Source: Lentisphaerae bacterium RIFOXYC12_FULL_60_16
GTDB taxonomy: Bacteria; Verrucomicrobiota; Kiritimatiellia; UBA8416; YA12-FULL-60-10
Direction: 5' to 3'
Assembly: GCA_001803315.1 (NCBI GenBank)
Contig: MHBQ01000071.1
Coordinates: forward strand, 2,218 to 38,053
DNA: 35,836 nucleotides
Shown here piece after piece: positions 1-35,836 of the stretch. The position numbers were made by a program, and so were the translations under genes. The first letter of the stretch is position 1. Each line of letters starts with the position of its first letter. The notes under the pieces are model-generated. The model searched no databases and was not told the DNA's origin. It saw only the letters and a list, made by a program, of their open reading frames with translations.

Positions 1-1188
1 GAAACCTCCTGTTGGTGGGCCATCTTCAACACCGCATGGGAGGTTTACGGCGAAGCGCGCTATGCCTGGGCGCTTAAACAGATCAACGGCGGGAAGGCCG
101 CACGAGCGGACCAGCCCCCGCCGCCCTGGTTGAGCGGCCACCATGCCGGACTGGAATTCGTCCGCATCGAACCGAGGGATTACCCGGACGGGGAATCCCC
201 CTTCACGGTCGACCGCAATTTTTCCCTGGCTGGGCGGCACATCGCCGGCTGTTCGCTGTTCCCTGTTCACGGGGCCGCCATTCTGCGGGCCGATCCGGCC
301 GACCGGGAGGCTCCGGGGATCCATCTCTACTGGGGACGGCATTGGTCCGGACACCGTTCTCCGGCCGCCCTGCATCTGGACATCCATGCCTTCGGTCGTC
401 TGCTCACGAACACCCCGTTCGTTTCCCTGGGCTACCGCGATTCGCGGCATCTGACCTGGAACCGGACAACGATCGCCCATAATACCGTCACCGTTGACGA
501 AACGCCGATGTTTCCCTACGACGCGGAGGGCGACTCCATCTGGGAGTATGATCTGTGGCGCGATTCGATTTCGGATGGCGTGCTGGAGGCCTTCCAAGCC
601 ACCCCGGCATTCAGTGCCGTCCGGGTATCGAACGATAATGTTTATCCGGATGTCCGGCTGGAGCGGTCGGTGCTGTTGACACGGGACTATCTGGTGGATG
701 TCTACCGGGTTGCGGCCGACCGTGAACGGAAACTGGATTGGGCCCTGCATGGCTCGGCGGATCTGGCATTTGAAGTTGGAAAAGGTGAACCGGTCGATCT
801 CGGCGCCCGGCGCGGCTATCAGCACCTGTCCCGGGCTGTCCGGCAGGAAACCGGAACGGAATGGACCGTTCTTCCCTACCGAGCCGGCGAAGCCGGCGGA
901 CAGGTTTTGCTGTGGATGCGTGGCGCGCCGGAAATGTCCCTGATTCTGGCCACCGATCCGGTTCCGGAAGGGAACGATCTTCCGGCGCAACCTTCAACCC
1001 TCATGTTGAGAACCTGCGCGGCGGCGGCGACATTCGCCGCGATCTGGTCGTTTGATGCGCGGCAACCGTTAACGGCGGCCATCCGGCAGAACGACCCTGA
1101 AGCGCTGCGGATCGATATTGCTTCACCAAGCGGCCGGCACTCCTGGCGCCTACCGGCGGCAGGTGAAATCCAGGCGCTTCATTCCTGA
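1..1188 (+). CDS. heparinase II/III-like protein, C-terminal part (5' end outside window)
   Basis: The reading frame is open from base 1 to the stop at 1186-1188, so this is the last 395 residues of a longer protein. The first residues (ETSCWWAIFNTAWEVYGEAR) look like the end of an alpha-helical toroid. The rest is the beta-rich C-terminal domain found in heparinase II/III-like polysaccharide lyases. It includes the family-typical stretch HNTVTVDETPMFPYDAEGD, encoded near 475-530. Such enzymes cleave uronate-containing glycans by beta-elimination. The catalytic toroid is mostly missing here, so activity and substrate cannot be judged. A TTG at 130 could be mistaken for the start but lies inside the gene. 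The sulfatase downstream fits a sulfated-glycan degradation locus. The family call rests on the C-terminal pattern only. Confidence 0.72.
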   Translation, partial: ETSCWWAIFNTAWEVYGEARYAWALKQINGGKAARADQPPPPWLSGHHAGLEFVRIEPRDYPDGESPFTVDRNFSLAGRHIAGCSLFPVHGAAILRADPADREAPGIHLYWGRHWSGHRSPAALHLDIHAFGRLLTNTPFVSLGYRDSRHLTWNRTTIAHNTVTVDETPMFPYDAEGDSIWEYDLWRDSISDGVLEAFQATPAFSAVRVSNDNVYPDVRLERSVLLTRDYLVDVYRVAADRERKLDWALHGSADLAFEVGKGEPVDLGARRGYQHLSRAVRQETGTEWTVLPYRAGEAGGQVLLWMRGAPEMSLILATDPVPEGNDLPAQPSTLMLRTCAAAATFAAIWSFDARQPLTAAIRQNDPEALRIDIASPSGRHSWRLPAAGEIQALHS

Positions 1189-1252
1189 AGAGAAACAAGG
1201 CAGAGGTCAGTATCGGAATCGAACAAACCGTACTCGAAAGGGGAGTCGCTTA

Positions 1253-1606
1253 ATGAACAAGGCAATCGCAACGATCTGTGCAATGATGGTGGCCGGAGCG
1301 TGTCTGGCACAGGAGAACATCAACCCCGAGGTGGTGGAACTGACGAAAAAGCTAGACTCGATCATCATTCCCGCGGTTGATTTGCGTGAGGCGAATCTCG
1401 CCGATGTGGTGGGTTTCCTCACGGCCGCCGCCAAGGAGCATGACGCGGAGAAGGCAGGCGTGAACCTGGTGCTGATGGATCGGGAGAACCAGTCCACGGT
1501 TACGCTCACGCTCCAGAAGGTCTCACTCCACAAGATCCTGAAACTCGTCGGCGAGATGGCCGGACTCTCCGTGGACGTGGAGGAAGGTGTTGTCGTGTTG
1601 AGGTAG
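1253..1606 (+). CDS. small exported protein with secretin/TonB short N-terminal (STN)-like domain
   Basis: A 117-residue protein. The ATG at 1253 follows a good ribosome site (AAAGGGGAG). Residues 1-20 form a signal peptide ending in CLAQE. The mature part (DLREANLADVVGFLTAAAKE, then VTLTLQKVSLHKILKLVGEM and a final VDVEEGVVVLR) has the beta-alpha-beta pattern of STN-like domains seen at the N terminus of secretins and TonB receptors. There is no channel domain, so the protein is a free-standing periplasmic module. It might bind a partner in a secretion or pilus system, but this is inference. It starts 64 bp after the heparinase-like gene and could share its transcript. An in-frame upstream extension to 1118 overlaps the previous gene and lacks a ribosome site. 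Confidence 0.7.
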   Translation: MNKAIATICAMMVAGACLAQENINPEVVELTKKLDSIIIPAVDLREANLADVVGFLTAAAKEHDAEKAGVNLVLMDRENQSTVTLTLQKVSLHKILKLVGEMAGLSVDVEEGVVVLR

Positions 1607-1820
1607 CCAAAAGCGGAGAAGCAATGGCCAGACCAAAAAGCTGGTTCTGGAAAAGGCACAACTGGTGCGTCTGCTGCAAGCGTATGAACACGCGACGGGG
1701 CAGGCAATCGCCTCCACAGGACTCGCCGGCCAGCGCGGCCGGCGAATAGAAGGGAAAAGGTCAACACGGATTGAAGCGATGGGAGGCCCCAACAAGCCGC
1801 TGACCGTACGCCGCTAACAT
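1602..1820 (+). other. possible small or decayed coding stretch after the STN gene
   Basis: Two overlapping open frames follow the STN gene. One (1624-1749, 41 codons) has an ATG with GGAG six bases upstream, but its product is unusually rich in Trp, Cys and Arg. The other (about 1605-1817) has no ATG but reads like a natural amphipathic segment (LVLEKAQLVRLLQAYEHATG). This could be the remnant of a gene that lost its start, or chance. No family was recognised. Confidence 0.2.
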
Positions 1821-1894
1821 GCCGCCGGTTCGCAGTCTTGAAGTTCACGGCCGAGTAGTGACGGGTTTATAGGGCGGGTTGGCTTGACTTGAGA

Positions 1895-1960
1895 AACCCA
1901 GGGACAGACGAGATATCTACAAAAGCGGGTGGCGATGGTCAGCATAGGTTGTCCCTGGGT
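1895..1960. repeat. GGGACAGAC-type dispersed repeat, partial/inverted copy
   Basis: The sequence CCCAGGGACAGAC at 1898-1910 is followed about 40 bp later by the inverted form GTCCCTGGG (1950-1958). The same core recurs near 3577, 4431, 4496 and 6275. In other bacteria such GGGACAGAC palindromes are commonly linked to REP-associated tyrosine transposases (RAYTs). No transposase gene is seen here. Confidence 0.5.
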
Positions 1961-2012
1961 CACCCTGATCCACGCAAACCTTGGGGACGGATCGCAGACA
2001 GGAGGAACACCG

Positions 2013-3503
2013 GTGAATGTTTTGTGGTTCATGACGGATCAGCATCGGGCGGACTGCCTGGGATGCATGCGGCCGCACTATGCCCAAACCCCCAACATTG
2101 ACCGGCTGGCCGCGGAAGGGATTCTTTTTGAGAACGCCTTCTGTCAGTCCCCTGTATGTATGGCGTCCCGGGCCTCGTTGTTCACGGGGCGTTATCCGGC
2201 GGCGGTGCGCGTTCGCGGGATGGGCGTCCTGCCGCCCGCGGAGACGACCTTCCCGGAAGTTCTGCAGAGAAACGGATTCCATACGGCGGCCTTCGGGAAG
2301 GTCCACTTTACGCCGGAACAATATGTTCGCAACGAACTGCACGAGGAATCCCCCACGCTGGACTGGCGGCGTTTTCTGAAAATGGCGGGCATTCCGCCCA
2401 TTCCCGAGGATCCCTGCAAGGAACGATACGGGTTCCAGACGTATGTGGGGTGTGAGGATATCCTGCAGGGTGAATTCAAAAAGTGGCTGAAAGAAAAGGG
2501 GCAATCCTCCCTGCTGGAGGGGAAGCCGGAGAAATGGAGCGCCGCGGGGCCGGGTGATTTATATGTTTCGCATTATCCTTCGGAATATCATCCCACCACC
2601 TTCATCGCCGGACAGGCCGCCGAATTCATCGAAGCGCGGAAAGGACAGGCGCAACCCTGGTTTACCTTCTGCTCTTTTGTTGCGCCCCACCATCCGTTTG
2701 AGGCGCCGGAGGATCAGTTGGCCCGGTATGATGCCGGTTCCCTGCCTTTGCCTCCCACAGCGGGAGATGTGGAAGCGGCGCTAATCCCTTCCCCCGCGTC
2801 AGATGCCATCGGGGAGATGTGTCGCTATCCGGAGGATGTCCAACGTCGCCTGATACTCCATTACCTGGCAAGCATCAGCCTGGTGGATGATGGCGTGGGC
2901 AGGGTTTTGTCGGCGTTGGAACGAAGCGGTCAGAAGGAAAACACGATCATTCTTTTCACCAGTGATCATGGGGAATTCCTCGGGCATCATGGGCTTTTGC
3001 GGAAGCCGTCCCTGCATTATGATGAAACGTTGCAGGTGCCGCTCTTGATCCGGCTTCCGGGGGGGCAACACACCGGACGGCGGGTGTCGGATCTGGTGGA
3101 GTTAACCGATGTGCATCCCACGCTCCTGGGGTTGCTCGGACTGCCGGTGAATGAGGGCGTGCAGGGGATAGACTGGTCGTCCCCGCTTCGTTCCGGCGGA
3201 CCCATCGGCAGGGAGAATGTGTATGCCGACATGTTTGATCTGGAACCAATGCGTTTCGGGAAGCGGTTTGGTCCCTATATGGCGGTGCAGACGCTTCGGA
3301 CGAAACACTGGAAATTGAACGTCTATCCCGCTGCCGGCCCGCAATATGGCCAGCTTTTTGATCTGGTGAATGATCCCGGCGAAACGCAGAACCGGTATGC
3401 CGATCCTGCCTGCCGGGACCGGAGGGAAGCACTGCTATGGTGTCTTCTCCAGCGCTTGTATAAAAACACGGATCCGCTTCCCTTTTGGTTGACACAATTT
3501 TAG
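2013..3503 (+). CDS. sulfatase (type I, formylglycine-dependent)
   Basis: A 496-residue sulfatase of the alkaline-phosphatase superfamily, hydrolysing sulfate esters, probably on polysaccharides. The GTG at 2013 is chosen because GGAGG lies at 2001-2005 and the family's N-terminal strand (NVLWFMTDQHRADCLG) begins there. The longer frame from 1929 adds unrelated residues. The formylglycine motif is C-M-A-S-R at residues 49-53, a C-x-A-x-R variant of the common C-x-P-S-R, so maturation by FGE or anSME would be needed; neither enzyme is in the window. The C-terminal metal and active-site segment SDHGEFLGHHGLLRK is present. No signal peptide is visible from this start, so the enzyme may be cytoplasmic or exported by another route. 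The specific substrate cannot be read from sequence. Confidence 0.93.
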   Translation: MNVLWFMTDQHRADCLGCMRPHYAQTPNIDRLAAEGILFENAFCQSPVCMASRASLFTGRYPAAVRVRGMGVLPPAETTFPEVLQRNGFHTAAFGKVHFTPEQYVRNELHEESPTLDWRRFLKMAGIPPIPEDPCKERYGFQTYVGCEDILQGEFKKWLKEKGQSSLLEGKPEKWSAAGPGDLYVSHYPSEYHPTTFIAGQAAEFIEARKGQAQPWFTFCSFVAPHHPFEAPEDQLARYDAGSLPLPPTAGDVEAALIPSPASDAIGEMCRYPEDVQRRLILHYLASISLVDDGVGRVLSALERSGQKENTIILFTSDHGEFLGHHGLLRKPSLHYDETLQVPLLIRLPGGQHTGRRVSDLVELTDVHPTLLGLLGLPVNEGVQGIDWSSPLRSGGPIGRENVYADMFDLEPMRFGKRFGPYMAVQTLRTKHWKLNVYPAAGPQYGQLFDLVNDPGETQNRYADPACRDRREALLWCLLQRLYKNTDPLPFWLTQF

Positions 3504-3570
3504 CCTGCATATGGCATAAAGCTCAGCGGCCTCATACAATATGCACCACTGTGCCAATGGGAGAATCCGA

Positions 3571-3640
3571 GAATCCGGGGACAGACAAACGGCTGATTAA
3601 CGACCCTCCCGTCCCTTCAGAGCAAGATCGCCCGGTTTCT
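3571..3640. repeat. GGGACAGAC-type dispersed repeat copy B
   Basis: AATCCGGGGACAGACAAAC begins at 3572 and is followed by CGGCTG, then CCCTCCCGTCCCT. It matches the copy at 6272-6350 in order and spacing, with a shorter middle. Lies in the 212-bp gap between the sulfatase and the toxin-antitoxin pair. The rest of the gap holds only a small hairpin (GTCCAC/GTGGAC near 3665-3680) and no gene. Confidence 0.55.
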
Positions 3641-3715
3641 CCACTGAGGGACGTGCTCCGTCATGTCCACGGCGGTGGACCGCCGGCACCATCGTTACGT
3701 TGGTAAGGCCGTAGG

Positions 3716-4051
3716 TCAGGCAAGCCGGCGGCGGAGTTCCGCAAGGAGGTGCGGTAGATCTTGCGAAATGATTTTCCAGATGATGTCCTTATCCACATCG
3801 AAGTAGCCATGGATGAGCCGGTTCCGGGTGCCAATGATGGCGCGCCACGAGATTCCCGTATCCTGATTGCGTACCGACTCACTCACCGCCGCTGCGGCCT
3901 CGCCAATGATTTCAAGAAGCCGAGTCAAGGCGAGCGTGAGTTGTTCATCGGTGTCCAGGTCAGCACGGGTGCGGTTCTTCGAGAAAGTCATGGCTTTCTC
4001 GGTTGCCTCCAGCATGTGCCGTAGTCGGACGGCATCTTCAGGCGACAGCAT
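3716..4051 (-). CDS. hepT: HepT-like HEPN ribonuclease toxin
   Basis: A 111-residue all-helical protein of the DUF86/HepT family. It has the HEPN RNase motif R-x4-H-x-Y as RNRLIHGY in the C-terminal half, followed by the family-typical FDVDKDIIW. HepT toxins cut RNA and are neutralised when the partner MntA adds AMP units to a tyrosine next to this motif. The start ATG lies inside the end of the upstream nucleotidyltransferase gene (overlap of 14 nt), indicating translational coupling. The length matches the family and no key residue is missing. Its function as a type VII toxin-antitoxin system is inferred from family knowledge and gene order. Possible biological role: phage defence or stabilisation of the locus. 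Confidence 0.9.
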   Translation of the reverse strand: MLSPEDAVRLRHMLEATEKAMTFSKNRTRADLDTDEQLTLALTRLLEIIGEAAAAVSESVRNQDTGISWRAIIGTRNRLIHGYFDVDKDIIWKIISQDLPHLLAELRRRLA

Positions 4052-4337
4052 ACTGCACCTCTGCTTCGCGGAGCACGCGATCGCGGAAGAAACGGCTTAG
4101 AAAGGATGGTGTATTCAAATCCACCTTTCTACCCAGAAGCTCCGACAACTCGATTTCCATTTCAAAGAACTTGAAGCCTGGAACATGGGCTTCTTCAAAT
4201 TCAACCAGAACGTCTACGTCGCTCTCGGGACCGAAATCAGGTCTTAGAGCCGAACCAAAGATGGACAACTGACGGATGTGATGTCGCTCACAGAAGGCGC
4301 GAATGTCCGATTGCGGTAGGTTAAGCTTCGGATTCAT
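4038..4337 (-). CDS. mntA: MntA-like nucleotidyltransferase antitoxin
   Basis: A 99-residue minimal nucleotidyltransferase. It carries the GS-x10-D-x-D signature as GSALRPDFGPESDVD, followed by VLVEF. In this family the aspartates bind metal and the enzyme transfers AMP to the HepT partner. It precedes and overlaps hepT, the usual order for this type VII toxin-antitoxin pair. The ATG at 4337 (MNPKLNLPQSDIR) is preferred over a TTG at 4373. Neither has a ribosome site. A TTGACT element at 4373-4368 would place transcription start close to the ATG if it is a -35, but the matching -10 (CATCGT) is weak. The pair sits between dispersed repeats, which fits horizontal movement. Confidence 0.88.
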   Translation of the reverse strand: MNPKLNLPQSDIRAFCERHHIRQLSIFGSALRPDFGPESDVDVLVEFEEAHVPGFKFFEMEIELSELLGRKVDLNTPSFLSRFFRDRVLREAEVQYAVA

Positions 4338-4373
4338 AATGGTGACGATGTCTGATGCAAGGGCGAAAGTCAA

Positions 4374-4894
4374 GTGTTTTGCCCAGGAAACAGGATCACG
4401 CCCCGGTGGTCTTGGGAAAAGGGAAGCTAAGGGACACCCAAACTATCGCCCCCCAACGGCTGTGTCACGTCCTGATAGATAACCCCTAGATACTCAGGGA
4501 CAGACGTAATAGTATCCGGCGCCATCGGCCTTGATCCGAACGTGTCTCATGGCGTCTCCTCCCCGAAACCGGACCATTCGGTCCCTCTATACCCTGTAAA
4601 GGAAACAGCAGGTGCAATTTCCACAAATTTCTGCAAATATTTTGTGTGTCCCTGAGTTATCCGGCCGGTTCAATCCCGGAATACGCAGGCGAGTAGAAAC
4701 GCCCAAAGCCCGGAGCGGATCTTATGCGAAGGGGCGCCAGAAGTGATTGGGGCCTAGTTCAATCGATGATTTTGTCCAAATCGTCGAAATCTTATAAAAA
4801 TCGTCTACCTCCTAAAACATGTATTTACTGTCAATATAAGACCTTCTATTTATTTTTTCATTGCAATAAGATGACCATGATGTAGTGTTTTGAT
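4374..4894. other. 520-bp non-coding region with repeats and AT-rich upstream region
   Basis: No gene is supported here. 4431-4510 holds dispersed repeat material. From about 4760 to 4894 the sequence becomes markedly AT-rich (runs such as TTATTTTTTCATTG) in contrast to the GC-rich surroundings, and leads into the AAA_14 ATPase gene. A possible -10-like TATAAA occurs at 4793-4798 with TTGTCC 15 bp upstream, a short spacer. The base composition suggests imported DNA. Confidence 0.5.
4431..4510. repeat. GGGACAGAC-type dispersed repeat copy C
   Basis: GGGACACCCAAACTATCGCC at 4431 matches the left part of the copy at 6275, and the right part (GTCCTGATAGATAACCCCTAG) matches GTCCCTGATAGGTAATTCCTGG there. 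A further GGGACAGAC core follows at 4497-4505. A lone inverted half, GTGTCCCTGAG, lies near 4646. The alignment between copies is by eye. Confidence 0.55.
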
Positions 4895-6259
4895 ATGAAT
4901 AGAGCCAGTTCTGCTGACTTAAAACAATGGATTGGGCAAGCGGGCCGACTTCCCTTGGTGTTGCGTGGAGCCCGTCAGGTAGGCAAAACCTGGCTCGTTC
5001 GGCAACTGGCAAAAGAACTTGACCTTCGTTTGATCGAAATCAACTTCGAACGGGCTGGGACCGAGGTTACCGGCATCTTCAAGACCAAAGATCCGGTCGT
5101 GATCCTCCGCGCACTCGAACTGCTGGCGGGTCACAAAATCGATCCTCCGCGTTCCCTGCTGTTCCTCGACGAGATACAAGCTATGCCGCAGGTTCTTGCC
5201 AATCTGCGCTGGTTCGCGGAGGAACTACCGCAACTGCCGGTCATCGCCGCGGGCTCGCTGCTGGATTTCGTATTGGCCGACCACGCCTTCAGCATGCCGG
5301 TGGGACGGATCGCCTATCTTCATCTGGAGCCCATGAATTTCGAGGAATTCCTCCAGGCGGTTGGAGAAGAGGAACTGCTCAAGGAAGTCGTGCAATGGAC
5401 GTTCGACGCCCCATTCCAGGAGGTTGCGCATGTCCGTCTGTCCGAGTGTTATCGCGACTTCCTGATCGTCGGCGGCATGCCGAAAGTCGCGCAATGCTGG
5501 ATCGACCACCGGTCGTTGCTGGAGTGCGCTGAACTCCAGCAGTCTCTGCTCGGCACGTACCGCGACGATTTCGCAAAGTACTCGCGGCGTCTTCCGGTCG
5601 AACGTATGGGACGAGTCATGGAATCCATCCCCAGAATGCTGGGTCAAACTTTCAAATACTCCCGTGTGGCGGACGGCGAAAGGAGCACCGCCATACGAGA
5701 AGCGCTGGAACTGCTCTGCCGCGCCCGTCTGGCCACTCGCGTGCAGGCCACCACGGGAATGGGCATTCCCTTGGGGGGAGATATCCGGGAACGGGTTTTC
5801 AAAGTCATTTTCCTCGATTCCGGGCTGGTCTGCGCGGCCCTGGGACTGACGTTGCAGCGGGTCTCGGACTTGGCCGACCTGGTCCTGGTGAACGAGGGAG
5901 GGTTGGCCGAACAATCGGTGGGACAGGTTCTCCGCGCCGCTCTCCCCCATTTTGCCGAGCGCGCCCTTTACTTTTGGAGCAGTGATCGGAAAGGCGCCGT
6001 GGCCGAAGTGGACTACCTGGTCCAACACGGATCCCGGATCATCCCCGTCGAGGTCAAGGCGGGAACGACGGGAACCCTCAAGTCGTTGCACCAATTCATG
6101 GCGATTCGGCGCCTGGATCTGGCGGTGCGGATCAACGCCGACAGGCCCTCCGCCGCCATGATCAACGTCAAAACGACGGAAGGTGTGCCGGTTCTGTACC
6201 GCTTGCTGTCCGTCCCATTCTATTTAGCCGGCCAGTTGCATCGCCTTCTCGATCGGTAA
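4895..6259 (+). CDS. AAA_14/DUF4143 family ATPase with PD-(D/E)XK-like C terminus
   Basis: A 454-residue protein. The N-terminal AAA ATPase domain has Walker A GARQVGKT (residues 25-32) and Walker B LLFLDEIQ (88-95). The DUF4143 C-terminal region contains D373 in AEVDYLV and E386-V-K388 in PVEVKAG, the spacing expected of a PD-(D/E)XK nuclease-like core. These ATPases are common in anaerobes and archaea and their role is poorly known; links to mobile DNA or stress have been proposed. The ATG at 4895 has no ribosome site and lies downstream of an AT-rich stretch, suggesting an imported gene with weak or leaderless initiation. A second protein of the same class is encoded at 17830-19059. Confidence 0.9.
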   Translation: MNRASSADLKQWIGQAGRLPLVLRGARQVGKTWLVRQLAKELDLRLIEINFERAGTEVTGIFKTKDPVVILRALELLAGHKIDPPRSLLFLDEIQAMPQVLANLRWFAEELPQLPVIAAGSLLDFVLADHAFSMPVGRIAYLHLEPMNFEEFLQAVGEEELLKEVVQWTFDAPFQEVAHVRLSECYRDFLIVGGMPKVAQCWIDHRSLLECAELQQSLLGTYRDDFAKYSRRLPVERMGRVMESIPRMLGQTFKYSRVADGERSTAIREALELLCRARLATRVQATTGMGIPLGGDIRERVFKVIFLDSGLVCAALGLTLQRVSDLADLVLVNEGGLAEQSVGQVLRAALPHFAERALYFWSSDRKGAVAEVDYLVQHGSRIIPVEVKAGTTGTLKSLHQFMAIRRLDLAVRINADRPSAAMINVKTTEGVPVLYRLLSVPFYLAGQLHRLLDR

Positions 6260-6271
6260 CTGACATTCTCT

Positions 6272-6350
6272 AACCCAGGGACAGACAAACTATCACCCCC
6301 ACCGGCTGAACAACACCCCTCCCGTCCCTGATAGGTAATTCCTGGACCGG
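6272..6350. repeat. GGGACAGAC-type dispersed repeat copy A (fullest)
   Basis: CCCAGGGACAGACAAACTAT opens the copy and GTCCCTGATAGGTAATTCCTGG closes it; the outer parts are imperfect inverted repeats (CCAGG...CCTGG and GGGAC...GTCCC). Copies at 3571 and 4431 share its order of blocks, including CGGCTG and CCCTCCCGTCCC. It lies just after the AAA_14 ATPase gene. Confidence 0.6.
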
Positions 6351-6395
6351 CGATTGCCCGTCCGTTACCGAAAACCCGATTCCCCGGCACCTTGC

Positions 6396-6773
6396 ATGCC
6401 GGGTTCACTCCACAAGGTCCATACGTTGCCCTCCGGAACAAACAACTATGCTGAGCGTCGCCGACAAAGGATGGCCGAGCTTGAGGAACGTCGCCGGCAA
6501 ATGGGGGAGGCTCCTACAATAATACCGGAAGAATTGAAGAAGCAGTTGGAATCGTACCAGTTGGAATTGATTCGGGCAGGAGGAGCGAAGGGGCCGCCAT
6601 TGCCATTGCCTATGCCTTTGACCCAGGAGATGGATGACCGGTTGGTGGAGGAAGGGGTGTTGGCCCCGGCGGGAGATGAAACTCCGATGAAAGCCGTTCC
6701 TTATGTCCCTAAAACCGGTTTGAACGAACCACCGCAAGCCGACATGGAGACCACTCTCCCGCTGGAGGAATGA
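6396..6773 (+). CDS. small hypothetical protein, charged N-terminal helix and proline-rich tail
   Basis: About 125 residues from the ATG at 6396, or 139 from a TTG at 6354. Neither start has a clear ribosome site, and an internal ATG at 6471 (MAELEERRRQMGE) is also possible. The middle is a charged, probably helical segment (AERRRQRMAELEERRRQ), followed by a second helix EELKKQLESYQLELIRAGG and then proline-rich sequence (GPPLPLPMPL). It ends with acidic residues. There is no signal peptide or membrane segment, and no family is recognised. The frame reads naturally, but codon bias was not computed. It follows the dispersed repeat after the ATPase gene. Confidence 0.4.
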   Translation: MPGSLHKVHTLPSGTNNYAERRRQRMAELEERRRQMGEAPTIIPEELKKQLESYQLELIRAGGAKGPPLPLPMPLTQEMDDRLVEEGVLAPAGDETPMKAVPYVPKTGLNEPPQADMETTLPLEE

Positions 6774-6835
6774 GTCGGAAGAGGAGGTTCACAATCCTGT
6801 TGTGCCCACCCTCTTCCCGTATACCGATGGAAAAC

Positions 6836-6871
6836 CAGCGGGACCGCTCGTAGAGCGGGGCTGCATTTTTT
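6836..6871 (+). terminator. hairpin with downstream T run
   Basis: A perfect stem CCGCTC-GTA-GAGCGG at 6844-6858 is extended by an outer CAGC/GCTG pairing. It is followed by six T residues at 6866-6871. It fits a factor-independent terminator for the genes to its left. A related sequence (GGGACTGCTCGTAGCGCGG) occurs at 19110-19128 without the T run, so it may also be a dispersed element. Confidence 0.5.
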
Positions 6872-6990
6872 CCGGCTGTAACCGGTGGCGGTTAAGCGTT
6901 GACTTGATGGGGCCCTGCGAGCATGTTGGATTCGTCCGGGTGGCGTCCTGAAAGGCCGGTGTGTGAAAGAACCGGAGTGACATCTTCCCT

Positions 6991-7740
6991 ATGCAGACAT
7001 TGCGCATCCTCACCGTCAATATCCATAAGGGGTTCTCCCTGGGGAATCGCCATTTCGTGCTGCACCGGTTGCGTGACGCGATCCGTTCAACCCATGCCGA
7101 TGTGGTTTTCCTGCAGGAGGTGGTCGGTCAGAATACCCGCAAGGCGGCCCGCCACCATGACTGGCCGGATCAGGCACAACACGAATACCTGGCCGATTCC
7201 GTCTGGGCCCACCATGCCTATGGCCAGAACGCCCTGTATCCGCACGGCCATCACGGGAATGCCATCCTGTCCCGGTTTCCCATTGTTCATTCCGAACAGA
7301 TCGATACCACCACCAACCGGATGGAACAGCGCGGGTTCCTGTATGGTGCGGTGGACCTGCCCGATGGCGGGGACCCGCTGCATTGCCTGTGCATTCACCT
7401 GGGACTTTTCGCCGCGTCGCGTAAAAAACAGCTGCGCCTGCATGCCGACTTCATCGATCGGCGCATCCCGCACGATGCGCCGATGATCATGGCCGGCGAT
7501 TTCAACGACTGGCGCGGGGACGGGGTGGACGAGTTCGCCCGTCGGCTCAACCTCAAGGATGCGGCCACGGAAATCTCGGGACGGAAGGCACGGACTTTTC
7601 CGGCGCACCTGCCGCTGCTGCCGCTCGACCGTATTTACATCCGCGGATTGTCGGCCCGGCAATGCACCACGCATTACCGGGGGGCGTGGAAGCAACTATC
7701 CGATCATGCAGCCCTGCTCGTGGAAAGTGAACGAACCTGA
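6991..7740 (+). CDS. endonuclease/exonuclease/phosphatase (EEP) family protein, YbhP-like
   Basis: A 249-residue metal-dependent phosphodiesterase. Family motifs are in order: N10 and H12 in LTVNIHKG, the conserved E in VVFLQEV (near residue 43), GDFND in IMAGDFNDW, and the terminal SDHAAL with the catalytic His. EEP enzymes hydrolyse DNA, RNA, phospholipids or phosphorylated sugars, so the substrate is open. The stop is followed after one base by the cardiolipin synthase start, so the two are co-translated or nearly so. The same order occurs in E. coli as ybhP-clsB, which suggests a role in membrane phospholipid metabolism. No signal peptide is seen. A GGAG lies 13 bases before the ATG, further than usual. 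Confidence 0.88.
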   Translation: MQTLRILTVNIHKGFSLGNRHFVLHRLRDAIRSTHADVVFLQEVVGQNTRKAARHHDWPDQAQHEYLADSVWAHHAYGQNALYPHGHHGNAILSRFPIVHSEQIDTTTNRMEQRGFLYGAVDLPDGGDPLHCLCIHLGLFAASRKKQLRLHADFIDRRIPHDAPMIMAGDFNDWRGDGVDEFARRLNLKDAATEISGRKARTFPAHLPLLPLDRIYIRGLSARQCTTHYRGAWKQLSDHAALLVESERT

Positions 7741-7741
7741 C

Positions 7742-9112
7742 ATGACCAAGCTCTACTGGCTGATATTCAATATCCTCCCGATGATCGGGTTCTTCCTCGC
7801 GGTAATGCTGCTGGTCTACCAGAACCGCACCCAGCGATCGCCTTCCAGCACGGTGGCCTGGCTGCTGGCCATCCTGCTGGTCCCGTATGTCGGTGTGCCG
7901 GCCTATATCATCCTGGGCGGCCGGAAAATGAGACGCATGACCCGCATCAAGGGCTTCCTGACCGCTGACGCAGGCAGGACGGTGGAACCGTCGGCGGAGC
8001 AGGGGGTTCGCAGCATCTTCCCCTTGCGCAGCGGAAATGAGGCGTCGCTGCTGGCGACGGGCGAGCAAGCCTATGCGGCATTGATGGATCTTATCGAGCA
8101 GGCCCGGACGAGCATTGATGTCACCACCTTCTACCTGGGGAACGATAAGACCGGGAATTCCGTGCTGGCGGCCCTTGCGCGCAAGGCCGGGCAGGGTGTG
8201 CGGGTGCGGCTGCTGCTGGATGCGCTGGGATCATTCCGCACCTCGCGGAAGCAGGTGGCCCCCTTGCTGGCGAACGGGGGGAGCCTGGCTTATTTCATGC
8301 CGATGATGCACCTTCCATTCCGGGGGCGCGCGAACCTGCGCAACCACCGCAAGATGGTCATCGTGGACCGGGCCACCGCCTTGTTCGGCGGCATGAACAT
8401 CGCGCAGGAATACATGGGCCCAACCGTCGACAAACGCCGTTGGTATGACATGTCGATGATTGTGAAGGGACCGGTGGTGGCGGACCTGCACCAGGTATTC
8501 TGTTCGGACTGGCAGTTCGCCGCCGGGCAATCCACGGTACCGGAAGCCGGGCCCGGCCCGATAGCCGGCAATGCCGCCACGGCCTTGCAACTGGTGCCCA
8601 GTGGACCGGATGTTGACGGCGATCCGCTCTACGAGAGCATCCTCACGGCCCTGTTTACCGCCCGTCAACGCGTCTGGATCACAACGCCGTATTTCATCCC
8701 CGACGAGATGTTGCTCAAGGCGATCGGCATGGCGGCCAAGCGCGGCGTCGATGTGCGGATCGTGGTGCCGGAGGTTTCGAACCACCGGCTGGCCGACCTG
8801 GTACGGAGAAGCTATCTCCGGCAAATGCACGAAAGCGGGGCGGTGGTCTGCCAGTTCCAGCCCGGGGTGATGCACGGCAAGGTGATCCTGGTGGATACAA
8901 GCCTGTGCATCGTGGGTTCGATGAACATGGATGTCCGCAGTTTCTTTCTCAACTACGAGATTGCGATGTTCATCTATGATACGCGGTTGCTGAATGAACT
9001 GGAGCGGTGGATTGACGGACTCATCAGCCAGTCGTTCACGGGGATCCGGAAAACCAACGTGATGATTGAATTCCTCGAGGGGGTTGTGCGTCTGCTGTCG
9101 CCGTTGCTGTAG
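7742..9112 (+). CDS. cardiolipin synthase (phospholipase D family)
   Basis: A 456-residue membrane enzyme making cardiolipin from phosphatidylglycerol or a related donor. Residues 5-26 and 37-58 form two N-terminal transmembrane helices, typical of ClsA-type and Gram-positive synthases. The two catalytic HKD motifs are intact: H202-R-K204-x4-D209 and H378-G-K380-x4-D385, the second followed by the characteristic GSMNMD. The ATG at 7742 is one base after the stop of the EEP gene. A longer frame from 7559 overlaps that gene and lacks the transmembrane start. The combination of two TM helices (as in ClsA) with a YbhP-like neighbour (as in ClsB) is slightly unusual. Confidence 0.95.
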   Translation: MTKLYWLIFNILPMIGFFLAVMLLVYQNRTQRSPSSTVAWLLAILLVPYVGVPAYIILGGRKMRRMTRIKGFLTADAGRTVEPSAEQGVRSIFPLRSGNEASLLATGEQAYAALMDLIEQARTSIDVTTFYLGNDKTGNSVLAALARKAGQGVRVRLLLDALGSFRTSRKQVAPLLANGGSLAYFMPMMHLPFRGRANLRNHRKMVIVDRATALFGGMNIAQEYMGPTVDKRRWYDMSMIVKGPVVADLHQVFCSDWQFAAGQSTVPEAGPGPIAGNAATALQLVPSGPDVDGDPLYESILTALFTARQRVWITTPYFIPDEMLLKAIGMAAKRGVDVRIVVPEVSNHRLADLVRRSYLRQMHESGAVVCQFQPGVMHGKVILVDTSLCIVGSMNMDVRSFFLNYEIAMFIYDTRLLNELERWIDGLISQSFTGIRKTNVMIEFLEGVVRLLSPLL

Positions 9113-9176
9113 CGCAACGGAAGACGGCTCACCGCAAACCGCACGTGATACATCAGCCCGCAGGAAGATGAAAACG

Positions 9177-11318
9177 ATGACCATTCGCAAGCTTTCCGCC
9201 GGTTTGAGTTGCGTGGTTGTTTCGGCGATGCCGCTGTTGGCAGCGGCCGAAATGCCGGTTGCCGACTTTTACGTGTCCACCGCCGGCAACGATGCGTGGT
9301 CCGGCACCCTGACGGTTCCAAACCACGGCCTGACCGATGGTCCGTTTCAAACCCTGGAGAAAGCGCGGGATGCGCTCCGGAAGAGCCGGTCATCGGATCC
9401 CGTGCGTGGGGGCACGGTGGCCGTTCACGGCGGATTCTACCCGCTTTCAGGATCGTTGGAATTGGGGGTGCAGGATTCCGGTCATGCCCCCGGTGCGCCG
9501 GTTGTGTTCCGGGCGATTCCCGGTGAGCCGGTGATACTGGGCGGGAGCGTCGAGTTGCCGGCCGAAGCTTTCACCCGCGTGCCGGATGCCGGACTGGCGG
9601 AACGACTGGACCCGGCGGTACGGGGTCATGTCTTACAGGCGGTTTTGGGGAAGCTGGGGATCCAGACGCTGGGGTCGTATCCCGTCAAGCATGACGGTGG
9701 GCCGGCCGTGCCGGAACTCTTCTTCAATGAAACCCGCATGACCCTGGCCCGATGGCCTGACCGGGGCTGGACCCATATTGCCAGGATCGTGTCCACGGGA
9801 TCGGACTACACCGGGACGGAACCGGGCGTTTTCGAATACTCCGGCGACCGGCCCGCCCGCTGGAAGGTGGAGGATGGGGTCTGGTTGCACGGGTATTGGG
9901 CCTTTGATTGGAATGCGGAGATTCTCCAGGTACAGGCCATCGACCTTGCGACGCGACAGATCCGGTTTGTCCGGCAGGCGGTATACAGCGTCAAACAGGG
10001 GAATCCGTCCCCCCGCCGGTACTATGCCTTCAACGTGATCGAGGAACTGGATCAGCCGGGAGAATACTTCATCGACCGGAAGACCGGCACCCTGTACTTC
10101 TGGCCGCCGGCCCCGTTGGACGGCGCACGCATTACGCTGTCCATGCTGCGAGCCCCGGTTCTCTCGGTAAAGCAGGCCTCAAACCTGGTCGTGCACGGGT
10201 TTACCATCGACGCAACGATTGGCAACGGGATCGAGGTGCGGGACTCGCAGGCGGTCTCGATCCGGGCCTGCCAGGTCCGCAATGTGACGGATATCGGGAT
10301 CGTGGTTACGGGCGGGACATCCAACACGGTCGAAGCCTGCGACATCCATGATACCGGCAAGGGGGGGATTACGCTTTCCGGGGGGGACCGTAAGACGCTG
10401 AGGCCGGGTGGCCATGCGGCCGTCAACAACCACATCTGGCGTTTTGCGAGCCACAAGCTGACCTATTCGGATGCCCTGCGGCTCGAAGGGGTGGGGCACC
10501 GGGCCGCCCACAACCTGATCCACGACAGTCCGCACGAGGCGGTCCACCTTTCCGGCAACGACCATGTTTTTGAATACAACATCGTGCGCAACGTCTGTAC
10601 CGAAACCGACGACTGCGGCGCGCTTTACAAGGGCCGTAATCCATCCTGCCGCGGCAACATCATCCGGTACAATTTCTGGCATCACATTGGTGTCCACATG
10701 GGGCACGGCAACGCGGCCATCTACTTCGATGATGGTGACGGCGGTGACCGGGTCATCGGCAATGTCTTCTACCGTTGCGGCTCGCACGGCAAGACCTCGT
10801 CGTTTGGTTCCGTGTTCTCACATGGCGGCCACGAGAACCAGGCGGAAAACAATATCTTCATCGAATGCGCGCGCGCCCTCGGATCCTCACCCTGGAAAGA
10901 CGAACGCTGGATCTCGAAAGTGAAGGGCAATGAGAACCGGGAAGGGTGGAACTGGGCGGACAAGCTGCTTAAGGAAGTCGACATTACCCGGCCTCCCTAT
11001 ACGACCCGCTATCCGGAGCTGATCGGGTTCATGGATCCGGAACCCGGCAAGCCGCGGGTGAACCGCGCGCGACTCAACCTGATGGTCAAGTGCGGTGAAG
11101 TCTCCAGCGGGTCCTGGCAGTATGCGCCCCACGAGATGTGCGTCACGAATGCCGATCCGGGGTTTGTCAATGCCGCCGCCGGGGATTTCCGGCTGAAGCC
11201 GGAATCCGCCGTGTTCAAGCAATTGCCGGGCTTTCAGCCGATTCCGTTTGAGAAGATCGGCCTGTATGCCGACATCCTTCGTCCGGTGCCCCCGCGCGAA
11301 CCCTGGCCGGGGGAGTGA
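9177..11318 (+). CDS. exported right-handed parallel beta-helix protein (GH141/pectate-lyase-like)
   Basis: A 713-residue protein with a signal peptide (MTIRKLSAGLSCVV... to LLAAAE). The ATG at 9177 has AGGAAG nine bases upstream and is preferred to the ATG at 9168, which abuts it. The mature start FYVSTAGNDAWSG followed by DGPFQTLEKARDALR is typical of large beta-helix glycan-active proteins including GH141 members. The central part has repeated beta-helix rungs (HGFTIDATIGNGIEVRDSQ, VTGGTSNTVEACDIHDTG) and the conserved ETDDCGALYKGR and AAIYFDDGDGGDRVIGNVFY. It probably cleaves an extracellular polysaccharide, but hydrolase and lyase cannot be told apart here. It follows the cardiolipin synthase gene by 64 bp but is unlikely to be functionally linked. 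Confidence 0.85.
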   Translation: MTIRKLSAGLSCVVVSAMPLLAAAEMPVADFYVSTAGNDAWSGTLTVPNHGLTDGPFQTLEKARDALRKSRSSDPVRGGTVAVHGGFYPLSGSLELGVQDSGHAPGAPVVFRAIPGEPVILGGSVELPAEAFTRVPDAGLAERLDPAVRGHVLQAVLGKLGIQTLGSYPVKHDGGPAVPELFFNETRMTLARWPDRGWTHIARIVSTGSDYTGTEPGVFEYSGDRPARWKVEDGVWLHGYWAFDWNAEILQVQAIDLATRQIRFVRQAVYSVKQGNPSPRRYYAFNVIEELDQPGEYFIDRKTGTLYFWPPAPLDGARITLSMLRAPVLSVKQASNLVVHGFTIDATIGNGIEVRDSQAVSIRACQVRNVTDIGIVVTGGTSNTVEACDIHDTGKGGITLSGGDRKTLRPGGHAAVNNHIWRFASHKLTYSDALRLEGVGHRAAHNLIHDSPHEAVHLSGNDHVFEYNIVRNVCTETDDCGALYKGRNPSCRGNIIRYNFWHHIGVHMGHGNAAIYFDDGDGGDRVIGNVFYRCGSHGKTSSFGSVFSHGGHENQAENNIFIECARALGSSPWKDERWISKVKGNENREGWNWADKLLKEVDITRPPYTTRYPELIGFMDPEPGKPRVNRARLNLMVKCGEVSSGSWQYAPHEMCVTNADPGFVNAAAGDFRLKPESAVFKQLPGFQPIPFEKIGLYADILRPVPPREPWPGE

Positions 11319-11330
11319 CGGGACATACCG

Positions 11331-11530
11331 GGAACGGACGGGGACAGGCACCGATAACCATTGGTACCGGAACATTCAATATCGAACAAGGAACCCCGAA
11401 CGTACAAAGAGGGAAGCTGGACGTTGAACGTTCCTTGTTCGATGTTCAGTGGGAACGAGGCAGGAGATGAGGTGCCAGGTAGGAATAGATCGGAAAGGTT
11501 CTTGCCTGACACCAGACACCTGACACCTCA
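11331..11530. repeat. intergenic repeat cluster: GGGGACAGGCACC core, 14-bp inverted repeat, and ACCTGACACC hairpin
   Basis: After the beta-helix gene come three elements. GGACGGGGACAGGCACC lies at about 11337-11353. A perfect 14-bp inverted repeat (ATCGAACAAGGAAC at 11381-11394, GTTCCTTGTTCGAT at 11430-11443) encloses further GAACGT repeats. An inverted pair TGAGGTGCCAGGT (11468-11480) / ACCTGACACCTCA (11518-11530) follows. The last is related to the element at 12559-12631 on the other side of the Gfo/Idh gene. No gene is supported. Confidence 0.6.
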
Positions 11531-11547
11531 TACTCGCCTTTCGACTC

Positions 11548-12405
11548 CTATTGCTTGACCGGTGCGGTACGGCCGGATCGGATCGACCGGTCCAAGGCCT
11601 CCAGGATGGCGATCGGCGCCAGCATGCGGGCCTGGTTGTACGGTTCCCTGCCTGAACGGAACATCCGGGTGATGATCCGGGCTACCGGCAATCCCATCTG
11701 CTTGTCGAATACCACGGGTGCGTAGAACCCGCCCTTTGAGCCGACCGCAGCAATGGAGAAACCGTTAACAGCCGCCATGTTGATCGTCACGGTCAGCCCG
11801 CTACGATACCGCACGATTCCGTTGAAACGTCCTTCCTGCTTGATGGCCGTGGCATCACGGAGATCCGTACCAAAGAGTTCGCACATCAGGTCGGCCTGGT
11901 GGATTCCGTAAAAGAAAATACCGCCATACGGGCTGTTGGCATCGCCTGGGCCGGCCAGGTGCACGGTTTGGATATCACCGAGTTTCGCCAGTTCTTTCCG
12001 GAAAGCTCTTATGCAGGCCTGGTGGGGTACGGAACTCATGGTTGTCAGTACGGTCCGGCATGCCTTGCGATACGCCAGGAGGCGCTTTCCTTCCGCCACG
12101 GAAAGGGTGATGGGTTTGTCAACGAAGACCGGCACCCGGGCTTTCAGGAAGGGCTTTGCCGCGGCAACGTGATGGTTGCCGTTCCGGTGATCAATCATGA
12201 CGCAGTCCACCTTGCCGATCATGTCCTGCGGCCGTTTGACGATGTTCGGGATTTTCCCGCGTTCGGCGGCGATCCGGGCAAACTCGTCCGTCTCACCCCA
12301 GATGTGCGTGACCCGGAACCCGGGCACTTTCCTTGCCACGTTCATTTCTGCCGCCATACTCCACGAATGCGAATTTTCCGCTCCGACAATCCCCATCTTC
12401 ATCAT
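11548..12405 (-). CDS. Gfo/Idh/MocA family oxidoreductase
   Basis: A 285-residue NAD(P)-dependent dehydrogenase family member. The start at 12405 (MMKMGIVGAENSHSW) has AAGGAG seven bases upstream; 14 upstream codons have no ribosome site. The Rossmann start MKMGIVGAENSHSW has a variant of the usual G-x-G-x-x-G, with AENSH. The family segment VFVDKPITLSVAEGKRL has DKP instead of the common EKP; this lysine is normally catalytic. The family oxidises or reduces sugars and related alcohols. At 285 residues it is shorter than the usual 330-400, mostly in the C-terminal sheet. The gene is bracketed by two copies of the same hairpin repeat. Substrate unknown. Confidence 0.85.
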   Translation of the reverse strand: MMKMGIVGAENSHSWSMAAEMNVARKVPGFRVTHIWGETDEFARIAAERGKIPNIVKRPQDMIGKVDCVMIDHRNGNHHVAAAKPFLKARVPVFVDKPITLSVAEGKRLLAYRKACRTVLTTMSSVPHQACIRAFRKELAKLGDIQTVHLAGPGDANSPYGGIFFYGIHQADLMCELFGTDLRDATAIKQEGRFNGIVRYRSGLTVTINMAAVNGFSIAAVGSKGGFYAPVVFDKQMGLPVARIITRMFRSGREPYNQARMLAPIAILEALDRSIRSGRTAPVKQ

Positions 12406-12488
12406 GGTGGCACTCCTTTTCCTTACCAGACTCTTCCGAAAATCCATAGCAATGCCAAGGGAAATATCAAGGGACAGGGGGGGAGGGT

Positions 12489-12502
12489 GGAGAAGTGTTC
12501 AG
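12489..12502 (-). promoter_or_regulatory. CTGAACACTTCYC motif upstream of the Gfo/Idh gene
   Basis: On the minus strand CTGAACACTTCTCC lies 84 bases before the Gfo/Idh start and is followed by C-rich sequence. The same motif lies 33 bases before the PL22-like gene (26175-26188) and 87 bases before the GH4 gene (34001-34014). Here the CTGAACA part is doubled. It may be a shared operator or a dispersed repeat. Confidence 0.35.
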
Positions 12503-12558
12503 TGTTCAGATGGGGATAGTGTTCAGTCGCCGGAAAGTATGGTCTGATCTGAGACACC

Positions 12559-12631
12559 AGGTGTCGGGTTTCAGGTGAGATAACGTGCTTCCGACAACAC
12601 ATTCCGACCTGACACCCGAAACCTGACACCT
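12559..12631. repeat. AGGTGTC hairpin repeat
   Basis: Arms AGGTGTCGGGTTTCAGGTG (12559-12577) and its near-complement at 12613-12631 pair at 17 of 19 positions. The right arm and the element at 11505-11528 differ at only 2 of 24 positions in the same orientation. Both copies lie just outside the Gfo/Idh gene. The rest of the 285-bp gap (12406-12690) holds GTGTTCAG repeats and no gene. Confidence 0.6.
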
Positions 12632-12690
12632 CGTCTCTTGCATCGCTCCATCTGGCGTCTTTGCCACTGAATACTCGCCTCAACGGGTGT

Positions 12691-14541
12691 TTACCCGCCG
12701 GGTTCTCCCCGTGCTTCCAGTTCCTCCCAGCGGCGGTAGGCGGCTTCGAGTTCGGTGGCGATTTCAGCACTGCGTTCCCGGGCACGCGCAATGCTGTCGC
12801 CGGACTGGCGGTAGAAGGACGGGTCCGCCATGCGGCCCTGCCATTGGGCCTGTTCCTCTTCCAAGGCCTCGATCCGGCCGGGCAACACGGCGAGTTCCCG
12901 GCGTTCCCTCTCGTTGAGCCGCTTCCGTGCCGGCGGGGCGACGGTGCGGGCCGGCGCCCGGGTCGATACCGATACCGGTGCCGGGGCCAATGGCCTGAGA
13001 CGACTGCGTGCCCAGTCATCATATCCGCCGGCATATTCGTTGATGTACCAGCCCTGGCCGGGTTCGAGCCAGGGGTCCGACCGGCCCGGGGGATGCGGCT
13101 CAAAAGCCAGAATGCCGGTGACCACGTTGTTGAGGAACGCCCGGTCATGACTGACCACCAGGACGGTCCCGGTATAGGCGGCCAGTTGCTCCTCGAGGAG
13201 TTCCAGGGTGTCGAGGTCAAGATCGTTGGTCGGTTCGTCAAGGACCAGCAGGTTGGAGGGCTGGGCAAACAGGCGGGCAAGCAGGAGGCGGTTGCGTTCG
13301 CCGCCGGACAGGGAACTGACCGGCTGGCGGGCACGATCGGGCGGGAACAGGAAGTCACCAAGATACCCGATGATGTGGCGGCGCAACCCATTGATCATGA
13401 CAAATTCACGGCCGTTGGCGATGTTGTCCGCGAGGGAGAGGTTTTCTTCAAGGCGGGCACGGAGCTGGTCCGCGTAGGCGATCTGGAGATTGGTGCCGTG
13501 GGACACCGTTCCGGTCCGGTGGAAGGACCCGTCCACCGGGGCCTCGGGTTCGAGCAGGAGCCGGAGCAGGGTGGTTTTACCGCAGCCGTTCGGCCCGAGG
13601 ATGCCGACCCGGTCCCCGCGCATGATCACGGTGGTAAAATCCCGGATCAGGGACTGGTCCCCGAATCCGCAGGTGATGTGTTGGGTCTTGAGGACGATCT
13701 GGCCGGTCCGGTCGGCTTCCTGGATCGACAGATTGACGGCGCCGGACCGTTCGCGGCGTTGCCGGCGTTCCACGCGCAGGGCTTCCAGCGCGCGCAGGCG
13801 TCCCTGGTTGCGCACGGTGCGGGCGCGAACGCCCTGGCGACGCCAGGCCTCCTCCTTCGCGAGCCGCTTGTCGAGCGCCTCCTGCTGGCGGAGTTCGTCA
13901 TGCAGGGATTCCTCCTTGCGGCGGAGGAAGGTGTCGTAATCGCAATGCCAGTCGCTGAGCCTTCCCCGGTCAAGCTCGATGACCCGGGATGCCAGCCGCC
14001 GCAGGAAGGACCGGTCATGCGTCACGAACAGGAACGTGCGGCAGGTGCGGAGCAGGAATTCCTCGAGCCAGGCGACGGAATCGATGTCGAGATGGTTGGT
14101 GGGTTCGTCGAGCAGGACAATGTCCGGGTTGCCGATAAGGGCCCGTGCGAGCAGGACGCGGCGGCGGGTTCCACCGGACAGTGTCGCGAAGGAGGCGTCC
14201 GGATCGAGCTGGAGGCGGGTGAGGATCTGTTCCGCCTCGAGGTGCGCGTTGGGAAGGTTTTCGGAATCGTCACCGGGGCGGACAATGTCCCGGACCGGGC
14301 CTTCGAGGTGGGACGGAACCTGTTGGGGCAGCCGGCTCACACGGAGTGAGGCGGAATGGATGACCTGGCCGGTATCCGGGCGGGACTCGCCGGCGAGCAG
14401 GCGCAGGAGGGTGCTCTTGCCGGCGCCGTTGATGCCAAGCAGGCAGATCCGGTCACCCCGTTCGATGTGGAGTTCCACATCGTCCAGCAGGGGATGCCCG
14501 CCGTAACCGACCGTGACGTTTCGAAGACTGAGTAAAGCCAT
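12691..14541 (-). CDS. uup: ABC-F family ATPase Uup
   Basis: A 616-residue soluble protein with two ABC ATPase domains and no membrane segment. Domain 1 has Walker A GINGAGKST, signature LSGGTRRRV (a variant of LSGGE) and Walker B VLLDEPTNHLD. Domain 2 has Walker A GPNGCGKTT, signature LSGGERNR and LLVLDEPTNDLDLD. A basic linker lies between them. The C-terminal 80 residues (LNERERRELAVLPGRIEALE and on) are the coiled coil that marks Uup and binds DNA in E. coli. Uup affects transposon excision and ribosome function. Length and domain order match the family. The large open frame on the opposite strand is a shadow caused by high GC. Confidence 0.95.
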   Translation of the reverse strand: MALLSLRNVTVGYGGHPLLDDVELHIERGDRICLLGINGAGKSTLLRLLAGESRPDTGQVIHSASLRVSRLPQQVPSHLEGPVRDIVRPGDDSENLPNAHLEAEQILTRLQLDPDASFATLSGGTRRRVLLARALIGNPDIVLLDEPTNHLDIDSVAWLEEFLLRTCRTFLFVTHDRSFLRRLASRVIELDRGRLSDWHCDYDTFLRRKEESLHDELRQQEALDKRLAKEEAWRRQGVRARTVRNQGRLRALEALRVERRQRRERSGAVNLSIQEADRTGQIVLKTQHITCGFGDQSLIRDFTTVIMRGDRVGILGPNGCGKTTLLRLLLEPEAPVDGSFHRTGTVSHGTNLQIAYADQLRARLEENLSLADNIANGREFVMINGLRRHIIGYLGDFLFPPDRARQPVSSLSGGERNRLLLARLFAQPSNLLVLDEPTNDLDLDTLELLEEQLAAYTGTVLVVSHDRAFLNNVVTGILAFEPHPPGRSDPWLEPGQGWYINEYAGGYDDWARSRLRPLAPAPVSVSTRAPARTVAPPARKRLNERERRELAVLPGRIEALEEEQAQWQGRMADPSFYRQSGDSIARARERSAEIATELEAAYRRWEELEARGEPGG

Positions 14542-14661
14542 GGGACAATCCGGGTTAAGGAACCGGGGGGACTAGACTACAACCGGCCGCCGGGTGCAAG
14601 GGTCTTGTTATGCATTTACACGGCGGCAACGGTCTTCTACATTGACCGGAAAAGGTGCCCG

Positions 14662-16749
14662 ATGAAATCAAAGCCTGCTGCTGCCACCATGCATCGACCG
14701 GGAAAAACGACCCGGAAATCCAACGCGTGGATCGGCGACAGCATGATGAACCTGCTGGTGGACTATTATCCCGAGATCCAGTTCCGCCCCTACGGGACCG
14801 GCGCCACCGAGGCGAATGTCCTGCCGTTCCTCCAGCAGCTCCGGTTGGGGTATGTCTGCATCTATGCCAAGGGGCACAGCGGGTACACGACCTGGCGCAG
14901 TTCACTCAACACCCACCACAACATGCTCGGCCAGGACATGCCGGGCTTTTTCCGAGCCGTCACGCGCAAGGCGGGAACCCCGCTGGTCCTTTATTACAGC
15001 GGCCTGCTGGACGGCATTGCCGGGGAGCGGCATCCCGAGTGGCGGCAGTGGGGGCTGGACGGCAAGTCGTGCGAGGCCTGGTTCAGCGATTTCAAATGTT
15101 TCATCGCCTATTCCCTCTGTCCCCTGAGCGCGTATTGGGACGAGTGGGTCAGCGTCCATCTTCGTGAACTCATCACGCAGTATGATCCCGAGGGGATCTG
15201 GGTGGACGGCGACTGGCCGGGTCCCTGTTATTGCCCGCGCTGCCAGCAGCGGTTCCGGGCCGATACCGGCTGGAAGGAACCGTGGAGCGAGATCATCAAG
15301 CGGCCGGATTTTGCAGCGGAATATCCGAAGACGTGGAACCGGATCACGCACGACTGGCGGATGCGGTTCAACCGGTTCGTGAAATCCCTGAAACCCTCCT
15401 GCATCTACAGCGCCGGCAACGTCAGTCCGCGCCGTGAATTCCTCGCGCCCTTCGACTGGCGGAGCGGCGATTTCTTTTCGCCGGGATATTTTGACCTGCG
15501 TGACATGGCGCGGATGATGCGCTGGTATTCCACGCTGGGCGTGCCGTTCGACGCCTACGTGTGCGACACCAGTTTCACCCATGCCCGCAAGCACATACGG
15601 AGCCGCACCAAGACGCTGGACCGCATGCTGCAGGAATCGGCCACCGTGGCGGCGAATGGCGGCGCGGTCGGGTACTGGACCTATCCGCTGGGCAACGGCG
15701 CGTGGGTGCCGTCGCGCATGAGCAAGGCCGTTGCGGTGCGCCGCTTTCTTGCCGAACGCGAGGAGGTCTTCCTGCACACGCAGAGTGCCGCATGGGCGGC
15801 CATCCTCGTCAGCGATCCCGCCAGTCCGACGTTCGGGGGCAACAACACCGCCGGCGCGCACAAGGCGCTGGCCGCCCTGCACCGGTCCCCCGATCTCGTG
15901 GACGAGACGGGTATCCGGCCGGGCATGCCGTACCGGCTGATCGTGCTTCCGGAACAACCCTTCCTGGACAAGCGGACGGCCCGGATCCTGGACCGGTGGG
16001 TCCGCGCCGGGGGAACCCTGGTCTCCTCCGGCTGCAGCCTGAAGTCCCCGGAGCTGCAAAAATTACTGGGGGTGCGCCAGGTCGAGTTCGGGGCGGTGAA
16101 GGACGGGCATGTGTTGCCCCGGCACAGCGATGAGCCGACCGGTGTCGACAGCACGTGGGACCGGATCGAGTCCGGGGCGGAGACCCTGTACCCGCTGTAC
16201 CGGTCATGGGACCAGTTCAACTTCGAGAACCGGAACCTGCCGAACAACTGGCCGATGCACGGGCAGGTGGACGAGGAACATCCGGAACCGGCGGGGTTCC
16301 CCGCCGCCATCACCCGGCGGCTTGGCAAGGGGCGGCTGGTGCATATCGCGACCGACCTGTTTAGCCAGTACCGGACCCTGGGAGATCCGCAGATGCTGCG
16401 CTGGATGCGGGAGATCCTGGAATTCGCCGATCCGGTCCCGACGGTTGCCACTGATGCGCCGTCCTGGGTGGATATCACCCTGCGCCGCAAGGGCAGGGCC
16501 CTGTTCATGCATGTCGTGAACCAGAATCCCGGGCGGGACCTGTCGAAACTGAACACCGACGATACCTGGGTGGATGAGATTCCCGCCGTCGGCCCTTATC
16601 AATTCCGTCTCCAGTGTCCCCGTAAACCCGGCCGGGTCACGTGGGAACCGGGGCACCAGGCGGCGAGCAGTCCGTGGAACAAAGGAGTCCTGACCGTCAG
16701 CCTGCCATCGGTGCATATCCATACCTGCCTGCGCGTGGAGGTAAAATGA
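14662..16749 (+). CDS. GHL6-type putative glycosyl hydrolase with beta-galactosidase trimerisation-like domain
   Basis: A 695-residue protein. The ATG at 14662 follows AAAAGGTG; an upstream in-frame start at 14605 has no ribosome site. The N-terminal half is TIM-barrel-like, with a WVDGDWPGPCYCPRCQQRF segment holding a conserved acidic site and a CxC-xx-C group. The C-terminal half (LIVLPEQPFLDKRTARILDR, WVRAGGTLVSSG) matches the glutamine-amidotransferase-like trimerisation domain of GH42 beta-galactosidases. Such 'hypothetical glycosyl hydrolase 6' proteins are abundant in PVC bacteria. No signal peptide is seen. Its stop overlaps the start of the URO-D-like gene (ATGA), so the two are translationally coupled. 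The exact substrate is unknown. Confidence 0.8.
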   Translation: MKSKPAAATMHRPGKTTRKSNAWIGDSMMNLLVDYYPEIQFRPYGTGATEANVLPFLQQLRLGYVCIYAKGHSGYTTWRSSLNTHHNMLGQDMPGFFRAVTRKAGTPLVLYYSGLLDGIAGERHPEWRQWGLDGKSCEAWFSDFKCFIAYSLCPLSAYWDEWVSVHLRELITQYDPEGIWVDGDWPGPCYCPRCQQRFRADTGWKEPWSEIIKRPDFAAEYPKTWNRITHDWRMRFNRFVKSLKPSCIYSAGNVSPRREFLAPFDWRSGDFFSPGYFDLRDMARMMRWYSTLGVPFDAYVCDTSFTHARKHIRSRTKTLDRMLQESATVAANGGAVGYWTYPLGNGAWVPSRMSKAVAVRRFLAEREEVFLHTQSAAWAAILVSDPASPTFGGNNTAGAHKALAALHRSPDLVDETGIRPGMPYRLIVLPEQPFLDKRTARILDRWVRAGGTLVSSGCSLKSPELQKLLGVRQVEFGAVKDGHVLPRHSDEPTGVDSTWDRIESGAETLYPLYRSWDQFNFENRNLPNNWPMHGQVDEEHPEPAGFPAAITRRLGKGRLVHIATDLFSQYRTLGDPQMLRWMREILEFADPVPTVATDAPSWVDITLRRKGRALFMHVVNQNPGRDLSKLNTDDTWVDEIPAVGPYQFRLQCPRKPGRVTWEPGHQAASSPWNKGVLTVSLPSVHIHTCLRVEVK

Positions 16750-17750
16750 ACAGTCGCGACCGTTTAAAGACAATCATTTCCAAACAACCCGCTGACCGTT
16801 GCGGGTTCTGGCTGGGATGCCCGCACCAGGAAACATGGCCGATCCTGCACCGGTATTTCGGCACCACCACGGCGGATGAACTTCGCGCCCGGCTGGGGGA
16901 TGATTTCCGGTGGATGGCGCCCTGGAACGCCTACCGGCATCCCAACGGGAAGCCGATGTTCGACATGCGCCGGAAAGGCGCGGGTCATGGAGCCGCCGGC
17001 GTATTTTCCGACTGTGATTCCGTGGCGGAGGTCGATGCCTTTGAATGGCCTAATCTGGAATACCTCGATTTCACGGCGGCCCTTGCCGAACTTGACCAGG
17101 CAGGCGAGACCTACCGGGCCAGCGGGTTCTGGTGCCCGTTCTTCCATGAAGTGGCGGATTTCTTCGGCATGGAGAATTACTTTGTCAAAATGTATACCCA
17201 CCCGGAAGTGGTGCATGCGGTGACCCGGCATGTGGTGGATTTCTACCTGGAGGCGAACACCCGTTTCTTCAAGCTGGCGGGTGACCGGGTGGATGGGTTT
17301 TTCTTTGGCAATGATTTCGGAACCCAGTTGGACCTGCTGGTGAGTCCGGCCATGTTCGACGAGTTCATCTTTCCGTATTTCGGACAGCTCACCCGGTTGG
17401 GGCACCAGCACGGGTTGCAGGTGATTTTGCATTCCTGCGGTGCGGTTTCGCGGGTGATTCCCAAATTGATCGAGCTGGGGGTGGATGCGTTGCATCCGTT
17501 ACAGGCGCATGCCGCCAACATGGAGGCCGAACATCTGGCCCGAGAATTCAAGGGGCGCATAGCGTTCATCGGCGGGATCGATACGCAGGAGCTGCTGGTG
17601 CGGGGGACGCCGGAGCAGATTCGCGCGGATGTACGGCGGGTCAAGCGCACGCTGGGCCCCTGCCTGGTGGTCAGTCCCAGTCATGAGGCCGTGTTGCCGG
17701 ATGTGCCACCCGCCAATATAGCGGCCATGTCCGACGCTGCGCGTGGGTAG
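16746..17750 (+). CDS. uroporphyrinogen-decarboxylase-like (URO-D) family protein
   Basis: A 334-residue TIM-barrel protein. The ATG at 16746 overlaps the stop of the GHL6 gene by four bases and follows GGAGG. Recognisable URO-D segments are FFFGNDFGTQLDLLVSPAMF, then HSCGAV, then LHPLQAHAANMEAEHLAREF and IAFIGGIDTQELL. The H-S-C-G segment is the zinc-binding type found in corrinoid methyltransferases of the MtaA/CmuA kind and in many URO-D-like proteins in carbohydrate loci, rather than in true HemE. The N terminus lacks the classical PVWFMRQAGR of HemE, so a heme role is unlikely. Coupling to a glycosidase suggests a role in processing a demethylated or sugar-derived product, but this is inference. 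Confidence 0.88.
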   Translation: MNSRDRLKTIISKQPADRCGFWLGCPHQETWPILHRYFGTTTADELRARLGDDFRWMAPWNAYRHPNGKPMFDMRRKGAGHGAAGVFSDCDSVAEVDAFEWPNLEYLDFTAALAELDQAGETYRASGFWCPFFHEVADFFGMENYFVKMYTHPEVVHAVTRHVVDFYLEANTRFFKLAGDRVDGFFFGNDFGTQLDLLVSPAMFDEFIFPYFGQLTRLGHQHGLQVILHSCGAVSRVIPKLIELGVDALHPLQAHAANMEAEHLAREFKGRIAFIGGIDTQELLVRGTPEQIRADVRRVKRTLGPCLVVSPSHEAVLPDVPPANIAAMSDAARG

Positions 17751-17829
17751 GGCGGTCGCCGCCGGTTGGGCCGTGGTGGAGGGCGAGTTCGTGATGTTCG
17801 CTGAGGAGCCGATCCAGCATACCTTCCTT

Positions 17830-19059
17830 TTATTTGCCTGGCCCGTTCGTGAGGAACGAGGTCCAGCTTTGAGTCTTGATGCCGGCTTCCGAACCCAGCA
17901 GCTCATCGCCTTCATTGCAGAGCAACAAGGGCTGGAATTTGGGATAGATCCGGCAAAATTCCAGAAGCCCGCGCAGATCCTGGTGACGATAGGCGCCGGT
18001 TTTCACTTCGATGGCCCAATCCCCCCAATTTCCTTCAAGTACCCAATCCACCTCCAATGGCTCTGCCCGCCAGTAATGGACAGTCTGTCCTGCATTCCAG
18101 GCAAAGGCGCCAACGGCATTTTCAACCCATCGTCCCCAGCGGCCCGGATCCCGCTCGCGGTCCGGGGCCGGCCCCATGGCCGCCATGAGCCCGTGGTTCA
18201 GGACCGTCAGTTTTGGAGGCGCCGCCCGTTGACGAATCGCCCGCTCGGAATATTTCCGCAGTCCCGCCACGAGGCAGGCCTCTTCCAGGAGTTGAAGATA
18301 GTGGGCGATGGTTTCCAGCGCCCCGCGTTCCGCCATCTCACCGGCCAGCTTCTGCAGGGACACAATCTCGGCCGGATGCCCCACGGCCAGTGCATACACC
18401 TGGCGCAACAGGGCGGGTTTGCGCACCATCTCAAGGTTCAGGATGTCACGGCCGATGGCTGGTTCAATAATGCTGTCACGCAGATACGCACGCCATCGAT
18501 CCGGTTGCCCAAGCAGGGCCTGCCCTCCGGGATAACTTCCCGACCGGATGAACTGGTGGACGGCTTCGCTGGACGGAAGATGAAAGCACCGCGCCAGTTC
18601 GATGGCCGGCCAATGAAAAAGCCGCAGGCGTTCAAACCGGCCCGCCATGGTTTCCCGCGATCCCTGACCCAGTTGAATGGCGGAAGAACCCGATACCACC
18701 ACATGGAGGGGACTCCTATCGCGGATAATCCGGTCCGTCTCGCCTTTCAGGCGGCGTGCCCAGTCCGGCAGGTAGGGGATTTCATCCACCAGCAGGAACC
18801 CGCCGCCGGCTTTGTGCGCCCGTTCTCCCGCCGTCCGTACCACCTGTTCCCACCAGCCGGAAATCTGGGCTTCGGTCGAGTCGGCGGAAACATACCGGGC
18901 CTTGGCCCCGAATTTTTTCGCCAGTTCCAGCAAGAGCGTGGTTTTCCCCACCTGTCTCGGCCCGGTCAGGATCTGTATGCGCCCCGGCGCCTGCTCACGA
19001 AGCCGCGCAAGGAGTTCATCCCGAATCCCACGATAGGTATTCATGATGTTGGAAGTCAT
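17830..19059 (-). CDS. AAA_14/DUF4143 family ATPase (second copy of the class)
   Basis: A 409-residue protein. Walker A is GPRQVGKTT near residue 33, Walker B GGFLLVDEIP near 85-94, and VVVSGSSAIQLGQG is the conserved sensor segment. The C-terminal DUF4143 part contains LEVDWVLEG and AIEVKTGAY, again the D...E-x-K arrangement of a PD-(D/E)XK fold. It is only distantly similar to the protein at 4895-6259, so they are not recent duplicates. Its start has no ribosome site; a good promoter lies so close that the transcript probably begins at the ATG (see promoter). MNTYRGIRDELL at 19044 is an alternative start. Convergent with the URO-D-like gene. The long frame on the other strand is a shadow. 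Confidence 0.9.
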   Translation of the reverse strand: MTSNIMNTYRGIRDELLARLREQAPGRIQILTGPRQVGKTTLLLELAKKFGAKARYVSADSTEAQISGWWEQVVRTAGERAHKAGGGFLLVDEIPYLPDWARRLKGETDRIIRDRSPLHVVVSGSSAIQLGQGSRETMAGRFERLRLFHWPAIELARCFHLPSSEAVHQFIRSGSYPGGQALLGQPDRWRAYLRDSIIEPAIGRDILNLEMVRKPALLRQVYALAVGHPAEIVSLQKLAGEMAERGALETIAHYLQLLEEACLVAGLRKYSERAIRQRAAPPKLTVLNHGLMAAMGPAPDRERDPGRWGRWVENAVGAFAWNAGQTVHYWRAEPLEVDWVLEGNWGDWAIEVKTGAYRHQDLRGLLEFCRIYPKFQPLLLCNEGDELLGSEAGIKTQSWTSFLTNGPGK

Positions 19060-19065
19060 GGCTTA

Positions 19066-19094
19066 ATAATTATTCGATTATGGTAGAATGTCAA
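19066..19094 (-). promoter_or_regulatory. candidate sigma-70 promoter giving a leaderless transcript
   Basis: On the minus strand TTGACA (19094-19089) is a perfect -35. After a 17-bp spacer AATTAT (19071-19066) matches TATAAT at four of six positions. Transcription would start 6-8 bp further, at about 19060-19058. This coincides with the ATG at 19059, which has no ribosome site. Confidence 0.45.
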
Positions 19095-19174
19095 CGAGAA
19101 AACCGGAGGGACTGCTCGTAGCGCGGATGGGGCCGTGTATGGATTGATCATCATTTTCCCGGAAGTAGCCGGGA

Positions 19175-19753
19175 TCAATACCCGACGAGGGAGGCGAGGT
19201 CGGCTCCACCCAGCACGGTCTCCTTCCAGTCGGCCTTGTTCACCCACTTGACTGCGCCATCCACGCGCACCACGTGCCCGCCTTCGGCGTTATGGTTGCC
19301 GCCGAACCCGGTGGCGGTGGGATTGCCTTCGCCGCCGTTCTTGTCGCAGACCAGCACCATGCGGGAGGGGGATGACGAGGCGGTGGAGGCGCCGGATTTA
19401 TCCCGGGTGACCAGGCTGTAGCTGCAATACTGGTCCGCGGTGGTGGCGGTGATGTTGGTGATGGTTTCCGCCATGTTGCGCCATTTGTCGCTCCGGCACG
19501 TATACACTTCAGGGTCCTCAAGATAGCGTTCCAGTGCGGTCAGGGTTGCCGGGAACCGGTCGTTGTAATCCATGGCATACATCATGGAGGCCCGGTGAAA
19601 CTGGCCGAGGTTGTTCATGCACGTTGCCCGCCGCGCCTTCTCCTGGGCCTTGCTGAGGACCGGCATCAGGATCGAGGACAACACGACGATGATGGCGATG
19701 ACCATCAGCAACTCCACCAAGGTGAAGCCGGTTTTGTGGATGATTGTTTTCAT
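19175..19753 (-). CDS. type IV pseudopilin/prepilin-like protein
   Basis: A 192-residue protein. The ATG at 19753 has GGGAGG seven bases upstream; a longer frame has no ribosome site. Residues 1-8 form a short basic leader, followed by the prepilin peptidase site G-FTLVELL and the hydrophobic stretch [15 protein letters not shown]. The next part, [21 protein letters not shown], is the conserved region of the DUF1559-like pseudopilins plentiful in Planctomycetes, Lentisphaerae and Kiritimatiellae. The C-terminal portion ends in [19 protein letters not shown], where a Gly-His element and a DG are typical of this group. It is encoded alone, with no secretion genes nearby, which is the usual arrangement in PVC genomes. 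Its role is probably in a type II-like pilus or exported matrix, but this is unproven. Confidence 0.9.
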
Positions 19754-19873
19754 GGCGCCCTCCCGGTTACCCGGCAGTCGCCCATCGACTGCCACTTTCA
19801 GGAGTGGCAATAACCATGCCAACCATTACCGGACCATTTCAGGCCGTTTTGCCGACTTCAGGAGCGGCCCTCC

Positions 19874-19910
19874 CGTTGCCGGCATGCAACAGGCGTTGCC
19901 GGCATGCAAC
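19874..19910. repeat. two tandem 17-bp repeats (period 20)
   Basis: CGTTGCCGGCATGCAAC occurs at 19874-19890 and again at 19894-19910. Each has inverted ends (GTTGC...GCAAC) and could form a hairpin. They lie between the pseudopilin start and the histidine kinase stop, about 14 bp past the kinase end. They might act as a terminator-like structure or a binding site. Confidence 0.6.
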
Positions 19911-19923
19911 GGACTTCCCGCGA

Positions 19924-21105
19924 TCAGGCAACCGGCAGGGATACACGTACCCGCACCCCGTCACTGGTTTCCGGGCGGGGGGATTCCACGGCGATCGTGC
20001 CGCCGTGAGCCTCGATGGCCATTTTGCAGAAGCTGAGGCCCAGACCGGTCCCGCCGCCGCCGTCCCGGATGGACAGGCCCTGACCGGTCCGGAATGACTG
20101 GAAAAGGATTTTCCGTCCTTCCTCTGGTATGGCGGGTCCCCCGTTCGATACCCACCACTCCACCCGGTCCTCCAGGGCCAAACAGCCGGCCTCGATGGTG
20201 CTGCCGCCGGGGGCATGCCGGAGCGCATTCCAGATCAGGTTGACGAGGATCCTGGACACCACTTCCGCGTCGGCCTGGACCGGCGGTACGGGCTCGATCT
20301 TCGGAATCATCCGGATACCGGCCAGATCGGCTGCCGAGGCATGTTCCCGAAGCACGACGTCAATGACCTGGTCGATCCGGACCGGTTCCCGCCGCAGGAC
20401 GAGGCATTGTTCCTCGATCTTCCGGATGTCGAGCAGGTTGTTGATGTCCAGCAGGACCCGGTCCGCCCCGACGCGTAGCAGGCGCAGGAGCTCGGCGGAA
20501 GCTTCCGTCCGCACGCGGTCCTTTTCCAGCAGGTTCAACGACACAAACACCGAGGACAGGTGCTTGCGCAGATCGTGCACCAGCATATCCGTGAACTGCA
20601 GGCGGGCGTGATCGACGGCCTCCATCCCGGTCCGGCGGGACCGCTCCTCGCTCCAGGCCATGGTTTGGAGGATGGCCACCGCGCCGATTCCGCCCAGCAG
20701 GGGGGACGCCAGGGGCAGCACGATGCCGGTTGCCGCAAAGATGACGGCCGTGGTCAACAGGGTCCCGAACACCGTGCCTCCGGCAAACAGCACCAAGGCC
20801 ACCGGCCGATCGAAGCGCGGCACGGCCGGCGCCAACGTCACGCCCAGGACCACCGCCATTTCAATCCCCGGACCGACAAACGGGAACACCCACCGGTTCC
20901 CGCCGACCAGCACATTCAACAGGAACAGGTCGATCGTGTTCAGGACATCGAAATGCAGGGCGTTGATCACGACCAGCGCCCAGGAGAAACAGCAGAACAG
21001 ACGCACCCAGCGTTCCCGGTATTGCAGGGAGGCGCGCCAGTGGGACATGAAAGGGGCCGGTGGGTGTGTTTTTGGGGTTTCCAAATTTCCGTTTTCCAGT
21101 AGCAT
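19924..21105 (-). CDS. membrane sensor histidine kinase
   Basis: A 393-residue kinase. Residues about 35-65, 75-95, 100-125 and 128-150 are hydrophobic and form an N-terminal membrane sensor with very little periplasmic sequence. The dimerisation helix holds the phospho-accepting H177 in MLVHDLRKHLSS. The N box (VSRILVNLIWNALRHAP) and the G box (DGGGGTGLGLSFCK) are intact. It is divergent from the response regulator gene, whose start is only 37 bp away, so the two form a pair despite opposite strands. The ATG at 21105 has only a weak ribosome site; MSHWRASLQYRERW at 21048 is an alternative. Signal unknown. Confidence 0.92.
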   Translation of the reverse strand: MLLENGNLETPKTHPPAPFMSHWRASLQYRERWVRLFCCFSWALVVINALHFDVLNTIDLFLLNVLVGGNRWVFPFVGPGIEMAVVLGVTLAPAVPRFDRPVALVLFAGGTVFGTLLTTAVIFAATGIVLPLASPLLGGIGAVAILQTMAWSEERSRRTGMEAVDHARLQFTDMLVHDLRKHLSSVFVSLNLLEKDRVRTEASAELLRLLRVGADRVLLDINNLLDIRKIEEQCLVLRREPVRIDQVIDVVLREHASAADLAGIRMIPKIEPVPPVQADAEVVSRILVNLIWNALRHAPGGSTIEAGCLALEDRVEWWVSNGGPAIPEEGRKILFQSFRTGQGLSIRDGGGGTGLGLSFCKMAIEAHGGTIAVESPRPETSDGVRVRVSLPVA

Positions 21106-21142
21106 GGGAACCGTTCCGCAAGAAGCCTACGAACCGGGGCGC
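21106..21142. promoter_or_regulatory. 37-bp divergent start region between histidine kinase and response regulator
   Basis: Only 37 bp separate the kinase ATG (21105) and the regulator ATG (21143). An alternative regulator ATG at 21104 would even overlap the kinase start codon. There is no room for two non-overlapping promoters, so at least one promoter must lie within the opposite gene. No clear sigma-54 -24/-12 element was seen. Confidence 0.4.
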
Positions 21143-22492
21143 ATGAAAGCAATCGTACTCTTGATCGACGATGATCCGGTCGACCTGGCCGCCGGCCGGA
21201 TACTGCTTGAATCCTCGGACTATGGGGTGCTGGCGGTACGTTCCGGGCAGGAGGGGCTTGACCGGTTGCGGACGGATCCGGTTGATGTCGTTGTTTCCGA
21301 CCTCTGTATGCCGGGCCTGTCCGGGGAAGCCGTGGTCGAGGCCGTCCGCCGGAATCATCCCGACATCCCGGTCATCGTGGTGACCGGCCATGGTGACATC
21401 CCGTCCGCCGTCCGCGCCATGAAACTCGGGGCCTTCGATTTCATTACCAAGCCCGTTGATCCGGAGGTATTCATCCCGTGCCTGGAACGTGCGGTTGAAC
21501 ACGCCTGCCTGCGCCGTGAAAATGCCTCGCTTCGCGCCGAGCTGGGAATTACCGCCTGGATCGGGACCAGTCCCTCCTCCCGGGACCTGCTGGACCTCGT
21601 CGGCCGGGTGTCGGAAACCGACAGCACGATCCTGATCGAGGGGGAGACCGGCACCGGCAAGGAGCTCGTGGCACGGATGATTCATTACCGGAGCCGTCGT
21701 GCCGCGAAGCCGCTGATCGCCGTGAACTGCGCCGCCCTGAATCCGAATGTGATTGAGAGCGAACTGTTCGGCCACGAGAAGGGGGCGTTTACGGGTGCGG
21801 TCAACCGCCGGTACGGACGGTTCGAGGAAGCCGACGGCGGAACGTTGTTCCTGGATGAAATCAGCGAAATCAGCCTGGATCTGCAGGCCAAGCTTTTACG
21901 GGTACTCCAGGAAGGCACCTTCGAACGACTGGGGAACAATACCACCTTCCGGACCGATGTGCGGATCATTGCCTCCACCAACCGTCCCCTGGCCCAGTGG
22001 ATCCGCGACGGCAGGTTCCGCGAGGATCTGTATTACCGCCTGAATGTCATCCCGGTCCGGATTCCCCCCCTGCGTGAACGCCGGGAGGACATCCCCCTGC
22101 TGGCCGCCCATTTTGCCGCGCGTTACGGGATGCGGTACCGGAATGTGCCGCTCCCGTTGGCCCCGGACGCGGTGCATCTTCTCCAAGCCGGGGAATGGAA
22201 AGGCAATGTACGGGAACTCCAGCACGCGATCGAGCGGGCGGTGGTGCTGGCGGCCGGTTCGATCCTGACCCCGGTTGATTTCCGCTTTCCCGCCGATCCT
22301 GAACCCGTCGGCACACCCGCCGGAACCCTCCAGGCGGCGCTGGACCGTACGACGGCCGAAAGTATTGCCGCCGCGCTCACCCGCACCCAGGGACACAAGC
22401 AGCATGCCGCCGAATGGCTGGGCATTGATCGTGCCACCCTGTACCGCCTGATGAAGCGGCATGGTGTGGACTATCCGCCGCCGGGTCCGTGA
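21143..22492 (+). CDS. sigma-54-dependent response regulator (NtrC family)
   Basis: A 449-residue regulator with three domains. The receiver domain (1-120) has the acidic pocket D9-D10, the phospho-acceptor D53 (VVSDLCMPG) and the conserved lysine in FITKP. The AAA+ domain has Walker A GETGTGKE (167-174), the sigma-54 contact loop GAFTGA (214-219) and Walker B GGTLFLDEI (232-240). The C-terminal Fis-type HTH (about 405-443) includes AEWLGIDRATLYRLMKRHGV. It therefore activates sigma-54 promoters when phosphorylated, presumably by the divergent kinase. The ATG at 21143 (MKAIVLLIDDDP) starts at the expected place; longer frames overlap the kinase gene. The target genes are not evident. Confidence 0.96.
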   Translation: MKAIVLLIDDDPVDLAAGRILLESSDYGVLAVRSGQEGLDRLRTDPVDVVVSDLCMPGLSGEAVVEAVRRNHPDIPVIVVTGHGDIPSAVRAMKLGAFDFITKPVDPEVFIPCLERAVEHACLRRENASLRAELGITAWIGTSPSSRDLLDLVGRVSETDSTILIEGETGTGKELVARMIHYRSRRAAKPLIAVNCAALNPNVIESELFGHEKGAFTGAVNRRYGRFEEADGGTLFLDEISEISLDLQAKLLRVLQEGTFERLGNNTTFRTDVRIIASTNRPLAQWIRDGRFREDLYYRLNVIPVRIPPLRERREDIPLLAAHFAARYGMRYRNVPLPLAPDAVHLLQAGEWKGNVRELQHAIERAVVLAAGSILTPVDFRFPADPEPVGTPAGTLQAALDRTTAESIAAALTRTQGHKQHAAEWLGIDRATLYRLMKRHGVDYPPPGP

Positions 22493-22574
22493 AGCTACCG
22501 TGAAGCTTGCGGCAGGCTTGATATTGGCTTATCATGGCTGGAGCCCGGCATTTAGTTCGGGTAAGGACATACCC

Positions 22575-23510
22575 ATGAAAAAGACATTGAAGGTCATCGG
22601 CATCATCCTGATTGTAATCGTTGTCGTGTTATGGATCGCGCTGGTCATGCTGGGCGGGAGGACCATCAAGGCGGTGGTCAATACGGCCGGACCGGCATTC
22701 ATGAAGGTTCCGGTCACGCTGGCAGATGCCGAGTTTCGGCCCTTTCGCGGCCTGATCCATCTGCAGGGCCTGCATGTCGGCAACCCCGAAGGGTTCAAGT
22801 CCGACGGCGTATTCGACCTGGGAGGCATCCGCATCCAGCTGGATCCCGGTTCGCTCCTGACCGACACCATCCATATTGAATCGATCCGGATCGATGATCC
22901 GGTGATCACCTACGATCTGGCGTTTGGTAAAAGCAATCTGGGGGTTCTGCTCAAGCAATTGGAGGGTGAGCCAACGTCGGACACCGGAAAGCCGGCGGCT
23001 TCCTCCGGAAAAAAGGTGATCATTGATGAGCTGATCATCTCGGGCGCCCGTCTCCGGCTGTCCAGCACACTGATTGGCGGCGCCGGCGCTCCGATTCCCC
23101 TGCCCGTTATTGTTTTGCGGGATATCGGTAAGGAAAAGGACGGCGCCACCATCGCCGAGGTCATAGCCGGGATCGTGCGTGCCATCGTCAACGTCGTCAC
23201 CCAGGTGGTGACCGGGCTCGGCGGGTTTATAAAAGACGGAGTGATAATGGTGGGCGATGCCGGCGCAGCGGCGCTCGGGACCGTAGGCAAGGTGGGAAGC
23301 GCCGCGGTAGGGGCGGTTGGCGCCGTAGGCGGGGCGGCGGTGGATGCGGTGGGGACGGTTGGCGGGGCGGCGGTGGATACCGCCTCCGGCGCTGTCAAGG
23401 CGGTCGGAGAAGGCGCCGGCAACCTGATCAAGGGAGCGGGAAACCTTTTGAGCCGGCCGTTCAAAAGCGATGCGCCCACGAACGAACCCGCACATGAACC
23501 CGTCGAGTAG
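22575..23510 (+). CDS. AsmA-like/DUF748-type membrane-anchored protein
   Basis: A 311-residue protein. The ATG at 22575 follows AAGGAC. Residues 5-27 are a hydrophobic anchor (VIGIILIVIVVVLWIALVML). The next 120 residues contain AsmA-like repeated strands (VPVTLADAEFRPFRGLIHLQ, VFDLGGIRIQLDPGSLL, IHIESIRIDDPVITYD). AsmA-family proteins assist outer-membrane lipid and envelope assembly. The C-terminal 90 residues are an unusual low-complexity run of Val-Gly-Ala-Ala units (VGAVGGAAVDAVGTVGGAAV) and may form a hydrophobic helical hairpin. The protein is much shorter than full AsmA or TamB. It follows the response regulator by 82 bp, and could be controlled with it. Confidence 0.7.
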   Translation: MKKTLKVIGIILIVIVVVLWIALVMLGGRTIKAVVNTAGPAFMKVPVTLADAEFRPFRGLIHLQGLHVGNPEGFKSDGVFDLGGIRIQLDPGSLLTDTIHIESIRIDDPVITYDLAFGKSNLGVLLKQLEGEPTSDTGKPAASSGKKVIIDELIISGARLRLSSTLIGGAGAPIPLPVIVLRDIGKEKDGATIAEVIAGIVRAIVNVVTQVVTGLGGFIKDGVIMVGDAGAAALGTVGKVGSAAVGAVGAVGGAAVDAVGTVGGAAVDTASGAVKAVGEGAGNLIKGAGNLLSRPFKSDAPTNEPAHEPVE

Positions 23511-23531
23511 TCGCAACGGGGGGTAGGCAAC

Positions 23532-24845
23532 ATGAACCAGTTGAAACCCGGGAGTTATGCGCATCTTCCAACGGTGGCGGACGCCGACGTGGTCGTGGTG
23601 GGGGGTGGACCCGGTGGTCTCGGCGCCGCCGTGATGGCGGCGCGGGCGGGCGCCTCGACGATACTCGTGGAACGATACGGGTACCTGGGCGGCATGGCCG
23701 CGTCGGGTGAAGTGCATCCATTCATGATGAACCATGTGGACGGTCGCACCCTGGATGCCCCCGTTTACCCGGAATGGATCGAGCGGATGCACCGGTACCT
23801 GCCGCAAGCTTTGCGGGACCGGATCCCGTTCAGCCCGGACATTGCCACCAACGAGTTGCGTTACATTTCGAAGGATGCGGCCATACTGGCCGCCGAGGAC
23901 CTGTGCCGGGAAGCCGGCGTCCGGCTGCTCTATCACCACTGGCTGGCGGATGTGGTGCAGGATGGCCGGCGTATCCGGCAGGTGGTCCTGGTTTCCAAGT
24001 CCGGGTTTTCCCTCGTTCGCGGCGCCTGTTTCGTGGATTCCACGGGTGACGGGGACCTCGCGGTGCTGTCGGGTTGCCGTCATGAAGCGGGCGGGCCGAC
24101 GGGGCATGGCCAGCCGATGACCCTGTGTTTCAAGCTGTCGCATGTCGACCGGTCGCGGATCCCGGAACGGGCGGAGATCAACCGGCTGTACGCCGAGGCC
24201 CGCACGGAAGGTGTCCTGAACTGTCCGCGTGAAAACGTGTTGTATTTCTTTTCGTACGATGACGATGTGGTGCATTTCAATACGACGCGGGTGATCCACC
24301 GGAACGGCACCGACGGGCAGGCGCTGTCCGACGCCGAGCAGGAGGGGCGTCAGCAGGTGCGTGAATACCTGAAATTCCTGAGACACCGGGTGACGGGTTT
24401 TGAGCAGGCCCGGCTCCACTCGATCGGGCATCACATCGGGGTGCGGGAAACCCGCCGGATCACCGGACTCCGCCAGCTTACGCGCGAGGCCTTTGTCAAG
24501 GCGCTCAAGTTCCCGGACGGCGTGGTGCGGTGCCGGTATGCGATCGACATCCATCACCCGGACGGCGCCGGAACGGAATGGGTACACATGCCCGAGAACG
24601 AATATTACGAGATTCCTTTCGGATGCCTGGTGGCGGCGGATGTGGACAACCTCACGATCGGATGCCGGGCCATATCCGTGGACCATGCCCTGCACAGCAG
24701 CATGCGGGTCATGCCGCCGGTCTGTTCGGTGGGGCAGGCGGCGGGAATGGGCGCCGCACTGGCGGCCTCCCGGGGAGGCCGTCTGTCGGACCTTGACGGC
24801 GTGGAGGTCCGCAACCGGTTGCGTGACTGCGGCGCCCGCCTTTAG
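23532..24845 (+). CDS. FAD-dependent oxidoreductase (FAD_oxidored family)
   Basis: A 437-residue flavoprotein. The ATG at 23532 follows GGGGGG. The N-terminal dinucleotide-binding motif is VVVVGGGPGGLGAAVMAARAG, with a downstream acidic residue (E) in LVERYGYLGGMAASG that binds ribose. The LGGMAASG segment is typical of PF12831 proteins common in PVC carbohydrate loci. A second conserved portion is FVDSTGDGDLA, and the C terminus has the typical flavin-binding SMRVMPPVCSVGQAAGMGAAL. It is likely a dehydrogenase or reductase of sugar-related or aromatic substrates; this is not determined by sequence. Convergent with the PL22-like gene, with only a 6-bp gap. Confidence 0.9.
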   Translation: MNQLKPGSYAHLPTVADADVVVVGGGPGGLGAAVMAARAGASTILVERYGYLGGMAASGEVHPFMMNHVDGRTLDAPVYPEWIERMHRYLPQALRDRIPFSPDIATNELRYISKDAAILAAEDLCREAGVRLLYHHWLADVVQDGRRIRQVVLVSKSGFSLVRGACFVDSTGDGDLAVLSGCRHEAGGPTGHGQPMTLCFKLSHVDRSRIPERAEINRLYAEARTEGVLNCPRENVLYFFSYDDDVVHFNTTRVIHRNGTDGQALSDAEQEGRQQVREYLKFLRHRVTGFEQARLHSIGHHIGVRETRRITGLRQLTREAFVKALKFPDGVVRCRYAIDIHHPDGAGTEWVHMPENEYYEIPFGCLVAADVDNLTIGCRAISVDHALHSSMRVMPPVCSVGQAAGMGAALAASRGGRLSDLDGVEVRNRLRDCGARL

Positions 24846-24851
24846 CCTGCG

Positions 24852-26141
24852 TCACAGGTCGACGCGGACGGCAAACAACTGATGGGGCTTGTCCGGTCCG
24901 TCATGCTTGTCGGCATAGATCAACCAGCGGCCATCCGCTGAGAAGTTGCAATCCACCCCCTGCCCGCGGAACGGAACATAAGGGGTGTGGATGGTTGCCA
25001 ACGGCACCATGTCGAGTCGGGGATTGGTCAACGAGAATAAGGCCGCGCCGACAAAACTGTTGCCGTCCGTGCCTTCCCCGGAAATCAACCGGCCATCCTG
25101 TGACCGGTAGATATGCGAGTGATAACTGTTGAGCGGATCGGACAGGTAAATTTCGCGCCCCGACAGATCCGACAACCCGAACCGGGTTTTGGCCAGGGAA
25201 TATTCGGCCCAGTGATGGGTCTTCAGCGTGGGGTCGTTGCGCCGATCCTGGTAGGTATAGCCGATGAAGTCCGGGTCGGACCACCAGAATTCATGGGTGA
25301 CCATTTCGCCGAATGCCTGCGGGCGGATGGCGGTTTTACCGGTGCCGTCCATGTGCATGGTCCAGACGCGCTGTCCCTGTGCATCCGGCATGTCGTGGCA
25401 GAACCGGAACAGGGTCGGATCCCGGGGCGAGGTGTCCAGGTGTGAGGGGCACATGCCGTCGGTTTCGTGTATTTTACGAATGGCGCCGGTTTCCCGGTTG
25501 AACGTCCAGATGGATCCGTGGCGGGGCCGCGCAAAATAGCGGTTGATGCTGTCCACATCCTTGGTGGTGGGAATGGGGGTTTGTGTAAGGTCCTGTTCAT
25601 TCAGGCAGCTGACCAGGTGCAGGCCATCGATGGTGATATCCTCGATGGCGCCCGGCAGGTCGTCGGGAATGTCGCAGACTTTTTCCGGCTGGCCGGAAGG
25701 CAGCTCGACCTGCCAGAGTTCGCGTCCCGTGCTCTTGCGGATACTGGTCTTGTGGGGTTCCCCGGGCGGGCGGGAGGTTTTAAGGAACCAGGCGTGTCCA
25801 TCCCGTTCGCGCAGTTTCATGATGCCGAACCGGTAGGGAAGAAGCTCGATGGTCCCGCTTCCCGGCTCAATCGCAATCAGGTAGCCGGTGTCATGTTGGG
25901 CTCCTGCCAGGATGCGGCCATCGGGCAGTTGCCGGAACATCCGGAAATAGCCCAGGCTGGCGCCGTGTTCAAACTGCGTGAGTTGCCGTATTTCCCGACC
26001 CGTGTTTTCGTCCTTAAACGTCCGTACCGTGTTGATCAGGGATTCTTTGGAACCCCCCGCTTGTGCGTTCACATCCACCGCCTTTTTGACGTGTAGCGAC
26101 CATTCCTTAAAATCCGATTCGCGGATGCATAGAACACCCAT
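24852..26141 (-). CDS. oligogalacturonate-lyase-like beta-propeller protein (PL22-like)
   Basis: A 429-residue protein. FKDENTGREIRQLTQ is the typical first propeller blade of oligogalacturonate lyases and related TolB-like propellers. HLDTSPRDPTLFRFCHDMP and VTHEFWWSDPDFIGYTYQD match the metal-binding and catalytic blades of PL22, and HSHIYRSQDGRLISG follows. These enzymes cut unsaturated oligogalacturonates in the cytoplasm; no signal peptide is seen here. A true lyase and a related non-catalytic propeller cannot be told apart. The N-terminal 30 residues (MGVLCIRESDFKEW...) are not typical of the family, and the real start may be internal. A CTGAACACTTCYC motif lies 33 bases upstream. Confidence 0.7.
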   Translation of the reverse strand: MGVLCIRESDFKEWSLHVKKAVDVNAQAGGSKESLINTVRTFKDENTGREIRQLTQFEHGASLGYFRMFRQLPDGRILAGAQHDTGYLIAIEPGSGTIELLPYRFGIMKLRERDGHAWFLKTSRPPGEPHKTSIRKSTGRELWQVELPSGQPEKVCDIPDDLPGAIEDITIDGLHLVSCLNEQDLTQTPIPTTKDVDSINRYFARPRHGSIWTFNRETGAIRKIHETDGMCPSHLDTSPRDPTLFRFCHDMPDAQGQRVWTMHMDGTGKTAIRPQAFGEMVTHEFWWSDPDFIGYTYQDRRNDPTLKTHHWAEYSLAKTRFGLSDLSGREIYLSDPLNSYHSHIYRSQDGRLISGEGTDGNSFVGAALFSLTNPRLDMVPLATIHTPYVPFRGQGVDCNFSADGRWLIYADKHDGPDKPHQLFAVRVDL

Positions 26142-26174
26142 CGCCCGCTGTCCATAACAAACGGAGGGCGGGAG

Positions 26175-26188
26175 GGGGAAGTGTTCAG
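26175..26188 (-). promoter_or_regulatory. CTGAACACTTCYC motif upstream of the PL22-like gene
   Basis: On the minus strand CTGAACACTTCCCC is followed by CTCCCGCCCTCC, then the start of the PL22-like gene 33 bases on. It matches the motif at 12489-12502 and 34001-34014. At this distance it could overlap a promoter or leader. Confidence 0.35.
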
Positions 26189-26240
26189 AGGCCAGTATTC
26201 AGTTGTGATGCGCGAGGGCGTCTGGATGGGGAGCGGGGAG

Positions 26241-26285
26241 TTGACAGGATATACAGGATGGGAGGGGAGATTGACGGGATGGGTT
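26241..26285. repeat. TTGACAGGATATACAGGATGGG imperfect tandem repeat
   Basis: TTGACAGGATATACAGGATG (from 26241) is followed by GGAGGGGAGA and TTGACGGGATGGG, a second shorter copy. GACAGGATxxACAGGAT runs are common dispersed repeats in environmental genomes. They lie in the 220-bp divergent gap (26142-26361), which has no gene. Confidence 0.4.
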
Positions 26286-26361
26286 GGTCGATTATTTAGT
26301 GGAAAAAAGACGGCGGGAATGTTCCGCTATCCGGCGGTTGGAAATATTCGGGGAGATGGCC

Positions 26362-27630
26362 ATGTCGACTACCATTGAAATCGTGCTGGAAAATCCGTTC
26401 GCGACCGGGGTTGCCGAAGGGAAAAAACTGGGCGCGCGCAAGCTGGCGAAGGAAACCGCCGAACGGCTGGGCGGCAAGCGGCTGTCGGCCACGCTGGGAG
26501 CCATGAGCCGGAAGGCGCTGGAACAGCATGTGATCAGCCGTCTGGAAACGCCGCCGGATTATACGCGTTTCCCCGAGCTGGCGGATCTTTACCCGGAGCG
26601 GGTCGATTATCTGCGCGGCCTTGCAAAAGGGGCCGGCGTATCGCTGGAACAAGCCGCCGTTTACCATTACGTGGCGTACCGGGACGAGAATGAGCGGTGG
26701 TTCCTGACCGTGAATGATCCGGCGAACCCGACCGGCATGTGGCAGGATGCGCACTGTTCCGGTGTACTGATGGCCGGCCCGGACGGCGTACTCGGCGGAC
26801 AGAGTGCGGAAAGCCTGCCGCCCGTGAAGAAACCGCGCGGGTACCGTTGGAAAAATCCCGGTCCGTGTGGAACCTGGAAAACCCTGCCTGTCAAGCGACC
26901 GGACAAGCTGGTGCTTCACAAGCCACGTACGGGCTATATTTCGGATTGGGGCGCAACCAACGAGAAGGGGGTTGCCTGCTGTTGCGGGAATTCCTGCAGT
27001 GTCTGGCTGGATGAACCGATTGAAGACACCTGGCCGGTCCAGCAGGTGCCCCTGTTGCGGTTTGCGGCGGATGTCGGGCAACTGGCGGAACTGTATACGC
27101 GGTACACCCTGCACAACTGGAGCCGCGCCAGCCAGATCTGGGCGGATACGAAAGGGCAGGCCGTTGTCATCGAGAAAAGTTTCCGCCGCATCGGGGTCCG
27201 GCGAATGGGCTCCGCAGGTGTGTTGTGGTGTACGGAAGGGCATTGGGAAAGCCCGTCCATGCAGGCCTATATCCACCAGAAACGGCTCGATTACCTGTCC
27301 AAAATGGGCAAGCACCTGGGGGCGGGCGACATGCAGTATGCCACCGATTGCACCGTCCGTTTCACCCGGTTGGGCGAACTGTGCCATGAGCCCCTGGGGC
27401 GCGGCATCCGCCACCTTACCCGGGTGTTGACGGATCACGCCACCTTCCCGCGCGCGGTGTGCCGCCATGGCGGGCCGGACACGGCCCCGTATGACCAGAC
27501 GGTCACCATGGCGAGTTTTTTCAAGAACCTGACCCGCAACCGGGCGTATTCAAGGGAATGGGTGCCCTGGAAGAAATTTCCCTGCCAGAGGCCGTGGGGC
27601 GTAACCGAGTATCCGCCGATTCCGGGATGA
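26362..27630 (+). CDS. C45-type acyltransferase/hydrolase (acyl-CoA:6-APA acyltransferase-like)
   Basis: A 422-residue protein. The ATG at 26362 (MSTTIEIVLENPFATG) has GGGGAG six bases upstream and is preferred to the ATG at 26356, which abuts it. A long helical N-terminal region is followed by the segment AHCSGVLMAGPDGVLGGQSAE, where the Cys would be the nucleophile freed by self-cleavage. GATNEKGVACCCGNSC follows and matches the NxxGL/V segment of the family. These enzymes are Ntn hydrolases making or cutting amide bonds; their substrates are mostly unknown. C45 members in bacteria often accompany peptide or cell-wall metabolism. Convergent with dnaN, with a hairpin in between. The assignment is by pattern only. 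Confidence 0.65.
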   Translation: MSTTIEIVLENPFATGVAEGKKLGARKLAKETAERLGGKRLSATLGAMSRKALEQHVISRLETPPDYTRFPELADLYPERVDYLRGLAKGAGVSLEQAAVYHYVAYRDENERWFLTVNDPANPTGMWQDAHCSGVLMAGPDGVLGGQSAESLPPVKKPRGYRWKNPGPCGTWKTLPVKRPDKLVLHKPRTGYISDWGATNEKGVACCCGNSCSVWLDEPIEDTWPVQQVPLLRFAADVGQLAELYTRYTLHNWSRASQIWADTKGQAVVIEKSFRRIGVRRMGSAGVLWCTEGHWESPSMQAYIHQKRLDYLSKMGKHLGAGDMQYATDCTVRFTRLGELCHEPLGRGIRHLTRVLTDHATFPRAVCRHGGPDTAPYDQTVTMASFFKNLTRNRAYSREWVPWKKFPCQRPWGVTEYPPIPG

Positions 27631-27639
27631 CGGGTCCGA

Positions 27640-27665
27640 GGCGCTTTCGGAGAAAGCGCCCTACC
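27640..27665 (+). terminator. strong hairpin between the C45 gene and dnaN
   Basis: A perfect 9-bp stem GGCGCTTTC-GGA-GAAAGCGCC spans 27640-27660. CTACCTTTTA follows at 27661, so it can serve as a terminator for the plus-strand gene. It lies between two convergent stop codons. Confidence 0.6.
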
Positions 27666-27667
27666 TT

Positions 27668-28765
27668 TTATCCAACCCGCATGGGCATCAGGACGTACAG
27701 GAACGGGATGTCGCACTTGACGACGCCCGGGCTCAACTCGTCGCTGAGTTCCATGTAGATTTCATCGTTGTTGAGGGTCCGGAGGGGATCCATCAGGTAA
27801 TCCGGATTGAAGGCGGCGGTCAGTTCCTTGCCGTTGTATTTCACCGGCACCGTTTCGCGTGCTTCGCCGACATCCTGCGCGGAAATGGAAACCACCAGCT
27901 TGTTTTTAGCAAAGGTCAGCTTGGCTGAACTGGTCTTGTCCGTGGCCAGCAGGGAGACCCGCTTGAGCGCCGTCAGCAGGCTTTCGCGTTCGATCACCAC
28001 CCGCTGTTCACTCTGGGCCGGAATCACCTGCCGGTAATTCGGATAATTGCCGTCGACCAGCTTGGAAGCCAGCATGGTGTTCCCGTATTCAAAGATGGCC
28101 TGGTTGGTTTGATACACGATGTTCAGCACCCCTTCGTCGGCCAGGGTATGCATCAACTCATTGACCGCCTTGGTGGGCAGGATCATTTCCTGTTCGGAAC
28201 CCTTGGGAAATTCCACCTCGTTTTCAACCAGCGCCAGGCGTCTTCCATCGGTGGCAACCACGGTGAGCTTGCCGTTCTTGAAGCTCAACAGAACCCCGTT
28301 GAGTACGAACCGGGATTCATCGGTAGAGGCTGCATAGGCTGTTTTTCTCAGCATTTCACGGAAAACACCCTGATCCAGATGATAGGTGAATTTGCCTTCC
28401 GCCTTGGGGATGGGAGGGAACTCGTCTTCCGACAAGCCCATGATCCGGAAATACGAGGATCCGGAGGTAACATCCGCCGCATCCTTGTCATCGACATCGA
28501 TCTCGATTTCACCCGCGGCCAGTTCCCGGATGATGCCGGAGAGGCGTTTTGCCGGCAGGGTGGTCGCGCCGGGGCGATCCACGGTGGCCTCCACCCGTGT
28601 CCGGATACTCACATCCAGGTCCGTGGTGGAAAGGGTTACGCCGCCTTCCTTGGTGGCGGTTACGAGCAGGTTCGACAGGATCGGGAGCGAGGGACGGGAC
28701 CCCACCACATTTTGAACCACCTGCAGGCCGCTGAGCAAAGCCGATTGGGCTACCTTGATCTTCAT
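27668..28765 (-). CDS. dnaN: DNA polymerase III beta sliding clamp
   Basis: A 365-residue clamp that encircles DNA and tethers polymerase III. The start at 28765 (MKIKVAQSALLSGLQVVQN) is chosen because AAGGAG lies eight bases upstream; the ATG at 28771 is too close. SRPSLPILSNLLVTATKEG is the conserved N-terminal domain segment, and TDLDVSIRT follows. The C terminus YVLMPMRVG matches the usual Y-L-I-M-P-M-R-L. Length is normal. It lies downstream of dnaA on the same strand, separated by a 250-bp AT-rich spacer that may hold the origin. Confidence 0.97.
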   Translation of the reverse strand: MKIKVAQSALLSGLQVVQNVVGSRPSLPILSNLLVTATKEGGVTLSTTDLDVSIRTRVEATVDRPGATTLPAKRLSGIIRELAAGEIEIDVDDKDAADVTSGSSYFRIMGLSEDEFPPIPKAEGKFTYHLDQGVFREMLRKTAYAASTDESRFVLNGVLLSFKNGKLTVVATDGRRLALVENEVEFPKGSEQEMILPTKAVNELMHTLADEGVLNIVYQTNQAIFEYGNTMLASKLVDGNYPNYRQVIPAQSEQRVVIERESLLTALKRVSLLATDKTSSAKLTFAKNKLVVSISAQDVGEARETVPVKYNGKELTAAFNPDYLMDPLRTLNNDEIYMELSDELSPGVVKCDIPFLYVLMPMRVG

Positions 28766-28797
28766 GGACATGTCTCCTTACCCGTTCATCGAAACGT

Positions 28798-28928
28798 TAT
28801 GACATCCGGACTGATAGTAATAGAATATATATTTAAAGATAGTCGTATTCGTATGGATGTCGATAACCGCATTAATTTCACAACTTGCCAACCTGCCATA
28901 GGTTACAACGTTTCCAGCCTGTTGATAA
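28798..28928. other. candidate replication origin part 1 (dnaA-dnaN spacer): AT-rich unwinding region and DnaA-box-like sites
   Basis: The spacer holds an AT-rich block (about 28811-28841: TAGTAATAGAATATATATTT) unlike the GC-rich surroundings. It begins with triplets TAG-TAA-TAG (28815-28823) resembling a DnaA-trio. DnaA-box-like sites on the minus strand are TTATCGACA (28866-28858) and TTATCAACA (28928-28920), each one mismatch from TTATCCACA. This fits an origin of the Bacillus type, with the unwinding site after dnaA. By eye only. Confidence 0.5.
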
Positions 28929-29015
28929 CCGCCACGCCATGACGCACGGAAGATGATAACAAACCGGTTGCGCGAAACGACACGGAAGTAGTTAACACCC
29001 ATGAACAAAACATTG

Positions 29016-30374
29016 TCAACCCAGTGTTTTGCCGAGTTTCTGGGTGATGGAGGATACCTGGCCGCGCAGGCGAACATCAACGTCCATGCGGCTTTCGATG
29101 GATTTGTAGGCGTGTAAAACCGTCGCGTGGGTCTTGCTGAATGCGTTGGCAATATCCGGAAGCGAGGCGGAGGTCAGGCGACGGCAGAGGAACATGGCAA
29201 CCTGCCGGGGCAGGGCCACGGCGCGCTGGCGGTGTTTGCTGGACATATCGGCCAGGCGGACGTCGTAATGCTCGGCCACGGCCCGCTGGATGCCGTCGAA
29301 GGTCAGGTCCACATGGCGTTCCTTCTCCAGGGTGTCGCGCAGGAGGTAGCGCAGCTTTTCCATGGTGAGCGGCTGGCCGGTCAGCGACGTGAACGAAATG
29401 GTCCGCACGAGGGCGCCTTCCAGCGCCCGGATGTTGGAGTGGATGTTTTCGGCCAGGAAGTTGAGTATTTCATCCGGCAGGGTGGTGCGGGCCTGAGCCT
29501 GCTTGTAGCGCAGGATGGCGATGCGTGTTTCCAGGTCGGGGGATTCCAGTTCGGTTACCAGTCCCCATTCGAAGCGGGAGACGAGACGCTGTTCCAGCCC
29601 CGCGATTTCACGGGCGGGCCGGTCGCTGGTCATCACGATCTGCTTGTGGGCGTCATACAGGGCGTTGAAGGTGTGGAAGAATTCCTCCTGCAACTGATTC
29701 TTGTTGGCGAGGAAATGGATATCGTCGATCAGGAGGAGGTCGACCCCGCGGTATTTTTTACGGAACTGGGCGATGGTCCGTTTGGTCAGGGCCTCGATGT
29801 ATTCGTTCATCAGCGCTTCGGATGAAACATACGAGATCGTGGCCCGGGTGGTTTTCTGGACATGGTGCCCGATGGCCTGCATGAGATGGGTTTTGCCGAG
29901 GCCGGTGCCGCCATAGATGAACAGCGGGTTGTAGGCGCGGGCCGGCGCCTGGGCCACGGCCAGCGAGGCGGCGTGGGCGAAACTGTTGGATGGGCCCACG
30001 ATGAATTCGTCGAAGGTGAACTTGACGTTAAGGGGTGTTTCCGTGGCGGACCGCCGCGCGAAGCGGTCGCGCAGGGCGCGGGACTTGACCGGCTCGGCAG
30101 GTTCCGGCTGCGTGTCCGGCGCCGCGGAGCGGGGATTGACCCGGAACTGGATGCCGACCTTTTCCGGCTGGACGCTTTGCAGGGCCTGCTGGATGACGGT
30201 CAGGTAATTTTCCTCGAGCCAGTCCTGGTAGAAATCGTTGTCCACATCCAGCAGGAGCTGACCGTCTTTCAGCGCGACCGGCTGGATCACGCCGATCCAG
30301 CGGGCGAAGGTGTCAGGATGCATAACCGTCTTGAGGTGATCCGTTGCTCGCGTCCAAAGGTCCTGGGCTGTCAT
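29016..30374 (-). CDS. dnaA: chromosomal replication initiator DnaA
   Basis: A 452-residue initiator. The start at 30374 gives MTAQDLWTRATDHLKTVMHP, the usual domain I opening; an ATG 18 bases upstream (30392) adds MSGCAL. Domain II is short (about residues 80-115). Domain III has FDEFIVGPSNSFAHAA, Walker A GGTGLGKT (155-162) and Walker B LLLIDDIHFL. Domain IV has the DnaA signature (PRQVAMFLCRRLT and KTHATVLHAYKSIE), where the DnaA-box reading H-x-T-V-x-H is retained. The gene precedes dnaN. Possible DnaA boxes lie on both sides, which suggests autoregulation and an adjacent origin. No unusual substitution was seen. Confidence 0.98.
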   Translation of the reverse strand: MTAQDLWTRATDHLKTVMHPDTFARWIGVIQPVALKDGQLLLDVDNDFYQDWLEENYLTVIQQALQSVQPEKVGIQFRVNPRSAAPDTQPEPAEPVKSRALRDRFARRSATETPLNVKFTFDEFIVGPSNSFAHAASLAVAQAPARAYNPLFIYGGTGLGKTHLMQAIGHHVQKTTRATISYVSSEALMNEYIEALTKRTIAQFRKKYRGVDLLLIDDIHFLANKNQLQEEFFHTFNALYDAHKQIVMTSDRPAREIAGLEQRLVSRFEWGLVTELESPDLETRIAILRYKQAQARTTLPDEILNFLAENIHSNIRALEGALVRTISFTSLTGQPLTMEKLRYLLRDTLEKERHVDLTFDGIQRAVAEHYDVRLADMSSKHRQRAVALPRQVAMFLCRRLTSASLPDIANAFSKTHATVLHAYKSIESRMDVDVRLRGQVSSITQKLGKTLG

Positions 30375-30651
30375 CAAGGCACATCCACTCATGGTAAAAT
30401 TCATTTTATGTGATTCAGCCGGGGGCGCTGGAACCACATTTGAAATCGGCGCCCATTCCACGCGATGACGCGCGGTAAAACAAGGAAAAAAAATCGACAC
30501 CTATCAACAGGTTATCAACAGGTGGTGCAAATGCCTCCGGAATCGGTATTTCGGACATGGATGGGCGGTTTTCCAAAGAAAACCGTTGAGTTGACGCTCA
30601 TACAAGCCTAACATCCGGCGACGTAAACCACGTGATGGCAGGGTGATGAAC
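30375..30651. other. candidate origin part 2: region upstream of dnaA with tandem TATCAACAGG repeats
   Basis: CTATCAACAGG (30501-30511) and TTATCAACAGG (30512-30522) are adjacent 11-bp direct repeats, the second including the DnaA-box-like TTATCAACA also found in the dnaA-dnaN spacer. A purine-rich run AAGGAAAAAAAATC (about 30483-30495) lies next to them. They are 127 bases upstream of the dnaA start and could serve as an origin part or as autoregulatory sites. The gap holds no gene. Confidence 0.45.
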
Positions 30652-31797
30652 ATGCGGAAAAGCACACCAATATTGACGGGTTCTGAAGGAATTATGCTGG
30701 CTGGAACCGGGGATTCGACACCGGATCTTGAATACGCGACCGGCTTTCGTGCGGTCGATCCGGTGGTCTGCCTGTGCCGCGGATCCGAACGCTGGCTGGT
30801 GGTTCCGGAAATGGAATATGGCCGGGCGCAGGAAGCCGCACCGTCGCGCGGCGTGACGGTGCTGACGCCGGGCATGTTGAAGTTGACGCGTGACCAGCGG
30901 CGGCGGCTGGGCGGTTGGGCGTTGGGCCTGGTCCGGCATGCCGGGCTGCGCCGCGTGGTGGTGCCGGGCCTGTTTCCGCACGGGGTGGCAGAGGCGCTTC
31001 AGCAGCGCGGGATCCGGGTGCGGGTGGCGCGTGAAAGCCTGTTCCCTGAACGGGCCGTCAAGCGGCCGGAGGAAATCCGGCATATAACCGTTGCCCAGCA
31101 GGCCGCGGTGATCGCCATGCGCGGCGCCATCGCGATGATTGCCGGGGCGGAACCGGACCGGATCGGGGTCTTGCGTTATGACGGACAGCGTCTCACGGCG
31201 GAACGGGTTCGCCGGCGGATCCAGCAGATCCTGCTCGACCACGATTGCGAAAGCCGGTCCATCATCGTGGCGCCGGGCCGGCAGGCGGCGGATCCGCATG
31301 TGACCGGCACCGGCCCGTTGCATGCCCACGAGGCGGTCGTGATCGATATTTTCCCGCGGCACCAGACCAGCGGTTACTGGGGTGACCTGACCCGTACGGT
31401 GGCGCGCGGCGTGGCTCCGGCGGCGCTCCGGCGCATGTACCAGGCCGTCCGGGCCGCGCAGACGCTGGCCCTGCAGGAAATCCGTCCGGGCAAGTCCTGG
31501 AAAGCCCCGCACCGGGCGGCGGTGCAGGCGTTTGAATCGTGGGGGTATGAAACCCATTGGGAGACCCGTCCCCCCCGCGGGTTCATACACGGGACCGGAC
31601 ATGGGGTGGGCCTGGCCGTGCATGAAGCCCCCTCGCTGGGATTCACGGACGGGCGGCTGCGGGCCGGGCATGTGGTGACGGTGGAACCCGGGTTGTACGA
31701 CCCTGAAATCGGCGGGATCCGCATTGAAGACACCGTGGTGGTCACCGCCACCGGCTGGCGGTACCTGGCGCCCTGTGAAAAACGGTTCGAGCTGTAA
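30652..31797 (+). CDS. M24 family metallopeptidase (Xaa-Pro aminopeptidase-like)
   Basis: A 381-residue pita-bread-fold peptidase. The ATG at 30652 has AGG nine bases upstream and is preferred over the ATG at 30646. The metal ligands are visible: D in VVIDIFPRH, D in WGDLTRTV, H in GTGHGVGLAVHE, E in TVEPGLYDPE and E in GIRIEDTVVV. The N-terminal creatinase-like domain carries LEYATGF. Members of this family cut the bond before proline or act on other N-terminal residues. It is divergent from dnaA and is not expected to be functionally tied to it. All five metal ligands are retained, so activity is likely. Confidence 0.93.
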   Translation: MRKSTPILTGSEGIMLAGTGDSTPDLEYATGFRAVDPVVCLCRGSERWLVVPEMEYGRAQEAAPSRGVTVLTPGMLKLTRDQRRRLGGWALGLVRHAGLRRVVVPGLFPHGVAEALQQRGIRVRVARESLFPERAVKRPEEIRHITVAQQAAVIAMRGAIAMIAGAEPDRIGVLRYDGQRLTAERVRRRIQQILLDHDCESRSIIVAPGRQAADPHVTGTGPLHAHEAVVIDIFPRHQTSGYWGDLTRTVARGVAPAALRRMYQAVRAAQTLALQEIRPGKSWKAPHRAAVQAFESWGYETHWETRPPRGFIHGTGHGVGLAVHEAPSLGFTDGRLRAGHVVTVEPGLYDPEIGGIRIEDTVVVTATGWRYLAPCEKRFEL

Positions 31798-31878
31798 ACG
31801 GCAACAATAAACCGGCAGACCGGTTCGTTATACTGGCATGAAAGCCGGAAGGATTATCGGCCGGCGGGAGGAATCATC

Positions 31879-32493
31879 ATGAAACGTTGGATGGGGATAC
31901 TGATGACCAGCCTGATGACGGTTTCCGTGCTCGCGCAGGAGCCCGGCATGCGGGAGCGGCCGGAAGGCGGCGGGAAGCGTCCGTCGGAATCCATGCGCCG
32001 GGGAATGGGCGGGCCAGGTGGGGGGGGCGGCATGATGGAACGGGTGTTGGACAATCCGGAACTGGCGGCCCGGCTGGGCGTGGACAAGGAAGCGCTCCAG
32101 GCGGTACGTGAAAAAATCCATGCAGCCCGCCTGAAACAGGTGGACCTGCAGGCCGAACTGGAGAAGGCAGCCATGGAACAGGCCCGCCTGATGAGCGACG
32201 ATGTGGCTGGCGAAGACGCCATCCTTGATTCGGTGGAAAAGGCCGGCCGTATCCGGACGGAAATGGCCAAGCAGCGCATCCGCACCATGCTGATGATGCG
32301 GGACATCCTGACGCCGGAACAGCGGGAAAAAATCCGGACCTGGATGCTGGAGAACCGGCGGGACCGGGAAGGTGAACCCGGGCAGGGACCGCGCGAGACC
32401 CTGCGTGAACGCATGCGGGAAAAGCGGAAAGACCACCAGGAAGCCGGACCTGATGCCGGCCCGGAAACCCCGCCGGAAGTCCCCGGCGAGTAG
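31879..32493 (+). CDS. Spy/CpxP-like periplasmic protein (metal-resistance/chaperone family)
   Basis: A 204-residue protein. The ATG at 31879 follows GGGAGG. Residues 1-20 are a signal peptide (MKRWMGILMTSLMTVSVLAQ). The next part is rich in Arg, Met and Gly (SMRRGMGGPGGGGGMMERV). A helical core follows, with LTPEQREKIRTWM matching the LTxxQ motif of Spy/CpxP and Metal_resist proteins. The C-terminal 40 residues are charged (MREKRKDHQE) and end in PETPPEVPGE. Such proteins sense or buffer envelope stress or metals and act as periplasmic chaperones. The Met-rich glycine segment could bind copper, but this is not established. It lies 80 bp after the M24 gene. Confidence 0.7.
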   Translation: MKRWMGILMTSLMTVSVLAQEPGMRERPEGGGKRPSESMRRGMGGPGGGGGMMERVLDNPELAARLGVDKEALQAVREKIHAARLKQVDLQAELEKAAMEQARLMSDDVAGEDAILDSVEKAGRIRTEMAKQRIRTMLMMRDILTPEQREKIRTWMLENRRDREGEPGQGPRETLRERMREKRKDHQEAGPDAGPETPPEVPGE

Positions 32494-32550
32494 GGTTATG
32501 CACGGCGCTGAAGCCTGCCCTGCGTGCCGCGCCGTCTGGTCCGACTGGAG

Positions 32551-32570
32551 CCGGCCCGACCTCGGGCCGG
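32551..32570. terminator. 9-bp stem hairpin between convergent genes
   Basis: CCGGCCCGA-CC-TCGGGCCGG is a perfect GC-rich stem of 9 bp with a 2-base loop, between the Spy-like stop (32493) and the GH4 stop (32582). There is no T run on either side, so termination by this hairpin alone is uncertain. It could be a bidirectional structure protecting both mRNA ends. Confidence 0.4.
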
Positions 32571-32581
32571 TCCGGGCGTCC

Positions 32582-33913
32582 TTACCGGTATTTCGGCAGG
32601 AACGAACCGTGCGCCTTGATCAGGTCATTGCACAGCGACCGCGTTTCGTCGATGGTCAACTCAGCGGCGGTATGCGGATCCATCAGGGCCGCCTGGTAGA
32701 TGCAATCCTTCTTCAGGGTCAGGGCTGCCTCGATGGCCAGCAGGTGCACGTTGATGTTGGACCGGTTGAGCGCGGCACAGGCTTCGGGCAGGTCACCCAC
32801 GTAGCAACCCTGCACCCCGTTGGTATTCACCAGGCAGGGCACCTCCACCACGGCGCGTGACGGCAGGTTCGGGATGAACCCGTTGTTGAGCACGTTGCCG
32901 CCGATTTCAATGGCCGTGTTGGTTTCCATGGCGTCCATGATGTACGACGCATATTCATGGGTGCGTTCATGCGTGAGCCGGGGATTGTTGACCAGTTCCC
33001 TGCTCATGGCCTTCCATTGCGCGATCTGGTTGATGCACCGGCGCGGATACTCATCCAGCGGGATCTTGAACTGGTCGATCAGTTCGGGGTGGTCCCGCTT
33101 GATGAACCAGGGGGTGTATTCCGACAGGTGTTCCGATGATTCCGTGATGTAGTATCCGAAATTCCGCATGATTTCCAGGCGCACCAGGTTGTAACCCGGG
33201 CCGCCGGCCCGTCCGCGGCGGACCACCTCGAGCGCGCGTTTGCGGCATTCCGGGTACAGGTCCTTCCCGTCGCCCGTGATTTCCAGCAGCCAGCCCATGT
33301 GGTTGATGCCGGCGACCTTTTGGCGGACATCCCGGTATTTTTTCTCCAGGCCGAGGGTATGCAGCAGGGATCCGGCGCAGACCTGCACGGAATGGCAGAG
33401 CCCGACGGCCTTGATGCCGGACCCGTGGAGGACACCGCCGGTCACCATCGACATCGGGTTGGTGTAGTTCAGCATCCAGGCATCCGGACAGACGGCTTCC
33501 ATGTCATGGGCGAAATCCAGCATGACCGGGATCGTCCGCAGGGCGCGGAAGATGCCGCCGATGCCCAGGGTGTCCGCGATGGTCTGCCGCAGGCCGTATC
33601 GTTTGGGGATTTCGAAATCGATGACCGTGGAGGGCTCATAGCCGCCGATCTGGATGGCATTGACCACGTACGAGGCGCCCCGCAGGGCGGCGCGGCGGTT
33701 CTTCACCCCCAGGTGGGCGGTGATCGTGGCGCGGCGCTTGTTAACATTGGCGTTGATCGTATCCAGCATCTTCTTGGATTCGCGCAGGCGTTTGCTGTCG
33801 ACGTCATACAGCGCGATCTGTGCATCCCGCAGGGAGGGGGTCAGCATCGAATCCCCGAGGACATTTTTTGCGAAAATCGTGCTGCCGGCGCCCATGAAGG
33901 TGATCTTGGCCAT
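32582..33913 (-). CDS. GH4 family glycosidase (alpha-galactosidase/alpha-glucosidase-like)
   Basis: A 443-residue NAD- and Mn-dependent glycosidase. The start ATG follows CGGGAG. The N-terminal Rossmann motif is KITFMGAGSTIFAKN, and ALYDVDSKRL follows. The TNPMSMVT segment and GLCHSVQ, with the Cys-His that binds manganese, are retained, as is GINHMGW. GH4 enzymes act by oxidation-elimination-reduction and handle alpha-galactosides, alpha-glucosides, glucuronides or phosphorylated sugars. The CHS form of the metal site is found in the MelA-like and LplD-like members, so the substrate could be a galactoside or an alpha-galacturonide. No signal peptide. A CTGAACACTTCYC motif lies 87 bases upstream. 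Confidence 0.92.
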   Translation of the reverse strand: MAKITFMGAGSTIFAKNVLGDSMLTPSLRDAQIALYDVDSKRLRESKKMLDTINANVNKRRATITAHLGVKNRRAALRGASYVVNAIQIGGYEPSTVIDFEIPKRYGLRQTIADTLGIGGIFRALRTIPVMLDFAHDMEAVCPDAWMLNYTNPMSMVTGGVLHGSGIKAVGLCHSVQVCAGSLLHTLGLEKKYRDVRQKVAGINHMGWLLEITGDGKDLYPECRKRALEVVRRGRAGGPGYNLVRLEIMRNFGYYITESSEHLSEYTPWFIKRDHPELIDQFKIPLDEYPRRCINQIAQWKAMSRELVNNPRLTHERTHEYASYIMDAMETNTAIEIGGNVLNNGFIPNLPSRAVVEVPCLVNTNGVQGCYVGDLPEACAALNRSNINVHLLAIEAALTLKKDCIYQAALMDPHTAAELTIDETRSLCNDLIKAHGSFLPKYR

Positions 33914-34171
33914 AGTTCGTGCTCCCGTTTAGGTGTGATACAAAGTCGGAACGGTAATGGAATGGCCGCGGTTTGCAAGCGTTTACACAGTGGGCGGGGC
34001 GGGGAAGTGTTCAGAAGGGAGTGGGCGTGTTGAATGTGGAACGTAGAACGTGACAAGACCAGCCACAGGAGAGAAGCATCTTGCCGTAGCCGCCGGCGCG
34101 TACCGCGCCGAAGCGTCCGCGTGAAGGCGGGTGACTGCGGATTGCGGCCGGGGGTGCGGGGGAAGCGGGCG
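33914..34171. other. 258-bp gap upstream of the GH4 gene
   Basis: The gap holds the CTGAACACTTCYC motif at 34001-34014 and GAACGTAGAACGT-like repeats nearby. GCGTACCGCGCCGAAGCGTCCGCG near 34095-34125 resembles GC-rich palindromic repeats. No gene is seen. Confidence 0.35.
34001..34014 (-). promoter_or_regulatory. CTGAACACTTCYC motif upstream of the GH4 gene
   Basis: On the minus strand CTGAACACTTCCCC is followed by GCCCCGCCC, 87 bases before the GH4 start. It matches 12489-12502 and 26175-26188. Confidence 0.35.
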
Positions 34172-34726
34172 TTAGATTATGTGTCCCCGGGGGTTCTCAC
34201 CACGAATCCTTACCGTGCTCGGCTCCCACTCTTCAGCGAGAATTTGCGCTTTTATGCCCTGTGCATCTATCTTGTCGGCAAAGCTTTTTGAGTGGGCACA
34301 GCCGCAAACCAACAATACGGGAAAATCTTTGAGGAGAGAGAGGCGTCGTACCCATTCGTACTCCCTCTTATCACGCATATGCCGAATATTCTCCGCAACA
34401 ACATGTTCAGGGTGGTCGTTGAACCAACTTTCTAATTTCACATCACCTTCGTTCTTGATTCCTAAACAAGCCTGCTCTGCGATGTCTGGCTCACAGTCCA
34501 CGTGTGCAATCCCGAGTTTGATCGCAACGCAGTCGGGCACCGTCTGAAAGATGCCCGATTTCTGACGAGCGTCCGCAGACATCTCTTCGGCCAAGGTCCG
34601 AATACCGTGGGAAAGACATTGCTCGCGTAGGTATGCTGCAAAGGCATCGCATGCTTGTTCGGCAGGAGGGAACGTCTTACACGGGCCGAACTGGTGCTTG
34701 TGGTGGATCCCAACGATAAACACTTT
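34172..34726 (-). CDS. small protein resembling EreA/ChaN/TraB-like hydrolases, unknown function
   Basis: A 184-residue protein from the ATG at 34726 (MKVFIVGIHHKHQ); upstream codons have no ribosome site. Two G-x-x-H motifs are seen: GIHH near residue 7 and GCAH in VLLVCGCAHSKSF. A conserved acidic pair lies in TLAEEMS, and RDKREYEWVRRL precedes the second G-x-x-H. This pattern, with G-x-x-H at both ends and an acidic centre, is shared by the EreA/ChaN/TraB-like superfamily of metal-using hydrolases. The length is short for this group, and no substrate can be named. Its neighbours downstream of Eco29kI and Vsr suggest it belongs to a defence or repair cluster. No signal peptide or membrane segment. 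Confidence 0.6.
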   Translation of the reverse strand, partial: KVFIVGIHHKHQFGPCKTFPPAEQACDAFAAYLREQCLSHGIRTLAEEMSADARQKSGIFQTVPDCVAIKLGIAHVDCEPDIAEQACLGIKNEGDVKLESWFNDHPEHVVAENIRHMRDKREYEWVRRLSLLKDFPVLLVCGCAHSKSFADKIDAQGIKAQILAEEWEPSTVRIRGENPRGHII

Positions 34727-34822
34727 CATCTCTGTTTCCCCCCGCTGTATGCCGATGCGCCTCCACATCAAACTACGGCGGCACACGGCGGCCTGTGCGG
34801 CGTTATGGGTTCTGGGGCTAAT

Positions 34823-35251
34823 CTACGGGGTTAGTCTCCGGGGACCCGATTGACACTTTGTGATCCTGTCCAGAAGGTCGCCGCGATTGACCCGGAGTTC
34901 GCACTCGAAAAGACGGATCACAGCCCAGCCGGTTTTCTTTAATTTCAGAGTAACTCGCTGATCTCTGGCTCGATTCTCCGCCACTTTAGCATCCCAAAAC
35001 TTTCGTTTACTCTTTGGCCGTCGGTAACATTGTGGGCAACCGTGCCAGAAACACCCATCAACAAAAATCGCCAGACGCTTCTTCTCGAAGGCGACATCTG
35101 GCGTTCCCACGATGTCTCTGGCGTTTGCCCGCCAACCACTGACACCTGCTCCGGCCAGGAACGCCCTTAGTCTGCGCTCGGTTGATCTGTTTCCTTTCGA
35201 TCTGACCTTTGACATGATGGCCGATCGAACGGATGGGCTAACGGTGTCCAT
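34823..35251 (-). CDS. vsr: very short patch repair endonuclease Vsr
   Basis: A 142-residue endonuclease that nicks next to T:G mismatches produced by deamination of 5-methylcytosine. Typical segments: IMSKVRSKGNRSTERRLR, GTPDVAFEKKRLAIFVDGCFWHGCPQC (the zinc and catalytic region), and RDQRVTLKLKKTGWAVIRLFECEL near the C terminus. The start ATG lies 3 bp after the stop of the Eco29kI-like gene, so the two are in one operon. Vsr normally travels with a cytosine-5 methyltransferase; none is in the window, and it is probably upstream beyond 35836. The internal ATG of MSKVRSKG is an alternative start. Length is normal. Confidence 0.95.
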   Translation of the reverse strand: MDTVSPSVRSAIMSKVRSKGNRSTERRLRAFLAGAGVSGWRANARDIVGTPDVAFEKKRLAIFVDGCFWHGCPQCYRRPKSKRKFWDAKVAENRARDQRVTLKLKKTGWAVIRLFECELRVNRGDLLDRITKCQSGPRRLTP

Positions 35252-35254
35252 CGT

Positions 35255-35785
35255 CTATTTGTGTTGCTCCCGATGCTTTTTGATTCCGGCCAGAACGTCC
35301 GCTTCGGTCTTGCCGGAACTGAGTTTCGCCGCCCATGGCCTGCCGGGATGCAACACGTCCCAAGGGGAGATGTTTTGGGCAGCACGCCTGCCGCCGGGAT
35401 CGTGATTGCCAAACCCATCAACCGCCAAATTCCACAGTGGACGAAACATCTCGATCAACAATGACTCACCGAGAGGAATCCAAATGTCGTCAACTGTCAG
35501 GTGCCGGCACGAAAAGTCGGTGAGGTTTAGGTTTGTGGCCTGTTCAATTGATTTGGCGTGCTCGGTCAGGCGTTTGAAAAGAACGCGCCCCGCCGGAAAA
35601 TCTAAACCAAGCCCACCTTTTCGCGCACCTTCTGGAACTGCTTTGCCCACATATATGGGGCAACGCAGGGTCCCTTTCTGGTTAAGTGCCGAAATGTCCC
35701 GATAAGCGGGGAACCCGCCAGTGTAGTAGATCGCGTATATTCCAGCGCCGGCAAAAACGTCTGGCGAATTGCGCCATATTAAATG
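35255..35785 (-). CDS. Eco29kI-family GIY-YIG restriction endonuclease, probably 5'-truncated
   Basis: The frame is open from 35785 to the stop at 35255. From the upstream side it reads NSPDVFAGAGIYAIYYTGGF, then PIYVGKAVPEGARKGG, LFKRLTEHAKSIEQATNL, DDIWIPLGESLLIEMFRPLW and DGFGNHDPGGRRA. This is the Eco29kI restriction enzyme family, which cuts CCGCGG-type sites through a GIY-YIG domain. No ATG, GTG or TTG start exists in frame before 35650, and a stop (TAA) sits at 35788-35786 inside a terminal repeat of a probable mobile element. So about 40-50 N-terminal residues seem lost. The first usable start (GTG at 35650) would remove the GIY motif. The gene may be a pseudogene, or may be read from a fused upstream start. 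Confidence 0.85.
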   Translation of the reverse strand, partial: HLIWRNSPDVFAGAGIYAIYYTGGFPAYRDISALNQKGTLRCPIYVGKAVPEGARKGGLGLDFPAGRVLFKRLTEHAKSIEQATNLNLTDFSCRHLTVDDIWIPLGESLLIEMFRPLWNLAVDGFGNHDPGGRRAAQNISPWDVLHPGRPWAAKLSSGKTEADVLAGIKKHREQHK

Positions 35786-35836
35786 TTACCGAAGGAGAGG
35801 TGAGTAAATGGGGGGTTGCGCCATAATTGATGTTAC
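35769..35836. mobile_element. end of a probable insertion sequence (IS21-like terminal repeats), runs off the window
   Basis: TTGCGCCATATTAAATGTTAC (35769-35789) and TTGCGCCATAATTGATGTTAC (35816-35836) match at 18 of 21 positions, spaced 47 bp. Repeated terminal sequences of this kind are found in IS21-family elements, but no transposase is in the window. The first repeat coincides with where the Eco29kI frame breaks, consistent with insertion into the 5' end of that gene. Confidence 0.5.

Follow-up and report, generated by a model that had tools for sequence, protein, structure and literature searches.

A mobile-element end truncates an Eco29kI-type restriction endonuclease gene beside an intact vsr

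Restriction genes are often interrupted by insertion sequences. A type II system can lose its restriction endonuclease (R) before its methyltransferase (M) without harm, whereas loss of M with R intact exposes the cell's own sites. Eco29kI is a GIY-YIG restriction endonuclease with solved structures (PDB 3mx4, 3nic and 3mx1; Pfam PF09517), whose active-site residues are given in the accessible part of PMC1952068 as Y49, Y76, R104, H108, E142 and N154. In the Eco29kI system itself R precedes M, according to the accessible part of PMC3039593, whereas M precedes R in the relatives of the gene described here. Among insertion sequences, the IS1202 family is described in the accessible part of PMC10132070 as having a single transposase in most members and 3-5 bp duplications in some. 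Elements of its ISAjo2 type are described there with ends TGT...ACA and, at each end, a second copy of part of the terminal repeat, 7-10 bp away.

We analyzed a stretch of 35,836 nucleotides (the window) from Lentisphaerae bacterium RIFOXYC12_FULL_60_16. The last base of the window is the last base of contig C71 (38,053 bases), within an assembly of 4.09 Mb in 188 contigs that is 85.75% complete. The features at this edge, with the evidence for each, are as follows.

34823..35251, minus strand: vsr, DNA mismatch endonuclease, 142 aa, intact (TIGR00632, PF03852, PDB 1cw0)
35255..35764, minus strand: 5'-truncated Eco29kI-type GIY-YIG restriction endonuclease gene, R (Pfam, PDB match, codon list, translation)
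35765 (most likely start)..35836, plus strand: left end of an insertion element, truncated where the contig stops (boundary bases; last 45 bases shared with contig C123)
35769..35789, plus strand: outer terminal repeat, holding the TAA of the R frame (21 of 21 bases equal to the left outer repeat of the complete element L107)
35816..35836, plus strand: inner terminal repeat (matching the outer repeat at 18 of 21 bases)

The R remnant opens with P-D-V-F-A-G, comprises 169 residues up to its stop codon, and has no start codon. The match to PF09517 (RE_Eco29kI) reached 208.2 bits against a cut-off of 30.8 (E 8.8e-62) and covered positions 2-162 of the 164 in the profile, the query (35785-35255) including a few element-derived residues. 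The solved Eco29kIR matched at E 1e-40, with the alignment starting at chain residue 61. The numbering of chain 3mx4 is the native numbering plus 21, as set by the active-site residues in the accessible part of PMC1952068, and this offset places the loss at about 39 native N-terminal residues. The equivalents of the six active-site residues, read off the Eco29kIR alignment, are all present in the window. Chain 3mx4 has a glutamine at the E142 position and is presumably a mutant there, while the window R has the glutamate. The retention of all six residues indicates that the break is recent, or that R has scarcely started to decay.

The preliminary description had held that the GIY motif region is in frame without a start, that this frame closes within one of two 21-bp direct repeats at the window edge, and that the N terminus expected for the family is missing; each of these observations was borne out. 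The codon list of the minus strand contains no ATG, GTG or TTG between the stop and the GIY motif. The TAA that closes the frame lies at 35788-35786, inside the outer repeat, and P-D-V-F-A-G is all that is left ahead of A-G-I-Y. The first usable start in the frame, GTG at 35650, is already past the motif. No promoter directed out of the element was found on the strand of R, the one promoter-like site of the region being on the plus strand, and a search for Rfam-type RNA families near R and vsr gave no match at the gathering threshold. The window R is a remnant of an Eco29kI-type endonuclease and not a working member, as a complete frame and the N terminus are absent. Because the start is lost and an in-frame stop stands in the repeat, R is not made as a whole protein, and we infer that it is inactive. 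The site of Eco29kI, CCGCGG, which may not be that of this enzyme, occurs 21 times in the window against 25.8 expected from its parts (control GGCGCC, 43 against 39.6); its depletion as a trace of R was dropped, since 21 against 25.8 is not telling.

The relatives of R indicate what has been lost. At least 33 residues stand ahead of the GIY motif in 76 of 80 loci by a pattern-based count, and an NPLxK-type motif is found in 75 of these 76. Of the four loci left uncounted, L044 has the N terminus and missed the GIY pattern, while L035, L058 and L060 are near contig edges; a looser test scored 74 of the 80 as full length. Room of 1300 bp or more is available at 72 loci, and at 67 of these R is immediately preceded, on its own strand, by a C5 methyltransferase gene; the exceptions are L057, L076, L088, L102 and L103, the last of which has M downstream of R on the other strand. 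Thus, M is expected beyond the element. Vsr directly follows R in 5 of the 80 loci and precedes M in 27. L025, at 72% identity the nearest relative from that search, shows the arrangement M-R-Vsr, with Vsr directly after R, and a genome of the same taxonomic order (G004) shows Vsr-M-R with an uninterrupted R.

The two 21-bp repeats at the contig end are identical at 18 of 21 positions and lie 47 bp apart; none of 100 shuffles of the last 200 window bases gave an equally good pair (best, 15 of 21). An exact copy of the final 45 window bases is present on contig C123 and continues there into the N terminus of a transposase that is itself broken off after about 40 residues. The transposase of the window element would point away from R and beyond the contig end. 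With a 389-aa relative as query, the genome of the window yielded no more than a relic of 51 residues on C123, and the interior of the transposase was not found in the assembly. On C123 (stretch L010), two neighbouring frames (338 and 345 aa) at 5096-7100, beside the relic, have by eye the look of tyrosine recombinases. A gene at 7553-8035 of the same stretch, which adjoins the relic, encodes a PIN-domain-like protein (19.6 bits, below the cut-off) and is flanked, by eye, by the short direct repeat TATTACCTAGAACGTCCCCATTCCC.

Relatives of the 41 transposase residues of C123 were found in 21 of 288 genomes of the class, G000 itself included. Three complete relatives (L105, L106 and L107) measure 1.30-1.31 kb, each with a single 389-aa transposase frame and a pair of repeats at either end, the two pairs being inverted relative to each other as terminal inverted repeats. 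The rve domain of these transposases scored 27.7-31.7 bits, just under the Pfam cut-off of 32.6. In all three, the right-end repeats directly follow the 389-aa frame, which leaves no room for istB. The preliminary description was right that a mobile-element end truncates an Eco29kI-type R, but its IS21-type assignment was not supported: it was rejected on the single rve frame and the lack of istB in 3 of 3 complete relatives, the contig ending before the interior of the window element.

At the outer boundary of the element, CGNN precedes TTGCGCC (GTGCGCC in L109) at all 12 outer ends found, 7 left and 5 right, among the 11 sequences examined; L108 and C123 yielded no outer repeat. The stretches of L105 and L106 stop exactly at the boundary CG, and by their positions and lengths these stops are contig ends. 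For the more distant relative in genome G172, the four copies examined, of 15 places, all have CG-ended termini, flanked by duplications of 4 bp in three copies (GATT, CGCT and ATAT) and of 5 bp in one (CACGG). Based on the CGNN at all outer ends and the position of the G172 duplications outside the CG, the most likely first base of the element is 35765, which precedes the first repeat by four bases.

The insertion of a mobile element into R is very probably the explanation of this locus. An element of 1.3 kb with a single DDE/rve transposase would have entered the 5' part of R in an Eco29kI-type M-R-Vsr operon. The insertion would have removed about 39 N-terminal residues of R together with the start codon, and would have placed the rest of the gene behind an in-frame stop within the element's own repeat. 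As the element is repeated in the genome, the assembly would have broken inside it, so that the half with the start of R and the C5 methyltransferase is absent from the assembly. This missing half would lie on the far side of the element, where M, if it persists, would leave the cell a methyltransferase gene along with Vsr.

A variant of the insertion reading, conceivable though on the unlikely side, has the insertion followed by an element-mediated deletion of M and the start of R, which would make Vsr a true orphan. A PF00145 methyltransferase was not found in the 4.09 Mb of the assembly, in a search whose control matched 10 of 14 named genomes. Likewise, the N terminus of R was not found elsewhere in the genome of the window, by a search that was convincing in only 2 of 4 control genomes with R relatives. 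The right ends of a related element that terminate contigs C13 and C34 were considered as places for the missing half of R; a six-frame reading of the 150 bases beside the element showed no family N terminus on either contig, and both were rejected. Since neither the R N terminus nor M was found in the rest of the assembly, that half may also have been deleted. However, the assembly, incomplete and divided into 188 contigs, lacks even the transposase interior, so these absences say little.

That the junction is an assembly chimera at the contig end, the true genome having intact R and M, is improbable. The junction does lie 72 bases from the contig end, within sequence that has further copies in the assembly, and the R remnant shows no other decay. 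Yet the outer-repeat variant of the window was found on no other contig of the assembly in a search allowing three mismatches, and the boundary coincides exactly with CGNN-TTGCGCC, just like those of 11 other element ends. Finally, a shortened and active R, made from an unusual start (GTG 35650, or ATA/ATT), would agree with the open frame and the kept active-site residues but is highly improbable, given that the GTG is past the GIY motif, that no standard start codon (ATG, GTG or TTG) stands between the stop and the motif, and that the sole promoter-like site of the region is on the other strand.

The vsr gene begins 3 bp past the stop codon of R. Its complete frame of 142 aa matched TIGR00632 at 113.3 bits (cut-off 97.85), residues 1-118 aligning to positions 2-119 of the 119 in the profile, and matched PF03852 at E 6.4e-21 and E. 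coli Vsr (PDB 1cw0) at E 1.1e-17, in agreement with the earlier claim that Vsr is intact. Downstream of vsr, a 204-aa frame (34172-34786, minus strand) matched nothing in Pfam or NCBIfam within the limits applied and may be the next gene of the vsr transcript. Partial copies of the intergenic segment 34056-34190, 78-88% identical, are present on 8 other contigs of the genome; the segment has no match in Rfam and is a dispersed repeat. The G+C content at 34000-35499 is 55-56%, below the 59-69% of the 5 kb before it (29000-33999), as would fit acquisition of the operon by horizontal transfer.

The locus offers a clear snapshot of the early decay of a restriction-modification operon, in which R is broken while its catalytic core and Vsr are unspoiled. 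The loss of R is an ordinary insertional inactivation, a common kind of gene decay, and the understanding of restriction systems and of insertion sequences is unchanged by it; what the result contributes is a correction of the IS21 label and a likely boundary for the element. No paper on this R insertion was found in the literature searched, and we make no wider claim.

The comparison with known systems is as follows. The window R shares with Eco29kI a near-whole GIY-YIG domain and the six active-site residues, and differs from it in lacking the N-terminal residues and the start. Vsr resembles the very-short-patch repair endonucleases in its TIGR00632 score above the cut-off and its alignment to E. 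coli 1cw0; unlike these, the window copy adjoins an R remnant, with no methyltransferase seen. As for the element, repeated terminal sequences are a point in common with IS21, which differs in its istA/istB pair, one 389-aa frame filling the complete relatives here. The IS481 family was rejected, as NF033577 scored 18 and 21.8 bits in two relatives against a cut-off of 224. Plasmid homologues of the transposase carry the label ISNCY in 5 of the 15 matches listed, and the L106 transposase is 37.9% identical over 94% to that of an ISNCY-annotated rve element (NZ_CP150124.1, for example); the likeness is one of transposases, and none of the 271 plasmid records with a transposase match reaches 60% identity. 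To IS1202, as described in the accessible part of PMC10132070, the element and its relatives are similar in their single transposase, doubled end repeats and, in G172, short duplications. They are set apart from the ISAjo2 type by the descriptions of the ends only: the outermost TGT and ACA of that type are absent at all 12 outer ends, which read CGNN-TTGCGCC or CGNN-GTGCGCC, and the repeats of each end start 47-57 bp apart. It is conceivable, though rather unlikely, that the element belongs to a group not yet named as a family, with a single rve transposase of about 390-420 aa, a length of 1.3-1.4 kb, CGNN-TTGC ends, repeats doubled at each terminus and target duplications of 4-5 bp.
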